DNA of 64,000 nt, taken from positions 1 through 64,000 of the forward strand of contig MOEB01000012.1 of the NCBI GenBank assembly GCA_001939945.1. The letters run 5' to 3'. Made by a program: the position numbers and the translations under genes. The notes under the pieces were generated by a model. It searched no databases and was not told where the DNA came from. It saw only the letters and a list, made by a program, of their open reading frames with translations. Positions 1-64,000 of the stretch are shown one piece after another; positions within the stretch are counted from its first letter, which is position 1, and each line of letters starts with the position of its first letter. Source of the stretch: Aerophototrophica crusticola (GTDB lineage Bacteria > Pseudomonadota > Alphaproteobacteria > Azospirillales > Azospirillaceae).

Positions 1-1696
1 CGGCCAGGGGCGGGCTGAAGCCCTGCTTGGGGCGGTACAGCACCTCCCGCGGCAAATACGGCTCCAGCGCCCATTTCAGCACCGCCTTGCCGGTGCCGCC
101 GGCGAGCTTCAGGTGGGAAGGCAGGGTGAAGGCCCATTCCACCAGCCGGTGGTCCAGGAACGGTGCGCGCACCTCCAGCCCGTGGGCCATGCTGGCCCGG
201 TCCACCTTGGTCAGCATGCCGCCGGGCAGCAGAACCTTGGTCTCTACATACAGCGCGCGGGTCAGCGGGTCCGTGTGCGCGGCGCGGGCGGCGTGGCCGC
301 GCAGCACCTCCACCGCGCCATAGCCGCCTAAGGCCTGGCGGAAGTCGCCGCTGAACAACGCCTGGCGCTCCGCCGGGGGCAGCAGGGTCATGCCGCGGAA
401 CAGGCCCGCCATGGCGTCCCCCGCCAGGGACTCCAGCGTCGCCTTGGCCCGCAGCGGCCGGGGCAGGCCGTCGCCGCGGGGCCAGGCGGCGGCCAGGGGC
501 CCCAGAAGGTGGCTGCGGAAGCTGTCGGGCAGCAGGGACCGCACCCGCTCCTCCTGCCGGAAGAAGGCATGGCGGCGGTAACCGGCGAACACCTCGTCCG
601 CCCCGTCGCCGGACAGGGCGACCGTCACGTGGCGCTTGGCCTCCCGGCAGAGCAGCCAGGTGGGCACGGCGGAGGCATCGGCGAAGGGCTCGCCATAGGT
701 GGCGGAAAGCCGCTCCACCATGATCTCCGCGTCCGCCTCCGCCCGCAGCACGGCATGGTCGGTGCGGTACCGTTCAGCGACCATGGCGGCATAGCGCGTC
801 TCGTCATGCCGGGCGTCGTCGAACCCGACGGAGAAGGTGCGCGGCGTGGCCCCCAGCTCCAGCGCCATGAAGGCGGTGACGGCGGAGCTGTCCACCCCGC
901 CGGACAGGAAGGCGCCCAGGGGCACGTCGGCCACCAGCCGCTCCCGCACCGCCTCCCGCAGCCGGTCGGCGAGCTCCAGGGCCGGGGTCGCCGGCTCCCG
1001 CGGGGTGGCCAGGGGAATGTCCCAATAGCGTTCCGGTAGCGGAACGGAACCGTTCCGTAGCCGTATCGAAAGCAGGTGCCCGGGGGGAAGCTTGCAAATG
1101 CCGCGGTGGATGGTGCGCGGTTCCGGCACGTAACCGAAGGCGAAATATTCCTCCACCGCCTGCGGGTCCAGGGGCGGCACCTCGGCGAAGGCGGCCAGCA
1201 GGGCCGGCAGCTCCGACGCGAAAGCCAGGAAGCCGTCGGGCGTGACGCCGTAATACAGCGGCTTCTCCCCCAACCGGTCGCGGGCCAGGGTCAGGGTCTG
1301 GGCCTGCCGGTCCCAGACGGCCAGGGCAAACATGCCGGCGAAGCGGTCCAGGGCAGCCCGGCCCCATTCCCGCCAGCCATGGACAATCATTTCGGTATCG
1401 CATTGGGTGCGGAAGCGGTGGCCGCGCCGCTCCAGCTCCGCCACCGTGGGCGCGATGCCGTAGAGTTCGCCGTTGTAGACGACGGTGATGGCGCCATCCT
1501 CGCCGGACATGGGCTGGGCGCCATGATCCACGTCGCGGATGGCGAGGCGCCGGTGCGCCAGCCCGATGCCGGGGGACAGCCAGGTGCCGGCCCCGTCGGG
1601 GCCGCGGTGCTGCAACCGGGCGCTCATCAATGCCAGGCGGCGGGTGTCCACCGCCCGGGTGCCCTGCAAATCGAACAGGCCGGCCAATCCGCACAT
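1..1696 (-). CDS. Asparagine synthase-like amidotransferase, XrtA/exopolysaccharide type (3' end beyond window)
   Basis: The ATG at 1696 is followed directly by Cys2 (MCGLAGLF), the nucleophile of class II glutamine amidotransferases. The Gln-amidotransferase domain continues with LQHRGPDG and YNGELYG. The C-terminal AsnB-type synthetase domain has the ATP pyrophosphatase loop SGGVDSSAV. In XrtA/PEP-CTERM loci a protein of this type is standard and probably amidates a sugar or a polymer component; the substrate is not known. The start codon overlaps the TGA of the exosortase gene (TGATG), so translation is coupled. About 565 codons are visible. The family is usually about 630 residues, so roughly 65 lie off the left edge. 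Confidence 0.93.
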   Translation of the reverse strand, partial: MCGLAGLFDLQGTRAVDTRRLALMSARLQHRGPDGAGTWLSPGIGLAHRRLAIRDVDHGAQPMSGEDGAITVVYNGELYGIAPTVAELERRGHRFRTQCDTEMIVHGWREWGRAALDRFAGMFALAVWDRQAQTLTLARDRLGEKPLYYGVTPDGFLAFASELPALLAAFAEVPPLDPQAVEEYFAFGYVPEPRTIHRGICKLPPGHLLSIRLRNGSVPLPERYWDIPLATPREPATPALELADRLREAVRERLVADVPLGAFLSGGVDSSAVTAFMALELGATPRTFSVGFDDARHDETRYAAMVAERYRTDHAVLRAEADAEIMVERLSATYGEPFADASAVPTWLLCREAKRHVTVALSGDGADEVFAGYRRHAFFRQEERVRSLLPDSFRSHLLGPLAAAWPRGDGLPRPLRAKATLESLAGDAMAGLFRGMTLLPPAERQALFSGDFRQALGGYGAVEVLRGHAARAAHTDPLTRALYVETKVLLPGGMLTKVDRASMAHGLEVRAPFLDHRLVEWAFTLPSHLKLAGGTGKAVLKWALEPYLPREVLYRPKQGFSPPLA

Positions 1697-3225
1697 CAGC
1701 GTGTCTCCAGGGCTTGCAGGGTGGTGTCCTGACGGGCGAAGCGGGTCAGGCGGGCCAGGGCCGGGCCGGGGCCGTCCGCGGCATCGGTGGACAGGGCGAC
1801 CCGGGCGGCGGGCGGGTGGCGGCCGGACAGGCGGGCTGCCAGGCCGTGCAGCTTGGCCTGCCACGGGGTGCCCACGGCGCGGCCGTCCACGATGAACCAC
1901 TCCAGCACCAGCCGGGGCTGGCCGTCGCGGCCCACCAGCCGGTGCAGGGCCGCTTGGGCTGGCAGGCCGGGGCCGGCCAGGGCGACGGCCCCGCTGCCCA
2001 GGCGGGTCCAGGCAGCCTCGTCCCAGGCGCGGTGGTCATGGTGGACCATCTCCGCGCCCGGGCGCTCCAGGGCGAATCCGGCGACGGCGCGGTCCACGGT
2101 GCCGTCGGGCGCCCGGAAGCTCTCCAGCCAAATGCGGTCCGCCTGGGGAAAGGCGGGGCGCCAGGGGCCGGGCGATACGGTCTGCCATTCGGCCGCGGGG
2201 GCGGGCAGGGCTTGGGGCAGGGCGGGCAGCGTGGCGGGCAGCGGCAGCACTGCCCAGCCATAGGCGGGTCCGGCCAACAGGGCGGCCACGGCTAGGGGGA
2301 GGGCCAGGGGCTTGACTGCCGCCGACGGCGCGGGCGGGGCCGTGGTGGCGGGCTCCGGCGCCGGCCGGTCGGCCATCCAATGGCCCAGCAGCAGCAGGAC
2401 CAGCAGGATGGCGGCGAAGAAGCCCCAACCATAGACGATGTGGTCGGCGCCCACGGCGTGGCGCATGTCCGTCCAGTGGGCGATGGCGACGATGCCGGCG
2501 GCCCGGGCAGCGTTGGCCAGGACCGGCACCGCCAGGCACAGGGCGACGAAGCCGGCCTGCCGCACCCGGCTGCGGAACGACAGGTGCGCGAACAGCAGGC
2601 CCAGGACGATGTTGGCGATCAGGAAACGCAGGCCGGCGCAGGCCTCCGCCACCTCGAACACGCCGGTGGGCGTCAGCAGCAGCACCCCGTCGCGGAACAC
2701 GGGGATGCCCGCCCAGCGCAGCAGCGGCACGGCCAGGTCCGCCGTCAGGTCCTGCAGGGCGGGGACCAGCGGGTCGGCCAGGGGCACTGATGTGAACAGG
2801 AACAGGATGGGGAAGCGCAGCCGCCAAGCGATGGCCCAGCCCAGGGCCGCCGGCACGCTGGCGGCCACCATCGCCACCAGGGCCAGGTTCCCGGCCACCG
2901 CCACCTCCGCCGCCCGTCCCAGCAGCAGCAGGGTGCCGGCGCCCAACAGCAACAGGGCGGCGCTCGCCGACGGCGCTGGGACGGCCCGGGGCAGCCAGGT
3001 GCGCTCCCGCCAAGCCAGCCAGGCCGACAGGGGCGGGACCAGGAAGGCGTAGGTATAGGTGGTGCTGCCGGCCCAGGTGCCGGTGAGCTGGCGCAGCTCC
3101 GGCCATGCCGCCAGCAGGGCCAGGCCCCACAGCAGGCCCAGCCGCAGCAGCGCCGCCGGCCAGGGGGCGGTCAGGCTGATGCCGGGGCTGGCCTTGCCCT
3201 CACGTATGCCGAGCCCGATGCTCAT
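1696..3225 (-). CDS. xrtA: Exosortase A fused to EpsI domain
   Basis: A polytopic membrane protein of 509 residues. About eight hydrophobic helices fill residues 25-285, followed by a C-terminal soluble EpsI (DUF3485) domain from about 305. The exosortase active-site residues are visible: Cys196 in EACAGLRFL, Arg241 in NAARAAG and His262 in DHIVYGW. Exosortases are membrane transpeptidases that process PEP-CTERM proteins, and XrtA is tied to exopolysaccharide loci. The start overlaps the end of the upstream glycosyltransferase by 4 bp (ATGA), and the stop overlaps the amidotransferase start. No PEP-CTERM substrate is encoded in this window, so targets must lie elsewhere. Confidence 0.95.
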   Translation of the reverse strand: MSIGLGIREGKASPGISLTAPWPAALLRLGLLWGLALLAAWPELRQLTGTWAGSTTYTYAFLVPPLSAWLAWRERTWLPRAVPAPSASAALLLLGAGTLLLLGRAAEVAVAGNLALVAMVAASVPAALGWAIAWRLRFPILFLFTSVPLADPLVPALQDLTADLAVPLLRWAGIPVFRDGVLLLTPTGVFEVAEACAGLRFLIANIVLGLLFAHLSFRSRVRQAGFVALCLAVPVLANAARAAGIVAIAHWTDMRHAVGADHIVYGWGFFAAILLVLLLLGHWMADRPAPEPATTAPPAPSAAVKPLALPLAVAALLAGPAYGWAVLPLPATLPALPQALPAPAAEWQTVSPGPWRPAFPQADRIWLESFRAPDGTVDRAVAGFALERPGAEMVHHDHRAWDEAAWTRLGSGAVALAGPGLPAQAALHRLVGRDGQPRLVLEWFIVDGRAVGTPWQAKLHGLAARLSGRHPPAARVALSTDAADGPGPALARLTRFARQDTTLQALETR

Positions 3226-4481
3226 GCCACGGCCCCCGCGGCCCAGAGGCGGGCGCCCTCGTCGGACAGGGGGCAGCCGACCCGGTCCAGCACGCGGTCC
3301 AGGGTGGACAGGCGGGCGGGCCAGGCATAGCGGCGCAGCATCTGCACCCGGGCGGCGTCGCCCAGGGTGGCGCGCCGGGTGGGGTCGTCCAGCAGGCGGC
3401 CCAGCTGCTCCACCCAGGCCTGGGCCCCGTCGGCAACCAGCAGGTCACGGCCGGCCACCGCCTCCACGCCCCGGAACGCCTCGGGTGAGGCGACGACGGG
3501 CAGGCCCATGGACATGGCCTCCAGCACCTTGTTCTGGATGCCGCGGCCCACGCGCAAGGGGGCCACGGCCAGGGCGGCGTGGCCCAAATAGGGGCGCAGG
3601 TCGGGCTGCGTGCCGGTGACGATGATGCCCGGCCGCCTTGCCAGGGCCTGTACGTCCGCCGCCGGCCGGGCGCCGGCGATGCAGAACCGCACCGTGGGAT
3701 GCCGCTCCCGCAGCCGGGGCAGGACCGCGTCGGCGAACCAAGTCACCGCCTCCACGTTGGGGCGGTAATCCATCACGCCGGTGAAGACCAGCACCGGCCC
3801 GCCGGGCGGGTAGGGGTCGGGGCCTTTGTGGGCAGGGTCGAAGCGGTCGGTGTCCACGCCGTTGTGCACGGCATGCACCTTGCCGGCCAGCTGCGGCCAG
3901 CGCCCGCGGAACAGGTCCGCCTCCTCCTCCGTGGCGAACAGGCCGGCGTCGCAGGTGGCGGCCAGCAGCCCCTCGGCTTGCGCCACCAGCCGCGCCTCCC
4001 GCCGGTATAGCCAAGCCATGGGGCCACGGCTGGCCTCCGCGTACTGGGCCCATTTCTGGGAATCCATGTCCACGAAGTCCACCACCACGGGCGGCCGGTC
4101 CGGCCCGGGAAAGGGCAGGTACGCCCCCATGGCGGAGCAATAGGCATAAACCAGGTCGTAGCGCACCGCGGCCAGCCGCTCCTCCAGGAACCGCGCCAGG
4201 GTGGCGGATCGGAAATAGCGCAGGCTCAGCGCCTCCCGCGACAACAGGCCGGCCATGCCGCGCAGCTTGGCGAGGCGCGGGTTGAGGCCGACCAGGGAGA
4301 CGGCGTCGCACACGCCGGCCAGGGCGTCACGGTACTGCCAGTCCGCGGGGTCGTCCACGAAGGCGGCCAAATCCACCGTGGCCCGGTCGGACAGGTGGCG
4401 CAGGATGTGCCAGGCGCGGATCTTCTCCCCCTTGTTGGGGGGATAGGGCAGGCGGTGGGCCAGGAACAGGATCCGGGGCAT
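3222..4481 (-). CDS. Glycosyltransferase, TIGR03087-like, XrtA-associated
   Basis: A 419-residue GT-B glycosyltransferase of the GT4/GT1 type. The N-terminus, MPRILFLAHRLPYPPNKGEK, carries the characteristic start of the PEP-CTERM/XrtA-associated family (hydrophobic strand, then PPNKG). The C-terminal half has the donor-nucleotide region with VLEAMSMGLPVVAS. It probably adds a sugar to the lipid-linked repeat unit on the cytoplasmic face; donor and acceptor cannot be read from sequence. A GGGGAGG ribosome site sits 5 nt before the ATG. It lies 12 bp downstream of the FemAB-like gene and overlaps xrtA by 4 bp. Confidence 0.92.
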   Translation of the reverse strand: MPRILFLAHRLPYPPNKGEKIRAWHILRHLSDRATVDLAAFVDDPADWQYRDALAGVCDAVSLVGLNPRLAKLRGMAGLLSREALSLRYFRSATLARFLEERLAAVRYDLVYAYCSAMGAYLPFPGPDRPPVVVDFVDMDSQKWAQYAEASRGPMAWLYRREARLVAQAEGLLAATCDAGLFATEEEADLFRGRWPQLAGKVHAVHNGVDTDRFDPAHKGPDPYPPGGPVLVFTGVMDYRPNVEAVTWFADAVLPRLRERHPTVRFCIAGARPAADVQALARRPGIIVTGTQPDLRPYLGHAALAVAPLRVGRGIQNKVLEAMSMGLPVVASPEAFRGVEAVAGRDLLVADGAQAWVEQLGRLLDDPTRRATLGDAARVQMLRRYAWPARLSTLDRVLDRVGCPLSDEGARLWAAGAVA

Positions 4482-4493
4482 GGTGGCCTCCCC

Positions 4494-5528
4494 TCAGCCG
4501 AGATGGCGGGCCAGCACGGGCCCGGCCGTGTTGGCGACGGTGGCGGGCAGCCGCTTCCAGATCTCCACGAAGCGGCTGTAGCGGGGGTTCAGCGGGTTCA
4601 CGTCCGGCAGCGGCTTCCCGGACAGGGGCAGCAGGTGGTAGGCCAGCGGCTGCGGCTCGAACCCCCAGTAGGTCTTGTAGTCGTAGGCGCCGGTGCCGAC
4701 CTTGCTGCGACCGAAGTCGAAGCAGGTCAGTCCGCGCCGGGCGGCGCGCTGCATCAGGGACCAGTACATGTGGTCGTAGGCGTGCAGGGGCCGGGCCGCG
4801 TCCAGGGCGCCGCCGTAATAGGGCAGCACCGTGTCCCGCCAGAAAAAGCTGAGCAGCGCCGCCACCGGCCCGTCGGGGCCGTGGACCAGGCTGACCTCCG
4901 TCGCGTCCGGGAAGGCGCGGCACAGGGCCTCGAACCAGCGGCGGGGGAAGACCGGCGTGCCCAGCCGGTGGACGCTGGCGGCATAGATGCGGTGGAAGTC
5001 GCGCAGGTCCCGGGTGACCTCCACGGCCAGGCCGCCGCCCATGCCCTTGCGCACGTCCGCCCGCTTCTTGCGGGGGATGGCCTTCAGGTTGGCCTCCTCA
5101 TCGGCATGGATGGGCCGGCGGAAGGCGGCGTAGCGGTCACAACGGGCGACCCAGCCGGCGCTGCCGTCGGCGGGCCCGCGCAGCTCCAGGTGGTCGGCCC
5201 CCCGCTCGCGCCCCAGCCGGGCGGCGGCCTCCGCCAGTTCGGACGCCACGTCGGCATCGTCCGCCGCGATGCCCCCCTCCACCGCGAAGGGGGCGGAGAC
5301 CAGGGCATGGCCGCTCAGCCAGCTCCGCACCTGCGACAGGGGCAGCACGCCCACAGGGGCCCCGGCGCGGCGGGCCAGCAGGCCGCGGGCGGGGTGGCCA
5401 TAGGTGGCCTCCACGGCCTCCAGCCAGCCGGCCTGGTGGAAGAAGGTGGCCGTGGGGCAGGCCGCCACATAGGCGTCCCAGTCCCGGCGGTTGGCGGCGG
5501 ACAGGGCCTCGACGGTGATCCCGCTCAT
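4494..5528 (-). CDS. FemAB-related protein, XrtA-associated
   Basis: A 344-residue protein of the FemAB/GNAT superfamily, of the type found in XrtA exopolysaccharide loci. It starts MSGITVEAL at 5528, where its ATG overlaps the stop of the deacetylase gene (ATGA). An open frame continues upstream only as a shadow of that gene. Residues of the second GNAT fold such as YYGGALDAAR and FDFGRSK-GTGAYDYK are typical. Family members probably transfer an acyl or aminoacyl group to the polymer or lipid-linked intermediate; the substrate is unknown. Two further FemAB/GNAT-like genes lie at the borders of the exopolysaccharide loci (12490 and 50278). Confidence 0.9.
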   Translation of the reverse strand: MSGITVEALSAANRRDWDAYVAACPTATFFHQAGWLEAVEATYGHPARGLLARRAGAPVGVLPLSQVRSWLSGHALVSAPFAVEGGIAADDADVASELAEAAARLGRERGADHLELRGPADGSAGWVARCDRYAAFRRPIHADEEANLKAIPRKKRADVRKGMGGGLAVEVTRDLRDFHRIYAASVHRLGTPVFPRRWFEALCRAFPDATEVSLVHGPDGPVAALLSFFWRDTVLPYYGGALDAARPLHAYDHMYWSLMQRAARRGLTCFDFGRSKVGTGAYDYKTYWGFEPQPLAYHLLPLSGKPLPDVNPLNPRYSRFVEIWKRLPATVANTAGPVLARHLG

Positions 5529-6439
5529 GCCACGCCCCCGGCCAGGGCGGGCTCCTGCCGGCGAACGGGGGCCGCGGCGGCGTCGCCCAGGAACACCCGG
5601 TCCATGCGGTCCCAGCGGAAGTCGCGCAGCAGCCGCTCCACCTTGCCCTGCATCGCATGCAGGTTGACGTAGTGGCGGAAGCGGGACTTCAGCGGCAGGC
5701 CGGCGACACGCGGCTGCTCCGGGTCCACCTCCCAGGGGTGGAAGTAGAAGATGGCGGGCTGGCCGTCCGTGCGGTGCAGGTGCTCCAGCCCGCGTCGGAA
5801 CAGGGGATAGGGCGCCAGCCGGAAGAAGCCGCCGCCGCCGCAGGGCAGCCGCTGCCGCCCCACCTGCACGGTGGTCACCGGAACCTCCAGCAGGCCGGGG
5901 ATGGGCTCGAACGGGAAGCGGGGGGCGTCCGGCACGCCGTAATGGTCGTGGCGGATGGGGTTCAGGCTGCTGGAATAGCGGTAGCCGGCAGACGCCAGCT
6001 CCGCATAGGCCCACCAGTTGGTGCGGTTGACGGAGAAGCTGGGCGCGCGGTAGCCCAGCACCGGCACGCCGCCGATGTCCTCAAGCCGCCGCTTCGTGCG
6101 GTCCACGTCGCGGAAGAACTCGTCCGGGGTCAGGTCGGTGACCCGCTCATGGTCCCAGCCGTGGCTGGCCAGCTCATGCCCGCCGGCCACGATGTCCCGC
6201 ACCAGGCTGGGGTGGCGGGTACCCACGCAGCCCAGGGTGAAGAAGGTGGCCCGCACCCCGGCCCGGGCGAACAGGTCCAGCACCCGGGCTGTGTTGGACA
6301 CCACCCGGTCGGGCATGCGGCCCCACTGGTCCCGGCTGACCACGTCGGCGAAGGCGGAGACCTGGTAATAATCCTCCACGTCCACGGACAGGCCGTTGGC
6401 CGGGATGGGGGAAGCGACGGGCATCGGCACGTCAGGCAC
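5525..6439 (-). CDS. Polysaccharide deacetylase, DUF3473 type, XrtA-associated
   Basis: A NodB-fold deacetylase. The catalytic Asp pair is in LSVDVEDYY near the N-terminus, the metal-binding histidines are in ELASHGWDHER, GYRAPSFSV is the third motif, and a DUF3473-like C-terminus (IFYFHPWEVDPEQP) follows. It should remove N- or O-acetyl groups from the polymer. I place the start at the GTG at 6439, because AAGAGGAG lies exactly 7 nt before it and the codon overlaps the TGA of the ATPase gene. The in-frame ATG at 6424 has no ribosome site. Predicted length is 304 residues. It is translationally coupled on both sides within the operon. Confidence 0.92.
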   Translation of the reverse strand: MPDVPMPVASPIPANGLSVDVEDYYQVSAFADVVSRDQWGRMPDRVVSNTARVLDLFARAGVRATFFTLGCVGTRHPSLVRDIVAGGHELASHGWDHERVTDLTPDEFFRDVDRTKRRLEDIGGVPVLGYRAPSFSVNRTNWWAYAELASAGYRYSSSLNPIRHDHYGVPDAPRFPFEPIPGLLEVPVTTVQVGRQRLPCGGGGFFRLAPYPLFRRGLEHLHRTDGQPAIFYFHPWEVDPEQPRVAGLPLKSRFRHYVNLHAMQGKVERLLRDFRWDRMDRVFLGDAAAAPVRRQEPALAGGVA

Positions 6440-7466
6440 GGTGCAGCTCCTCTTGGTTCCGGGCAGCGCCCGCCTGGCCGACAAGGCCCAGCAGGTGGCG
6501 CAGCACCCGGTCATGGCTGTCCAGGTGGCGGCGGAGCTGGGACACCTCCCGCCGCAGCTGGTCGATCTCGGCCTCCGCCGGTTCGGGGATAGTCAGGCGC
6601 AGGGGCTTGGCGGGCCGCAGCACCGCCGGTTCCGCCGTGGCGGCCAGCGACATGCCGGATTCGAGCGCCAAGTCGTCCACCACCACCTGGGCCTGGGGGG
6701 AGTCCAGCCGGGACAGCCCCTCCAGCGCGCCCAGCAGCAGCAGCCGGTTGCAAAGCTGGTTGACCAGCCGCGGCACCCCCCGGCTGGCCCGGTGGACCAC
6801 GTCCAGGGCCGGCTCTGTCAGCTCCGGGTTGCCGGCCCAGCCGACGTTGGAAAGGCGGTGGCGGACATAGGCGCCCAGTTCCTCCCGGCCCAGCGGCTCC
6901 AGGTGGCACCAGCCGATGACCCGCTGGCGCAACTGCTCCATGTCCGGGCTGGCCAGCAGGCGCTGGAACTGGGGCTGGCCCACCAGGAAAGTCTGCAACA
7001 GGGGCTGCCCGTCCCCGGTCAGGTTGGACAGCATGCGGATCTCTTCCAGCGTGCGGGTGGGCAGGTTCTGTGCCTCGTCCACCACCAGCAGCACCCGCCG
7101 GCCCAACCGGCGGCGGCCGGCCAGGAAGGCCTCAAGCTCCGCCAGCCGCCCGCCCTTGTCGGCGGCCCGGGGCACCAGCCCGAAGGCGGCCAGGACCAGG
7201 CGCAGGGCGCTGTCCTCGTCAACCTGGGTGGTGGCGATGCGGCCCGCGTCCAGCCGGGCCGGGTCCAGCTCGGCAAACAAATGGTTGACGACGGTGGACT
7301 TGCCGGTGCCCACCTCCCCCGTCACGACGATGAAGCCTTCCGCCTGCTGCAAGCCGTAGCGCAGGTAGGACAGGGCCTTCTCATGCGCCTTGGAGCGGAA
7401 GAAGCCGTCGGTGCTGGGCGTCAGCCGGAAGGGCGGGCCGGACAGGCCATAGGCGCGCTCGAACAT
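6432..7466 (-). CDS. XrtA-associated ExeA-like ATPase
   Basis: An AAA ATPase of the ExeA/TIGR03015 type, 344 residues. Walker A is GEVGTGKS at 50-57 and Walker B is VLLVVDEAQ at about 125-133. The N-terminal MFERAYGLSGPPFRLTP is the usual family start. A coiled segment at about 285-325 precedes the C-terminus. These ATPases are constant members of XrtA exopolysaccharide operons and probably energise or regulate assembly; the exact role is not established. The ribosome site GGAGG lies 9 nt before the ATG, overlapping the end of the outer-membrane protein gene. The stop overlaps the GTG of the deacetylase gene. Confidence 0.93.
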   Translation of the reverse strand: MFERAYGLSGPPFRLTPSTDGFFRSKAHEKALSYLRYGLQQAEGFIVVTGEVGTGKSTVVNHLFAELDPARLDAGRIATTQVDEDSALRLVLAAFGLVPRAADKGGRLAELEAFLAGRRRLGRRVLLVVDEAQNLPTRTLEEIRMLSNLTGDGQPLLQTFLVGQPQFQRLLASPDMEQLRQRVIGWCHLEPLGREELGAYVRHRLSNVGWAGNPELTEPALDVVHRASRGVPRLVNQLCNRLLLLGALEGLSRLDSPQAQVVVDDLALESGMSLAATAEPAVLRPAKPLRLTIPEPAEAEIDQLRREVSQLRRHLDSHDRVLRHLLGLVGQAGAARNQEELHRA

Positions 7467-7469
7467 CTC

Positions 7470-9101
7470 TCAGAACCTCCAGCCCAGGGCCAGCGTCAGG
7501 GTGGTCTCGTGGTATTGGCGGTCGTCGCCGGCCTCGCCGCGGGCGTGGCCCAGGCCGGTGGTCAGGGACAGCCGCTCCGACAGGCGCCAGTCCAGCGACA
7601 GGGTGCCCCCGCCGGCCAGCCGGGTGCCGCTGCCCTCCACCTCCGCCCGGCGGGCGAAGGCGCTGGTTTCCACCGTCAGGCGGCGGGACAGGGCGTGCCC
7701 CCAGGTCAGCCGCGCCTCCGCCAGGGACTCGTCGGGGCGGGCGCGGTAGTCGCGGTCTTCCCAGCGGAAGGAGACGGCATAGCGGTTGGCGTCGCGCCGG
7801 GTGCTGGCCGACAGGGCCACCCGGCTGAAGCGGTAGGACTGGTCCGTGATGCCGAACCCGTCCCGCGTCTCCACCCCCGGCAGGGCGACGGGCGCGCCGG
7901 TGGCGGGGTCCAGCACGAAGGCGGCGGGGGCCAGGGTGTCGATGCCGGCGGTGAAGGACCGCACCGCCTCCGCCGCCAGGGTCGTGCGGGGGGAAGGGTC
8001 GAAGCTCAACCGGGCATCCAGGAACGGCGCCTCGTACCGGCGGCCGGCGCGGGCCTCCAGCTTGGTGCGCCGGCCGGGCGTGAAGGTCAGGCCGGCCGTC
8101 CAGACGGGGCCCTTGAAGGGATCGCCCCAACTGTCGGAGTCCAGATCCTCATACCCGGCCATGGCCTCCAGGGTCAGGGCGCGGCTGACGGCGCCCGCCA
8201 ACCGCAGCTCCCCCGTGCGCCGCTCGGAGTCGGCGCTGCGGCCGCGTCCGTCGGTGGTCTCCGCCTCCCCCAGCAGGGTCAGACGGTGCCGGGCGCCGCC
8301 GAAGTCGACCTGCGCCCGGCCCAGATGGCTTTCCGGCTCGGCCACCAGGTCCGACGCGGTGAAGGCGCGGGCGTACTCGTAGCGCAGCTCCGCCGCCCCG
8401 AACCGGCCCAGGCGGGGGGTGAGGGAGGGGCTGAGGCGGATGGTCTGCAAGCCCACCCGGTCGCGGTTGCCGCTGCTGTCCGACGGGGACGGGGCGACGC
8501 CGGTGCGTTCCGGTACTTGGGTGGCGGTGGCCTGGGCCTCGATGAACAGCAGGCGCCGCACTGCCTCCCCCCGCGCCATGGCGTCCAGGGTGTGGCGCAG
8601 GTCGGACTCGGTTCGCTCCTCCCCGAAGATGCTGTCGAAGTCCAGCCGGTAGTCGGCGGACAGGTAGGTGCGGGCGGACTGCTGGCGCAAGGTCGCCCCG
8701 GCGCTGTTGGTCCAGACCAGCGCCGCCTCCCGCGCGCCCGCGGGCTCCAGGTCGATGTTGTCGGTCAGGGTCACCTTGCTGGCGGCCAGCAGCTCCGCCA
8801 CCAGCGGCTCGGCACCGGCGGGCAGGGCGAGCGCGATCCCGGCCAGGGCCAGGGTGGCGACGCCGGGGCCGAAGGGGGTCGAACGGCGCCACTCCGTCCC
8901 CTCTCCCAGGGGGAGAGGGACAGGGTGAGGGGAGGTTCGGCCAGGACAGCAGGCCCGTTTCTGCGACTTTCGAATTCGAAAGCCGTGCAACCCCTCTCCC
9001 TGTCCCTCCCCCTCTGGGGGAGGGGACGCGGGGGCGAGGTTCGGCCCCGATGCAGGCCGAGGGGCACGCTTGTGCGTCAGGGAAGGTGGGGCGAAGGGCA
9101 T
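7470..9101 (-). CDS. Outer-membrane beta-barrel protein, TIGR03016-like, with repeat-derived N-terminus
   Basis: The body is a beta-barrel of alternating strands (such as RTYLSADYRLDF and VSFRWEDRDYRAR), ending in a C-terminal aromatic residue (TLTLALGWRF). That fits the XrtA-associated outer-membrane protein family, which probably forms the secretion channel partner. A secretory signal (GVATLALAGIALALPAGA) occurs only about 80 codons into the frame. Between it and any usable start (ATG at 9101, or TTG at 8990 preceded by AGGGAGAGG) the frame reads straight through two copies of a GC-rich repeat. No ATG, GTG or TTG precedes the signal more closely. The true start is therefore uncertain; a repeat insertion may have displaced it. 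Confidence 0.82.
   Translation of the reverse strand: MPFAPPSLTHKRAPRPASGPNLAPASPPPEGEGQGEGLHGFRIRKSQKRACCPGRTSPHPVPLPLGEGTEWRRSTPFGPGVATLALAGIALALPAGAEPLVAELLAASKVTLTDNIDLEPAGAREAALVWTNSAGATLRQQSARTYLSADYRLDFDSIFGEERTESDLRHTLDAMARGEAVRRLLFIEAQATATQVPERTGVAPSPSDSSGNRDRVGLQTIRLSPSLTPRLGRFGAAELRYEYARAFTASDLVAEPESHLGRAQVDFGGARHRLTLLGEAETTDGRGRSADSERRTGELRLAGAVSRALTLEAMAGYEDLDSDSWGDPFKGPVWTAGLTFTPGRRTKLEARAGRRYEAPFLDARLSFDPSPRTTLAAEAVRSFTAGIDTLAPAAFVLDPATGAPVALPGVETRDGFGITDQSYRFSRVALSASTRRDANRYAVSFRWEDRDYRARPDESLAEARLTWGHALSRRLTVETSAFARRAEVEGSGTRLAGGGTLSLDWRLSERLSLTTGLGHARGEAGDDRQYHETTLTLALGWRF
8898..9047. repeat. Two copies of a GC-rich palindromic repeat around a TTTCGAATTCGAAA palindrome
   Basis: Two direct copies (8898-8942 and 8992-9047) both begin CCCCTCTCCC and end GAGGTTCGGCC. 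Each contains an internal inverted repeat of CCCTCTCCC/GGGAGAGGG type. They flank a spacer with the 16-bp perfect palindrome CTTTCGAATTCGAAAG at 8967-8982. The same repeat family occurs at 50301-50490 and, as one short copy, at 59708-59741. Here the whole unit is open in the frame of the outer-membrane protein gene. Confidence 0.8.
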
Positions 9102-9108
9102 GGGGTGC

Positions 9109-9966
9109 TCAGCCCTTGGCCCGGGTGGCATATGGGTAATAGCTGCCGAAGCGGTTCTCGCTGGCAGCATGGGTGGCCTGGTTCAGCAGCAGGGTCAGGT
9201 CGCCCACCCCCTCCAGCAGGCCCAGGGCGGCGCGCACGGCGGCGGCCCCGGTCTTGCGGGCCTGCACCACCAGCAGCACCGTGTCCGCCTGCTCCGCCAG
9301 CAGGGTGCCAAGCCCGGCGGCCAGCACCGGCGGGGTGTCGATGATCACTAGCCCGCCCGGCACCTGGGCGCGCAGCCGGTCCAGCAGGGTGGCGGCGGCA
9401 TCATGCGTCAGCCGGTCCACCGCGCCCGCGGTCTCCTCCCCCGCCCGGGCCAGCAGCAGGCCATAGGCGGGGTCGGCCAGCAGGCCGGGCAGGCCCGGCG
9501 CGTCGGGCTCCGCCAACCACTCCGCCAAGCCGGTGCCCGGGGCCACGCCCAGCCGCTCCGCCACCGAGGGACGGAACAGGTCGGCATCGGCCAGCAGCAC
9601 CGGCACCCCTTGCAGCCCGCAGGCCAGGGCCAGGTTCACGGCGGTGAAGGTCTTGCCCTCCCCCGGCTCGGCGCTGGTCACCACCAGCACGCGGGCGGCG
9701 CCCCGGGGCGCGTCGGCGCATTTCTGGCGAAGGCGACGCCAGACCAGCCGCATCTCCTCCGCCAACCGCGTGCCCTGGGCCTCACGGGTCACCAGCGCGC
9801 CGGGCAGGCGGGCGGCGGGGGCCTCGTCCACCCGGAATTCCAGCGGGGCGGCGATGCAGTGGGGCAGGGGGGCCGTGGGGGCGGTCGCGGGCTCCGCCCG
9901 GGAAACGGGCGGCGGCTCCGGCGGCAGGGGGGACAGTTCGCAGGTGGCGCGGAAGATCAGGCTCAT
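9109..9966 (-). CDS. Tyrosine autokinase (BY-kinase, CpsD/EpsG-like), XrtA-associated
   Basis: A 285-residue cytoplasmic P-loop kinase. The Walker A' motif SAEPGEGKT is at about 98-106, followed by the second Asp motif VLLADADLFRP and Walker B VIIDTPP. It ends in a short tyrosine-bearing tail (SYYPYAT) that can be autophosphorylated. Together with the preceding chain-length protein it would set polymer length. The start is placed at ATG 9966 because GGAG lies 9 nt upstream. The longer GTG-initiated reading (9993) would run into the end of the neighbour. It has fewer C-terminal tyrosines than classical CpsD/Wzc. Confidence 0.92.
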   Translation of the reverse strand: MSLIFRATCELSPLPPEPPPVSRAEPATAPTAPLPHCIAAPLEFRVDEAPAARLPGALVTREAQGTRLAEEMRLVWRRLRQKCADAPRGAARVLVVTSAEPGEGKTFTAVNLALACGLQGVPVLLADADLFRPSVAERLGVAPGTGLAEWLAEPDAPGLPGLLADPAYGLLLARAGEETAGAVDRLTHDAAATLLDRLRAQVPGGLVIIDTPPVLAAGLGTLLAEQADTVLLVVQARKTGAAAVRAALGLLEGVGDLTLLLNQATHAASENRFGSYYPYATRAKG

Positions 9967-9983
9967 GGCTTTTGTCTCCGTCC

Positions 9984-11537
9984 TCACGGCCACAGGGCAC
10001 GGGCGGCGCGCAGGGCCTCGCCCACGGGGCCGCCCAGGGGCTCGGTCGCGCCGAACAGGGCGATGGCGGTGCCCTGGAGGCCCAGCAGCACCAGCAGCGA
10101 TGCGGCCAGGGCGATGGCGGGCAGGGCGACGGCCGGGGCGGGGCCGGTGCGGGTGACGGTGCCGATCACGTCCAGCCCGAAGGCGTCACGCAACTGGTCG
10201 GCATCGTGGAAGGGGCTCTTCATGTGCAGGGCGGCGAGGCCGGCACCCAGGCCCGCGCCGAGGCCCGCCAGGACCACGGCCAGCATGAACAGCACCCGCG
10301 GCGGGCCGGACGGGGTGATGGGCACCTGGGGCGGGTCCACCACGCGGTAGTCCACGGACTGGGTCCGGTCGCCCACCTGCTGGGCCAGCCGGGCGGACTC
10401 GCGCCGGGCGATCAGCTCCTGGTGGTTCTGGCGCAGCACCTCATAGTCCCGGTTCAGGGCGGCCAGCTCGTTCTCCAGGGACGGGAGCTGGTCGAGCTGC
10501 GCCTTGACCTGGGCGATCAGGGCCGTGGTCTCCTTCGACCGGTGGGTCAGCATGGCTACCTTCAGCTCCGCCTCCCGCGCCTTGGCGGACAGCTCGGCGT
10601 GAAGCGGGTTGGCGGGGCCGGCGGGCGCCTCCGCGTCGCGGGCGCCGCCCTCGGCCTTCAGGCCGTCCACCTTGCGGCGGGCATCACGCACGTCCGGGTG
10701 GTCGTCGGTGAAGCGCAGGCGCAAGCCGGCCAGTTCCTGCTCCGCCAGTTGCAGGGGCGTCAGCCCGGCCGGGCCGGCCTGGCCGGCGGGCAGGGTCCGG
10801 GGCGTGCGGGCCAGCTCGACGCCCACCTGGTCGCGGCTCCACACGGCGGCCTGCAGCTCCGTGTCGGTCTGGCGGGCCTGGGCCTCCGCCGAGGCGAGGC
10901 GGCGGGCCATCTCCTCCTTGCCCACAAGCTGCTCGGCGTGGCGGCTGCGGAAGTCGGCGACGCGCTGCTCCGTCTCGCGCAGGCGCTTCTCGTACTCGGC
11001 GATCTGCTCCCCGATGAAGCGCTGGGTCTTCTCGATGTCACGGCGGTTGGAGCCGAGGTTCTGCTCCACGAAGATGGTCAGCAGCGACTGCACCACCTTC
11101 TGGGCCGTGCGCGGGTCGCGGTGGGTGTAGGCGATGGAGAAGAGCTGCGGCCCCTCCGTGCGGAAGGTGATGTCGCGCTTCAGGTCCTGGACCAGGGCCT
11201 CCATCTCCGCCGGGCTGCCGACCTTCAGGTCCAGGTCGGCCATGCGGGCCAGCTCCTCCAGGTTTGGCCGGGTCATCAGGGTCTGGCGCATGATGTCCAG
11301 CTGCTGCTTCAGGTCCGGCTGCACGGTCAGGCCGGTCAGCAGCGGCTTCAGCAGGGTCTGGGTGTCCACATAGACGCGGGCGTTGCTGGTGAAGCGGTCG
11401 GGCAGTGCGGCCACCACCGCCGTGCCGGCCAGGCCCACGCCCCAGGCAACGGCTAGCACCAGCCGCCGCCGTTCCCAGAGGCCGGGCAGCACCCGCCGCA
11501 ACAGGTCGCGGACGGTGTCGAGGGGGGACGTCGCCAT
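9984..11537 (-). CDS. Polysaccharide chain-length determinant, EpsF/Wzz type
   Basis: A 517-residue inner-membrane protein. A transmembrane helix near residues 26-45 is followed by a Wzz domain, a long helical coiled-coil stretch (about 190-400, rich in Glu, Arg and Gln) and a second helix near 423-448. A further hydrophobic segment lies near 473-500. The layout fits the TIGR03007-type XrtA chain-length protein, which spans the periplasm and governs chain length with the tyrosine kinase encoded 17 bp downstream. It is the second gene of the operon, 16 bp after the export lipoprotein gene. The extra C-terminal hydrophobic segment is unusual compared with a simple two-helix Wzz. Confidence 0.92.
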   Translation of the reverse strand: MATSPLDTVRDLLRRVLPGLWERRRLVLAVAWGVGLAGTAVVAALPDRFTSNARVYVDTQTLLKPLLTGLTVQPDLKQQLDIMRQTLMTRPNLEELARMADLDLKVGSPAEMEALVQDLKRDITFRTEGPQLFSIAYTHRDPRTAQKVVQSLLTIFVEQNLGSNRRDIEKTQRFIGEQIAEYEKRLRETEQRVADFRSRHAEQLVGKEEMARRLASAEAQARQTDTELQAAVWSRDQVGVELARTPRTLPAGQAGPAGLTPLQLAEQELAGLRLRFTDDHPDVRDARRKVDGLKAEGGARDAEAPAGPANPLHAELSAKAREAELKVAMLTHRSKETTALIAQVKAQLDQLPSLENELAALNRDYEVLRQNHQELIARRESARLAQQVGDRTQSVDYRVVDPPQVPITPSGPPRVLFMLAVVLAGLGAGLGAGLAALHMKSPFHDADQLRDAFGLDVIGTVTRTGPAPAVALPAIALAASLLVLLGLQGTAIALFGATEPLGGPVGEALRAARALWP

Positions 11538-11553
11538 TCGCTGCGCCCCCGGC

Positions 11554-12171
11554 TCAGAAATAGCTCTCGGGGATGATCAGCACGTCGCCGGGCATGACCG
11601 GGACGTTGGCGCTGGTGTCGCCGTCGCGCAGCAAATCGTCCAGCCGCACGGCATAGCGCTGCTGCCCCTGGCCCTGGCCGCGCAGCAGCACGGCCCTGTT
11701 CCCGGCCGCGAACTCCGTCAGGCCGCCCACCTCGATCAGCACGTCCAGCAGGGTCATCTCCGCCCGGAAGGGCAGGGCCTTGGGGCTGGCGGCCTGGCCC
11801 ACCACCCGCACCTGCCGCTCGAAGGGGCCGTTGAAGCCGGCGGGGATGACGGTGACGCTGGGCTCCCGCACATAGCGGCCCAGGCTCTTCTCGATCTCTC
11901 GCGCCAGTTCGGTGGGGGTCTTGCCGACCGCGACTAGGTCCTCCAGAAGGGGCGTGGACAGGCGGCCGTCGGGGCGGACGGGGAAGCTGCCGGACAGCTC
12001 CGGCGCCTTCCAGACATGGACCTGGAGCGTGTCCAGCGGGCCGATGCGGTACTCGGCCGTGGGTTGGCCGTCGGCGAACCGTGTGGGTGCGGGCGGCAGG
12101 CTCTCGGCACAGGCGGCGAGCGCCAGCGTTGCCGCCAGCAGGCCGGGCAGGTGGGACGGGACCTTGCGCAT
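11554..12171 (-). CDS. Polysaccharide export lipoprotein, Wza/EpsE type
   Basis: A 205-residue outer-membrane export protein and the first gene of the operon. A lipoprotein signal ends in LALAAC with the lipidated Cys at 21. The Poly_export domain follows (EYRIGPLDTLQVHVWKAPEL, about 40-120), and then an SLBB domain (QVRVVGQAASPKALPF) to PGDVLIIPESYF. It should form the outer-membrane translocon of the polymer. GGGGGGAG before the ATG is a strong ribosome site. At 205 residues it is of the short XrtA type rather than the roughly 380-residue Wza. Confidence 0.94.
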   Translation of the reverse strand: MRKVPSHLPGLLAATLALAACAESLPPAPTRFADGQPTAEYRIGPLDTLQVHVWKAPELSGSFPVRPDGRLSTPLLEDLVAVGKTPTELAREIEKSLGRYVREPSVTVIPAGFNGPFERQVRVVGQAASPKALPFRAEMTLLDVLIEVGGLTEFAAGNRAVLLRGQGQGQQRYAVRLDDLLRDGDTSANVPVMPGDVLIIPESYF

Positions 12172-12489
12172 GCGACTCCCCCCGGCGCCGTCCCGGCGTC
12201 ACCGGGTCGGCGCCCATGATGGCGCGTTGTTGGACTCTCCGATCGGCCGGGTAAGTGGCTGTCCCGGCCGGTGTGTTGGTGCCATGATCTTGCGGGGAGG
12301 ATGGAACTTTCAAACTCCTAGGGGGATGATCCCCCACCGCCCGTTCGCCTGCCCGGCCGGGCTCCCGATCGTTCGATTTTCGATCCATTCGGGAGGCATC
12401 CACCCGAAGCGGGTACCCACCCCTGGCGGTTCCGGTCCGCCGGCCCCTGCGGCACCCTGGTCTCTGCCACGAACGAAAGGGGCAGGGCC
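12172..12489. promoter_or_regulatory. Divergent promoter region with operator-like palindrome
   Basis: This 318-bp gap separates the start of the exopolysaccharide operon (minus) from the GNAT-like gene (plus), so it must hold promoters for both. It contains GGGGGAT-G-ATCCCCC (12321-12335), a perfect 7-bp inverted repeat around one base and a likely regulator site. A second inverted repeat, CGGCCGGG/CCCGGCCG, lies near 12245-12270. I could not assign convincing sigma-70 or sigma-54 elements. Confidence 0.45.
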
Positions 12490-13521
12490 TTGGGCCAGTT
12501 GCGAGGAATCCAGGAGGCGGGCAAGGCAGGCAGTTTCGAGCAATCCGCCGCTTGGTTCGCCCTGCTGCGCGACACGGCCCTGGCCCCGGGCCGGCGGGCG
12601 GAGACGGTGCGCCTGGACGGCCCCGGCGGGCCGTTGCTGCTGCCCGTGTCGCACGGCGCGACGCGCTGGCACGGCCTGCCCGTGCGGGAGGCGGGGAGCC
12701 TGACCGGTTGCTACACCACCCTGTACCAGCCACCGGGCCTGGACCTGCCGGACACGGCGGCGCGGGTGGCGCTCTGGGCCCGGGGCTTGCGGGCGGGCAG
12801 GGCGGCACCGGACCGGGTGCTGTTCGAGGGGCTGGACCCGGCGCACCCCGGCTTCGCGGGATTGTCAGCGGGGCTGAAGGCGGCGGGGTACTGGGTGGAG
12901 GGCTTCGCCCAGTTCGGCAACTGGTACCTGGACTGCCGGGGACTCGGCTTCGAGGCCTATTGGGCGGCGCGGGACGGGCGGCTGCGCAACAGCGTGGACC
13001 GCAAGGCCAGGGCCCTGGCCCGGGCGCACCGGGTGGAGACCCTATTCCTGTCCCGCCCCGCGGAGTCGGCCCGTGCCGCGGCCTTGTACGACCAGGTGCA
13101 GGCGGCGAGTTGGAAGGAGCCGGAACCCTTCCCCCTGTTCATGCCGGGGCTGGTGCAGGCCGCCTTCGCCCACGGGGCGGGGGAGATGGCGGTGCTGCTG
13201 GCGGACGGCCAGCCCATTGCGGCGCAGCTCTGGCTTATCGGGGACGGGCGGGCCACCATCTTCAAGCTGGCCCACGATTCGGCCTGGGACCGCTACTCCC
13301 CCGGCTCGGTCCTCAGCCGCGACCTGATGCGGCGGCACCTGGAGGGCGGGGCGCTAGCGGAGATCGACCTGGGGCGGGGGGACGACCCTTACAAGCAGCT
13401 CTGGCTGCCCCGGCGGCGGGAACGCTGGGGCCTTGCCGCCTATGACCCGCGCCGGCCGGTGGGGCTGGCGCTGGCGGCGCGGAACCTGGGCGCGCGGTGG
13501 CTGAAGCGCCTGCGCCCTTGA
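12490..13521 (+). CDS. GNAT/FemAB-like acetyltransferase of exopolysaccharide locus
   Basis: A 343-residue protein of the CelD/BcsL (Acetyltransf_6) type. The tandem GNAT fold is visible in FAQFGNWYLDCRG, the central RNSVDRKARALARA, and a C-terminal acyl-CoA binding stretch with FKLAHDSAWDRYSPGSVL and EIDLGRGDDPYK. It probably acylates polymer sugars or a lipid-linked intermediate in the cytoplasm. The start is a TTG at 12490 preceded by AAGGGG; no ATG or GTG is available in frame upstream. It is transcribed divergently from the export operon. The protein resembles the FemAB-like gene at 4494 and the gene at 50278 in general fold, not in detail. Confidence 0.82.
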   Translation: MGQLRGIQEAGKAGSFEQSAAWFALLRDTALAPGRRAETVRLDGPGGPLLLPVSHGATRWHGLPVREAGSLTGCYTTLYQPPGLDLPDTAARVALWARGLRAGRAAPDRVLFEGLDPAHPGFAGLSAGLKAAGYWVEGFAQFGNWYLDCRGLGFEAYWAARDGRLRNSVDRKARALARAHRVETLFLSRPAESARAAALYDQVQAASWKEPEPFPLFMPGLVQAAFAHGAGEMAVLLADGQPIAAQLWLIGDGRATIFKLAHDSAWDRYSPGSVLSRDLMRRHLEGGALAEIDLGRGDDPYKQLWLPRRRERWGLAAYDPRRPVGLALAARNLGARWLKRLRP

Positions 13522-13576
13522 CCCGGACTCCGCCGCCGGGCCAGCTTGGGCCCGACCGGATCACGGGGGAAGCGGC

Positions 13577-14092
13577 ATGGACGACGCGGCGACGCGGGCA
13601 CGGATCAGCAAACGGGAACGGCAGCGCCGCTGGCGCCAGCGCAACATCCAGGACCGGAACAGCCGCATCGGCACGTCCGTCGTGGCCCACCTGAATGACC
13701 TGGAGGTGGCCGTGCTGGACATGATGGCCATCGAGGACTATTACCGCCGCCCCGTCGGCCGGACAGAGGCCGCGGACCTGACCCCGCCCTCCCGCTCCCG
13801 CGCCATCCGGCTGCTGATCCGCCGGGCCATCGACGCCGGCTTGGTGAAGGTCGAGGACCTCGGCCCCCTGATGGCCATGCGGGGGGAGATCGGCAAGTTC
13901 TGGGTGGTGGAGACCACCTGGCGCCGCGCCAGCCGCGACCGCCGCTCCAACATCGACGCCAAGGCCGAGGACTGGATCGACCAACCCACCCCGCCTTGGG
14001 CCGACCTGCCCGACTTCCAGAAGCCCGCCGAACCGCCGCAAAGGCCGCTGCGCCAGGGGGATTTCCTGGAGGCGGTGGAGGAGGATGATTAG
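13577..14092 (+). CDS. Hypothetical protein, possible ribbon-helix-helix DNA-binding protein
   Basis: A 171-residue protein that I do not recognise by name. Residues 9-30 are extremely basic (RISKRERQRRWRQRN). Residues 33-85 (GTSVVAHLNDLEVAVLDMM through SRSRAIRLLIRRAIDAG) resemble an RHH/CopG fold: beta strand, helix and a terminal R-rich helix, but with an insertion of about 20 residues between the two halves. The C-terminus is acidic and proline-rich. No nearby toxin partner was seen. DNA binding is inferred from this pattern only. Confidence 0.7.
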   Translation: MDDAATRARISKRERQRRWRQRNIQDRNSRIGTSVVAHLNDLEVAVLDMMAIEDYYRRPVGRTEAADLTPPSRSRAIRLLIRRAIDAGLVKVEDLGPLMAMRGEIGKFWVVETTWRRASRDRRSNIDAKAEDWIDQPTPPWADLPDFQKPAEPPQRPLRQGDFLEAVEEDD

Positions 14093-14243
14093 GGGCGGCG
14101 ATGCCCCTGGTACAATAGCTGGAATACCAGGAATCCTGCCGGTCTTATGCGGGCCAGCAACCTGCTTGTTGGTACTTCCGCGCTGTGGCTATTAGTAATT
14201 CCGCGTGGGACTGAAAAGGTCGTAGAGCCTTCGCACAAACAGG
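14093..14243. other. Intergenic, lower GC
   Basis: This gap follows the hypothetical gene and precedes the rpsL terminator. It is less GC-rich than its surroundings. I see no open frame with a ribosome site and no RNA motif in it. Confidence 0.4.
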
Positions 14244-14274
14244 AAAAGGGGCGACCAGCCGACCTGGTCGCCCC
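14244..14274 (-). terminator. Rho-independent terminator of rpsL
   Basis: On the minus strand an 11-bp perfect stem (GGGGCGACCAG/CTGGTCGCCCC) with a 5-nt loop is followed by TTTTCC. It lies 32 bp after the rpsL stop, so rpsL is transcribed alone, without rpsG or fusA. Confidence 0.88.
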
Positions 14275-14305
14275 CAAACCCGGAGCCCTCTGAAGAAAGA
14301 GGTGC

Positions 14306-14677
14306 TTACTTCGGCCGCTTGGAGCCGTAGCGGGACCGCTTCTGCTTGCGGTCCTTCACGCCCTGGGCGTCCAGCGTGCCGCGGATGATGCGGTGGGACA
14401 CGCCCGGCAGGTCGTTCGGACCACCGCCCTGGATCAGGACCACCGAGTGCTCCTGCAGGTTATGGCCCTCGCCGGGGATGTAGGAGGTGACCTCGTGGCC
14501 GTTGGTCAGGCGGACGCGCGCCACCTTGCGCAGCGCCGAGTTCGGCTTACGCGGGGTGACGGTGTACACGCGGGTGCAGACGCCACGCAGCTGCGGGTTG
14601 CCCTGGAGGCCCAGGCGGCGCTCCTTCTTAACGACCGCGGCGCGAGGCTTGCGGATCAACTGGCTGATAGTCGGCAT
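14306..14677 (-). CDS. rpsL: Ribosomal protein S12, divergent variant
   Basis: A 123-residue S12. The family core is intact ([36 protein letters not shown]) and Asp89, the RimO methylthiolation site, is present. The two streptomycin hot spots differ from the near-universal sequence. TPKKPNS reads TPRKPNS, giving Arg43 instead of Lys43. GGRVKDLPGVRYH reads [13 protein letters not shown], giving Asn88 instead of Lys88 with Gly86 and Pro87 beside it. PQKRG reads PQLRG, and residues 13-27 are also atypical. The gene has its own promoter and terminator and is not followed by rpsG/fusA/tuf, so it is likely a second copy or a relocated one. Lys43Arg and Lys88 substitutions cause streptomycin resistance in other bacteria. 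Confidence 0.95.
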
Positions 14678-14710
14678 AGACTCTGTAGCTCCAGACTGAG
14701 AAGGCCGAAC

Positions 14711-14739
14711 CCTATAGCGATGAGTCCGGTGATTATCAA
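14711..14739 (-). promoter_or_regulatory. Sigma-70 promoter of rpsL
   Basis: On the minus strand TTGATA (14739-14734) and TATAGG (14716-14711) are separated by exactly 17 bp, giving 5/6 and 4/6 matches to the -35 and -10 consensus. Transcription would begin near 14704, about 27 bp before the rpsL ATG. This uncouples rpsL from rimO. Confidence 0.7.
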
Positions 14740-14758
14740 GGCGATTTTTGACCGGTCC

Positions 14759-14789
14759 CCAGCATTGCCGCATGAGCCAGCAATGCTGG
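14759..14789. other. Inverted repeat between rimO and rpsL
   Basis: A perfect 10-bp stem, CCAGCATTGC/GCAATGCTGG, with an 11-nt loop, lying 118 bp past the rimO stop and just upstream of the rpsL promoter. No T-run follows on either strand, so it is not a typical terminator. It could be a Rho-independent-like pause, an operator or an mRNA 3' end structure for rimO. Confidence 0.5.
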
Positions 14790-14907
14790 CGGGACAAGGC
14801 TTTGCGGGGACGACTGCCGCCACGCGATGTGGTGGTCGCGCAAGCCAAGCCGCGGATGCGGCGCGAGCCTGCCCCGGTCCCCGAACTGCGGGCGTCCGAG
14901 GGCGAAC

Positions 14908-16227
14908 TCAAGCATCCAGCTTGGTCGCCCAGAAATCATACTCGTCGGACTCGTCGATGCGGGCGGTGACGATGTCGCCGGGGCGCAGCTTCGTCTCCCC
15001 CTGCAGGAAGGTGATGCCGTCGGCCTCCGGCGCGTCCCACTTGGTGCGGCCGATGGCGCCTTCCTCGTCCACCTCGTCCACCAGCACCTGGGTGGTGCGG
15101 CCCACGCGGCGGGCCAGGACGCGGGCGCTGACCTGCTGCTGGGTTTCCATCAGCCGGTTGAACCGCTCATCCTTCACCTCTTCCGGCACGGCGCCCAGGG
15201 CGTTGGCGCGGGCGCCGTCCACCGCCTCGTAGCGGAAGCAGCCGGCGCGGTCGATCTCCGCCTCCTGCATCCATTGCAGCAGGTACTCGAAGTCGGCCTC
15301 CGTCTCCGTCGGGAAGCCGACGATGAAGCTGGAGCGGATGGCGATGTCGGGGCAGACGGCGCGCCAGGACCTGATCCGGTCCAGGGTCTTGTCCGTGTTG
15401 GCCGGGCGCTTCATGGCCTTCAGCACATTGGGGCTGGCGTGCTGGAAGGGGATGTCCAGGTAGGGCAGGATCTTGCCCTCGGCCATCAGCGGGATGATGT
15501 CGTCCACCTCCGGGTAGGGGTAGACATAGTGCAGCCGCACCCAGACCCCCAGCTCCGACAGGCCCTGGCAGAGGTCGATCAGCTTGGTCCGGTATTCCTT
15601 GTCCCGCCACAGGTCCGCCTGGTAGCGGGTATCCACGCCATAGGCCGAGGTGTCCTGGGACACCACCAGGATCTCCTTCGTCCCGGCCTTCACCAAGCCT
15701 TCCGCCTCCCTCAGCACCTCGCCCACCGGGCGGCTGGCCAGCTTGCCGCGGATCTGGGGGATGATGCAGAAGGTGCAGGTGTTGTTGCAGCCCTCGGAAA
15801 TCTTCAGATAGGCGTAGTGGCGCGGCGTCAGCTTCAACCCGCCGGGCGGGATGAGGCTGGTGAAGGGGTTGTGCTCGATGGGGGCCGCTTCCCGCACCGC
15901 CTTCAGCACGGCGTCATACTGCTGCGGTCCGGTGACGGCCAGCACGGTGGGGTGCGTCTCCCGGATGCGGGTGGGCTCCACGCCCAGGCAGCCGGTGACG
16001 ATGACCTTGCCGTTCTCGGCGATGGCCTGGCCGATGGTGTCCAGGGAGTGCTGCTTGGCGCTGTTCAGGAAGCCGCAGGTGTTCACCACCACCACGTCGG
16101 CGTCCTTGTAGCTCTGCGCGATGCCGTAGCCCTCCGCGCGGAGGCGGGTGATGATCCGCTCCGAATCCACCAGGGCCTTGGAGCACCCAAGGCTGACGAA
16201 ACCGACCCGCGCTGGTTCTTGACGCAT
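14908..16227 (-). CDS. rimO: Ribosomal protein S12 methylthiotransferase RimO
   Basis: A 439-residue radical-SAM enzyme that inserts a methylthio group on Asp89 of S12. The N-terminal MTTase domain starts [16 protein letters not shown] with conserved cysteines, including NTCGF and TGCLG. The radical-SAM cluster motif CNNTCTFC lies in the central domain, and a C-terminal TRAM domain ends [10 protein letters not shown] choose ATG 16227 because family members begin just before this motif. An ATG 10 codons upstream (16258) is also possible; neither has a strong ribosome site. Its substrate gene, rpsL, is the next gene downstream, 230 bp away. Confidence 0.95.
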
Positions 16228-16325
16228 CTGCACTGACCTGACTAACCCGATTCGCATAGGAAGCGCGGGATATTGGAGCGGGCCGGTCCTGTTTTCAAGC
16301 GAGCGACCCTGGGACAATCCGCGGG

Positions 16326-16808
16326 TCAGGGGCGCGGGGGGCGCGGGCTCGACAGGGATTCGGCCACGGCACCCGTCGTGCCGCCCCAGACCCCGTGCAC
16401 GCCCAGCATGAGCGCAACCAGCCCCGGCGGCCAACGGGTGGCGGGGGGCAGCAGGCGCGCGGCGGGCACCCAACCCAGGTAGCTCAACGCCCAGACCAGC
16501 ATGCCATAGGTCGCCCCGGCCGGGACGGCGCGCCCGCCGGCCAAGCGGCGGAAGGCGGGGAACAGGGCGCCGGCCGCGGCGCCGTAGCCGTAGTGGGAAG
16601 CCAGGACCAAAGCCAGGCGCGCGGGCTCCGGCAGGTCCCGCCAGGGCAGGCCGGCCCCGCCCAGGATGCGCATGGTCAGGGGCCGCGGCGGCAGGGCCAG
16701 CCTTTCCCCCTCCGGCAGGAAGCGGTGCAGCAGCAGCATCGCGCCCGTCATGGGCAGGGTGCCCGCGAACCCGCCCGCGGCGCCGGCCAGCCAATCCCGT
16801 CCCTGCAT
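16326..16808 (-). CDS. Small integral membrane protein, function unknown
   Basis: A 160-residue protein, mostly hydrophobic, with about four membrane segments (around [56 protein letters not shown] and [19 protein letters not shown]). The pattern resembles DUF1440/YagU-like or DUF6789-like inner-membrane proteins, but I cannot place it firmly. The start at 16808 is favoured by GGGGAG 8 nt upstream; an ATG at 16835 would add nine residues. No partner is evident. Confidence 0.72.
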
Positions 16809-16871
16809 GTCCCTTGCTCCCCTGTCGTTGTCCATCAGGGAAACAACAGGCAAGGCCGCGTTCTTGCTGCC

Positions 16872-17693
16872 TCAGGTCACCGCCTTCAGGCGCCGCACGG
16901 CCTCCGGGCTGTCGATGCGGCGGTAGAGCCCCTGGAGGATGCTGTAGATGGCGAAGGCCACCAGCCCGAACGCCACCGCCCCCAGCAGCCAGGGCCCGTA
17001 AGGCTGGTCGCGCAGGGCCCGCAGCGCGGCACCCAGGCCGCCGCTCTCGCTCGCGTCCGACTGCCAGGCCGCCACCAGGAAGAAGGTGCCGACAATGGCG
17101 AAGACCACCGCCCGGGCGGCCAACCCGGCCCGCCCGGCCTTCAGCAGCAGGTCACGCACCCGCGGGTCGGGGGTGATGTGCTTCATGAAGCTGGCGCGAT
17201 AGGCCTTGACCACATGGGCCGCCGCCACACCGATGACCACGAGCCCGACGCCGGCCACCAAAAACCGGCCGAAGGGCTTCTCCAGCAGCCAGGCGGTCCA
17301 GTCCTGGGTGGAACTGTCCCCGCCGCCACCGCTGCCCGTCCCTGCCAGCAGCGTGACCGCCGCGATGGCGAGGCCGACATGGATCACGGCGCTGACCAGC
17401 ATGCCGCCCCGCACCGCCAGCCCCTTGGCGTCGGTGCCATGGTCGTCCACGTCCAGCAGGGCCTGCGCCCCGCGCCACAGGGCATAGCCCACCATGCCCA
17501 GGGCAACGACGGCCAGCATCACCTGCCCGAAGGGCTCGTCCAGGATTTTCGACAGGGCGCCACGCGTGTCAGTGGGTGAGCCGCTGCCCCGCGCGGCCTG
17601 CACCGCCGCCCAGCCCACCACCAGGTAGACCACGCCCCGGGCCACATAGCCCAGCCGCGCCAGCCCCTCCACCATCTGCAGACGCCCGTGCAT
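16872..17693 (-). CDS. DUF1206 family membrane protein
   Basis: A 273-residue inner-membrane protein with six helices in three tandem hairpin units. Each unit begins with a conserved Ala-Arg-Gly/Ala stretch ([46 protein letters not shown]) and ends before a glycine-rich loop containing KPFG or QPYGPWLL. That threefold repeat is the DUF1206 signature. Its function is unknown; members have been linked to stress responses. The ribosome site GGGGGAGG lies 5 nt before the ATG at 17693. The longer upstream frame lacks one. Confidence 0.87.
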
Positions 17694-17748
17694 GGTTTCC
17701 TCCCCCGGTGTGTTCCCTGGGGAAGACAACAGCCGAGAGGCGGAAAGA

Positions 17749-18852
17749 TCAGCGCAGGACGTTCGCCAGGATGTCGAAGAGCTCTTCGAGCTCGTCGGAG
17801 CGTAGGCGTTTCTGCGGGCTCTGGTTGGTGAAGCTGTTGAAGATCTCGATGCTGTGGTCCAGCTTGTTGAAGGCCGCACCCATGTCCAGGTAGTGCTGCC
17901 GGCAGTCCCTCAGGAACTGCTGGAACTCACCCGCGCCCTGCTTTTTCAGGAACAGCTTGGAATAGCTGGCCTGGTAGGTGTTCACGATGGTGGCGACCTT
18001 GCGCCAGCAGTCGCGCAGCAGGGCCTTCACCGTGTCGCCCCGCCCCTCGATCTGCAGCCGCAGGGCCTGGGGCACGAAGTCCACCGGGGCCGAGTATTCC
18101 TTCAGCCAGGTGGCCATCTGCTTGATCGCCTCATACCGGCGCAGGTACTGGAACTCGAAGAAGGTGACGCCCTTCCAGGCGAAGATCACCTCGTTCCCGT
18201 CGGACAGGGGGATGGACAACGCGGCCAGCAGGGGGAACAGGCTGGAGATATCGCTGCCGTCCCAGATCCGTTCGATGAAATCGTCCACCTTGCGCATGGT
18301 GGTGGCGGACTTGTCGGTCAGCCCGAACTCGATCATCGGCTGGACCTTGGTCCGGACATGGTCCCGGATGGCGTTCCATTCGTCGTCGGTGATGCGCAGG
18401 TACTGGCCCGGTACTTCGATCCCGTGGCGGCGGAAGTTGGTCTTCAGCAGGAAGGGGTCCAGCGACGGGGACTCCTTCAGCACCTTCAGGATGTTGCGGT
18501 CGTTGGCCGCGTTGGAGTGGCCAGATGTCCCGAAGGTCTCCGCGAACTCCCGCACCACCGCCTCGAACCGGCTGTCGTTCAGCGAGACGGAGGCGCCCCC
18601 GTCCAGCAGCCGCTCGGCGTTGTAGGGGAAGTACAGCATCGTATCGATGGCCAGCTTGTCGGACCGGGCCGACTTGCCGTCCAGGGCGGGCTCCTTGAAG
18701 AAGACGCCGTAATTCAGGGCGCGGACGGAGAACAGCTTTGGGACGTCGGCCCCCTCACCGGCCGCGGCCGCGGCGTGCCGGGTGATCTCCAGGGCATTGA
18801 AGACCTTCGACGAACCAGAGGTCAGGGTCAGCTTGAGAAGCTTCTTGTCCAT
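17749..18852 (-). CDS. Unrecognised 367-residue soluble protein
   Basis: I do not recognise this protein. It starts MDKKLLKLTLTSGSSK and has no signal peptide or membrane segment. The middle and C-terminal parts are strongly helical, with many charged and aromatic residues (IRDHVRTKVQPMIEFGL, FFEFQYLRRYEAIKQMATWLKEY, FQQFLRDCRQHYLDMGAAFNKLDHSIEIF) and an acidic C-terminus (RSDELEELFDILANVLR). It is less GC-biased than its neighbours and reads as a well-conserved protein rather than a spurious frame. It appears to be alone in its transcription unit. The start at 18852 is the first Met of the conserved-looking part. Confidence 0.8.
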   Translation of the reverse strand: MDKKLLKLTLTSGSSKVFNALEITRHAAAAAGEGADVPKLFSVRALNYGVFFKEPALDGKSARSDKLAIDTMLYFPYNAERLLDGGASVSLNDSRFEAVVREFAETFGTSGHSNAANDRNILKVLKESPSLDPFLLKTNFRRHGIEVPGQYLRITDDEWNAIRDHVRTKVQPMIEFGLTDKSATTMRKVDDFIERIWDGSDISSLFPLLAALSIPLSDGNEVIFAWKGVTFFEFQYLRRYEAIKQMATWLKEYSAPVDFVPQALRLQIEGRGDTVKALLRDCWRKVATIVNTYQASYSKLFLKKQGAGEFQQFLRDCRQHYLDMGAAFNKLDHSIEIFNSFTNQSPQKRLRSDELEELFDILANVLR

Positions 18853-19074
18853 CCACGCATTCCGGGTCGGGCGATGTGGCCCGGACGCCATGAATACCAC
18901 TTTCAGTCAGGCGCTTTAAGTCATTCCGAACACCTTTGGATGAGGGCCCGGTCCAGGCCTGGCCGTTCCTCCATCGAAAGGGTTGGCCTTCCACCACGGA
19001 CGGGTGACTGACGCCGGGTCCGCCGGGCGCCTAAAAACGGGACATGAGCGGAAGTATAGGTCGGGCGGGGAACG

Positions 19075-20307
19075 ATGGCGGTTGAGGCCTGGACGGGGGA
19101 AGGCGACGGCAGGGGCCCGCCCGCCCGCCCGGCCGTCGTGCGGCCCGGCGGCGATGCCCGGCCGCGGCTGCTGTTCCTGGTGACGGAGGACTGGTACTTC
19201 TGGTCCCACCGCCTGCCGGTGGCGCGCGCGGCCCGCGACGCGGGGTATGAGGTGGTGGTGGCGACCCGCGTGGCCGAGCATGGGGAGCGCATCCGGGCCG
19301 AGGGGTTCCGGCTGGTGCCCCTGGCCTGGGACCGGGGCACGCGGACGCCGTGGGCGGCCCTGGCCGAGTTGTCGTCGGTGATCCGGCTCTACAGGCAGGA
19401 AAGGCCCCAACTCGCCCACCATGTGGCCATCAAGCCGGCGGTATTCGGGGCCGTCGCGGCCATGGCCACGGGCCTGCCGGCCATGATCACCACCCTGGCC
19501 GGGCGCGGCTTCGCGCTTTCCGGTTCCGGGCCGCTGCCGAAGGCGGCCGGCGTGGCGGTGCGGCTGGTGCTCCGGCTCGCCTCCCTGGGGCGGCGCTCCG
19601 CGGTCGTCGTGCAGAATCCCGAGGACCGCGCCTGGCTGAAGGCTGCGCCCGCCGTGCCGGGGGTCCGGCTGATCGCCGGGTCGGGCGTGGACCTGGACCG
19701 TTATGTGCCGCTGCCGGAGCCCGACGGCCCCTTCACCGTCGCCCAGGTGTCCCGGATGCTCAGCCTGAAGGGCGTGGAGGACGCGGTGTCCGCGGTGCGC
19801 CGCCTGCGCGCCGAGGGGCTCGACATCCGCCTGCTGCTGGCGGGCGCCAGCGACGCCGACAACCCGGCGGCCATACCCCCCGGCCAGCTTGCCGCCTGGG
19901 CAGCGGAAGGTGGGGTGGAGTGGCTGGGTCCGGTGGCCGACGTGCGCCAGGTCTGGGCCCGTGCCCATGTGGCCCTCCTTGCCTCCCGCGGCGGGGAAGG
20001 GGTGCCGAAGACGCTGCTGGAGGCGGCGGCCTGCGGCCGGGCCATCGTCGCCACCTATGTGGCCGGCACGCGCGATGTGGCCCGCGGCGGGGTCAACGCG
20101 GTGCTGGTCCCGCCGGGCGACCCAGCGGCCCTGGCGCAAGCCCTCCGGCTGCTTGCCACGGAGCCCGGCTACCGCCGGCGCCTCGCCGCGGCCAGCCGGC
20201 GCGTCGTTGACCCGGCCTTCGGCGATGGTCACGTGGCGGCCCGCACCCTGGGCCTTTACAGCCGCTTGGCCGGCCCGTCCGTTACCCGGATGCTTGCCGG
20301 CCGTTGA
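19075..20307 (+). CDS. GT4-family glycosyltransferase
   Basis: A 410-residue GT-B enzyme. After a variable N-terminus of about 29 residues comes the Rossmann start RLLFLVTEDWYFWSHRLPVARAARD, a form typical of GT4 enzymes that transfer N-acetylated sugars to lipid-linked acceptors. The C-terminal donor site holds ASRGGEGVPKTLLEAAACGRAIVAT. It stands alone, not in the exopolysaccharide operons, but may serve the same polymer. GGCGGGGA lies before the ATG. Confidence 0.88.
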   Translation: MAVEAWTGEGDGRGPPARPAVVRPGGDARPRLLFLVTEDWYFWSHRLPVARAARDAGYEVVVATRVAEHGERIRAEGFRLVPLAWDRGTRTPWAALAELSSVIRLYRQERPQLAHHVAIKPAVFGAVAAMATGLPAMITTLAGRGFALSGSGPLPKAAGVAVRLVLRLASLGRRSAVVVQNPEDRAWLKAAPAVPGVRLIAGSGVDLDRYVPLPEPDGPFTVAQVSRMLSLKGVEDAVSAVRRLRAEGLDIRLLLAGASDADNPAAIPPGQLAAWAAEGGVEWLGPVADVRQVWARAHVALLASRGGEGVPKTLLEAAACGRAIVATYVAGTRDVARGGVNAVLVPPGDPAALAQALRLLATEPGYRRRLAAASRRVVDPAFGDGHVAARTLGLYSRLAGPSVTRMLAGR

Positions 20308-20336
20308 CCCTGGTGCTCGCCACCCGTCCTGCGACC

Positions 20337-20352
20337 ATTGTGCCGGCGCAAT
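20337..20352. repeat. 16-bp near-palindrome after glycosyltransferase gene
   Basis: ATTGTGCCGGCGCAAT is palindromic except for one pair. It lies 30 bp after the glycosyltransferase stop. No T-run follows, so it is a weak terminator candidate. Confidence 0.35.
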
Positions 20353-20391
20353 CAATCACGGCCAGGCGCAAGGTCCCGGCACGTGCCGCGG

Positions 20392-20436
20392 GCAAATGGA
20401 AGATTCCATTTGCAACAGCCCAGAAGTTCGCATAAT
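20392..20436 (+). promoter_or_regulatory. Promoter with overlapping 22-bp operator palindrome
   Basis: GCAAATGGAA-GA-TTCCATTTGC (20392-20413) is a perfect 10-bp inverted repeat around two bases. It overlaps a plausible sigma-70 promoter: -35 TTTGCA (20409-20414), 16-bp spacer, -10 CATAAT (20431-20436). A dimeric repressor bound here would block the promoter of the lipoprotein gene at 20492. Confidence 0.65.
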
Positions 20437-20491
20437 TCCATACCTCGAATAGCTAACCCTTCCGTCGATTTATCCATTATGGGGGATCCAC

Positions 20492-20845
20492 ATGCGCCTT
20501 AAGCTCCTGGCGGTCGTTGCTGCCAGCTTCATGACCGCGGCTTGCTCGCTGTTCGTGGACGAAACGCCGCAGAAGGCCTATGCCGCCCTGGCCGCGAAGG
20601 ATTACGTGACCGCGGAGAAGCTCTATGGCGACATGCTGAAGAGCGATGCCAACAACCCGTGGGCGCTGTTCAACCTGGGCGTGGTGTACCAGAACACCGG
20701 CCGCCTGCCGCAGGCGAAGGCGAACTACCAGAAGGTCGTCCAGCTGAACCCGCAGGACAAGGTGGGTGAGACCACGGACGGCAAGGGCACCGGCGTGACC
20801 CTGGCGGACCTGGCGAAGCAGAACCTCGCCGCCCTGCCGAAGTGA
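20492..20845 (+). CDS. Small TPR lipoprotein
   Basis: A 117-residue lipoprotein. The signal peptide MRLKLLAVVAASFMTAAC has the lipidated Cys at 18 in an AAC lipobox. About two TPR helices pairs follow (AYAALAAKDYVTAEKLYGDML, NPWALFNLGVVYQNTGRLPQAKANYQKVVQLNP). It should sit on the periplasmic side of a membrane and bind a partner protein. GGGGGATCCAC precedes the ATG. A strong terminator follows at 20881. It is a single-gene unit with its own operator-bearing promoter. Confidence 0.88.
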   Translation: MRLKLLAVVAASFMTAACSLFVDETPQKAYAALAAKDYVTAEKLYGDMLKSDANNPWALFNLGVVYQNTGRLPQAKANYQKVVQLNPQDKVGETTDGKGTGVTLADLAKQNLAALPK

Positions 20846-20880
20846 TGTGACGGGGGCGGGGCTGCCCGCCCCCTCTGCGA

Positions 20881-20922
20881 ACCCGCCGCGAACGGTCCCT
20901 GGGGCTGGTCGCGGCGGGTTTT
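20881..20922 (+). terminator. Terminator of the TPR lipoprotein gene
   Basis: Stem CCCGCCGCGA/TCGCGGCGGG, 10 bp, followed by TTTTCGC. A second GC hairpin (GGGGGCGGG/CCCGCCCCC type) lies just before it at about 20850-20873. Confidence 0.85.
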
Positions 20923-20952
20923 CGCTTTCCGGGGCCCGGCGCCAGACGGCGC

Positions 20953-20982
20953 TGCGGCCCCCATGAATGCGGCCCCCATGAA
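20953..20982. repeat. 15-bp tandem duplication
   Basis: TGCGGCCCCCATGAA occurs twice in direct succession (20953-20967 and 20968-20982), between two opposed terminators. It is probably a recent slippage event in non-coding DNA. Confidence 0.85.
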
Positions 20983-21015
20983 AAAGGGTGTCCCCCGACC
21001 AGACCGGGAACACCC
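20981..21015 (-). terminator. Terminator of bfd
   Basis: On the minus strand a 10-bp stem with one mismatch (GGGTGTTCCC/GGGGACACCC) is followed by TTTTT. It lies 36 bp after the bfd stop. Confidence 0.78.
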
Positions 21016-21050
21016 CCGTGAATTCCCTGCCTTACCCGTGAGGTACCGGC

Positions 21051-21257
21051 TTACTCCGCCGCGGCGGCCATCATGGCCGGGGCGTTGGCCGCGGCAGGGG
21101 CGTGCTCGTTGATCATGCCGCGGATGGTGGGGAAGCATCGCCCACATTGCGGGTTCTTGCCACAACCCTTGAAGACACCGGCCACGCTGCTGGCCCCCCC
21201 GGTCACGGTGTGCCGTACGGTGCGGCAGTTGATGGCGTTGCAGACACAGACGATCAT
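21051..21257 (-). CDS. bfd: Bacterioferritin-associated ferredoxin
   Basis: A 68-residue [2Fe-2S] protein with the Bfd cysteine pattern: Cys4 and Cys6 in MIVCVCNAI, and Cys38 and Cys41 in PQCGRC. In well-studied systems Bfd passes electrons to bacterioferritin haem to release stored iron. bfr lies 1.25 kb away on the same strand, with an FMN reductase and a membrane protein gene between. The promoter region carries operator-like repeats (21327-21357). The alanine-rich C-terminal tail is longer than the E. coli protein. Confidence 0.93.
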   Translation of the reverse strand: MIVCVCNAINCRTVRHTVTGGASSVAGVFKGCGKNPQCGRCFPTIRGMINEHAPAAANAPAMMAAAAE

Positions 21258-21326
21258 GCGGACCCCGGACTTGGGCGGCGGGGAGGGGGCAAAGCCGGCC
21301 CCGCCGTCGGATGGCTACCCTGATAC

Positions 21327-21357
21327 TGCAAGTCAGTCGCAACATCAATCGCGTTGC
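21327..21357. promoter_or_regulatory. Candidate iron-responsive operator between bfd and FMN reductase
   Basis: TGCAAGTCAGTCGCA (21327-21341) is a 15-bp imperfect palindrome resembling alphaproteobacterial Fur boxes. It overlaps an inverted repeat GCAAC-N9-GTTGC (21339-21357). It lies about 70 bp upstream of bfd, a gene usually repressed by iron regulators. The match was judged by eye only. Confidence 0.4.
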
Positions 21358-21454
21358 AATGACCTGGATCAAAGGTCGCAGCGACCCCAGTTTGTCTCCC
21401 GTCCGGCGCGTCGCCGCCCGGTCACCCGCGTTGCCCCACAGGAAAGGTTTGGGA

Positions 21455-22018
21455 ATGGCAGAGACGATTCGCGCCGTGGCGATATCCGGCAGCCTGCGCC
21501 AGGGATCCTACAACACGGCCCTGCTGCGCGCCGCCATGGCCCTGGCACCGGCGGGGCTGGAGGTGGAGCTGGCAGACCTGCGCGACATCCCGATCTATGA
21601 CGAGGATGTCCGGGGCAAGGGCCTGCCCCCGGCGGTGCAGCGGTTCCGCGACCAGCTTTCCGCGGCAGACGCCATCATCTTCGCCACCCCGGAATACAAC
21701 TTCTCCATCCCCGGCGTGCTGAAGAACGCCATCGACTGGGCCTCGCGCCCGCCCGACCAACCCTTCGCGGGCAAGCCGGTGGCCATCATGGGGGCCGCCG
21801 CCGGGGCGCTGGGCACCGCCCGGGCACAGTACCACCTGCGCCAGATCCTGGTATTCCTGGACGGGCATCCCCTGAACAAGCCAGAGGTGTTCGTCGGCAG
21901 CGCGCCAGGCAAGTTCAGCCCGGAGGGTGAACTGACAGACGGGCCGACTCGGGATTTCGTCGCCCAGCAGATGCAAGCCCTGCTCACCTGGGCACGGCGG
22001 CTGAAGGCCACCGCCTAG
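21455..22018 (+). CDS. NADPH-dependent FMN reductase (flavodoxin-fold)
   Basis: A 187-residue flavodoxin-fold oxidoreductase of the ChrR/YieF type. The FMN phosphate loop is SGSLRQGSYNTALLRA near the N-terminus, and TPEYNFSIPGVLKNAIDW is the family signature. It should reduce quinones, chromate or flavins with NAD(P)H. The start at 21455 has AGGAAAGG about 8 nt upstream. The gene is divergent from bfd. Its TAG stop lies within a CTAG that also forms the stop of the convergent gene. Confidence 0.92.
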   Translation: MAETIRAVAISGSLRQGSYNTALLRAAMALAPAGLEVELADLRDIPIYDEDVRGKGLPPAVQRFRDQLSAADAIIFATPEYNFSIPGVLKNAIDWASRPPDQPFAGKPVAIMGAAAGALGTARAQYHLRQILVFLDGHPLNKPEVFVGSAPGKFSPEGELTDGPTRDFVAQQMQALLTWARRLKATA

Positions 22019-22449
22019 GCCATCGACAGGACCACCACCCCCAGGGCCACCACCAGCACGATGGCCAGGGCGGCCATGACCGTCCAGAAGGACCAGGGGC
22101 GGGCGGGCATGGGGCCCCGGGCCGGGGGAGGCAGGCTGCCGCCACCCCGGCGTTCGCGCCCCTCGCCCAGGGACATTGGCGCGGCGGGGGTGGCGGGCGG
22201 GGGCGGGACGTATTCGGGCAGGGTGTCGGCCACCGTCTCCCCCTCCTCCCCGGTGTCCAGGCGCCCGCGGGCAAGGTCGGGGTCGACATCCACCTGGATG
22301 CCGGCAGCCTCCAGCTTCTCCAGGATCCTGGCCAGGGCCAGGGTGTCCATCTCCTCAACCGGCAGGTGGGCGGTGACCTGGCCCAGGGTCAGGGTCCCGG
22401 TCTTCCGCCCTTCCGCCAGCAAAGCCTCATATCCCTGTCGCAGGTCCAT
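22015..22449 (-). CDS. Tail-anchored protein with sigma-70 region 1.1-like domain
   Basis: A 144-residue protein. Residues 4-58 follow the pattern of sigma-70 region 1.1: ALLAEGRKTGTLTLGQVTAHLP, then an acidic turn, ARILEKLEAAGIQV and an Asp-rich end. E. coli RpoD reads LLVTRGKEQGYLTYAEVNDHLP and then IQMINDMGIQV at the same spacing. A proline/glycine-rich linker (80-118) leads to one C-terminal helix (121-143), predicting a protein anchored in the inner membrane with the domain in the cytoplasm. There is no other sigma region. GGAGGGGG before the ATG at 22449 fixes the start. Its stop shares a CTAG with the FMN reductase gene. Function unknown; it might bind core RNA polymerase or be an unrelated look-alike. 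Confidence 0.85.
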   Translation of the reverse strand: MDLRQGYEALLAEGRKTGTLTLGQVTAHLPVEEMDTLALARILEKLEAAGIQVDVDPDLARGRLDTGEEGETVADTLPEYVPPPPATPAAPMSLGEGRERRGGGSLPPPARGPMPARPWSFWTVMAALAIVLVVALGVVVLSMA

Positions 22450-22506
22450 GGACGCCCCCTCCAAACGTTTGGTGGGTTAACGCGCCAGGGCCCGCATGGG
22501 ATGCGC

Positions 22507-22989
22507 TCAGGTGGGGTCGCCGCTGCCGATCTCGTTCTGCAGGTAGAGCTGCACGCCGACCTTGTCGATCAGGCCAAGCTGGGTCTCCAGCCAGTCGATA
22601 TGCTCCTCCGTGTCCTCCAGGATGCGGCGGAAGATCTCCTTGGTCTGGTAGTCCCGCACGGATTCGCAGTACTGCATGGCCTCCAGCAGCATGTCACGGT
22701 TGCGCTGCTCGATAGTCAGGTCGCCGCGGAAGCACTCCGGCACGTCCTCACCGATCAGCAGCTTGTGCAGGTCCTGAAGGTTGGGCAGGCCTTCCAGGAA
22801 CAGGATGCGCTCGATCAGGTAATCGGCGTGCTTCATCTCGCCGATGGACTCGTCGTAAACCTTCTTGGCCAGCTTCTGGAAGCCCCAGTTCTTGTGCATG
22901 CGCGCATGCAGGAAGTACTGGTTGATGGCCGTCAGCTCGTTGGCGAGGATGGCGTTCAAGTGGCGGATGACGACGGGATCGCCTTGCAT
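22507..22989 (-). CDS. bfr: Bacterioferritin
   Basis: A 160-residue four-helix bundle. The haem ligand Met52 is present, as are the ferroxidase ligands Glu18, Glu51, His54, Glu94 and His130. The residue aligned without gaps to E. coli Glu127 is Thr ([10 protein letters not shown]), so this subunit may have an altered ferroxidase site. It stores iron as a 24-mer in the cytoplasm. bfd lies nearby on the same strand. No clear terminator separates it from the membrane protein gene downstream, so the two may be co-transcribed. Confidence 0.95.
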
Positions 22990-23188
22990 GGTCGTACGGG
23001 CCCTGGGAAGCGGTCGGGATGGGTCCCCACCATGCCACGGCCGGGCCGCACTGTCCGCATAAACCGACGATCATCCCGCCGCATCGTCCCGTGCCCGTTG
23101 TGCCGGCATCCCCAGGCGGCCACGAGCCCTTGAGCCCGGCTCGCCCTTCCGCCACCATGCCCGGAAACCATGAGCCGGGAGGAAAAAC

Positions 23189-23656
23189 ATGGCGCAACAG
23201 GTCCGCTACCTCGAGGATTTCCAGCCGGGGCAGACGCTGGAATTCGGGTCCCACACCCTGACGGCGGAGGAGATCGTGGAATTCGCCCGCCGCTACGACC
23301 CGCAGCCCTTTCACCTGGACGATGCGGCGGGCAGGCAGACCCATTTCGGCGGGCTGGTGGCCAGCGGATGGCATACGGCCGGGCTGATGATGCGGATGAT
23401 GGTGGACCACCTGCTGTCGCCGGAGACATCCCTTGGCTCCCCCGGCATCGACGAGCTGCGCTGGCTGCGCCCTGTCCGGCCGGGTGACACGCTGCGGGTC
23501 CGGGTGACGATGCTCGAGGTGCTCCGCTCCCGCAGCAAGCCCGACCGGGGCACGGTCCGCCAGCGGGTGGAGGTGTTGAACCAGGACGACACGGTGGTGA
23601 TGACCCTGCTGGCCATCGGCATGATCCGCGCCCGTGGGGCTGTTGCCGCCGGCTGA
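23189..23656 (+). CDS. MaoC-like hydratase
   Basis: A 155-residue single hot-dog-fold protein of the MaoC dehydratase family. The hydratase signature is visible in FARRYDPQPFHLDDAAG, with Asp and His of the active site, followed by FGGLVASGWHTAGLMMRM. It probably hydrates an enoyl-CoA. GGAGGAAAAAC precedes the ATG. It is divergent from bfr and has no clear pathway neighbours. Confidence 0.92.
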   Translation: MAQQVRYLEDFQPGQTLEFGSHTLTAEEIVEFARRYDPQPFHLDDAAGRQTHFGGLVASGWHTAGLMMRMMVDHLLSPETSLGSPGIDELRWLRPVRPGDTLRVRVTMLEVLRSRSKPDRGTVRQRVEVLNQDDTVVMTLLAIGMIRARGAVAAG

Positions 23657-23767
23657 GGCGCCGCGTTTGCGTATGGTGGGTGGAAGGGCCATGCGGTCTC
23701 CACCCCTTCCCTGATCCCTGCCGATTGGGCTAAATAAAAAGGATAGTCGCGCTAAATCGGAGGGATC

Positions 23768-23977
23768 ATGCCCCGTGACGTCGACCCGCTGTCACCGGGC
23801 GATTGGGTGGAGGAGACGCGGCCCCCGCGTCGGCGCCTGCAAGTCCTGGCCATCCACAGCAAGCCCGGGCACCCCGTCGCCAACGTGGAAATGGCGATCG
23901 ATGGCAGTCCGGTGAACCGGTTGAGCCTGTCGCTCCAGGCCGTGACCGACAGCAGCCGCTTCAAGCGGGTCCGGTGA
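23768..23977 (+). CDS. Small conserved protein, paralogue of the gene at 25430
   Basis: A 69-residue protein, MPRDVDPLSPGDWVEETRP and onward, ending DSSRFKRVR. It aligns over almost its whole length with the 77-residue product at 25430. Shared features are GDW-EE, the PxRRLxVxAxHxxPGHP core, RLSLxLxxVTD and RFxRV. I do not recognise the family. It is predicted soluble, small and basic. AGGGATC lies before the ATG. The stop overlaps a possible GTG start of the next gene. Confidence 0.78.
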   Translation: MPRDVDPLSPGDWVEETRPPRRRLQVLAIHSKPGHPVANVEMAIDGSPVNRLSLSLQAVTDSSRFKRVR

Positions 23978-23991
23978 GGCTGCCGGTCGCG

Positions 23992-24234
23992 ATGCTGCCC
24001 CTGGACGACAACGACCTCGTCGAGACCTTCCTTCAAACCGTGCCCGACGGGCTGCTGACGGAGCGGTCCGCCCGGCTGCGCGTCCACCTGTCCCGCCTGC
24101 TTGCGGACGGCCGCCCCGTGGTGCTGACGGAGGAGGAGCGGTCCGCCTTGCAGGTGGCCCTGCGCAGCGCCGCGCTGGTGCTGGACCACCAGCAGGTCCG
24201 CGGTGCGCTGATGGCGGCGCTGGACGGGGCCTAG
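23992..24234 (+). CDS. Small helical protein, unknown function
   Basis: An 80-residue acidic, helical protein (MLPLDDNDLVETFLQTVP, then LTEERSARLRVHLSRLLADG and ALQVALRSAALVLDHQQVRG). An alternative GTG start at 23974 would overlap the stop of the preceding small gene and add six residues. Neither start has a strong ribosome site, and coupling favours the GTG. It probably forms a two-gene unit with the gene at 23768. Its stop shares a CTAG with dedA. No function can be assigned. Confidence 0.68.
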   Translation: MLPLDDNDLVETFLQTVPDGLLTERSARLRVHLSRLLADGRPVVLTEEERSALQVALRSAALVLDHQQVRGALMAALDGA

Positions 24235-24851
24235 CGGGCCTTGTCCGCGTCGCGTGGCCGCAGGTAACGGCTGCCCAGGCGCCAGAGATACAGCGCGACG
24301 ATGCCGAAGACGATGGCCTTGGACACCGGGTCCACATAGGCCTCCACCCGCTCATACTGGCTTTCCAGCAAATAGCCGGCGCCCACCAGCACGCTGCTCC
24401 AGACCAGCGAACCCAGGGTGGTCAGAGCCAGGAAGGCTGCCATGGGCATGCAGGCCAGCCCGGCCGGGACGGAGATCAGCGTGCGCACGGCGGGCACCAG
24501 TCGGCCCAACAGCACCGCCGTCCAGCCCCGCCGCCGGAACCAGTCATAGGCGCGCTCCACCTCCGGCGGGTCGATGGTCATCACGGCGCCGTAGCGGTCG
24601 GCCCAGCGCATCAGGCGGGTCTTGCCCACCTTCCAGCCCAGCCAGTACCAGGGCAGCGCCCCCAGCACGGACCCCGCCGTGCCCGCCAGCACCACCAGGA
24701 CGGGGTTCAGGTCCCCCCGCGCCGCCAGGAACCCGCCCAGCGGCATGATCAGCTCCGACGGTATGGGCGGGAAAAGGTTTTCCAGGAACATCAGAAGGGC
24801 CAAGCCGAGATATCCGGCCTGCCCGACCACCTGCAATACCCACTCGAACAT
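24231..24851 (-). CDS. DedA family membrane protein
   Basis: A 206-residue inner-membrane protein of the DedA/SNARE-associated (VTT) family. It shows the re-entrant loop signature ENLFPPIPSELIMPLGG and the second motif with FRRRGWTAVLLGRLVPAVRTLISVPAG. Conserved Glu and Arg residues in these motifs are needed for function in characterised members, which act in phospholipid carrier translocation and membrane homeostasis. It lies 60 bp downstream of tatA on the same strand. Confidence 0.95.
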   Translation of the reverse strand: MFEWVLQVVGQAGYLGLALLMFLENLFPPIPSELIMPLGGFLAARGDLNPVLVVLAGTAGSVLGALPWYWLGWKVGKTRLMRWADRYGAVMTIDPPEVERAYDWFRRRGWTAVLLGRLVPAVRTLISVPAGLACMPMAAFLALTTLGSLVWSSVLVGAGYLLESQYERVEAYVDPVSKAIVFGIVALYLWRLGSRYLRPRDADKAR

Positions 24852-24911
24852 GGCGCCGGGTTCCTCGGTGACGGCTTGACGGTCGCGGACCGGCCCGGCG
24901 GCCCGCCGGTC

Positions 24912-25169
24912 TCAGCCCTGGGGCGAGGCGGGGGTGCCGGTGACCGGGGTCCCGGCGGGCGTAACGGCGGCCGGTGCCGATTCGATCCGCGATGCCGGGG
25001 CAGGTGTCGGTGGCGCGGGCTCGACCGCCGGCTCGCCGCCGCCCATTTCCCGCTTGAAAGTCCTGATGCCCTTGGCCAGGTCGCCCATCACCGCCGGCAG
25101 CTTGCCGGCGCCGAAGATGACCAGCACGATGACCAGCAGCAGCAGGATTTCCCAGATACCCAACGACAT
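24912..25169 (-). CDS. tatA: Twin-arginine translocase subunit TatA
   Basis: An 85-residue protein starting MSLGIWEILLLLVIVLVIFG, a single N-terminal helix, then the hinge GAGKLPAVMGDLAKGIRTFKREM with the FG-K-P signature of TatA/E. The C-terminal tail is proline, alanine and threonine rich. GAGGGGG lies before the ATG, so the longer upstream frame is not the start. tatB and tatC are not here, so this is an orphan copy. Two probable Tat substrates, PhoX and PhoD, lie about 11-14 kb away in the window. Confidence 0.92.
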   Translation of the reverse strand: MSLGIWEILLLLVIVLVIFGAGKLPAVMGDLAKGIRTFKREMGGGEPAVEPAPPTPAPASRIESAPAAVTPAGTPVTGTPASPQG

Positions 25170-25429
25170 GGCGCGACCCCCTCGAACGCGTGTGGCACCG
25201 GGAATATAAGGAGGCAGCGGCAGCAATCCAGGGGGCGGGCCCGTCGGGTGCGCCTGGCATGCCACGGTCGGTGAAAGGATGGGTCGCCGGCCCAGCGGGG
25301 GATATCGCCGACGGCGCGAGTTCGGCTATAGTAGCACTTCAGGTTTCCGGGCCGCGCCATCGGGGGCGCGCCGGGGCCGGGGTGGCCATCCGGTGGCGGC
25401 CCCGCGCCGATGTCCCAGGAGAGTTCATC

Positions 25430-25663
25430 ATGGTGTTGTCCAGGCGCACGGTTGAGTCACCCAAGGCGGGGGACTGGATGGAGGAAGTGAAGCTTCCCAA
25501 GCGCCGCTTGCTCGTCCACGCCGTCCACCAGCGGCCCGGCCACCCGACGCATGTGGAGTTTCTGGTGGAAGGCCGGGCCAGCGACCGGCTGTCCCTGGCG
25601 CTGGAAGTCGTCACGGATCCCGAGCGGTTCCGCAGGGTCGCCACGGCCCAGTCCGCCGCCTGA
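25430..25663 (+). CDS. Small conserved protein, paralogue of the gene at 23768
   Basis: A 77-residue soluble basic protein related to the 69-residue product at 23768, with about half of the aligned residues identical. The shared core is KAGDWMEEVKLPKRRLLVHAV, then PGHP, RLSLALEVVTD and RFRRV. The ribosome site AGGAGAG lies before the ATG at 25430. A TATAGT box lies about 100 bp upstream (25327) with no clear -35. A strong terminator follows at 25690. Function unknown. Confidence 0.78.
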   Translation: MVLSRRTVESPKAGDWMEEVKLPKRRLLVHAVHQRPGHPTHVEFLVEGRASDRLSLALEVVTDPERFRRVATAQSAA

Positions 25664-25689
25664 CACGCATGGGTGATGCAGATGCAGGA

Positions 25690-25723
25690 CCGCCCGCCGG
25701 ATCGCTCCGGCGGGCGGTTTTTT
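25690..25723 (+). terminator. Rho-independent terminator
   Basis: An 11-bp perfect stem, CCGCCCGCCGG/CCGGCGGGCGG, with a 6-nt loop and a run of six T. It ends the small gene at 25430 and lies just before the convergent nucleoside deoxyribosyltransferase gene. Confidence 0.92.
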
Positions 25724-25739
25724 CATGGCGCGGCGGGCG

Positions 25740-26264
25740 TCAGCGGACCAGGAAGGCCGCCGCGGCCCCGGCGGCGCTGGCGAAGTCCCGGTGGACGGGG
25801 CCGGTCGCCGGGTCCACCAGCATCAGGTTCACCGGCAGGCCGAACTCCTCCACCGCCATCTGGTCGGCGTCCCGCCACTCCTTGCCGTCATGGGCCAGGG
25901 GCAAGCGGCTCTGGGTCCGTTGCAGCAGGGGCCGCAGGTCATTGGCATAGGGGAACACCGGTTTCCCCAGGGCGGTGGCGAACCCCATCTCATAGGCCGT
26001 GCCGTCATCCGCCGACGGGCCCCGGAAGGGGGAGACGTTGGCCACCACCCCGTCGGCACCGCGGATCAGGTCCAGGTTGGCCTGCCGGATGCGGGCGGCG
26101 AAGGCGGCGGGGCTTTCCCCCTCCGCGGGGGCCAGGGCGTTGTCCAGGGGGAACACCCCCTCCAGCCCCAGTTCGGCGCAAATGGCCTTCAGCGACTCCG
26201 CCACGGCCAGGGGGTCCGGCAGGAACACCTCCGGCCCCGCCAGATAGATCCTCGGTCGCGCCAT
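25740..26264 (-). CDS. Nucleoside 2-deoxyribosyltransferase
   Basis: A 174-residue enzyme. The N-terminal strand and loop RIYLAGPEVFLPDP, then ADGVVANVSPFRGPSADDGTAYEMGFATALGKPV, are the family signature, with the catalytic Glu in the YEMGFA segment. It exchanges bases between 2'-deoxynucleosides or hydrolyses the glycosidic bond. The ATG at 26264 overlaps the TGA of cpdB (TGATG), so it is translationally coupled to that nucleotide-degrading enzyme, which suggests salvage of imported deoxynucleosides. Confidence 0.92.
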   Translation of the reverse strand: MARPRIYLAGPEVFLPDPLAVAESLKAICAELGLEGVFPLDNALAPAEGESPAAFAARIRQANLDLIRGADGVVANVSPFRGPSADDGTAYEMGFATALGKPVFPYANDLRPLLQRTQSRLPLAHDGKEWRDADQMAVEEFGLPVNLMLVDPATGPVHRDFASAAGAAAAFLVR

Positions 26265-28243
26265 CAACGTGCCCCCTTGCCGGACAGGTCCACCTTGAAC
26301 AGGGCAAACCCGTTCTCACCCGGCCCGTGGTAGCCCAGGCCCGGCTGCTGGTCCAGCAGCGCCTGCGCCTTGGGGGAGGTGTCGTAGAGCACCGTGACGT
26401 CCCCCGGGATGGGCGCCAGCTTCCAGGTGCCGTCGGTCTTGGGCTCCACCACGCCCTTGGCGCGGACATAGTCCACGATGGCCTGCTGCGCCGTGTCCGG
26501 CGACTGGTAGACGACGGTGCTGCCGTCCAGCCCGGGGAAGTCGCCGCCGCCGTTGGCGCGGTAGTTGTTGGTGACGACGATGAACTCCTGCCCGTCCGCC
26601 ACAGGCTTGCCCTGGAAGGCCAGGTCCCTGATGCGGCGGGCGTCGGGGTTCACCAGCTTGCCGTCGCGGTCGTACCGCTCCGGCTGGGTCAGGTCGATGC
26701 TGTAGGTGACGCCGTCGATGACGTCGAAGTTGTAGCTGGGCACCCGGCGGTTCACCAGCATCTGCGGCGCCGTGCTGGCCGGGTCGATGCGGTTCAGGGC
26801 GCGGGCCGACATCTCCAGCCACTCCCGAACCTGGGCACCGGTCAGGCGCACGGCGGCCAACTGGTTCGGGTAGATGTACAGGTCGGCCACGTTGCGGATC
26901 GCCACGGTGCCCGCGGGGATGTCCGTGTAGTAGTCCACCCCCGGCCGGCCGCCGGACTTGAAGGGCGCCGCGGCGGACAGGATGGGCAGGCCCGCGTGCG
27001 GCGTGCCCTGCAACGCCCGCTCCACATAGGCCCGCTGCGCCTTGGCGACCAGGTCGACGCCGGCGCTGTCGCCCAGGAAGGCGAAATAGCTGTGGATGGC
27101 GCCGGTCGTGCGGCCCACCGGGCGGCGCACATAGCGCAGGGTGCCCTGGTGGTCCTGCTCAAGCAGGTCGGCCAGCTCGGCATCCGGCTCGGTCGCGCTG
27201 GCGACGCGGCCCTCCTTGCGCTCCTGCGTCGGCTTGGCTTGGCCAGTGCCGTCCACCACGGCCCAGCCCTTGGCGCCCTTCTCCAGGGTCAGGGTCAGCA
27301 CGCCCAGATGGTTGCCGAAGTTGCCCGCCATGACCAGCGGCTTGCCGTTCACGGTGCCCTTGGCCAGGTCGGCGCCGGGGAAGCCCTGGAAGTCCGGCCC
27401 GGGGAAGACCCGGTGGCTGTGGCCGGTGACGATGGCGTCCACCCCCGGCACGTCGGCCAGGTAGTTGCAGGCATTCTCCTCCCCGCCCTGGCGGGGCGCG
27501 GCCGTCAGGCCGCCATGGCAGAGGACCACCACCACCTCCGCCCCTTTGGCCCTCATCTCCGGCACCCAGCGCTGGGCCGACTCGACGATGTCGCGGGTGG
27601 TGACGCGCCCGTCCAGCTTCTCCTTGTCCCAGGTCATGATCTGGGGCGTCAGCAGGCCCAGCACGCCCACCTTCACGGGGTGGGGAGCGCCGGCGCTGTC
27701 CTTCAGCGTGCGTTCCAGGATCGTGTAGGCAGGGTACAGGGTGGGGTCGTTGGCGGGGTCCTGGTCGCCGTCCACCTTGAACACGTTGCCGGCCAGCACG
27801 GGGAATTTGGCCCCGGCATAGCTGTCGGCCAGCACGTCCAGGCCATAGTTGAACTCATGGTTCCCCAGCACCGCCGCGTCATAGCCCAGCAGGTTCAGGG
27901 CGGCCGTGGCAGGGTGGGGCCGGTCCTTGCCGACGCCGCGCTCCCGCGCCACCCAGTCGCCCATGGGCGTGCCCTGGATCAGGTCGCCATTGTCCAGCAG
28001 CAGGGTGTTGGGGTTCTGTGCCCTCAATTGGCGCACCAACGGCGCGGTGCGCACCAGCCCGACGGTCGCCTCCGGCCGGTCGGCATAGTAATCATAGTCC
28101 TTCAGGTACATGTGCAGGTCGGTGGTGGCCAGGACCTGCAGGGTCGCCCGCTCCCCGGCGGCAATGGCGGGCGCGGACGACAGGACCGCAAGGCCCAGCA
28201 AAGCGCCGGTAAGAACACGTCCGCATGCAACAGTAGTCGTCAC
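26264..28243 (-). CDS. cpdB: 2',3'-cyclic-nucleotide 2'-phosphodiesterase/3'-nucleotidase
   Basis: A 659-residue periplasmic enzyme. The N-terminal calcineurin-like metallophosphatase domain has LATTDLHMYL, LDNGDLIQGTP, LGNHEFNYG and TGHSHRVFPG. The C-terminal 5'-nucleotidase domain carries TNNYRANGGGDFPG. It turns cyclic and 3' nucleotides into nucleosides and phosphate. I choose the GTG at 28243, with GGGGAG 6 nt upstream, which leaves a clean signal peptide (GRVLTGALLGLAVLSSAPAI then AA). A TTG 13 codons earlier is less likely. It is coupled to the deoxyribosyltransferase gene downstream. Confidence 0.95.
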   Translation of the reverse strand: MTTTVACGRVLTGALLGLAVLSSAPAIAAGERATLQVLATTDLHMYLKDYDYYADRPEATVGLVRTAPLVRQLRAQNPNTLLLDNGDLIQGTPMGDWVARERGVGKDRPHPATAALNLLGYDAAVLGNHEFNYGLDVLADSYAGAKFPVLAGNVFKVDGDQDPANDPTLYPAYTILERTLKDSAGAPHPVKVGVLGLLTPQIMTWDKEKLDGRVTTRDIVESAQRWVPEMRAKGAEVVVVLCHGGLTAAPRQGGEENACNYLADVPGVDAIVTGHSHRVFPGPDFQGFPGADLAKGTVNGKPLVMAGNFGNHLGVLTLTLEKGAKGWAVVDGTGQAKPTQERKEGRVASATEPDAELADLLEQDHQGTLRYVRRPVGRTTGAIHSYFAFLGDSAGVDLVAKAQRAYVERALQGTPHAGLPILSAAAPFKSGGRPGVDYYTDIPAGTVAIRNVADLYIYPNQLAAVRLTGAQVREWLEMSARALNRIDPASTAPQMLVNRRVPSYNFDVIDGVTYSIDLTQPERYDRDGKLVNPDARRIRDLAFQGKPVADGQEFIVVTNNYRANGGGDFPGLDGSTVVYQSPDTAQQAIVDYVRAKGVVEPKTDGTWKLAPIPGDVTVLYDTSPKAQALLDQQPGLGYHGPGENGFALFKVDLSGKGAR

Positions 28244-28437
28244 CTGAGTCTCCCCTGGCTTTGCCGACCCGCGATGCTGCAATGCGGTACCGGCTAATTC
28301 TTCTGCAACCGAAACTTAAACAGGACTTGCCGGAGCAGCCATGCTGCGCTGCGAAGGTGTGGCGCGTTTGCTACGGCCCCGAAGATATAACCCGGACACG
28401 CCCGGTCGGGCTAGCCCGCGTCTGCTTTGTAATCCTA

Positions 28438-28470
28438 CTGTCATAAATCCTTTACGGAAGCGCCATAGGT
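28438..28470 (+). promoter_or_regulatory. Candidate Pho box and promoter of TonB receptor
   Basis: CTGTCATAAAT at 28438-28448 is an exact match to the first half of the PhoB-box consensus plus spacer. The second half (CCTTTAC) matches poorly. An ATAGGT-like -10 (28465-28470) follows 9 bp after the 18-nt box. It lies about 50 bp before the receptor ATG. Confidence 0.42.
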
Positions 28471-28517
28471 CCATGGTTCCTATGCGCGCCATTCGGGCTC
28501 GCCTTTTGGGGACATCC

Positions 28518-30953
28518 ATGAAGATCAGCGACACCAGGACTGCCGCGGCGCGGCGGCATGCCACCCTTTTGAAGCTCAGCACCGGCGCCCTGGCGCTGGC
28601 CATCGGTTCCACCTGGGCCCTGCCGGCCATGGCGCAGTCCACCGCGTCGCAGATGGAAGAGATCATCGTCACCGGTCAGCGCGGGCCCCAGTATGTGGGC
28701 GGCCTGATCACGCCGGAGCAGGCGGCTAAGAGCCGTTCCTCCATCGGTCAGGAATATATCGGGACCCAGGCCTCCGGTCAGTCCATCATCCAGACCCTGA
28801 ACCTGCTGCCGGGCGTCAACTTCGTCAACAACGACCCGTATGGCGCCAGCGGCGGCAACCTGCGCCTGCGCGGCTTCGACGGCAACCGCGTCTCGCTGAC
28901 CTTCGACGGCATCCCGCTGAACGACACGGGCAACTACGCGGTCTACACGAACCAGCAGCTCGACCCCGAGATCATCAGCCGCGTGAACGTGAACCTGGGT
29001 ACCACGGATGTGGACAGCCCCACTGCCTCGGCCACCGGCGGCACGATCAACTATGTGACCCGCCTGCCGGAAGCCGACCCTTCCATCATGGGCAAGGTGT
29101 CTGTCGGCACCAACGCGTTCCGCCGCTTCTTCGCGGTCGCCGACACGGGCGAGCTGGGACCGTACAAGACGAAGGCTTTCCTGGCCGCTTCCTACCAGGA
29201 ATACAACAAGTTCAAGGGTCCTGGCGAGCTTGAGCGCAAGCAGTTCAACGGCCGCATCTATCAGCCCCTGAAGGGCGACGATTTCCTGAGCCTTGCGTTC
29301 CACTACAACGAGAACCGGAACAACCAGTACCGGAACCCGACCAAGGCCCAGTACGAGCAGTTCGGCGACGAGTTTGAGCAGAACGCGACCTATGTCCGGC
29401 CGACCGTGCGCCCCGGCTTGGCCGATGTGGACCCGTCGGCCAACGACAGCTACTACCAGCTGCGCGTGAACCCGTCCGACACGGGCAACCTCCGCGCCCA
29501 GTCCAAGTTCAGCCTGACCGACCAGCTGACGCTGACCTTCGACCCGTCGATCCAGTACACGCTGGCTAACGGCGGCGGCACGATCCTGCTCAACGAGCGT
29601 GATCCCCGCTTGATCGGCCGTGCCACTGTGACCGGCCGGGACTTGAACGGCGATGGCGACGTTTTGGACCAGGTTCGGCTCTACTCCCCGAACAACACCA
29701 ACACGTGGCGGCCGGGCCTGAACAGCTCGCTGATCTACGACATCAACGACGACCACCGCGTCCGGGTGGCCTACACCTTCGACTACGGCCGCCACCGTCA
29801 GACCGGTGAGCCCACGCTGCTGGACGCCCAGGGCAACCCGCCCAACATCTTCGGCGGCAAGAAGGGTACGCCGATCGCCACGGCGGACGGCAACTTCATC
29901 CGGACCCGCGACCGCTACTCCGTGGCGCAACTGAACCAGATCGCCGGCGAGTACACCGGCAAGTTCCTGGATGACGCCCTGCGCGTGAACCTCGGCTTGC
30001 GTGCGCCGTTCTTCAAGCGCGAGCTGAACCAGTACTGCTTCGTGGTGGAGCGGTTCGCCACCGGCCAGATCGCCACGCTGAACAGCAACCAGTACTGCAC
30101 CTCCGCGGCGACGATCCCGACGACCGCAACCGGGACCATCGTGCGCGCGCCGTTCAGCGCCACCCGCAAGTATGACGACGTGCTGCCGAATGCCGGCGTG
30201 ACCTACAGCTTCCTGGACGTCCACCAGGTCTATGCCAGCTACGCCGAGGGCATCTCGGTGCCGCGCACGGACGACCTGTACGACATCCAGATCCCGAGCT
30301 CCGACCCGGAGACGACCACGGCCTATGACATGGGTTATCGTTACCAGGGTGAGCGGGTCGTGGGTTCGGTCGCGGTCTGGTACAACAAGTTCAAGAACCG
30401 CATCGTCCGTGCCTTCGACCAGGACCTGCAGATCAACATCACCCGCAACGTGGGTTCCGTGGACCTGTGGGGCGTGGATGCCGAGATCGGCGTTGAGCCG
30501 ATCGACGACCTGACCTTCTACCTGTCCGGTTCGTACAACCACAGCGAAGTTAAGGACAACCTGCGCATCTCCGCCACTGCCTTCGAGCCCACCAAGGGCA
30601 AGAAGCTGGTGGAGACGCCGGAGTGGAAGGGCAGCGCCCGCGCCCAGTACGAGATCGCCGGCTTCACCTTCGGCGTGAAGGGCAGCTATGTCGGCTCCCG
30701 CTGGGCGACGGACGTGAACGACGAGAAGTCGGACGCCTACTTCGTCCTGGACGCCGACGTGTCCTACGACATCTCCAACTTCATCGGCGAGGAAGGTTCC
30801 GAGGTCCGTCTGAACCTGGACAACATCCTGGACGAGAAGTACCTGGGCAACATCAGCAGCCGCACCCGTGCCCTGGGTGCCGGCGGCTCGGCCCCGACCT
30901 ACTCGGTCGGCGCACCCTTCATCGCCCAGGTGTCGGTGTCGCTGAAGTTCTGA
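28518..30953 (+). CDS. TonB-dependent receptor
   Basis: An 811-residue outer-membrane receptor. The signal peptide ends ALPAMAQ at residue 40. A TonB-box-like EEIIVTGQ is at 47-54, then comes a plug domain (LPGVNFVN, GGNLRLRGFDGNRVSLTFDGIPLNDTGN) and a 22-strand-type barrel ending in the aromatic VSVSLKF. GGGGAC precedes the ATG at 28518; two upstream ATGs lack one. The position between cpdB, a nucleoside importer and phoX, with a candidate Pho box, suggests uptake of an organophosphate or nucleotide, but siderophore uptake cannot be excluded. Codon use is less GC3-extreme than in neighbours, as expected of a highly expressed gene. Confidence 0.94.
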   Translation: MKISDTRTAAARRHATLLKLSTGALALAIGSTWALPAMAQSTASQMEEIIVTGQRGPQYVGGLITPEQAAKSRSSIGQEYIGTQASGQSIIQTLNLLPGVNFVNNDPYGASGGNLRLRGFDGNRVSLTFDGIPLNDTGNYAVYTNQQLDPEIISRVNVNLGTTDVDSPTASATGGTINYVTRLPEADPSIMGKVSVGTNAFRRFFAVADTGELGPYKTKAFLAASYQEYNKFKGPGELERKQFNGRIYQPLKGDDFLSLAFHYNENRNNQYRNPTKAQYEQFGDEFEQNATYVRPTVRPGLADVDPSANDSYYQLRVNPSDTGNLRAQSKFSLTDQLTLTFDPSIQYTLANGGGTILLNERDPRLIGRATVTGRDLNGDGDVLDQVRLYSPNNTNTWRPGLNSSLIYDINDDHRVRVAYTFDYGRHRQTGEPTLLDAQGNPPNIFGGKKGTPIATADGNFIRTRDRYSVAQLNQIAGEYTGKFLDDALRVNLGLRAPFFKRELNQYCFVVERFATGQIATLNSNQYCTSAATIPTTATGTIVRAPFSATRKYDDVLPNAGVTYSFLDVHQVYASYAEGISVPRTDDLYDIQIPSSDPETTTAYDMGYRYQGERVVGSVAVWYNKFKNRIVRAFDQDLQINITRNVGSVDLWGVDAEIGVEPIDDLTFYLSGSYNHSEVKDNLRISATAFEPTKGKKLVETPEWKGSARAQYEIAGFTFGVKGSYVGSRWATDVNDEKSDAYFVLDADVSYDISNFIGEEGSEVRLNLDNILDEKYLGNISSRTRALGAGGSAPTYSVGAPFIAQVSVSLKF

Positions 30954-30999
30954 TCCCTCGCATCCGCCCAAAAGGGGCGATGTGTTCCAGACAAGGCAG

Positions 31000-31032
31000 A
31001 CGGGCGGTCCCTCGGGACCGCCCGTTTCCATT
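31000..31032 (+). terminator. Terminator of TonB receptor gene
   Basis: A 12-bp perfect inverted repeat, ACGGGCGGTCCC/GGGACCGCCCGT, separated by two bases and followed by TTCCATTTT. Confidence 0.85.
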
Positions 31033-31108
31033 TTCGAACGGGAAATGGCGCGGATTACGCCCATCCGCCCCCTTGCACCCGACCCGGTCCGGCGCGAAAG
31101 TGGTAGTC

Positions 31109-31459
31109 ATGACCGGGATCGACGATGATGACACGGACCGCCGGGTCCACCCGCGGGTGAGCGGGCCGCACTTCTACCTGTTGGTGGACGGCCAGCCGGC
31201 GCGGCTGGTGGACTGGTCGTTCGGCGGCCTGGGCGTGCGGATGGAGTTCGGCACAGGCGACTTGGCGCCAGGCTCCCGCGTCAGCCTGCTGATCCTGCGC
31301 AACGACGGGGAGACCTGGACAACCCTGCGGTCCATCGTCCGCCGGGTGGAACCGGGGGAGAACGCGGTCGGCGTGGAGCTGGAGGACGCCGCGGACGGTT
31401 TCCCCGTGATGATGGAACTGTTCCACCACAAGCTTGCGGAGATCCAGTTGCCGGCGTGA
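31109..31459 (+). CDS. PilZ domain protein
   Basis: A 116-residue single-domain PilZ protein. Both c-di-GMP contact motifs are intact: RVHPR (RxxxR) near residue 13 and DWSFGG (D/NxSxxG) near residue 38. It should bind c-di-GMP and pass the signal to a partner. In this window the obvious c-di-GMP-linked process is exopolysaccharide production. No strong ribosome site is visible before the ATG. It is preceded by the receptor terminator, so it is transcribed independently. Confidence 0.88.
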   Translation: MTGIDDDDTDRRVHPRVSGPHFYLLVDGQPARLVDWSFGGLGVRMEFGTGDLAPGSRVSLLILRNDGETWTTLRSIVRRVEPGENAVGVELEDAADGFPVMMELFHHKLAEIQLPA

Positions 31460-31501
31460 TACCCGCCCCCTGCCCGGCGGGGAGGGGGCGGGCGTGGCGG
31501 C

Positions 31502-32476
31502 TCAGCGGTCCTTGACGTAGGGCTGGCCGATGGCCTTGGGCGGCACGGCCTTGCCGACGAAGCCGGCCAGCAGCAGCACGGTCAGGATATAGGGCAGCGC
31601 CTCGATCAACTGCACGGGCACCTGCCCGATGCCCGGCAGGGCCACGCCCTGTAGCCGGGTCTGCAGCGCGTCCGCGAAGGCGAACAGCAAGCAGGCCAGC
31701 AGCGTCGGCACCGGCCGCCACTTGCCCAGGATCAGGGCCGCGAGGGCCAGGTAGCCCTTGCCGGCGGTCATGTTGGTCTGGAACCCGGCGCCCTGGGCCG
31801 TGGACAGGTAGGCGCCGGCGAAGCCGCACAGCACCCCCCCGATCAGCACGGCCTGGTACCGCAGCCGGGCCACGTTGATGCCGGCCGTGTCGACCGCGCT
31901 CGGGTTCTCCCCCACCGCCCGCAGGCGCAGGCCCAGCCGGGTGCGGTAGGCGACCCAGGCCGTGGCGGGGACCAGCAGGAAGGCCAGGTAGACCAGGATG
32001 TTGTGACCGCTGACCAGCTCGGCATAGATCGGGCCCAGCACCGGCACACCGGACAGGGACTGGGCCAGGGGCAGGGTGACCTCCCCGAACCGGGCGTCGG
32101 CGGGCAGGTTGGGGGTGCGGCCGCCGATCTGGAACCAGGCGTTGGCCAGCACCGCCGTCAGGCCCAGGGCCACCGTGTTGATGGCGACGGCGGAGACCAC
32201 CTGGTTGCCGCGCTGGCTGATGCTGGCGAAACCGTGCACCGCCGCCAGCGCCAGCGACGCCGCGATGGCCGCCAGCAGGCCCAGCCAGGCCGAGCCGGTG
32301 ACCGCCGCCGTGGCCGCGGCGGCGAAGGCGCCGGCCAGCATCTTGCCTTCCAGGTGCAGGGCGATGATGCCCGCCCGCTCCGCATAGAAGCCGGCCAGGG
32401 CCGCCAGCAGCAGCGGCACCGCCAGCCGAGCCGTGCTGTCCAGCAGGGAGAGGAGCCAGAGGAGCGAGTCGGCCAT
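31502..32476 (-). CDS. Nucleoside ABC transporter permease (NupQ/BmpC-like)
   Basis: A 324-residue BPD_transp_2 permease with 8-9 helices. The sequence around FYAERAGIIALHLEGKMLAG, then SAVAINTVALGLTAVL and VGENPSAVDTAGINVARLRY, matches the second permease of BMP-type guanosine and nucleoside importers. It is the last gene of the importer operon, 3 bp after the other permease. Confidence 0.92.
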   Translation of the reverse strand: MADSLLWLLSLLDSTARLAVPLLLAALAGFYAERAGIIALHLEGKMLAGAFAAAATAAVTGSAWLGLLAAIAASLALAAVHGFASISQRGNQVVSAVAINTVALGLTAVLANAWFQIGGRTPNLPADARFGEVTLPLAQSLSGVPVLGPIYAELVSGHNILVYLAFLLVPATAWVAYRTRLGLRLRAVGENPSAVDTAGINVARLRYQAVLIGGVLCGFAGAYLSTAQGAGFQTNMTAGKGYLALAALILGKWRPVPTLLACLLFAFADALQTRLQGVALPGIGQVPVQLIEALPYILTVLLLAGFVGKAVPPKAIGQPYVKDR

Positions 32477-32479
32477 GGC

Positions 32480-33601
32480 TCAGGCCTCCACCGGTTTGGT
32501 CTTGCCGCGGCGGGCGAACAGGGCCAGCAGGGCCGGGCGGAACAGATGCTCCAGCGCGCCGGCGAACAGGATCACCACGCCCTGGATGACGATCACCAGC
32601 TCCGGGCTGATGGTCTGGTACTCGAACGCCAGCTCCGCCCCGCCCTGGTACAGGGCGCCGAACAGGATGGCCGCCGGGACGATGCCGGCCGGGTGGCCGC
32701 GCCCCATCAGGGCGACGGCGATGCCGGTGAAGCCCAGCCCCGCCGGGAAGTTCAGCAGCAGCCGGTGCTGCACGCCCTGGATCTCGTTCACGCCCAGCAG
32801 CCCCGCCAGCCCGCCGGACAGGGCCATGGTGATGATGATGACGTGCTTCGGGTCGATGCCGGCATAGCGCGCCGCGTCCTCGTTCGCGCCCACGGTGCGC
32901 AGGGCAAAGCCGGGCCGCGTGTGCCAGACATAGAGCCAGACCGCCACGCAGGCCAGCAGGGCCAGCAGGAAGGACAGGTTCAGGGGGCTGTTCGCCACCT
33001 CCAGGCCCAACGCGCCCAGCATCTCATCCGCCTTGGGCAGGAACAGGCTGGGGTCGATCTCCCGGCTCTCCGGCGACATCTGGCCGGGCCGGATCAGCCA
33101 GTTCACCAACAGGTAGACCATCAGGGCCGAGGCGATGAAGTTGAACATGATGGTGGTGATGACCACGTGGCTGCCGCGATAGGCCTGCAGCCAACCCGGG
33201 ACCAAGCCCCAGAACCCGCCGAAGGCCATGGCCGCCAGCACCGTGACCGGCAGCGCCAGCCACCAGGGCCAGCCGCCCAAGGCCAAACAGGCCAGGCCCA
33301 CGCCCAGCCCGCCGATATAGGCCTGCCCCTCCGCCCCGATGTTGAACAGCCCGCCATGGAAGGCGATGGCCACGGCAAGGCCCGTGAAGATCAGGCTGGT
33401 GGCGTAATACAGGGTATAGCCGATGCCCGTGCCGGAGCCGAAGGCGCCCACCACCATGGTGCCCAGGGCGCCCACCGGGTCCTCCCCGATCAGCAGGATG
33501 ACCAGGGCGGACAGGGCCAGCGCCACCGCCACGTTCAGCACCGGCATCAGGATGGCGGTGGCCCACCAGGGCAGCCGCCCGTCAGCGCCGCGCGCGGTCA
33601 T
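32480..33601 (-). CDS. Nucleoside ABC transporter permease (NupP/BmpB-like)
   Basis: A 373-residue BPD_transp_2 permease with about 9-10 helices. Motifs include GYTLYYATSLIFTGLAVAIA and FHGGLFNIGAEGQAYIGGLG, typical of the first permease in BMP-type systems. VGANEDAARYAGIDPKHVII is the cytoplasmic coupling loop. Its start overlaps the ATPase stop by 4 bp. It pairs with the permease encoded 3 bp downstream. Confidence 0.93.
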   Translation of the reverse strand: MTARGADGRLPWWATAILMPVLNVAVALALSALVILLIGEDPVGALGTMVVGAFGSGTGIGYTLYYATSLIFTGLAVAIAFHGGLFNIGAEGQAYIGGLGVGLACLALGGWPWWLALPVTVLAAMAFGGFWGLVPGWLQAYRGSHVVITTIMFNFIASALMVYLLVNWLIRPGQMSPESREIDPSLFLPKADEMLGALGLEVANSPLNLSFLLALLACVAVWLYVWHTRPGFALRTVGANEDAARYAGIDPKHVIIITMALSGGLAGLLGVNEIQGVQHRLLLNFPAGLGFTGIAVALMGRGHPAGIVPAAILFGALYQGGAELAFEYQTISPELVIVIQGVVILFAGALEHLFRPALLALFARRGKTKPVEA

Positions 33602-35178
33602 GCCCGTATCCCCTCGCCGGCCGGCTCCTCGGCGATGCCGGCCATCATGCTGCCGATGCGCTGCTCCGTCGCCTCGGCGGCCGGCAGCTCACCCACGATG
33701 CGGCCGCCGCACATGACCAGGATGCGGTCCGACAGGGCCATGATCTCATCCAACTCCGCGCTCACCAGCAGGATGGCCTTTCCCGCGTCACGCAGGGCCA
33801 GGAGCTGCCGGTGGATGAAGGCGATGGCGCCGATGTCCACGCCACGGGTGGGCTGGCCCACCAGCAGCACGTCCGGGTTCCGGTCGATCTCTCGCGCCAT
33901 CACCAGCTTCTGCTGGTTGCCGCCGGAGAACAGGCTGGTGCGCAGGGACGGGGCCCGGGGCCGCACGTCGAACCGCTCCATCAGCTCCGCCGTCTTCAGC
34001 ATCACCTTGCGCCAGTCCAGCTTCCAGCCGCCCAACGCCTTGTCCCCTTGCCAGCCCAGCACGGCGTTCTGGTAGGCGGGGAAGGCCTTGACCACCGCCA
34101 GCCGCAGCCGGTCCTCCGGCACGTGGGCCACGCCCAGGGCACGGGCCTTTGCGGCGTCATAGCCTGACCCGGCCGCCACCTCCGTCCCCGCCAGGGTGAA
34201 GCGCCCGGCGTTGAAGGGCAGCATGCCGGCCAGGGCCTGCAACAGCTCCGACTGGCCGTTGCCCGCCACGCCGGCGATGCCCACCACCTCCCCCGCCCGC
34301 ACCTGGAAGGTGGCGTCCGACAGGGTCTCCACCCCGCGGCCGTCCACCACCGTCAGGCCCTGGACCGACAGCAGCGGCGCGCCCGGCGTGGCCGGGGCCT
34401 TGTCCAGGGTCAGCACCGCCTTCTTGCCCACCATGGCGTCGGCGATGGCCTGCTGGCTGGTCTGGGCCGTGTCGAACTCCGCCACCACGGCACCCTGGCG
34501 CAGCACCGACACACGGTCGGTGACGGCCATGATCTCCTTCAGCTTGTGGGTGATCAGCAGGATGGTCCGCCCCTCCGCCCGCAGGCGGTCCAGGATGCGG
34601 AACAGCTGCTCCACCTCCGGCGGCGACAGCACGGCCGTCGGCTCATCCAGGATCAGTACGTCGGCGCCGCGGTACAACGCCTTCAGGATCTCCACCCGCT
34701 GCTGCACGCCCACCGGCAGGTCGGACACCACCGCGTCCAGCGGCACCTCCAGCCCGAAGGCCTTCTCCAGCGCCTCCACCTCGCCCCGCGCCCGGGCCTT
34801 GGCCGCCCCCAGCAGCGGGCCCTCCTCATGGCCCAGCAGCAGGTTCTCCAGCACGGTGAAGGTCTCCACCAGCATGAAGTGCTGGTGCACCATGCCGATG
34901 CCCAGGCGGATGGCGTCCTGGGGCGTGGATATCCGCGCCGGCTCCCCGCGCACCCGGATCTCCCCCGAGTCGGCCTGGTAGAAGCCGTAGAGGATGCTCA
35001 TCAGGGTGGACTTGCCGGCCCCGTTCTCCCCCACCAGCCCATGGATGGTGCCGGGGGCGAAGCGCAGGGTGACGGCGCGGTTGGCGTGGACGGGGCCGAA
35101 GCGCTTGTCGATGTCCACCAGCTCCACCGCGAAGGGCGCGGGGCTGGCCTGGGCGGCGGCGAGGGGAAGGGTCGTCAC
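33598..35178 (-). CDS. Nucleoside ABC transporter ATP-binding protein (NupO-like, two NBDs)
   Basis: A 526-residue protein with tandem ATPase domains. The first has Walker A GENGAGKST, signature LPVGVQQRVEILKAL and Walker B VLILDEPTAVLSP. The second has a degenerate Walker A (GVAGNGQSELL) lacking the Lys and a QPTRGVD in place of DEPTRGVD, as is usual in sugar and nucleoside importers of the CUT2/BMP class. It powers the two permeases encoded next. Confidence 0.94.
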   Translation of the reverse strand: MTTLPLAAAQASPAPFAVELVDIDKRFGPVHANRAVTLRFAPGTIHGLVGENGAGKSTLMSILYGFYQADSGEIRVRGEPARISTPQDAIRLGIGMVHQHFMLVETFTVLENLLLGHEEGPLLGAAKARARGEVEALEKAFGLEVPLDAVVSDLPVGVQQRVEILKALYRGADVLILDEPTAVLSPPEVEQLFRILDRLRAEGRTILLITHKLKEIMAVTDRVSVLRQGAVVAEFDTAQTSQQAIADAMVGKKAVLTLDKAPATPGAPLLSVQGLTVVDGRGVETLSDATFQVRAGEVVGIAGVAGNGQSELLQALAGMLPFNAGRFTLAGTEVAAGSGYDAAKARALGVAHVPEDRLRLAVVKAFPAYQNAVLGWQGDKALGGWKLDWRKVMLKTAELMERFDVRPRAPSLRTSLFSGGNQQKLVMAREIDRNPDVLLVGQPTRGVDIGAIAFIHRQLLALRDAGKAILLVSAELDEIMALSDRILVMCGGRIVGELPAAEATEQRIGSMMAGIAEEPAGEGIRA

Positions 35179-35201
35179 GGGGCGGGGCGTCCGGGGCCGC
35201 G

Positions 35202-36212
35202 TCAGTACTTGCAGCCTTCGGTGTCGCTGTAGTTCGCGACCTTCCGCGTGCCGGCCTTGATCTCCGCCGCGGCGGCGTCGAGCTTGGCCTTCATCTCGGG
35301 CGTGACCAGCTTGGCGTTGTGCTCGTCCCGGGCCCAGTCCACCCCGTCCTCCTTCAGGCCCAGGGTGCGGGCGCCGCCCTGCCAGGTGCCGTCCTTGGCG
35401 GTCTTGAACGCCTCATACGCCGCCACGTCCACCCGCTTGACCATGCTGGTCAGCACCTTGCCGGGGAACAGGTGGTTCTGGTTGCTGTCCACGCCGATGC
35501 CCAGCTTGCCCGCGTCGGCCGCGGCCTGCAGCACGCCCAGGCCCGTCTGGCCGGCGGCGGCGAAGACCACGTCGGACCCGCGGTCGAACTGGCTCTTGGC
35601 CAGCTCCGTCCCGCGGGTGGGGTCGGACCAGGCGGCGGGGGTGGTGCCGGCCATGTTGACGATGACCTTGCCGTCCGCCTTCACCGCCTTCACGCCCTGC
35701 TCATAGCCGCAGGCGAAGCGGCGGATCAGGGGGATGTCCATGCCGCCCACGAAGCTGACCGTGCCGGTCTTGCTGGCCAGGGCTGCCAGCATGCCCACCA
35801 GGTAGCTGCCCTCATGCTCCGCGAAGGTGACGGACTGCACGTTGGGCAGGTTGACCACGCCGTCGATGACGGTGAAGCGGGTCTTCGGGAACTCCTTCGC
35901 CACCTTCTCCACCGACGGGGCCATGCTGAAGCCCACGGCCACCACCACGTCGGCCCCGCGCTCCGCCAGCCGGCGCAGGAACTGCTCCCGCTGCGCCTCG
36001 TTCTGCACCTCGAAGAAGCGGTAGTTGGTCCCCGTCTCCTTCTTGAAGCGCTCCGCCCCGTTGTTGGCGCCCTCGTTGAACGATTTGTCGAAGCGGCCGC
36101 CCATGTCGAAGACGATGGCGGGCTCGAAATCCTTTGCCTGGGCGGAGGCGGACAGGAAGCCGGCGGTCAGCAGGGACAGGGCCGCGACGGCGGCACGGCG
36201 GGACAAGGTCAT
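35202..36212 (-). CDS. BMP family nucleoside-binding protein
   Basis: A 336-residue periplasmic binding protein. The signal peptide is RRAAVAALSLLTAGFLSASA followed by QA. The BMP/PnrA domain is visible in FDMGGRFDKSFNEGANNGAE, VVAVGFSMAPSVEKVAKEFP, and VVFAAAGQTGLGVLQAA plus GIGVDSNQNHLFPG. It captures nucleosides, probably purines, for the ABC importer encoded downstream. The ATG at 36212 has GGAAAG upstream. A GTG eight codons earlier is less likely. Confidence 0.94.
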   Translation of the reverse strand: MTLSRRAAVAALSLLTAGFLSASAQAKDFEPAIVFDMGGRFDKSFNEGANNGAERFKKETGTNYRFFEVQNEAQREQFLRRLAERGADVVVAVGFSMAPSVEKVAKEFPKTRFTVIDGVVNLPNVQSVTFAEHEGSYLVGMLAALASKTGTVSFVGGMDIPLIRRFACGYEQGVKAVKADGKVIVNMAGTTPAAWSDPTRGTELAKSQFDRGSDVVFAAAGQTGLGVLQAAADAGKLGIGVDSNQNHLFPGKVLTSMVKRVDVAAYEAFKTAKDGTWQGGARTLGLKEDGVDWARDEHNAKLVTPEMKAKLDAAAAEIKAGTRKVANYSDTEGCKY

Positions 36213-36411
36213 CGTCAGGCTTTCCACGGGGCGCACGGTCGCGGCGCCGGCAATAGGTTGGGGTGCTGTGGCGATGGGGCGTCAAGCTAATCAGTTCGGG
36301 GGGCGGCGGCAAGGTCGGGTTGCCCCCGCCCCCCAGATTCCAACGCTTTCCGGACGGGCGTGCCATCCTTGCTGCGACGGGCTGCCGCAGGCCCGGGCGC
36401 TTGGCGGCACG
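36213..36411. other. Divergent intergenic region between importer operon and phoX
   Basis: This part of the 331-bp gap contains a very GC-rich hairpin (GGGGGGCGG to CCGCCCCCC, about 36299-36337). I could not identify a convincing promoter for the importer operon on the minus strand. The phoX promoter lies just beyond it. Confidence 0.4.
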
Positions 36412-36445
36412 CTGTCAAGGGATTGTAGCATTCGGGCCCTATAAG
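36412..36445 (+). promoter_or_regulatory. Candidate Pho box and -10 of phoX
   Basis: CTGTCAAGGGATTGTAGC (36412-36429) has an almost exact first PhoB half-site (CTGTCA) and a weaker second (TTGTAGC), 11 bp apart. Exactly 10 bp after the box lies TATAAG (36440-36445), the spacing expected of PhoB-activated promoters in which the box replaces the -35. Start of phoX is about 100 bp downstream. Confidence 0.55.
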
Positions 36446-36543
36446 CGGACGCGACGGGGCGTCGGCGCAAATGGGAAAACCTTGGCCGGACTGCCCCTTT
36501 TGCCCTATCTCCCTCCCTTAACCGACCCGCCGGAGCGCGCCAG

Positions 36544-38601
36544 ATGACCACGCCCTTCCCGCTGACCCAGCAGGAATTCGACCAGCTGCAGGACCGGCCC
36601 AGCAGCCCGGCCGACGCCCCCACCTTCGCGCAAGTCGCGGAGCGGCGCTTCGGCCGGCGCGCGCTGCTGCGGGGCATGCTGGCGGGCACGGCGCTGGCCG
36701 CGGTGGGCCCGGCCTTGCCCGGCGGCGTGCTGGGGAGCGGGGAGGCTTCGGCCCAGGCGGCGGCAGGGGGTGCCGTTCCCGGCGGGGCGGGCTTCGGCTT
36801 CGCGGAGGTGGCGAAGGGGGTGGACGGGAAGCACCATGTGGCAGCCGGGTATGATGCCGACATCCTGGTCCGCTGGGGCGACCCGCTGTTCAAGGATGCG
36901 CCGAAGTTCGACCCCCACAAGCAGACGGCGGCGGCCCAGCTCAAGCAGTTCGGCTACAACAACGATTTCCTGGGTTTCCTGCCCCTGCCGGAAAGCGGCA
37001 AGGGCGGCGACCGCGGCCTGCTCTGGGCCAACCATGAGTACACCAGCACCGAGGTCATGTTCCCCGGCCTGACCCCGCCCAACGCTGACCGGCCCGACCC
37101 GTCCCTGATCACGAAAGAGATCTGCGAGGTGGAGATGGCCGCCCATGGCGGCTCCATCGTGGAGGTGCGCCGCGGCAAGGACGGCAAGTGGGCGACGGTG
37201 GTGGACAGCCCGTTCAACCGCCGCATCAACGCCTTGGACACGGTGTTCGAGCTGACCGGCCCGGCCGCGGGCCACAAGCGCATGCAGACCAAGGCCGACC
37301 CGACGGGGCGCAAGGTCATCGGCATGGTCAACAACTGCGCGGGCGGCGTGACCCCCTGGGGCACCGTCCTCACCTGCGAGGAGAACATCGACGGCTACTT
37401 CATGGGAAAGGTTGACCAATCCCACCCGGAGCAGCGCAACCACGACCGCATGACCGTGCCCAGCGCCCGGTACCTGTGGGCCAAGTTCGACGAGCGCTTC
37501 GACGTCAACAAGGAGCCGTACGAGCCCAACCGCTTCGGCTGGGTGGTGGAGGTGGACCCCTATGACCCCAAGTCCACCCCGCGCAAGCACACCGCGCTGG
37601 GCCGCTTCAAGCATGAGGGGGCGAACGCCGTCATCTCCAAGGACGGCCGCGTGGTGGTCTACAGCGGCGACGACCAGCGATTCGAGCATGTCTACCGCTT
37701 CATCTCCAAGAACAGGTTCAAGGAGGGCGACCGCGCCGCCAACATGAGGCTGCTGGAGGAGGGCACCCTCTATGCCGCCCGCTATGACGAGGACGGCACC
37801 GTCACCTGGCTGCCCCTGGTGCACGGCCAGGGCCCGCTGACGGCGGCGAACGGCTTCAAGGACCAGGGCGATGTGCTGATCAACGCCCGTATCGCCGCCA
37901 CCCTGCTGGGCGCCACCCGCATGGACCGGCCGGAGGACGTGGAGCCGAACCCCCGGACGGGCAAGGTCTACGTCATCCTGACCAACAACGAGGACCGGGC
38001 CCCGGTGCGCCCCGGATATCCCGCCGCGGCCCAGGTGAACGCCGCAAACCCGCGGCCCGCGAACGGCCATGGCCACATCATCGAGATGACCCCGCCGGAC
38101 GGCGACCACACGGCCGGCACGTTCCGGTGGGAGATCCTGCTGAAGGCCGGCGACCCGGCCAAGCCGGACCAGGGGGCCAGCTTCAACCCGGCGACGACGG
38201 AGAATGGCTGGTTCAGCTGCCCGGACAATTGCGCCTTCGACCGCCAGGGCCGATTCTGGGTGGCCACGGACCAGGGCAACAAGTGGGACCGGCTGACCGG
38301 CATGGCCGATGGCTTCTTCGCCGTGGAGACGGAGGGACCCAACCGCGGCACCTCCCGCCGCTTCTTCCGCGCCCCGGTGGGGGCGGAGGTCTGTGGACCC
38401 TGGTTCACGGAGGACGGCACCACCCTGTTCCTGGCGGTCCAGCACCCGGGCGTGGACGGCTGCGAGAAGTTCACCAAGAGCGGCAACGGCTCCACCTTCG
38501 AGGACCCGGGCACCCGCTGGCCCGACTTCGACCCCAAGATGCCGCCCCGCCCCAGCGTGGTGGTGATCACCAAGCAGGGCGGCGGGCCCATCGGCGCCTG
38601 A
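36544..38601 (+). CDS. phoX: Alkaline phosphatase PhoX
   Basis: A 685-residue DUF839/PhoX phosphatase. The twin-arginine signal is FGRRALLRGMLAGTALAAVG, inside a long N-terminal region as in other PhoX. The mature part holds LLWANHEYTSTEVMFPG, NCAGGVTPWGTVLTCEENIDGYF, VISKDGRVVVYSGDD and FSCPDNCAFDRQGRFWVATD, the Ca/Fe-binding signature segments. It releases phosphate from organic esters in the periplasm or outside. A candidate Pho box precedes it, and phoD follows about 100 bp downstream on the same strand. Confidence 0.95.
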   Translation: MTTPFPLTQQEFDQLQDRPSSPADAPTFAQVAERRFGRRALLRGMLAGTALAAVGPALPGGVLGSGEASAQAAAGGAVPGGAGFGFAEVAKGVDGKHHVAAGYDADILVRWGDPLFKDAPKFDPHKQTAAAQLKQFGYNNDFLGFLPLPESGKGGDRGLLWANHEYTSTEVMFPGLTPPNADRPDPSLITKEICEVEMAAHGGSIVEVRRGKDGKWATVVDSPFNRRINALDTVFELTGPAAGHKRMQTKADPTGRKVIGMVNNCAGGVTPWGTVLTCEENIDGYFMGKVDQSHPEQRNHDRMTVPSARYLWAKFDERFDVNKEPYEPNRFGWVVEVDPYDPKSTPRKHTALGRFKHEGANAVISKDGRVVVYSGDDQRFEHVYRFISKNRFKEGDRAANMRLLEEGTLYAARYDEDGTVTWLPLVHGQGPLTAANGFKDQGDVLINARIAATLLGATRMDRPEDVEPNPRTGKVYVILTNNEDRAPVRPGYPAAAQVNAANPRPANGHGHIIEMTPPDGDHTAGTFRWEILLKAGDPAKPDQGASFNPATTENGWFSCPDNCAFDRQGRFWVATDQGNKWDRLTGMADGFFAVETEGPNRGTSRRFFRAPVGAEVCGPWFTEDGTTLFLAVQHPGVDGCEKFTKSGNGSTFEDPGTRWPDFDPKMPPRPSVVVITKQGGGPIGA

Positions 38602-38701
38602 CCCCCCCGGCCGGCCCGTGGTTGGTCCCCGGGCCGGCGCCTTCCAACATCCGGCGTCGGATGACGGCGCGAGGCGCAGCCCCGACCCAAGGTCCCCCAG
38701 A

Positions 38702-40297
38702 ATGCCCGTCTTCCTTCCCAGCCGCCGCCACCTACTGAAGACCTTCGGGGCCGCGGCGGCCACGGCGCTGTCCCTGCCCGCCCTGGGGAAGGAGCGCGCG
38801 GGCATCGCCCAGGAGCCGTACCTGGACTACCCCTTCCAGCTCGGCGTCGCCTCGGGCGACCCCTGGCCGGACGGGTTCGTGATCTGGACACGGGTGGCGC
38901 CCCGACCGCTGGAGCCGGGCTTCGGCATGCCCAAGGTGCCGGTGGAGGTATCGTGGGACGTGGCGGCGGACGAGTCGTTCAAGACCATCGTCGCCCAGGG
39001 GACGAAGGCGGCCTTCCCCGAGCTGGGCCACGCCGTGCATGTGGAACTGTCGGGGCTGGAACCCGGGCGGGACTATTTCTACCGCTTCACCGCCGGCGGT
39101 TACCGCAGCCCAAGGGGCAGGGCCCGCACCGCCCCCGCCGCCGGGGCGCCCACGGACCGGGTCCGCTTCGGCGTGGCAGGCTGCCAGGATTATGAGCAGG
39201 GCCTCTACACCGCCTACCGCCACCTGTCGCGGGAGCCGCTGGATTTCGTCTTCCACTATGGCGACTACATCTATGAGGGCTGGGCGAACAAGGCCACCTA
39301 CCTGAGCCGGTATACGAACCAGGAGGAAGCCAAGCCCCGCCGCCTGCTGCTGCCGGAAAGCATCAGCCTGGACGATTACCGGCTGCGCTACGGCCACTAC
39401 AAGTCCGACCCCGACCTGCAGGCCGCCCATGCGGCCGCCCCCTGGGTGACGGTCTGGGACGACCATGAGGTGGACAACAACTGGGTGGGCGACCTGGACT
39501 CCCGCGACACCCCGCCGGAGGTGTTCCTGCTGCGCCGGGTGGCCGCCGCCCAGGCGTATTATGAGCACATGCCGCTGCGCCGCTCCTCGTGGCCGCTGGG
39601 GTCGGCGATCCAGCTCTACCGCCGCCTGTCCTTCGGCGACATGCTGGACCTGCATGTGCTCGACACCCGCCAGTACCGGGACGAGCAACCTTGCGGGGAC
39701 GACTTCAAGGCCGGCTGCGCCGACCGCATGCGCGCCAGCGCCCAGGTGCTGGGCCAGAAGCAGGAGGCTTGGCTGCTGGACGGGCTCGCCGCCTCCAAGG
39801 CCCGCTGGAACGGGCTGGCGCAGCAGATCATGGTGATGACCCTCGCCCGCACGCCGGACGCGGAGCCGCTGCGCAACATGGACAGTTGGGAGGGCTATGC
39901 CGACGCCCGGCGCCGGCTGGTGAAGGGGGTGGAGGAACGCAAGCGCCGCAACGTGGTCGTCCTGACCGGCGATGAGCACCAGGGCTACGCGGGGGAGATC
40001 AGGCGCGACGACCGCGACCCCACCTCCGCCCCCGTGATGACGGAGTTCGTCGCCACGTCCATCAGCTCCGGCGGGGATGGCGGCGAGCAGCGGCCCCTGA
40101 CGCCGGCGCTGTTGCAGAAGAACCCGCACGTCAAGCTGATCAACGACCAGCGCGGCTACCTTGTCTGCGACCTGAGCCGCGACCGCTGGGAGGCGGAGTT
40201 CAAGGTGCTGGACCAGGTCAGCCGTCCCGGCGGCACCCTCTCCACCCGTGCCAAGTTCGCGGTGGAGCCGGACAGGCCGGGCCTGAACGGGGCCTAG
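38702..40297 (+). CDS. phoD: Alkaline phosphatase PhoD
   Basis: A 531-residue PhoD-type phosphodiesterase/phosphatase. The Tat signal is SRRHLLKTFGAAAATALSLP. An N-terminal fibronectin-like PhoD_N domain (PFQLGVASGDPWPDGFVIWT) leads to the metallophosphatase domain with FHYGDYIYEG, VWDDHEVDNNWVGD and VLTGDEHQGY. The start is set at ATG 38702 just before the Tat motif. It likely shares a transcript with phoX. Its TAG stop shares a CTAG with the convergent LysR gene. Confidence 0.95.
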   Translation: MPVFLPSRRHLLKTFGAAAATALSLPALGKERAGIAQEPYLDYPFQLGVASGDPWPDGFVIWTRVAPRPLEPGFGMPKVPVEVSWDVAADESFKTIVAQGTKAAFPELGHAVHVELSGLEPGRDYFYRFTAGGYRSPRGRARTAPAAGAPTDRVRFGVAGCQDYEQGLYTAYRHLSREPLDFVFHYGDYIYEGWANKATYLSRYTNQEEAKPRRLLLPESISLDDYRLRYGHYKSDPDLQAAHAAAPWVTVWDDHEVDNNWVGDLDSRDTPPEVFLLRRVAAAQAYYEHMPLRRSSWPLGSAIQLYRRLSFGDMLDLHVLDTRQYRDEQPCGDDFKAGCADRMRASAQVLGQKQEAWLLDGLAASKARWNGLAQQIMVMTLARTPDAEPLRNMDSWEGYADARRRLVKGVEERKRRNVVVLTGDEHQGYAGEIRRDDRDPTSAPVMTEFVATSISSGGDGGEQRPLTPALLQKNPHVKLINDQRGYLVCDLSRDRWEAEFKVLDQVSRPGGTLSTRAKFAVEPDRPGLNGA

Positions 40298-41154
40298 CCC
40301 ACCGTCCGCCGGATGATCTCCACCATGTCGTCCCGCGCCGCCCACCACCCGTCCGCCGGGGCGACGTAAAGCGAAAACTCGACCCGGGGCAGGGGCGGCA
40401 GGGCCAGGGTGGGGCCCAGGTCGGCCAGCCCCGGCCCCAGCAGCGCCTTGGTCCGCACCGTCAGCCCCAACCCCGCCAGCACGGCGGAGCGCAGGCCTGA
40501 CAGGCTAGGGCTGGTGAAGGCGACCCGGTGGGGGCGGCCGGCGCGGGCCAGCGACTCCAGGGCCGCTGCGCGGAAACTGCACGGCGGTTCGAACAGCACC
40601 AGGGGCAGGGGGCGGTCGGCGGGGTGGCGGTCCCCCTCCCGCCCCACCCAGAGCATGGGCGTCTCCAGCAGCACCCCCTGGGCCAGCGGGTCGTCGCGGC
40701 GGATGGCGACGGCCAGGTCCAGCCCGCCGTCGCGCACCGCCTCCACCAGGGCGGCGGACCGGTCCACCCGCAGGGTCAGTTCCGCCTCCGGGTGCTCCAG
40801 CCCGAATCGGCGCAGCAGCTCGGGCAGGGTGGTCTCGGCGAAGTCCTGGGTGGTGCCCAGCCGCAGGGGGCGGCCGGGGGCGGTGCCGGGGCGGAAGGCC
40901 AGGGTCGCCTCGTCGTTCAGGCTCACCAGCCGCCGCGCGAAGCCCAGCAGCCGCTCCCCCGCCAGGGTCAGGGCGACCTCCCGATTGTTGCGGCGGAACA
41001 GGCGGGTGCCCAGCTCCTCTTCCAGCTTCTGCACTTGCAGGCTGACGGCCGAGGGGGACCGGCCCACCCGGGCCGCGGCCTGCGCGAAGCCGTGCCCCTC
41101 CGCGATCAGCAAAAAGGTGCGCAGCACGCCGATGTCCAGGTTCCGCGGTCCCAT
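40294..41154 (-). CDS. LysR family transcriptional regulator
   Basis: A 286-residue LysR regulator. The N-terminal winged helix-turn-helix is residues 8-65 (LRTFLLIAEGHGFAQAAARV, SPSAVSLQVQKLEEELGTRL). The effector domain begins near RPLRLGTTQDFAE. It is divergent from a tautomerase gene and most likely controls it; the 105-bp gap carries a palindrome typical of a regulator site. It converges on phoD, sharing one CTAG as stop. Confidence 0.93.
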   Translation of the reverse strand: MGPRNLDIGVLRTFLLIAEGHGFAQAAARVGRSPSAVSLQVQKLEEELGTRLFRRNNREVALTLAGERLLGFARRLVSLNDEATLAFRPGTAPGRPLRLGTTQDFAETTLPELLRRFGLEHPEAELTLRVDRSAALVEAVRDGGLDLAVAIRRDDPLAQGVLLETPMLWVGREGDRHPADRPLPLVLFEPPCSFRAAALESLARAGRPHRVAFTSPSLSGLRSAVLAGLGLTVRTKALLGPGLADLGPTLALPPLPRVEFSLYVAPADGWWAARDDMVEIIRRTVG

Positions 41155-41185
41155 GATGTTCAGTTTCGCTTAATCACAAGCTCAG

Positions 41186-41200
41186 GTAAACCCGTTTTAC
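41186..41200. promoter_or_regulatory. Candidate LysR operator
   Basis: GTAAA-CCCGT-TTTAC is a 15-bp inverted repeat with 5-bp arms in the AT-rich gap between the divergent LysR and tautomerase genes. A T-N11-A arrangement is present around it. Confidence 0.45.
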
Positions 41201-41259
41201 TGAATGGAGGCGGGCGCGCAGGATCGGCCCATCACCCACCCCAGACCGGGAGACATCCC

Positions 41260-41667
41260 ATGCCGATCCTGACCGTGAAGCTTTCCGCCGCCCCCTCTGC
41301 AGACTTGGCAGCCGCCGTGGCCCGCGACCTGGTGGAGGTCACCAGCCGCGTCTTGCGCAAGGACCCGGCCCTGACCGCCGTCGCCATCGACTTCACCCCG
41401 CCGGAGCACTGGATCGTCGGCGGCCGCAGCCTGGCCGACCACGGGAAGGCCAGCTTCTGGCTGGACATCAAGGTGGTCGACGGCACCAACCTGAAGGAGG
41501 AGAAGGCCCGCTACCTGGCAGAGGTGTTCGCCCTGATGGGCCGGCACCTGGGCGACCTGCACCCCGAATCCTACGTGCTGGTGCATGAGGTGAAGGCCGA
41601 CGCCTATGGCTTCGGCGGGCTGACCCAGGAACGCCGCTACATCGCCCGGACGCTCGAGGCGGCGTAA
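41260..41667 (+). CDS. Tautomerase family protein
   Basis: A 135-residue 4-oxalocrotonate tautomerase-like protein. Pro follows the initiator Met (MPILTVKLS), the catalytic N-terminal proline of the superfamily. At 135 residues it is longer than 4-OT (about 62) and fits two beta-alpha-beta units fused, the second beginning at FWLDIKVVDGTNLKEEKARY. The reaction is unknown. The divergent LysR gene probably regulates it. Confidence 0.88.
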   Translation: MPILTVKLSAAPSADLAAAVARDLVEVTSRVLRKDPALTAVAIDFTPPEHWIVGGRSLADHGKASFWLDIKVVDGTNLKEEKARYLAEVFALMGRHLGDLHPESYVLVHEVKADAYGFGGLTQERRYIARTLEAA

Positions 41668-41875
41668 TCCAAACACGGGGGGCTATGACCCTGCCGGCCC
41701 GCGCCCTCGTGAGGGCGCAAGCCAAGCTCGAGATGCAGCTCCCGGCGTGTTAGGGAACCCAGGATGTCCACCGGGGCGGCGAATGGTTCGGTCGCCCCGG
41801 CTTCTTGATCCAGGTCAAGGACGGTTCGCCCGCCGACGCATAGTCTGGCCCCACACCGCAGATGAGGGCCAGACC

Positions 41876-42073
41876 ATGCAGACCGCCGCCCAGACCGAGT
41901 TGACCGGCTTTGCCCTGCTGGCCCATGTCATGGGGATGGCGGCCCGCGGTCGTGGCGACACGGCCCTGGAGAACCCCTTCGGCGAGGAGCACGACTGTGC
42001 CAGCGCCTGGCTGGACGGCTGGATGCAGGCCGCCGGGGCCCGCGCGCCGGGGCCGGGTTTCGCCCTGGCCTGA
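41876..42073 (+). CDS. Rmf/CrpP-like small protein
   Basis: A 65-residue protein. The pattern AHVMGMAARGRGDTALENPF, then CASAWLDGWMQAAGA, follows ribosome modulation factor and CrpP-like proteins: a helix with G-xxA-xG spacing, an NPF/NPY turn and a second helix with W-x-GW-x-A. Rmf dimerises ribosomes in stationary phase. The family match is by pattern only. No obvious ribosome site besides GGGCCAGACC is seen. It is preceded by a GC hairpin (about 41700-41718). Confidence 0.65.
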   Translation: MQTAAQTELTGFALLAHVMGMAARGRGDTALENPFGEEHDCASAWLDGWMQAAGARAPGPGFALA

Positions 42074-42255
42074 AACGATCCGGACTTGTCGCGAATACGG
42101 GGTAATTTACGACCCTACCCCCCTTGTGAGCTACGTACGAACGGGGCAACCATCCCTTTGGTAGGATCGACGGGCGGTCGCCCCGCCCATACGCTGGGCC
42201 TCGGACGAACAAGGGGGCGGGCCTGAGCCGCCCCAAAGGGCCGGAGGGGCATCCC

Positions 42256-42483
42256 ATGCAGCGGACCATCGAGCGCACGATCGAGACCGACACCCTCGAC
42301 CGTCCCCTGCGCGCGGCGCCCAGCCATGGAAAGGCCGCACCGGTCCGCATGCCCCCGCTGGACAGGGACGACCACCATCCCACCGACCGCATGTCCCTGC
42401 GCGGTGGCCTGCTGGTTGTGCTGGCGGCCAGCCTGCTGGGATGGGCGGGCATCTGGTGGCTGGTGAAGTCGCTGCTGTCCTGA
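42256..42483 (+). CDS. Small single-pass membrane protein
   Basis: A 75-residue protein, MQRTIERTIETDTLDRPLR at the start, with a positively charged middle and one helix near 48-70 (LRGGLLVVLAASLLGWAGIWWL). CCGGAGGGG precedes the ATG. The N-terminus should be cytoplasmic. I do not recognise a family and see no partner. Confidence 0.65.
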   Translation: MQRTIERTIETDTLDRPLRAAPSHGKAAPVRMPPLDRDDHHPTDRMSLRGGLLVVLAASLLGWAGIWWLVKSLLS

Positions 42484-42741
42484 CCGGCGCATGGCCCCGG
42501 CACGCGTAGCCGGGTCGCGTGCCGCCGGTTGCACGATCCCGACCGGCAGCCGATCTACCCCCACTTCATTTCCGGTTTTGCGCCAAAGTGGGTGATTAAC
42601 CCCGTATCCGGCAATCTCCTCGCCCGTTCGGGGGCCTCCCGAAACCCACTACCCCCTAGTCGCACGGTCTTGTGACTTTCCCTGACCCCTTCGGCATCGT
42701 TCCCGCACCTTCCGCGTGGCTAGTGGCACGAGGTCCGGAGA
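42484..42741. other. Region upstream of second exopolysaccharide operon
   Basis: A 258-bp gap before the sugar transferase gene. It should hold the promoter of the prs operon. I find a TGGCAC at 42724 but no TTGC at the sigma-54 spacing, and no clear sigma-70 pair. Confidence 0.4.
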
Positions 42742-44121
42742 ATGGTTCGCCTGTTCAATCTGTACGTCCCCTTGACCCTGATGGCCCTGGCCCTGGCGGA
42801 TGCAACCTTGCTGGGGGTTGCCTGGCAGGTCGCCGCCGCCATCCCCGGGCTTGATGAGCTGGGCGCCCGGTATGCCACCCCGGAATCCACCCTGGCCATC
42901 CCCCCCCTCGGCCTGCTGATGTTCTACGCCATGGGCGTGTACCGGGCGGAGGCGGGGGGCCCCAGTGGCGTGCTGCTGGCCCGCATCGCCGTGGCCCTGC
43001 TGGCCCTGGCTGGCGCCGGCGCGCTGCTCTCCCTGGCCCAGGATGCCACCCTGCCCAGCCTGCCGCGGGTGGGGGCGGGGATCTTCCTCGGCCTTGTCTT
43101 CACCTTGGCCCTGCGCCTGTCGCTCACCCCGCGCACCGTCGTGGTGGGGCGGCCGTCGCGCATCCTGGTGGTGGGGGCCGGGACCCGCGCCGCCGACCTG
43201 GACCGGCTGGGGCAGAAGGGCCTGCTGGAGCGGGTACAGGTGGCCGGCTTCCTGCCGCTGGCGGGGGAGGGGCAGGCCCTGCCTGACGACCGGACCCTGT
43301 CCACCAACGACCTGCCCCGCCTGTGTGAGCGGTTGGGCGTGCGGGAACTGGTGGTGGCCGCCGACGGGCCCCTGCCCCCCTCCGTGGCCGACACGCTCTG
43401 GGCCTGCCGCCGCCGTGGCCTGCGGGTGGTGGATTATGCCGCCTTCCTGGAGCGGGAGCGGGGGCAGCTTCCCGCCGACGACCCGGACGCCCCCTGGCTG
43501 CTGTTCGACGACGCGGCGGAGGGCATCCGCGGCCTGGACAAGGTCGGCAAGCGCGCCTTCGACCTGGCCCTCAGCCTGTTCCTGCTGCTGCTGACCCTGC
43601 CGGTCACCCTGGTCACCGCCCTGCTGGTAAAGCTGGAGGATGGCGGCCCCGTCTTCTATGCCCAGGAACGGGTGGGCCTGGACGGCAAGACCTTCAAGGT
43701 CCTGAAGTTCCGCAGCATGCGCGTGGACGCGGAAGCCGACGGCAAGGCCCGCTTCGCCCAGGTGGGTGACCCCCGCGTGACGCGTATCGGCCGCTTCATC
43801 CGCTTGGTGCGCATCGATGAGATCCCGCAGGTGCTGAACGTGCTGCGGGGGGAGATGAGCTTCATCGGCCCCCGGCCGGAGCGGCCCAGCATCGTCGCCG
43901 ACCTGGTGCGCGACATCCCCGCCTTCGCCCTGCGCCACCAGGTCAAGCCCGGCATCACGGGCTGGGCCCAGGTGAACTATCCCTATGGCGCCACGGTGGA
44001 GGACTCGCTGGAGAAGCTCCGCTACGACCTCTTCTACGTGAAGAACAGCGGCTTCGTGCTGGACCTGCTGATCCTGCTCCAGACCGTGCGGGTGGTGGTC
44101 TGGGCGGACGGCGCACGCTGA
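42742..44121 (+). CDS. Undecaprenyl-phosphate sugar phosphotransferase, TIGR03013-like
   Basis: A 459-residue initiating sugar transferase. The N-terminal half has about four helices and a CoA_binding-type Rossmann domain (RILVVGAGTRAADLDRLGQK). The C-terminal polyprenyl sugar transferase domain starts KRAFDLALSLFLLLLTLP and holds FKVLKFRSMRVDAEADG, PQVLNVLRGEMSFIGPRPER and KPGITGWAQVNYPYG. It moves a sugar-1-phosphate to undecaprenyl phosphate, starting the polymer repeat. It is the first gene of the prs operon and of the XrtA-associated subfamily. Confidence 0.95.
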   Translation: MVRLFNLYVPLTLMALALADATLLGVAWQVAAAIPGLDELGARYATPESTLAIPPLGLLMFYAMGVYRAEAGGPSGVLLARIAVALLALAGAGALLSLAQDATLPSLPRVGAGIFLGLVFTLALRLSLTPRTVVVGRPSRILVVGAGTRAADLDRLGQKGLLERVQVAGFLPLAGEGQALPDDRTLSTNDLPRLCERLGVRELVVAADGPLPPSVADTLWACRRRGLRVVDYAAFLERERGQLPADDPDAPWLLFDDAAEGIRGLDKVGKRAFDLALSLFLLLLTLPVTLVTALLVKLEDGGPVFYAQERVGLDGKTFKVLKFRSMRVDAEADGKARFAQVGDPRVTRIGRFIRLVRIDEIPQVLNVLRGEMSFIGPRPERPSIVADLVRDIPAFALRHQVKPGITGWAQVNYPYGATVEDSLEKLRYDLFYVKNSGFVLDLLILLQTVRVVVWADGAR

Positions 44122-44134
44122 GGGCCGGCCCGCC

Positions 44135-46156
44135 ATGCTCGTCCTCCCCCTCATCCCCCTGCTGGCCGTGCTGGCCTGTTTGGGCGCCGCGTTGGCCGCC
44201 CTGGGCGGCGGGCCGGGCCGGCGGCTGCGCGCCGCGGTGGCAGGCTCCCTGCTGCTGACGGCGCTGTGGGCAGGGTTGCTGCTGGCGCCGGCATCGGTGC
44301 CGCCCTGGGCGGTGGCCCTGGCCGACCTCGCCAGGGCCGGGGCGGGCGTGGCGGTGCTGGTCTTCCTGCTGGGCCTGGTGGCCGGGGCGGGGGAGCGGGC
44401 GGGGGGCCTGGTGGCGGCCCTGGGGGTGCTGCTGGTGCTGGGTATCGCCGGCGTGGCGCTGGGCCCCGGCACGGCGGCGGTGGGAGGCCTCGGCCTTGAC
44501 CTGCTGGCGCGGCTGGGGCTGGACGTGCTGGGCCTGTTGCTGGTGGAGAACGTGTTCCGCAACGCCGGCGAAAGCCGCCGCTGGGCCTGCAAGCACCTGC
44601 TGCTTGGCCTGGGTGCCGTCTACGCCTTCGACCTGTTCGCCCTGGCGGACGCTGTCCTTTACGGCTCCGGCGACCGGGCCGCCATGGCCAGCCGGCCGCT
44701 GGTCGCGGCGCTGGCGGCACCGCTTGTCGCCGTCAGCCTGCGGCGCTTCCCCGGGCTGGTGGCGGACATCTCCGTCTCCCGCGCCCTGGTGCTGCACGGC
44801 ACCGCCCTGGTGGGGGCGGGCCTGTACCTGATCGCCGTGGCCGTGGCGGCGCAGGGGCTGCGGGAGGGTGGAGCGTGGGCGGAGGTGGCGCGGCTGGCCC
44901 TGATGCTGGGGGCGGCCCTGGTGCTGGCGGTGCTGGTCCTGTCGGCGGAGGCGAAGGCCAAGGCCCGCCGCTGGGCCAGTCAAAACCTGTTCCCCCTGGC
45001 CTACGACTACCGCCGGGAATGGCTGCGCTTCATCGAGACCATGGCCCAGGACAGCGCCGACGCCAGCCTGTACCGCCGGTCGGTGCGCGCCGTGGCGGAC
45101 GTGTTCGACTGTGCCGGCGGGGCCCTGTTCCTGCACCAGCGGGCGGATGTATATGTCCAGGTCGCCCGCCATGGCTGGCCGGAGGCGGCGAGCCTTCTGG
45201 CTCTGCCGGCGCCCCTGCTGGACCGGCTGCGCGCCGCCGGCGGCCCGGTGGACCTGACCGACGCGGCGGTGGGGAACGACGCTGCCCTGCTGTCCTGGCT
45301 GCATGGCCTGGACCGGCCCTGGCTGGCCGTGCCTCTACTGGCGGGCGGGCAGTTGCTGGGCGTCATCCTGCTGGGCCAGCCCCGCGCGCCCCGTGCCCTG
45401 GGCTGGGAGGAGCGGGAGCTGCTCCAGGTCCTGGGTACCCAGGTTGCCAGCTACCTGCGGGAGGACCAGGCCAACCGCGCCCTGGCCGTGGCCCAGCGGT
45501 TCGAGCGGACGGGCCGCCGCTTCACCTTCGTCGCCCACGACGTGAAGACCACGGTCAGCCAGCTGGACCTGGTGGTGCGCCAGGCCGACCGGCACGGCCA
45601 CGACCCGGAATTCCTGGCCGACGCGCTGGAGACGGTGCGCCACTCCGTCGGCCGGCTGCGCGCCCTGCTGGTGCGCCTGCGCGACGATGAGCCCGGCTCT
45701 GCCGCCCCCCTGGACTTGGCCGCCCTGGCAGCGGAACTGGCCGACCGCAAGCGCCGCCTGGCCAGCGCCTTCACCGTCCGGGCCGATGGCGGGCCCTTCC
45801 TGGCCCAGGCGGACCCGCTGGCCGTGGCCACGGTGCTGGAGAATTTGGTGCAGAACGCGGTGGAGGCGGCGGAGGGGGGTGTCTCCCTCACCCTCACCCT
45901 CCGCCGCGCCGGGGCCGACATCCTGCTGGAACTGGCGGACGACGGCCCCGGCATGACCCGCAGCTTCGTGGAGACGCGGCTGTTCGCGCCGTTCGCCAGC
46001 ACCAAGGAGGGCGGCTTCGGCATCGGCATGCACCAGTGCCGCTGCCTGGCGGAGGAGTGGGGCGGCAGCCTGTCCGTGGACAGCCGCCCCGGCGGGGGCA
46101 CCCGCGTCACCCTGGCCTTCCCCGCCGCCCCGATCCCCCTCGCCATCCCGTCATGA
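44135..46156 (+). CDS. prsK: Sensor histidine kinase PrsK
   Basis: A 673-residue membrane kinase. The N-terminal third is made of about eight helices, then a GAF domain (about 305-440). The phosphoacceptor region FTFVAHDVKTTVSQLDLVVR carries the His, and the ATPase domain has NLVQNAVEAA, DDGPGMTRS and GFGIGMHQC. This matches the PEP-CTERM-system kinase PrsK, partner of the sigma-54 activator PrsR encoded next. GC-rich and helical throughout, with no sign of damage. Confidence 0.95.
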   Translation: MLVLPLIPLLAVLACLGAALAALGGGPGRRLRAAVAGSLLLTALWAGLLLAPASVPPWAVALADLARAGAGVAVLVFLLGLVAGAGERAGGLVAALGVLLVLGIAGVALGPGTAAVGGLGLDLLARLGLDVLGLLLVENVFRNAGESRRWACKHLLLGLGAVYAFDLFALADAVLYGSGDRAAMASRPLVAALAAPLVAVSLRRFPGLVADISVSRALVLHGTALVGAGLYLIAVAVAAQGLREGGAWAEVARLALMLGAALVLAVLVLSAEAKAKARRWASQNLFPLAYDYRREWLRFIETMAQDSADASLYRRSVRAVADVFDCAGGALFLHQRADVYVQVARHGWPEAASLLALPAPLLDRLRAAGGPVDLTDAAVGNDAALLSWLHGLDRPWLAVPLLAGGQLLGVILLGQPRAPRALGWEERELLQVLGTQVASYLREDQANRALAVAQRFERTGRRFTFVAHDVKTTVSQLDLVVRQADRHGHDPEFLADALETVRHSVGRLRALLVRLRDDEPGSAAPLDLAALAAELADRKRRLASAFTVRADGGPFLAQADPLAVATVLENLVQNAVEAAEGGVSLTLTLRRAGADILLELADDGPGMTRSFVETRLFAPFASTKEGGFGIGMHQCRCLAEEWGGSLSVDSRPGGGTRVTLAFPAAPIPLAIPS

Positions 46157-46170
46157 GCCGGAGACCCGAC

Positions 46171-47565
<1,395 letters not shown>

Positions 47566-47578
47566 GGAGCACCTCACC

Positions 47579-50281
47579 ATGACCATCCGCGCCACCGCCC
47601 TTGCCGCCGGCCTCGCCACCCTGCTGCTGTCCGGCACCGCCCTGTCCGCCCTGCCGGCCGAGCAGGGCAAGGGCGCAGGCTTCCATGAGGACGCCCAGCG
47701 CCTGCTGAGGAAGGGCGACCCCCGCGCCGCCCTGGTCCAGATGCGCAATGCCGTGCAGGCGGAGCCGGAGAACCTGGAATACCGCCGCACCCTGGGGGAG
47801 CTGTACCTGGCCGCCGGCGACGCCGCGGCGGCGGAGAAGGAGCTGTCCCGCTCCCTGGGCCGCCTGCCGGATGACCGCACCGCCTTGCTGCTGGCCCAGG
47901 CTCAACTGGCCCAGGGCAAGGCCGAGGCGGTGGTGGAAAGGCTGCGCGCCACCGCCGCCGACCCCATGCTCCAGCGCGACCAGGCCCTCCTGCTGGCCCG
48001 CGCCCACCTGGCCCTGGGCGACGCCGACGAGGCCGCGAAGGCCTACTCGCTTGCCGCCAAGCTGGACCCGACGTCGGCCGACGCCGCCACCGGCCTCGCC
48101 CAACTCGACCTTGCCGCTGGGCGGGACGGGGATGCCGCGGCGAAAGTGGCATCGGTCCTGGCCCGCGACCCCGGCAACGCGGAGGCCCTGCTGCTGTCCG
48201 CCACCCTGGCGGAGAAGGGCCAGCGGCTGGGCGATGCCTTCACCGCCCTGGAGCGGGCCGCGGCGGCGGCACCGCAGGACCCCCGCGTGGACTATGCCCG
48301 CGTCCAGCTGCTGGTCCGGGCCAAGCGGGCGGCAGAGGCGGAACAGGCCGCTCGCGCCATGCTGCGCCGGTTCCCCGGCAATTCAGGCGCCCAACTCGCC
48401 CTGGTCCTGGCGCTGGCCGCCGGGGACAAGTACGCCGACGCCGCCCAGGCGCTGCTGCCCGTGGAGGACAAGCTTCCGGCCCAGCCGGACATGCTGGTGC
48501 TGGCCGCGTTGGTGAAGATTCAGAGCGGCCAGTCGGCGCAAGGCGAACGCTACCTGCTGCGCCTGCTTTCGGACATGCCCGGCCAGCCGGACGCCTTGCA
48601 GGCGTTGGCTGCCCTGCGACTGCGGGACGGCAACCCCAAGGGCGCCATCGAGCTGCTGGAGCCGGGGCGCGACACGGCCCCGGCGGGCCTGTTGCGCCTG
48701 CTGGCCGGCGCCTATGTGCAGGATGGCCGGACGGAGGACGCGGCCGCCCTGTTCCAACGCCTTGCGGCCACCGGCAGCCCCGCGGCGGGGGAAGCGCAGG
48801 CCAGCCTGGGCCTGCTGGCCATGCCGGGCCAGGGTGACGCCACCGGCCAGAAGCTGCTGCTGGCGGCGGAACGGGCACGGGCCGGCGACACGCCCGGCGC
48901 GGTTGCCCTGATGCGGGAACTCCGCGCCGCCAACCCGGCAGAGGCGCTGTACCCCACCCTGGAAGGGCGGCTGCTGGCGGGCAGCGGCGACGCCGCCGGG
49001 GCGGAGGCCGCGTTCACCCAGGCCCTGGCCCTGAAACCGACGGAGGCGCAGGCCCTGGCCGGGCTTGCCAATCTGCGGGAACAGGCGGGTGACCTGGGCA
49101 GTGCCGTGGCGCTGGTCCGCCGGCACCTGGACAAGGGTGGCCCGGGTGCCGCCATGCTGCTGGCCAGCCTGCTGGACCGGCAGGGCAATCGCGCGGAGGC
49201 CAGATCCGTGCTGGAACAGGCGGCGGCCCGGTCGCCCGACCTGCTGCCGCCACGCCTCGCCCTGCTGGACCTCGCCCGCCGCGGCGGGGACAAGGCCGCC
49301 CTGGTGGCGGCCGCCCGCGGCCTGGCTGCCACCAACAGGCCGGAAGCCCTGGACCGCGCCGCCCGCACCCTGGCCGCGGCGGGGGAACTGGCGGAGGCGG
49401 AGCGCATGGCCGCCAGCCTCGTCGCCCAGGCCCCGGACAGCGCGCCGGCCCACCTGCTGCTGGCCACCCTGATGACGGGGCCGAGGCGGGCCGACGCCAT
49501 CGCCCTGCTGGACGGGTTTGACAAGCGCCGGCCCGGCAACCCCGCCATCCTGACCGCCCTGGCGGATTTGCGCCTCACGGCCCAGGACGTGACGGGGGCA
49601 GAGGCGGCGGCAATCCGCCTTGCCGCCGCCGACCCGGTGCAGGGCACGGCACTTAAGGCCCGGGTGCTGGCCCGGTCCGGCCGCCTGCCCCAGGCGGTGG
49701 CCCTGCTGGCCGACCTGGCGGAGAAGAGCCCCGCCCCCGGCGTCGCCCGCGACCTGTACCTGGCCCGCATGGCGCAGGGGGAAAGCGCTGCGGCCCTATC
49801 CGGGCTGCAAGGCTGGCTGGCCCGGGAACCGGGGGACCTGGAAAGCCGCCGCCTGCTGGCCGCCCACTACATGGCCGCCGGCGACCGGACCAATGCGGAG
49901 GCGGAGTACCGCCGCCTGTCGGTCGCCGCCCCGGAGGACCCGGTGACCCTGAACAACCTCGCCTGGCTGCGGCACGAGGCGGGCGGCGGCGACGCCCTGG
50001 ACCTGGCCCGCCGGGCCGTCACCCTCGCCCCCGACGCGCCGGAGGTGCTGGACACGCTGGGCGCCATCCACCTGGCACGGGGGGAGACGGCGGAGGCCCT
50101 GAAGCACGCCCGCCGCGCGGCAGAGCTGGCGCCCGGCAACCCTGACATCCACCTGACCTACGCCCGCGCCGTCGCCGCCACTGGCGACCGCCCCCAGGCG
50201 GCGAAGATCCTCCGCGCGAGCTTCACGGACGGCCAGCCGAGGCCGGAGGCGGCGAAGCTGCTCGCCGAGTGGGAGCGGTGA
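47579..50281 (+). CDS. prsT: TPR protein PrsT
   Basis: A 900-residue, alanine-rich periplasmic protein with a signal peptide (TALAAGLATLLLSGTALSA) and more than a dozen tandem TPR units, such as LEYRRTLGELYLAAGDAAAA and VTLNNLAWLRHEAGG followed by TLGAIHLARGETAEALK. The XrtA/PEP-CTERM-system TPR lipoprotein PrsT has this size and position, but here I see no lipobox Cys after the signal. It probably scaffolds the export complex. GAGGAG lies 9 nt before the ATG. Confidence 0.93.
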   Translation: MTIRATALAAGLATLLLSGTALSALPAEQGKGAGFHEDAQRLLRKGDPRAALVQMRNAVQAEPENLEYRRTLGELYLAAGDAAAAEKELSRSLGRLPDDRTALLLAQAQLAQGKAEAVVERLRATAADPMLQRDQALLLARAHLALGDADEAAKAYSLAAKLDPTSADAATGLAQLDLAAGRDGDAAAKVASVLARDPGNAEALLLSATLAEKGQRLGDAFTALERAAAAAPQDPRVDYARVQLLVRAKRAAEAEQAARAMLRRFPGNSGAQLALVLALAAGDKYADAAQALLPVEDKLPAQPDMLVLAALVKIQSGQSAQGERYLLRLLSDMPGQPDALQALAALRLRDGNPKGAIELLEPGRDTAPAGLLRLLAGAYVQDGRTEDAAALFQRLAATGSPAAGEAQASLGLLAMPGQGDATGQKLLLAAERARAGDTPGAVALMRELRAANPAEALYPTLEGRLLAGSGDAAGAEAAFTQALALKPTEAQALAGLANLREQAGDLGSAVALVRRHLDKGGPGAAMLLASLLDRQGNRAEARSVLEQAAARSPDLLPPRLALLDLARRGGDKAALVAAARGLAATNRPEALDRAARTLAAAGELAEAERMAASLVAQAPDSAPAHLLLATLMTGPRRADAIALLDGFDKRRPGNPAILTALADLRLTAQDVTGAEAAAIRLAAADPVQGTALKARVLARSGRLPQAVALLADLAEKSPAPGVARDLYLARMAQGESAAALSGLQGWLAREPGDLESRRLLAAHYMAAGDRTNAEAEYRRLSVAAPEDPVTLNNLAWLRHEAGGGDALDLARRAVTLAPDAPEVLDTLGAIHLARGETAEALKHARRAAELAPGNPDIHLTYARAVAATGDRPQAAKILRASFTDGQPRPEAAKLLAEWER

Positions 50282-51507
50282 GCCTGGCCGGGCATGATGT
50301 CCCCTCTCCCTGGGGAGAGGGTGGCGCGTCAGCGCCGGGTGAGGGAGGTGGGAGCAGCAAGACCGCCCCCTCTCCCCCCCGGGGAGAGGGTTGGGGTGAG
50401 GGGGTGCCGGGAGCAGGCCTGCCGTCGGTCCCTACGCCCACCTCCCCCACCCGCCCGCTTGCGCGGGCACCCTCTGCCCAGGGAGAGCGGGCGTGTGGCC
50501 CCTTCCTCTCCGCCCCCTGGCTGCGCGCCTGGCAGGCCCACCTGCCGGCGGGTGCCCGTGTGTTCCGGTTCGGTGATGGCCTGCTGGTCCGCCGCGACCG
50601 GGCCGTGCTGGGTGTCTGGCCGGTCCGCCGGTTCTTCCTGCATGAGAGCGGCGACCCCCTGTTCGACCGGCTGGCGGTGGAGGACAACGGCCTGCCCTGC
50701 CGGCCGGGGGTGGACCGTGTGGCCGCCCTGTCCCTCCTGCTGGCGCAGGCGGCGGGGGAGGTGGTGTTCGGCGGGGTGGATGCGGGGTTCGCCGCCGACC
50801 TGCACCAAGCCGCGGGCCTGTCCGGCCACCGGGTCCGGACGGTCCGGGAGGCCCCCCGCTATTGGGTGGACCTAAACGAGGCCCGGCGCCACGGCCCCAC
50901 CTCCCTGACCTGGGCCTCCCCCGCCACCCGGGCCGCCATCCGCCGCAGCAACCGCCTCTACTCAGAGCTACACGTAGACGAGCCAGGGGGCGTGGCCGAC
51001 GCGCTCGACTGGTTCGCGGCGCTTCGCGACCTGCACGTGGTCCGCTGGCAGCGTGAGGGGCACCTTGGCGCCTTCGCCAACCCGGCTTTCGGGCCGGTGC
51101 ACCGGCAGTTCCTGGCCGAGGCGGTGCCGCAGGGGCTGGCCACCATCCTCCGCGTCCGCGCCGGGGACCGCGCGATCGGCTACCTGTACCTGCTGTTCGG
51201 CCGGGGCTGGGCGCACAGCTACCAGTCCGGCTTCGTGCAGGAGACGGACAACCGCCTGAAACCCGGCCTGTCCGCCCATGCAGCCGCCATTGCCTGGGCG
51301 GCGGGCAGGGGCCTGGCCGCCTACGACCTGATGGCGGGGGAGGCGCGGTACAAGCGGGAGCTGGCGACACACAGCGCGCCGATGTTCTGGCTCACCGCCA
51401 CGCCCGACCGTTGGCCCTGGCGTACGGAGGAGGGGTTGCGGCGGTTGAAGGCGGCGTTGCTCACCCCTCGAACGCCATCCCCACCTTGCCCAGCTCCGCC
51501 AGGCTGA
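50278..51507 (+). CDS. GNAT/FemAB-like acetyltransferase with repeat-derived N-terminus
   Basis: A CelD/BcsL-type acyltransferase. The core begins [19 protein letters not shown] near 50509 and includes [46 protein letters not shown] and [17 protein letters not shown]. It probably modifies the polymer or a precursor. The frame runs back through about 75 codons of a GC-rich repeat to a GTG at 50278 that overlaps the prsT stop. No good start lies between repeat and core. The 3' end overlaps the convergent RTX gene by 47 bp. The N-terminus is therefore probably wrong or newly acquired. Confidence 0.78.
50301..50490. repeat. Cluster of three GC-rich palindromic repeats
   Basis: Copies at 50301-50345 and 50366-50404 are in one orientation (CCCTCTCCC and GGGGAGAGGG arms, then GGGTGAGGG). 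A third at 50437-50490 is inverted (CCCACCC, then ACCCTCTGCCCAGGGAGAG). The first copy has an extra stem GGCGC-GTCA-GCGCC. They belong to the same family as the repeats at 8898-9047. Confidence 0.78.
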
Positions 51508-54500
51508 TCCCCACCAGCACCACGGACTGGCCGCCGCCCAGGCCCAGCACGGCATTGCCCTGTGCGTCCGCGCGGGCGCCGTCCAGCAGGGCGGCCAGGG
51601 TCAGGCCCGTGCCCTGGAACAGCAGCATGTCCTGCCCAGGGGTGAAGTCCAGCACCCGGTCGGCCCCGGCCTCCTCCGCGCGGAAGACGAAGCTGTCCGC
51701 CCCGGCCCCACCCTTCAGGAAGTCCGACCCCGGCCCCCCCTCCAGCCGGTCCGCCCCGTCGCCACCGAACAGGTAATCGGTCCCCGTGCCGCCCAGCAGC
51801 CGGTCGTTCCCGGCCCCGCCGAACAGCATGTCGTCCCGCCCGCCCCCGGACAGCGCGTCGTTGCCCGCCCCGCCATGCAGCAGGTCGGCCCAGTCGCTGC
51901 CCGCCTTCGTGACCGGCCCGCTGCCCGCGGGCGCCACCCAGACCCGGTCCTGCCGCAGCAGGGTCCCATCCGGCATCTCCATGGCGATCTGCCAGGTGGG
52001 CTTCAGCGTGGCGTCGGCGAGCTGCTTGGTGGTCATGGAGACGACGAAGCCGAACGCTTCCGCCGACAGCGGGTCGTGGGTGGAGCTGAAAGTGCTGGCC
52101 AGGGCGGCCTTGGCGTTGGCCCCGTAATTGTCGGCATAGCTGCCGAAGTCGGCGGGCGGGGCAGTGCCGGCGGGGAAGCTGGCCTTGGCCACCTCCGCCC
52201 AGCTCTTGTAAGCGGTCCCGGCCGCGTCCCGCATGTTCAGGATGTAGGCGGCGCCGAAGCGGGGGTCGAAGCCCTGGTCGCCGCTGGCGAAGCGGCCGGC
52301 GACGAAGCTCTCCATCCAGTCCAGCAGGGTGCCCGCCGCGTCGAAGCCCCGCTGCTCCGCATAGCGCAGCACCACGGCCATGTAGTCCTGCTGCCAGGGC
52401 CGGTTCTCCGGGTTCTGGCCGGCGCTGGGGTCGAACCAGCCCTCCATGGCCCCCTGCCAGTCGCCACCGGTGCCCGCGGCATAGAGCTTCACGTAGTGGG
52501 CCAGGTTCTCATTCACCAGCTTGGTGAAATAGGCCTTCAGCGGGTGGCCGTCTGGCGTGGCGTAGGCGGCGTTGGCGTAGTCGCGGAGGCTCCAGGCGAT
52601 CTCCCGCACCTGGCCGCCGGTGACCACGCGCCCGCCCTCGTTCCCGGCGTCCCAGGATGCCTGGTACAGCATCTCGTCCAGCCGGTAATGGCTGCCGGTT
52701 GCCAGGTACGGCATGTAGGACAGGGATGGCACATGCGCCCGCTCCGGCGTCCAGCCCGTGTCCTTGGTGTTGTAGGGGCTGGGCAGCTGGTCGGCGCCGT
52801 ACTGGGTGCCGGTGCCGCGGTAGTCGATCCACAGCTTCGGGTGATCGTCCAGGGTGACCGGGCGGCCCGTCTTCTCATCCCGGAAGTGCCAGGGGGCGCT
52901 GCCCGCCGCGTCGGCGTTGGCCATCATCAGCTTCCAGGCCCGCGGGTCCTGGCTGACCAGCCATTGCGCCGCCCATTCCGGCTCCGCCCCGATGTCGGCC
53001 CGGATGCCCGTGGTGGGCATGTAGGGGGTGACCAGGGCCGGGCCCATGGGGCCGGTGTCCTTGGTGTCCAGCAGCTTGGACAGGTAGTCCAGCCGCGCGC
53101 CCGACACGCCCAGGCTGGTGTCGTAGCGCGGCACGGCCCCGCTCTCCACCCAGTAGTCCGGGTCGAACACCACATGGATGTCATGGGCAGGTTTGCTGGT
53201 CACCGTGGCGTGCCAGGTGGCGTTGCGGTGGTGCGCCAGGCCAAGTTCCTGGAACACGACCTTGCCGCCCTGGGTGATGGCCGCGTCATAGGTGACGGTG
53301 CGGATGCCGGGCGTGAAGGTGTTGGCGTTGCTGACAACCACGTCCGTGGTCACCTGCCCGTCCTTGCCCACGCGGATGTCGAAGGTGGCGCGGAGTTCGC
53401 TGTTGAGCGCCGTCTCCACCCGGAACTCGGCGGCCAGAGGGCCCTTCAGCCAGGTCTCCACCGTCCCGGCCGCCACCGCCTTGCGCAACAGGTCGGCCGC
53501 GTCCACCGCCAGGGTGCCGGTCGTGCCGTCCGCGTTCCTGACGTTCAAGGTCAGGTCCAGGTCGTAACCCGCTGACAGGATGTCGTTCACGGACAGGCCG
53601 GCCCCGGCCGGTGCCACGCCGCCCTTGGCCAGCACGCCGGCCAAGTCGGCCGTGCCGTTGCCGGTGGGGGTAGCGACGGACAGCACGGCATGGCGCACGC
53701 TGCCGTCGCCATGGCTGGCCTTCACGTCCACCTGCACGGCCAGTTGGGACCCGTCGGCCAGCCGGAACACCAGCCCCTCACCGGGCTTCAGGTCCCCCGG
53801 CTTGAAGACATGGCCGAAGGTCACCACCGTGCCGCCCGGGCTGCCACTGCCCAGGTGGTCCAGCACCAGGCCGGCCAAGTCCCCCGGCCTGCTGGGGTCC
53901 GGCGGGTCGGCGCGGACAAGGCCCGGGTTGCTGATCGCCGGGTCGGGCGGGGAGGTCGGGTTGTCGCCGGCCGGTGGTGGCGTCGTCGGCGGGGCAGGGG
54001 CTTGCGCGACGTTGCTCACGGCCAGGGTGACGGTCTTGGTCAGGCTGGCGCTGTCACCGTTCGCCTGTTCCCGCGCCGTTGCGGTGACGGACAGGGTGCC
54101 GCTGCCGGACCAGCCGGCCGGCAACGTGATCGCCAGACCGTCGACTTGCGAATTCGAAAGTGTCCAGGACCCGTCTGCCGCCAGGGTGCCACGGTTCAGG
54201 CTGGCGCCCGCGGGCAGGCCGCGGACCACCAGGGACAGCACCTCCGACCCGTCCATGTCCGCCAGGGCCGCCGTGACCGGCAGGGCCAGGGTGGTCGGCT
54301 GTCCCGCCGCCAAGGTGGCGGACACGGCCCCGGGCAGGGACAGGCTGGGCGTGTCCGCCATGGCCGCGACGCCAACGGCCAGCACGGCGCCCGCGGTGGC
54401 CACCTTGCCGGCCGCGTCCACGGCGCGGGCCAGCAGGGTGAGCGCCATGCTGCCGGACCAGTCCTTGGGCGGTGTCAGGGTCAATCCCGGTAGTTGGTCG

Positions 54501-55354
54501 GCGGCCAGGGTCCAGCTCCCGTCGGCGTTTCGGGTGCCCGCGGACAGGATGGCCCCTGTCGGCAGGCCCGACAGGGTCACGGCCAGGGACCCGCCGGCCG
54601 GGGCAGAGTTTGCCTGGATGGACAGGGCGATCCCAGCATCCTCCCGGCCGCTCGCCGCCTGCGCCACCAGCCCCAGGGGCGGTGCCACGGGTTCCAGCAG
54701 CATAACCCGTTCGATGGTGGTGCTGTGCCCGTTGGAGGTTTCCGTGGCCGTCGCCCGCACCGTCAGGGACAGGGGCGCGGCCAAGCCCTTGGCGAAGGTC
54801 GCCTGGATGTCGGCGAGTTGGGAAGCGGTCAGCAGCCAGCTTCCGTCCGCCTGCTTGCTGCCCGCGCTCAGCCGCGCGTCGGCGGGCAGGCCGAGCAGAC
54901 GCACCGACAGGGTCTCCGACCCGTCCGTGTCCTTCAGGGCGGCAGCCAGGCCCAGCTTCACGCTGCCGCCGTCGCCGGCGGGCACAGACAGTTTGGCGGG
55001 GGCCGCCAGACTGGGGGCGTCGGCCCGGGCGGCCACGCTGACCGGGATGGTGCCGACGGAGGCCGGGCCGCCGGCCATGGCGGCGCTACTGACCTCCAGC
55101 GCCAGCGCGCCATGCCAGTTCTTGGGCGGCAGCAGCTTCAGGCCGGAAAGCTGGGACCCCGCGACCAGCCAGGACCCGTCCGCCTGCCGTGTGCCCGCGG
55201 TCAGGCTGGCCCCTGAGGGAATGCCGCGGATGGTGACCAGGGCGGTGGCCGCGGTGGTGATGCTCAGCCCCACGCCCTTGTCCTCCGCGCCGGAGGCGTT
55301 GGTCAGGGCCAGGCTTGGCGCCCCTGCGGCGCTGGTGACGGCGATGCGGGCCAT
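51461..55354 (-). CDS. Large RTX secreted protein with Ig-like repeats and possible polysaccharide-lyase core
   Basis: A 1297-residue protein. Residues 1-470 hold four Ig-like units, each with an ADGSW-L-x-x-SQL-GL motif. A proline-rich linker follows (about 470-520). Then comes a segment ([19 protein letters not shown], then [11 protein letters not shown]) resembling the RIFT-barrel start of PcRGLX/YetA-like exo-rhamnogalacturonan lyases, and an alpha-helical toroid-like domain ([30 protein letters not shown]). Six GGxGxD RTX repeats near 1160-1225 bind calcium and mark type I secretion. There is no Sec signal. AAGGGGG lies before the ATG at 55354. It may cut or bind the exopolysaccharide; this is inference. 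Confidence 0.85.
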
Positions 55355-55619
55355 GGTTTCCCCCTTCAATCCTGGGCAGCCGACGCGAATTCCGCGACGG
55401 ACTCTCCGGATTCGGGGGTTAATCCGAACTTAAGAGGCAGGGGACATGAAGGGGGCAGGAAAGGGACAAACTTAAGCATTGGCACAGTCCAGCTTGCCGG
55501 CGGGAATGGGCATGCAAGGACACGCGCAGGGAAACTGCGAAGACTTACCCGCGGGGTGCCGCCCGGGGACTGCTTATCTCTGTGGCGGGTTTCCGATCCA
55601 GTCTGCGAAGGGGGCTGGC
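55355..55619. other. Intergenic upstream of RTX gene
   Basis: A 265-bp gap with a small inverted repeat (CGGATT/AATCCG, about 55409-55428). It should contain the promoter of the RTX gene on the minus strand. I cannot point to clear promoter elements. Confidence 0.35.
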
Positions 55620-56753
55620 CTACCCAGCATACGCTGTTGCTTGCCTCGTTGGCGCAAGGCCGAACAGCCCGGCATAGGTCCCCAGCATGCTGTCCAAGCC
55701 GTACTCGGCCCAGGCTTTCCGCCGGTTCTCCGCCCCCAGCCGCACCCTCAGGGCGGGGTCGGCCAGCAGCCGTGACAATGCTGCGGCCAGCGGTTCCGGC
55801 CCCGCCGCGGGGACAAGGAAGGGTTGGTTCTCCCCCGCCACCATGCGGGACACGTCGCCCACGTCGGTGGCGGCCACGGCCCGGCCGGCGGCCATGGCCT
55901 CCAGGATGCCATAGGGCATCTGCTCCGTGTCGCTGGACAGGGCGAAGACGTCGAACCGGCCGAGCAGCCGCTCCGGCCGCTCCAGCCGCCCGGCGAAGAT
56001 GACGCGGCCACAGATGCCCAACTCCCGTGCCAGCGCCTCCAGCCCCGGCCGCTCCGGCCCGTCGCCGACGACGCACAGCTTGGCACCCGACCCCTCCGGC
56101 AGCAGCGCCATGGCCCGGACCAGCCGCGCCACGTTCTTTTCCGGCCGCAGGGCACCGACACAGCCCACCACCAGCCCGTCCGCCAGGCCGAACCGCCGCA
56201 CCAGCTCCCCGTCCGGCTGGGTGGCGAAGCGGTCAAGCTCGATCCCGTTGGTCACCAGGTGCAGCCGCGACGGCGGCAGGCGCCAAGCGTCCGTCGCCAC
56301 CCTGTGCAGGGTGTGGGACGGTACCACCACCCGGCTGCCGCGGCCGGACAGGACATACCGCCGGGCGAGGACGCGGCGGGGATGCTGGCGGTCCGGCCCC
56401 TCGTCCGGGCCGAAGCCGTCCTCGAAATGCAGGTGGGGCAGGCGGGGGCCCAGCCGGTTGGCCAGCGCCCACTCGATGCTGCCCCAGTTGTAGGTGCACA
56501 GCGTGTCCGCCCCGACCACGCCCAGCAGCCGGGACCAGCGGCGCAGGTTGGACAGGGTGCGGCCCTTGTCCATGGGCAGGGGGATCACCGTGGCCTGGGC
56601 CACGGCCCGCAGCCGGTCGGCGCAGCCCGTCCGCCCGTCCAGGGCTACCACCGTGTGCCGGGCGCGGGTGCGGAAGCCCCTGGCGATGTCCAGCAACCGC
56701 ACCTGCTGGCCGCCCAGGTCGAAGCTGGGGAAGATGTGGAGCAGGTGGCGCAT
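55620..56753 (-). CDS. GT4-family glycosyltransferase
   Basis: A 377-residue GT-B enzyme. The N-terminus RHLLHIFPSFDLGGQQVRLL has the GG motif of GT4 acceptor sites. The donor half has VGCVGALRPEKNVARLVRAM, GRVIFAGRLERPERLL, and LSSDTEQMPYGILEAMAAGRAVAATDVGD, with a Glu-x7-Glu arrangement. It probably acts in exopolysaccharide repeat synthesis. It is divergent from another glycosyltransferase gene. The start at 56753 is the first Met of the conserved region. Confidence 0.9.
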   Translation of the reverse strand: MRHLLHIFPSFDLGGQQVRLLDIARGFRTRARHTVVALDGRTGCADRLRAVAQATVIPLPMDKGRTLSNLRRWSRLLGVVGADTLCTYNWGSIEWALANRLGPRLPHLHFEDGFGPDEGPDRQHPRRVLARRYVLSGRGSRVVVPSHTLHRVATDAWRLPPSRLHLVTNGIELDRFATQPDGELVRRFGLADGLVVGCVGALRPEKNVARLVRAMALLPEGSGAKLCVVGDGPERPGLEALARELGICGRVIFAGRLERPERLLGRFDVFALSSDTEQMPYGILEAMAAGRAVAATDVGDVSRMVAGENQPFLVPAAGPEPLAAALSRLLADPALRVRLGAENRRKAWAEYGLDSMLGTYAGLFGLAPTRQATAYAG

Positions 56754-56946
56754 GGCGGGGGTCCCGTTGGTCTGGCGGCCCCAGATTGCCAAAGGCGGCG
56801 GTGCGGGGCCCCGGTGCGGGCGGCCACCTGCCTGGATCGATAGGGGTAGGTCGGCGCAACGGGCTAGGCCGCGCCTGCGCCGTTGTTGCGGGCGACCCGC
56901 GCCACGACCTTTGCGGGAGAGCCAAGCCGTGCCCCCGGGAACTCCC

Positions 56947-58170
56947 ATGCCCGCCGAACCTTACCGCATCCTCAGCCTGACCACCCTGTTCCCCCATGCC
57001 GGCGCCCCCAGCCACGGCATCTTCGTGGAGACGCGCCTGCGCCACCTGGTGGCGACGGGGCGCGCGCGGGCCAGCGTGGTGGCGCCGGTGCCCTGGGTGC
57101 CGGCCGGCCTGGCCGGGCTGCCGCGCTACCGCGACCATGCCGGGGCGCCACCGCTGGAGCAGCGTTTCGGCCTCCCCGTCGCCCATCCCCGGTATGCCGT
57201 GTTGCCCAAGGTGGGGATGACCCTGGCGCCCGTCGCGCTCGCCCGCGCCTTCCGGCGGGGCATGGCGCAACTGGGGCTGACGGCGGCGGACGTCGACGTG
57301 GTGGACGCCCATTATTTCTATCCGGACGGGGTCGCCGCCGCCCTGGTCGCCCGCTCCCTTGGCAAGCCCCTGCTCATCACCGGGCGGGGCACGGACCTGA
57401 ACCTGATCCCCGCCCACGCCCTGCCGCGCCGGATGATCCGCTGGGCCGCCGGCCGGGCGGACGGGATCGTCACGGTCTGCGACGCCTTGCAGGACCCGCT
57501 GCGGCGCCTTGGCGTGGACATGGCCAAGGTGCGGACCCTGCGCAACGGCGTGGACCTCGGCCACTTCGCCCCGCAGGACAGGGAGACCGCCCGCAAACGC
57601 TGGGGCATCACCGGCCCCACCCTGCTTTCGGTGGGCCACCTGATCGACCGCAAGGGCCATGACCGGGTCATCCGCGCCCTGCTAGGCCTTCCCGGCGTCA
57701 GCCTGCTGGTGGCGGGGGAGGGGGAGGAGCGGCCGGCGCTGGAAAAGCTGGCCCGCCGCCTGGGCCTGGGTGATCGGGTGCGGCTGCTGGGGCGGGTGGG
57801 GTCCGCCGACCTGCCATCCCTCTACAGCGCGGCGGACGCGCTGGTGCTGGCGTCCTCGCGGGAGGGCTGGGCCAACGTCCTGCTGGAGTCCATGGCCTGT
57901 GGCACGCCCGTGGTCGCCACCCCGGTCTGGGGCACGCCGGAGGTGGTGGCCGATCCCGCCGCCGGCCTGATGTCGAAGGACCGCAGCGTCGAGGCCATCG
58001 CCCTCGCCGCCCGCTCCCTGCTGGCCGCCCCGCCGGACCGGGCGGCCACCCGCGCCTATGCCGAAGGGTTTTCCTGGGATGCGACGGTGGCCGGGCTGCT
58101 GGAGCTGTTCGCCCAAGTCACGGGCAGATCCGCCCCGGCCACCCCGGAACGGCAGAGCCGGGCGGCCTGA
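56947..58170 (+). CDS. GT4-family glycosyltransferase
   Basis: A 407-residue GT-B enzyme. Family features are LSLTTLFPHAGAPSHGIFVE, DAHYFYPDGVAAALVARSLG, TLLSVGHLIDRKGHDRVIRA and SREGWANVLLESMACGTPVV. It resembles WcaC/EpsD-like transferases of exopolysaccharide gene sets. ATG 56947 has GGGA six nt upstream. A GTG at 56929 with GGGAG nine nt upstream is an alternative start that would add six residues. It shares a 193-bp divergent promoter region with the GT at 55620. Confidence 0.9.
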   Translation: MPAEPYRILSLTTLFPHAGAPSHGIFVETRLRHLVATGRARASVVAPVPWVPAGLAGLPRYRDHAGAPPLEQRFGLPVAHPRYAVLPKVGMTLAPVALARAFRRGMAQLGLTAADVDVVDAHYFYPDGVAAALVARSLGKPLLITGRGTDLNLIPAHALPRRMIRWAAGRADGIVTVCDALQDPLRRLGVDMAKVRTLRNGVDLGHFAPQDRETARKRWGITGPTLLSVGHLIDRKGHDRVIRALLGLPGVSLLVAGEGEERPALEKLARRLGLGDRVRLLGRVGSADLPSLYSAADALVLASSREGWANVLLESMACGTPVVATPVWGTPEVVADPAAGLMSKDRSVEAIALAARSLLAAPPDRAATRAYAEGFSWDATVAGLLELFAQVTGRSAPATPERQSRAA

Positions 58171-58368
58171 GGGGGGCTTGCATCCCCGTGTCCCGGCCCA
58201 ACCTTCCCCGGTATGGCGGGGTGCCGCGGCCAAGCGCCGGCGATGACGCAACATGGTCCCCACTTGGTCGCCAAGATGCGGGTTGCGCCCGCGGGTTGCC
58301 CCGGTCTACCTACCCCCGAGGGGGCAAGGCCCCGGTATCCGGAATTCGACAAGGCAGGATCAGTGGTG

Positions 58369-59691
58369 ATGAAGGCGCGTGCATGTCTTGAAGCGGCCCT
58401 GGTTGCGCTCACCATCGGCCTGCCGCTGGCCGGGTGCGCGGGCACCGGCAACAGCACCCCGGCCCCGTCCCCGTCTGCCGCGGCCCCGTCGGGCGGCGTG
58501 GTGCAGGCCTCCGCCGCGGCCCGGGCGCCGGGCCCGGTCTTGGTGAACCCGGTGGAGCGGCCCATGCCCGACCCCGCCGGCTTCCCCGCCTTCCTGGAAG
58601 GCTTCCGGGCGGAGGCGCTGAAGGCCGGCATCTCCCGGGCCACCCTTGACCGGACGCTGACCGGCATCCGGTTTGACGAGGCCATCATCCAGCGCGACCG
58701 CACCCAGCCGGAATCCGTGCGCGCCTTCGTGGACTACCTGGCCTCTGCCGTGAACGACGCGCGGGTGAGGAAGGGCCAGGAGATGATGGCCCAGCACAAG
58801 GCCCTGCTGGACCGGCTGGAGGCGACCTATGGCATCCCCCGCCAGGCGCTTGTCGCCTTCTGGGGGCTGGAGACCAACTTCGGCAGCATCCTGGGCAAGA
58901 ACAACCTGTTCCAGGCCTTGGCGACCCTGGTCTATGAGGGCCGCCGGGCGGACTTCTTCCGGGGGGAGCTGGTTTCCGCCCTGAAGCTGGTGGACATGGG
59001 CTGGGTGGACCCCACCCACCTGCAGGGGAGCTGGGCCGGCGCCTTCGGCCACACCCAGTTCATGCCGTCGGTGGCCCTGAAATACGCCGTGGACGGCGAC
59101 GGGGACGGCCGCCGCGACCTGCGCGACAGCGTGCCGGACGCGCTGACCAGCGCCGCCAACTACCTGCGCGCCCTGGGCTGGGACAAGTCCGTGCCGTGGG
59201 GCATGCAGGTCACCCTGCCCAGGGGCTTCGACTACACGCAGCTTGAGCTGGCCAACGCCAAGCCGGTGCGGGACTGGCGCGCCGCCGGCGTCACAGGCCT
59301 GGGCCGCCCCCTGGCGGGGGACGCGCAGCCCGCGGCCATCCTGCTGCCGCAGGGGCACACGGGGCCGGCCTACCTGGTCTATGCCGCCAACTACAAGGCC
59401 ATCACCGGCTGGAACGCCTCCATCTCCTACGCCATCGCGGTGGGGCACCTCAGCGACCGGCTGATGGGCGGCCCGGCCTTCGGCGGCCCGATCCCGGCGG
59501 AGAAGCCGTTGCAGCGGGAACGGGTGGCCCGGCTCCAGCAACTGCTGACGGAGAAGGGCTATGCCCAGCTCGTCACCGACGGCCGCGTCGGCCGCGGCAC
59601 ACGGGAGGCGGTGCGCCAGGCCCAGGCCAAGCTGGGCCTGATCCCCGACGGCTATGCCACCGAGGCGCTGATCACGGCGCTGGAGCGGTGA
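58369..59691 (+). CDS. Lytic murein transglycosylase (MltB family) with peptidoglycan-binding domain
   Basis: A 440-residue outer-membrane lipoprotein. The lipobox is LAGC with Cys23, followed by a proline-rich linker. The SLT_2/MltB domain (about 68-370) has the catalytic Glu168 in FWGLETNFGSILG, then GSWAGAFGHTQFMPSV and DGDGDGRRDLRDSVPDALTS. A C-terminal PG_binding_1 domain ends the protein (ERVARLQQLLTEKGY, DGRVGRGTREAVRQ). It cleaves glycan strands, forming 1,6-anhydro-muropeptides. It follows a 198-bp gap in which I see no feature. Confidence 0.95.
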   Translation: MKARACLEAALVALTIGLPLAGCAGTGNSTPAPSPSAAAPSGGVVQASAAARAPGPVLVNPVERPMPDPAGFPAFLEGFRAEALKAGISRATLDRTLTGIRFDEAIIQRDRTQPESVRAFVDYLASAVNDARVRKGQEMMAQHKALLDRLEATYGIPRQALVAFWGLETNFGSILGKNNLFQALATLVYEGRRADFFRGELVSALKLVDMGWVDPTHLQGSWAGAFGHTQFMPSVALKYAVDGDGDGRRDLRDSVPDALTSAANYLRALGWDKSVPWGMQVTLPRGFDYTQLELANAKPVRDWRAAGVTGLGRPLAGDAQPAAILLPQGHTGPAYLVYAANYKAITGWNASISYAIAVGHLSDRLMGGPAFGGPIPAEKPLQRERVARLQQLLTEKGYAQLVTDGRVGRGTREAVRQAQAKLGLIPDGYATEALITALER

Positions 59692-59707
59692 GGGCAGGGT
59701 GACCCGG

Positions 59708-59741
59708 CCCTCTCCCCCGCTTGCGCCGGGGAAAGGGTTGG
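59708..59741. repeat. Single copy of the GC-rich palindromic repeat
   Basis: CCCTCTCCCCCGC-TTGC-GCCGGGGAAAGGG forms an imperfect stem between the lytic transglycosylase and amidase genes. It matches the arms of the repeats at 8898 and 50301 and is intergenic here, the usual position for such elements. Confidence 0.65.
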
Positions 59742-59790
59742 CCTCTATATCCCGCGGACTTCCGCACCCACGGGATAGGTTGAGACCGCC

Positions 59791-61101
59791 ATGCCTGACC
59801 TCGAAGCCCAACTGGCCCGGATCGCCAGCCTTGAGCCCAAGCTGGACGCCTTCGCGCTGACCACGCCGGAACTGGCGCGGGAGGCGGCGTGGCGGCTGGA
59901 GAAGTCCGGGCAGCGCGGCCCCCTGGCCGGGCGCACCCTGGCGGTGAAGGACCTGCTGGACCTGCGCGGCCTGCCCACCGGCGGCGGCTCCAGGACCCCG
60001 CATGTGGAGGAGGCGCGGGCCAACGCCGCCGCCGTCCAGCGGCTGCTGGACGCCGGGATGGTCCCCGTGGGCAAGGCGAACACGGTGGAGCTGGCCTTCG
60101 GCACCTGGGGCACCGATTGGGCCACGGCCACGCCGCGCAACCCCTGGGACATGGACAGGCACCGCGCCCCCGGCGGCTCCAGCAGCGGCAGCGCCGTGGC
60201 GGTGGCCGCGGGGTTGGCGGACGCGGCGCTGGGCACGGACACGGGCGGCTCCATCCGCATCCCCTGCGCCCTCAACGGCCTCACGGGACTGAAGCCCACG
60301 GTGGGCCGGGTCAGCCGCGCCGGCTGCCTGCCCCTCAGCGGCACGCTGGACACGGTGGGCCCCATGGCCTGGACGGTGGCGGAGGTCGCCCGGATGTTCG
60401 CCGCCCTGGCCGGGCCCGACCCGGCGGACCCCGCCACGGCAGGGGCAGACCCCTTCGACGCCGAGGCCGCCCTGGCCCTGCACCTGAAGGACAAGCGTGT
60501 GGCGGTGCTGCGGGACGCGGACCTTGCCGGCGTCGGCGACGCGGTGGGCGCGGCATACCTGGAGGCCGTGACCCTGTTCGAGCGGCTGGGTGCCCGGTTG
60601 GCGGAGGCGCGGCCGGCCGTCGCCCTGTCGACCTGCGTGGAGCCCACCGGCCAGCTCATCGCCTATGAGGCCTGGCAGAGCTGGGGCGGCTGGGTCGAGC
60701 GCAACGCGCCGGCCATGGACCCCGGCACCCTGTCCCGGCTGCAAGGCGGCAGCCGCCTGACCGCCACCGACCATGCCCGCCTGCTGGCCGCCCGCAGCGC
60801 GGACCAGGGCCGCTTCCACGCCTGGGTGCAGGACTTCGCCGGCCTGCTGACCCCCACCGTCCCGGTCCCAGCGCCGGTGTTGGACGGGTCGGACCAGGCG
60901 ACCCTGCCCTTCAGCCCCTTCACCCGCGCCGCCAACTGGCTGGACCTGCCGGCCTTGGCGCTGCCCTGCGGCTTCACCCGGGACGGCCTGCCCCTATCGC
61001 TACAGGTCCTGGGCAAACCGCGGGACGAGGCTGCCGTGATCGGCCTGGGCCACGCCTACCAGCGCGCCACCGACTGGCATGAGCGCCGGCCGGAGGTCTG
61101 A
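59791..61101 (+). CDS. Amidase (amidase-signature family)
   Basis: A 436-residue amidase. The catalytic triad is visible: Lys53 in AVKDLLD, the cis-Ser in PGGSSSGSA (about 131-132) and the nucleophile Ser154 in DTGGSIRIP. It hydrolyses an amide, substrate unknown. It converges on the NlpC/P60 gene with a 3-bp gap between stops. Confidence 0.93.
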   Translation: MPDLEAQLARIASLEPKLDAFALTTPELAREAAWRLEKSGQRGPLAGRTLAVKDLLDLRGLPTGGGSRTPHVEEARANAAAVQRLLDAGMVPVGKANTVELAFGTWGTDWATATPRNPWDMDRHRAPGGSSSGSAVAVAAGLADAALGTDTGGSIRIPCALNGLTGLKPTVGRVSRAGCLPLSGTLDTVGPMAWTVAEVARMFAALAGPDPADPATAGADPFDAEAALALHLKDKRVAVLRDADLAGVGDAVGAAYLEAVTLFERLGARLAEARPAVALSTCVEPTGQLIAYEAWQSWGGWVERNAPAMDPGTLSRLQGGSRLTATDHARLLAARSADQGRFHAWVQDFAGLLTPTVPVPAPVLDGSDQATLPFSPFTRAANWLDLPALALPCGFTRDGLPLSLQVLGKPRDEAAVIGLGHAYQRATDWHERRPEV

Positions 61102-61104
61102 GTC

Positions 61105-61956
61105 CTACAGCCGCCGGACCCCATTGATGCCGCTGGCCCCGGCGCGGGCGACCACGTCGGCCAGGGGTTCGCGGGTGACCTGCATGTGGAAGGCGTTGGC
61201 GTGCACCAGGTCGGTGGCGTCGGCCATGATGCCCACATGGCCGGGCCAGAACACCAGGTCGCCGCGGCGGTAGTCCACGCCGGTGCCGTCCGCCGACACC
61301 AGGGTTCCCAGGGATGCGCGCTGCTGGTCGCTGTCCCGCGGGCTGTCCACCCCGGCCAGCGCCAGGGCCACCTGGATGAGGCCGGAACAGTCGATGCCGA
61401 TGCTGGTCCGCCCGCCCCAGAGGTAGGGCGTGCCCAGGAAGCGCAGGGCGGTGTCCACCGGGTCGAGCGGCGTGGCGTCCAGGGGCGAGAGGTGGCGGTG
61501 GTAGACCCAGCCGCCGCCTGCCAGCTCCCGCCAGTTGCCCTGCTCGCCCACCACGGCCACGCGGGCGCCCATGGGCAGGATGTCCACGAAGGGGGTCTTC
61601 AGGTCGGGCGCCGGGTAGAGGAAGGCGCGCAGGTCGGTGACCCGGTGGGTGGCGGCGTTGATGTCCGCGTCCAGCCCCTCCAGCCGCAGCCATCCCACAT
61701 AGCCGTCGGTGCCGTTCTGGCCCCAGGCCCAGCCGTCCTGCTCCTCATAGACGGTGAAGCTTTCCCCGAACAGCAGCTCGCTGGACTGCCGCGCCTCGAA
61801 GCCCGGCCCCTCGCGCAGGGAGACGAAGCCGCTGCGCACCTGGCAGGGCACCCCCTCCACATAGCGGGCCGCCTGGACCCTGCCCTTCAGGTGAGCGGCG
61901 GCCAGGTCCGGCCGGTAGGGGTGGACGCGGGGGTCGAGGCTGGTCTGGTCGGTCAT
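61105..61956 (-). CDS. NlpC/P60 peptidase with SH3-like N-terminus
   Basis: A 283-residue protein. The N-terminal half is two SH3b-like units (GFVSLREGPGFEARQSSELL, then GARVAVVGEQGNWRELAGGG). The C-terminal NlpC/P60 domain has Cys190 in GIDCSGL, His240 in WPGHVGI and a third site near His252. No signal peptide is visible, as in related dipeptidyl-peptidase VI enzymes that process cell-wall peptides in the cytoplasm. The start overlaps the MarR stop by 4 bp. Confidence 0.92.
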   Translation of the reverse strand: MTDQTSLDPRVHPYRPDLAAAHLKGRVQAARYVEGVPCQVRSGFVSLREGPGFEARQSSELLFGESFTVYEEQDGWAWGQNGTDGYVGWLRLEGLDADINAATHRVTDLRAFLYPAPDLKTPFVDILPMGARVAVVGEQGNWRELAGGGWVYHRHLSPLDATPLDPVDTALRFLGTPYLWGGRTSIGIDCSGLIQVALALAGVDSPRDSDQQRASLGTLVSADGTGVDYRRGDLVFWPGHVGIMADATDLVHANAFHMQVTREPLADVVARAGASGINGVRRL

Positions 61957-62369
61957 GCCACGGTGGCCAGGGGCTCCGGTATGGGGATGAGGGCCGCCTG
62001 CTCCAGGGCGAACGCCTCCTCCTCGGACATTCCCGCCGCCTGCTTGCCGGCGTCAACCACCATTTGGCCGAACTCGGTCAGGAAGACGGACCCCTTGACC
62101 GTGCGTTGCACCAGCACGTTGCGCCGGTCATCCTGGTCCCGCTTGCGCTTGATGTAGCCGAGCCGCCCCAGCCGGTCCAAGGCCCGGGTGATGGCGGGCT
62201 TGGAGACGTTCAGGGTGGCAGCCAGCCCCCGCACCGTGTGCGGCGGGCTGGTCAGGTACACGGTCAGCAGCAGCGCCAACTGCCGCGCCGACAAATCCGG
62301 CCCATCCTTGCGGACGCTGGCCACCAGCGCCCCCCGCCAGAGTTGCAGCGCCTCCAGGTTACGCGACAT
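61953..62369 (-). CDS. MarR-type transcriptional regulator
   Basis: A 138-residue regulator with a winged helix: SARQLALLLTVYLTSPPHTV, then the recognition helix TLNVSKPAITRALDRLGRLG and the wing KRKRDQDDRRNVLV. GGGGGG precedes the ATG at 62369. It overlaps the NlpC/P60 gene by 4 bp and may control it. The acidic Ala/Glu-rich C-terminus is longer than in minimal MarR proteins. Confidence 0.9.
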   Translation of the reverse strand: MSRNLEALQLWRGALVASVRKDGPDLSARQLALLLTVYLTSPPHTVRGLAATLNVSKPAITRALDRLGRLGYIKRKRDQDDRRNVLVQRTVKGSVFLTEFGQMVVDAGKQAAGMSEEEAFALEQAALIPIPEPLATVA

Positions 62370-62509
62370 GCAGCCCCCCGCCCCGTTTTCCGCGCCCGCC
62401 CTTTGGATTGCACCGGACGCGGAACGGAGTGTGCCGGAAGTGGAGGGGTACGGCAAGCCTGCCGCACTCTTTCGGGGTATCGAGAAGGGTTCCTGCGCGT
62501 CGGACGTTA

Positions 62510-63892
62510 TCAGGCCTTGGCGAACCGCCGCTCGATCAAGGTGAAGAAGGCCCGCAGGGTCATGGCCTCGCCCCCCTCCGGCCGGCCGGGCTTGGCCGAG
62601 CCGTTCCAGGAATAAAGGTCCACATGGGCCCAGGGCGTGTCCTTGGAGACGAACTGCTCCAGGAACAGGGCCGCGGTGATGGCGCCGGCGAAGCCGCCCG
62701 AGGGGGCGTTGTTCAGGTCGGCGATCTTGCTGTCCAGCTGCGGCCGGTAGCCCTGCCACAGGGGCAGGCGCCACATGGGGTCGTCCGCGTCCTTGGAGGC
62801 CGCCAGGATGTCCGCCGCCAGCGTCTCGTCATTGCAGAACAGGGCCGGCAGCTCCACGCCCAGGGCCACGCGGGCGGCCCCGGTCAGGGTGGCGAAGTCC
62901 AGCAGCAGGGCAGGCTTCTCCGTGTCAGCCTCCGCCAGCGCGTCGCACAGGATCAGGCGGCCCTCCGCGTCGGTGTTGCCGATCTCCACCGTCAGGCCCT
63001 TGCGGGTGGGCAGGATGTCCAGGGGGCGGAAGGCGTTGCCGCTGATGGCGTTTTCCACCGCCGGGACCAGCACCCGCAGCCGCACCGGCAGCCTGGCGTC
63101 CATCACCATGCGGGCCAGGGCCAGGGCGTGGGCGCCGCCGCCCATGTCCTTCTTCATCATGAGCATGTTGGCGGAGCCCTTGATGTCCAGCCCGCCCGTG
63201 TCGAAGCAGACGCCCTTGCCCACCAGGGTCACCAGCGGGTGCCCGGCCTCCCCCCAGCGGATATCGATCAGGCAGGGGGCCTTGGCCGCCGCCCGGCCCA
63301 CGGCGTGGACCATGGGGTAGTTCTGCGCCAGCAGGTCCTGGCCGCTGATGACCGTGGCCCGGGCCCCGAACTCCTCCGCCAGCTTCACCGCCGCGGCGGC
63401 CAGCTCCGGCGGGCCCATGTCCTCGCAGGGGGTGTTCACCAGGTCGCGCACCAGGTAGGCGGAACGCGCGGTGCGATCCGCCGCCGCCCCGTCGGCGCCC
63501 GTCGGCAGCACCAGGGCCGGGAACTCCTTGGTCGGCTTCTTGTAGCGCGTGAACTGGTAGCAGGCGAGCGCCCAGCCCACCGCCGCCGCGGTGGCCGCCT
63601 TGCCTCCCAAGTCGGCGTCGATGCGGTAGCTGCCCGCCGGCAGGCTGCCGGGCAGGGCGGCGAAGGACCAGAGGTCGAGCTTGTCGCCCACCCCCGCCAG
63701 CACGCGGCCCAGCCGGCCGTCCGGCCCGGGGACCAGGGCATGGCTGCCCGGGGCCGCAGTGAAGCCGGTGGACCTCACCCAGGCGCGCGCCGCCTCGGGC
63801 GCCGTTTCCAGCCAACCTTCCAGCTCCGCCTTGCGCAGCGGCGTGACGGGGACGGTGTCGGCGCGGGGGGCGTCAAGCAGGCAGGGGAGCAC
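62510..63892 (-). CDS. Leucyl aminopeptidase family (M17) metallopeptidase
   Basis: A 460-residue M17 aminopeptidase. The metal and active-site motifs are VGKGVCFDTGGLDIKGSANM and the signature NTDAEGRL, followed by DFATLTGAARVALG. It releases N-terminal residues from peptides in the cytoplasm. The GTG at 63892 is preferred: GAGG lies 8 nt upstream and family members begin just before this LPCLLDA. The ATG at 63943 would add 17 residues. It lies about 140 bp upstream of the MarR gene. Confidence 0.93.
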   Translation of the reverse strand: MLPCLLDAPRADTVPVTPLRKAELEGWLETAPEAARAWVRSTGFTAAPGSHALVPGPDGRLGRVLAGVGDKLDLWSFAALPGSLPAGSYRIDADLGGKAATAAAVGWALACYQFTRYKKPTKEFPALVLPTGADGAAADRTARSAYLVRDLVNTPCEDMGPPELAAAAVKLAEEFGARATVISGQDLLAQNYPMVHAVGRAAAKAPCLIDIRWGEAGHPLVTLVGKGVCFDTGGLDIKGSANMLMMKKDMGGGAHALALARMVMDARLPVRLRVLVPAVENAISGNAFRPLDILPTRKGLTVEIGNTDAEGRLILCDALAEADTEKPALLLDFATLTGAARVALGVELPALFCNDETLAADILAASKDADDPMWRLPLWQGYRPQLDSKIADLNNAPSGGFAGAITAALFLEQFVSKDTPWAHVDLYSWNGSAKPGRPEGGEAMTLRAFFTLIERRFAKA

Positions 63893-64000
63893 GGGGGGAC
63901 CCTCGGAGATTTCTCGTTGGCGTGAACATGCCGCGACGGGCATGGCCAGGGAAAGGGGGAAATGGCCCTTCCGGTTCCGGGCCCTTTCGCCCTACCTTCG
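63893..64000. other. Terminal intergenic stretch
   Basis: The last 108 bp contain the upstream region of the aminopeptidase gene. No further gene is visible. Confidence 0.4.

Follow-up and report, generated by a model that had tools for sequence, protein, structure and literature searches.

The stretch of DNA under study (the window) comprises 64,000 nucleotides of a contig (C24) of Aerophototrophica crusticola, whose genome amounts to 6.06 Mb in 328 contigs, and has a G+C content of 71%. Its minus-strand genes between positions 1696 and 12171 include an XrtA/PEP-CTERM exopolysaccharide locus, recognized by NCBIfam profiles, whose members are exosortase A, a TIGR03015-like ATPase, a TIGR03016 outer-membrane protein, a TIGR03018-like tyrosine autokinase, a TIGR03007 chain-length determinant and a TIGR03027 export protein. 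The features discussed here are the following.

6432-7466, minus strand: downstream gene, XrtA/PEP-CTERM-associated ATPase (TIGR03015)
7470-9101, minus strand: TIGR03016-family XrtA/PEP-CTERM-associated outer-membrane protein ORF, 543 aa from ATG 9101 (ORF, translation)
8811-8861, minus strand: predicted signal-peptide hydrophobic core and cleavage region, VATLALAGIALALPAGA (translation; hydrophobicity by inspection)
8878-9046, no strand assigned: dispersed palindromic element, an inverted REP-like dimer of 169 bp (29 full copies aligned; 24-copy alignment; fold)
8895-8933, plus strand: left REP-like arm, CGTC and 9-bp local stem CCCTCTCCC/GGGAGAGGG, then ACAGGGTGAGGGG (near-invariant in alignment)
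8966-8983, no strand assigned: 18-bp palindrome ACTTTCGAATTCGAAAGT, with one mismatch, in the spacer of the element (97-site search)
8988-8990, minus strand: TTG 8990, alternative in-frame start in the element, preceded by GGGAGAGGGG and inside the predicted hairpin (sequence; fold)
8991-9028, minus strand: right REP-like arm, inverted, CGTC and 9-bp local stem CCCTCCCCC/GGGGGAGGG (window copy identical to consensus)
9099-9101, minus strand: ATG 9101, preferred start candidate, 7 nt past the kinase stop (sequence; start position in the orthologues of one genus)
9109-9993, minus strand: upstream gene, XrtA-associated tyrosine autokinase-like (TIGR03018, E 5.9e-33)

The outer-membrane protein passes the curated cut-off of TIGR03016 (98 bits against 90.85), whereas the ATPase gene falls just below that of TIGR03015 (311 bits against 324.5) and the kinase-like gene below that of TIGR03018 (114 bits against 230.65). 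The kinase stop codon lies at 9109-9111, and the gap between it and the signal core is filled by the palindromic repeat, past which the 470 residues of the outer-membrane protein are intact, as judged from the ORF and the NCBIfam match. An earlier note, made from the sequence alone, had described the repeat as open in the frame of this gene, with the secretory signal starting only past it, and an inspection of the sequence and its frames bears this out.

The same note had placed two repeat copies and a palindromic spacer at 8898-9047. The inverted pair is real, but the alignment of genomic copies delimits a single 169-bp unit at 8878-9046 of which the supposed copies are the arms. These inverted-repeat arms (8875-8941 and 8982-9048) are 79% complementary across 67 nt, and each contains a hairpin of its own that starts with CGTC and has a 9-bp stem; the CGTC tags, at 8895-8898 and, inverted, at 9025-9028, are near-invariant among 24 copies, and about 55 nt separate the two near-invariant arms. 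The terminal inverted repeats are GGTCGAAC / GTTCGGCC, with the consensus form GGTCGAAC/GTTCGRCC, and most copies carry MITE-type ends GGTCGAACGG / CGTTCGRCC. RNA folding predicts that the whole strand forms one long hairpin (-117 kcal/mol, z -7.35), most of whose stem pairs are invariant among the 24 copies, covariation contributing little. The spacer does hold a palindrome, as the note had claimed, but this is a member of a separate and larger repeat family: ACTTTCGAATTCGAAAGT occurs at 97 genomic sites with up to 3 mismatches (a reversed-pattern control yields 0) and its exact 16-bp core at 54, while other copies of the 169-bp element have at this place a different spacer sequence of about the same length. 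No copy of the exact core was found in 58 relatives, a literature search returned no relevant match for the motif, and Rfam has no match within the window.

Further repeat copies, which the note had suggested looking for, abound in the genome. A genome search followed by alignment recovered 29 full copies of the element, mostly of 169-171 bp, as well as degraded ones; the other full copies are 78-84% identical to that of the window. A gene finder based on codon usage, with the window as its training set, placed 27 of the 29 in intergenic positions, mostly beside gene 3' ends; the remaining two are in coding context, at the N-terminus of the TIGR03016 gene and within hypF, in different frames and orientations and with no peptide in common. 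At the DNA level the element was not found in 10 congeners and the other relatives searched; in a genome of a related genus of the same family (G014; L223-L234), the arm motif has 36 exact matches, most of them forming inverted units about 100 bp long whose spacer differs from that of the 169-bp element. Two modes of mobility were considered and set aside. A profile search detected no Y1/RAYT transposase (PF01797) in the genome, while a control search had hits in 5 of the 14 known genomes, and a RAYT-driven REPIN was rejected on this ground. Flanking direct repeats show no clear excess over shuffled pairing (best z 2.4, 128 combinations); in the absence of a clear target-site duplication, a MITE that makes such duplications was likewise rejected. 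It is of note that the window contains two near-identical short stretches, ATGCCCTTCGCCCC (9101-9088) and ACCCCCTTCGGCCCC (8879-8865), in the same phase and 222 nt apart, which flank the inserted block and are possibly a duplication made by the insertion.

The second coding copy lies in frame inside hypF (L089 506-3139; G000:C318:18280-20910), an ORF of 877 aa located directly between hypB and hypC that scores 715 bits against TIGR00143. Some 110 of its residues, which the HypFs of relatives lack, form an insert of three nested repeats, all in frame: a variant of the 18-bp palindrome, a GTCACCCC...GGGATGAC repeat recognized by inspection, and the 169-bp element. Since hypF carries this second in-frame copy, in-frame insertion has taken place more than once in this genome.

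In the outer-membrane protein gene, no stop codon interrupts the frame from ATG 9170 (or 9101) across the repeat. An open frame had been entertained as evidence of coding, and this argument was dropped because the element averages 3.4 stop-free frames of six per copy (29 copies); a random stretch of 56 codons at the same G+C is stop-free about 37% of the time. What is unusual in the window copy is not its openness but a missing start. Between the element and the signal peptide there is no in-frame ATG, GTG or TTG, exactly as the earlier note had stated, and the first such codon past the element is GTG 8801, within the mature protein; upstream, in-frame starts are offered by TTG 8990 within the element, by ATG 9101, and by two more ATGs in the kinase gene. 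Thirteen copies have a gene within the next 300 nt downstream, and 12 of these offer an ordinary start codon past the element and ahead of the coding sequence; the window copy is the sole exception.

Orthologues bear on the question of where the protein once began. They have about 8-30 residues ahead of the hydrophobic core and nothing like the extension of the window gene, so that the note's suggestion that they might begin right at the signal peptide proved sound. In the window gene, 80 residues separate ATG 9101 from the core, or about 24 once the element is subtracted, a length that fits the range of the orthologues. Three orthologues from the same family (L002-L004; genus g8) have an ATG that overlaps the kinase stop codon. 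The 10 congeners have no TIGR03016 gene, hence no empty site for comparison there.

Codon usage differs sharply on the two sides of the element. Directly past it, the signal segment has a strong codon signature, with a GC3 of 0.96, whereas the 18 codons (54 nt) between ATG 9101 and the element have G or C at third positions in 12 of 18, a value of about 0.7 being obtained in all three frames with no frame preference; at coupled gene starts in this genome the count is at least 15 of 18 in 29 of 29 cases. Because these 54 nt lack a coding signature, the stretch past ATG 9101 may be a spacer that predates the insertion, in which case the gene may no longer have its native start and may be impaired. 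The age of the event matters as well. The arms of the window copy differ from the consensus at 1 of 42 and 0 of 38 positions and, since they are so near to it, the insertion looks recent. For the same reason, the argument that an ORF kept intact despite an old insertion speaks for function was abandoned: with an insertion that looks young, an intact ORF does not by itself prove function.

The best explanation, in which we place moderate confidence, is a recent insertion of the element at the 5' end of the outer-membrane protein gene, with translation, if the gene is expressed, most likely starting at ATG 9101 and reading through the repeat. A non-autonomous palindromic repeat, an inverted REP-like dimer of REPIN- or MITE-like character, would have landed between the kinase stop and the signal core, parting the hydrophobic core from its start codon or destroying that start. 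Ribosomes that finish the kinase would then start at ATG 9101 and read through the repeat, and the n-region of the signal peptide would grow by about 56 repeat-encoded residues. As cleavage by signal peptidase would take these away together with the rest of the signal, the mature barrel would be unchanged. The recent date of the insertion, initiation at ATG 9101, read-through translation of the repeat and persisting secretion are steps that we infer. In favor of the explanation as a whole we count the 29 copies that define the element, the missing start, the shorter orthologues, the GC3 past the element, the intact 470 residues and the hypF copy. Against read-through stand the lack of a coding signature between ATG 9101 and the element and the youth of the insertion; in addition, the predicted hairpin of -117 kcal/mol would have to be melted, and an 80-residue stretch ahead of a hydrophobic core is unusual. 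The earlier note had put forward an insertion of the repeat at the start of the gene that supplied a new start codon, and its first half agrees with a species-specific repeat and shorter orthologues, while the 54 nt and the recent date weaken the second.

The sequence cannot separate read-through from an impaired gene, and the latter is the main rival. In it, the insertion would have removed the native start or separated it from the gene, which would now be disrupted at its 5' end and unexpressed or weakly expressed, and the hairpin would be an mRNA element only, attenuating the operon or stabilizing the message of the upstream kinase. This is a serious possibility, although we rate it below an even chance. 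The codon usage upstream of the element and the apparent youth of the insertion speak for it, as do the very stable predicted hairpin and the placement of nearly all other copies in intergenic positions, mostly beside gene 3' ends, as is the case for REPs (PMC3733652); yet an in-frame ATG persists 7 nt past the kinase stop, the frame is open across 169 bp of repeat, and the downstream ORF is intact, a fact for which youth alone could account.

Read-through from ATG 9101 also has to be weighed against an internal start, in which the repeat would provide both the initiation codon, TTG 8990, and, in its purine-rich GGGAGAGGGG, the ribosome-binding site. This codon is in frame, has GGAG 5 nt upstream and would leave 43 residues to the hydrophobic core, nearer to the orthologues, but we consider it unlikely: codon and binding site would both be within the predicted hairpin, TTG is a weak start, and the other copies upstream of genes have an ordinary start past the element and give no sign of such use. 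That the element is wholly extragenic, translation beginning at a non-standard codon such as CTG or ATC in the signal region, is very improbable. Di Nocera et al. do warn that many REPs at apparent N-termini are extragenic owing to misannotated starts (PMC3733652); here, however, no ATG, GTG or TTG is found downstream ahead of the mature protein, and a CTG or ATC start inside the core would make the signal peptide implausibly short. Least probable of all would be an assembly or base-calling error, in the form of a frameshift or a misjoined repeat. The assembly is in 328 contigs and repeats misjoin easily, but the spacer and flanks of the window copy are unique and lie within a contig of 126 kb, the element is short, and the hypF copy lies in a different, nested context.

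The best-known examples of palindromic insertions in frame come from the reduced genomes of Rickettsia. The Rickettsia palindromic elements (RPEs) occur both between genes and in frame within unrelated genes (Ogata et al. 2000, 2002; reviewed in PMC10969869 and PMC2229807) and, in the account of one of these reviews, comprise a hairpin-forming class of 105-150 bp in an alphaproteobacterial host, with no known autonomous transposase (PMC2229807). The analogy drawn by the earlier note is an apt one in view of the in-frame copy in hypF: by description, RPEs and the present element are alike in their long stem-loop and in their intergenic and in-frame placement, the element being slightly longer at 169 bp. 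RPE hosts have reduced genomes, whereas the present host has 6 Mb of GC-rich DNA; and with two coding copies of 29, in different frames and orientations, the element yields no shared peptide of the RPE type.

Structurally, the GTAG/CGTC-tagged REP dimers, which are mostly alphaproteobacterial and in some cases lie within coding sequence, at the N-terminus or internally (Di Nocera et al. 2013, PMC3733652), resemble it in having two inverted CGTC-led hairpins with 9-bp stems, a conserved spacer and a location mostly beside gene 3' ends. The stem of the 169-bp element nonetheless opens with C-G pairs, where CGTC-tagged REPs have A-T pairs; its loop is of about 3 nt rather than 4-5; and it ends in ACAGGG, without the CCA tail, and has additional terminal inverted repeats that bring it to 169 bp. 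REPINs (PMC3116915, PMC2817692) share the inverted REP pair that forms one long hairpin, the copy number of about 30 and the species-specific distribution, but are associated with RAYT transposases, whereas no PF01797 protein was found in the present genome. The closest precedent for the signal-peptide case, compared by description, is the RU-2 / YPAL element of Yersinia, a 168-bp repeat that encodes part of the signal peptide predicted for a putative exported protein (Delihas 2007, PMC2759123); host and gene differ, and RU-2 contributes to the predicted signal itself, whereas the hydrophobic core in the present case belongs to the gene. The note had expected such a case in an exopolysaccharide operon to be new; it is not new in kind, since in-frame fusions of REPs and MITEs, including at N-termini and in signal peptides, have been published (PMC3733652, PMC2229807, PMC2759123, PMC10969869), and the present case would be another instance of this phenomenon, in part still unproven.

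In a broader proposal, which we advance only tentatively, active species-specific palindromic repeats, comprising the 169-bp dimer, the 18-bp palindrome and one or more further repeats, would enter coding frames and be tolerated there, in the n-region of a signal peptide and in hypF. If true, an RPE-like process of protein modification would operate outside Rickettsia, in an alphaproteobacterium-like species with a large genome. The same outcome in a cleavable signal peptide and in an enzyme, within a large GC-rich genome, would make it possible to ask when inserts are tolerated, and the signal-peptide case is of particular use here, since the mature protein would no longer carry the added residues.

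The 18-bp palindrome may be bound by a protein or may itself be a very small mobile palindrome. A further site lies in the window at 54144-54161 and others at loci L127-L166; boundaries are sharp, and sites often stand directly past stop codons. In murE (L140), the palindrome replaces 15-16 nt of the sequence of congeners with no change in length. A second repeat family, with arms CCTCACCCCGACCCTCTCCCC, is present at G000 C1:522876, C121:10388, C35:76034 and about 18 more places, and at one of these at least (L148) its spacer holds the ACTTTCGAATTCGAAAGT palindrome.
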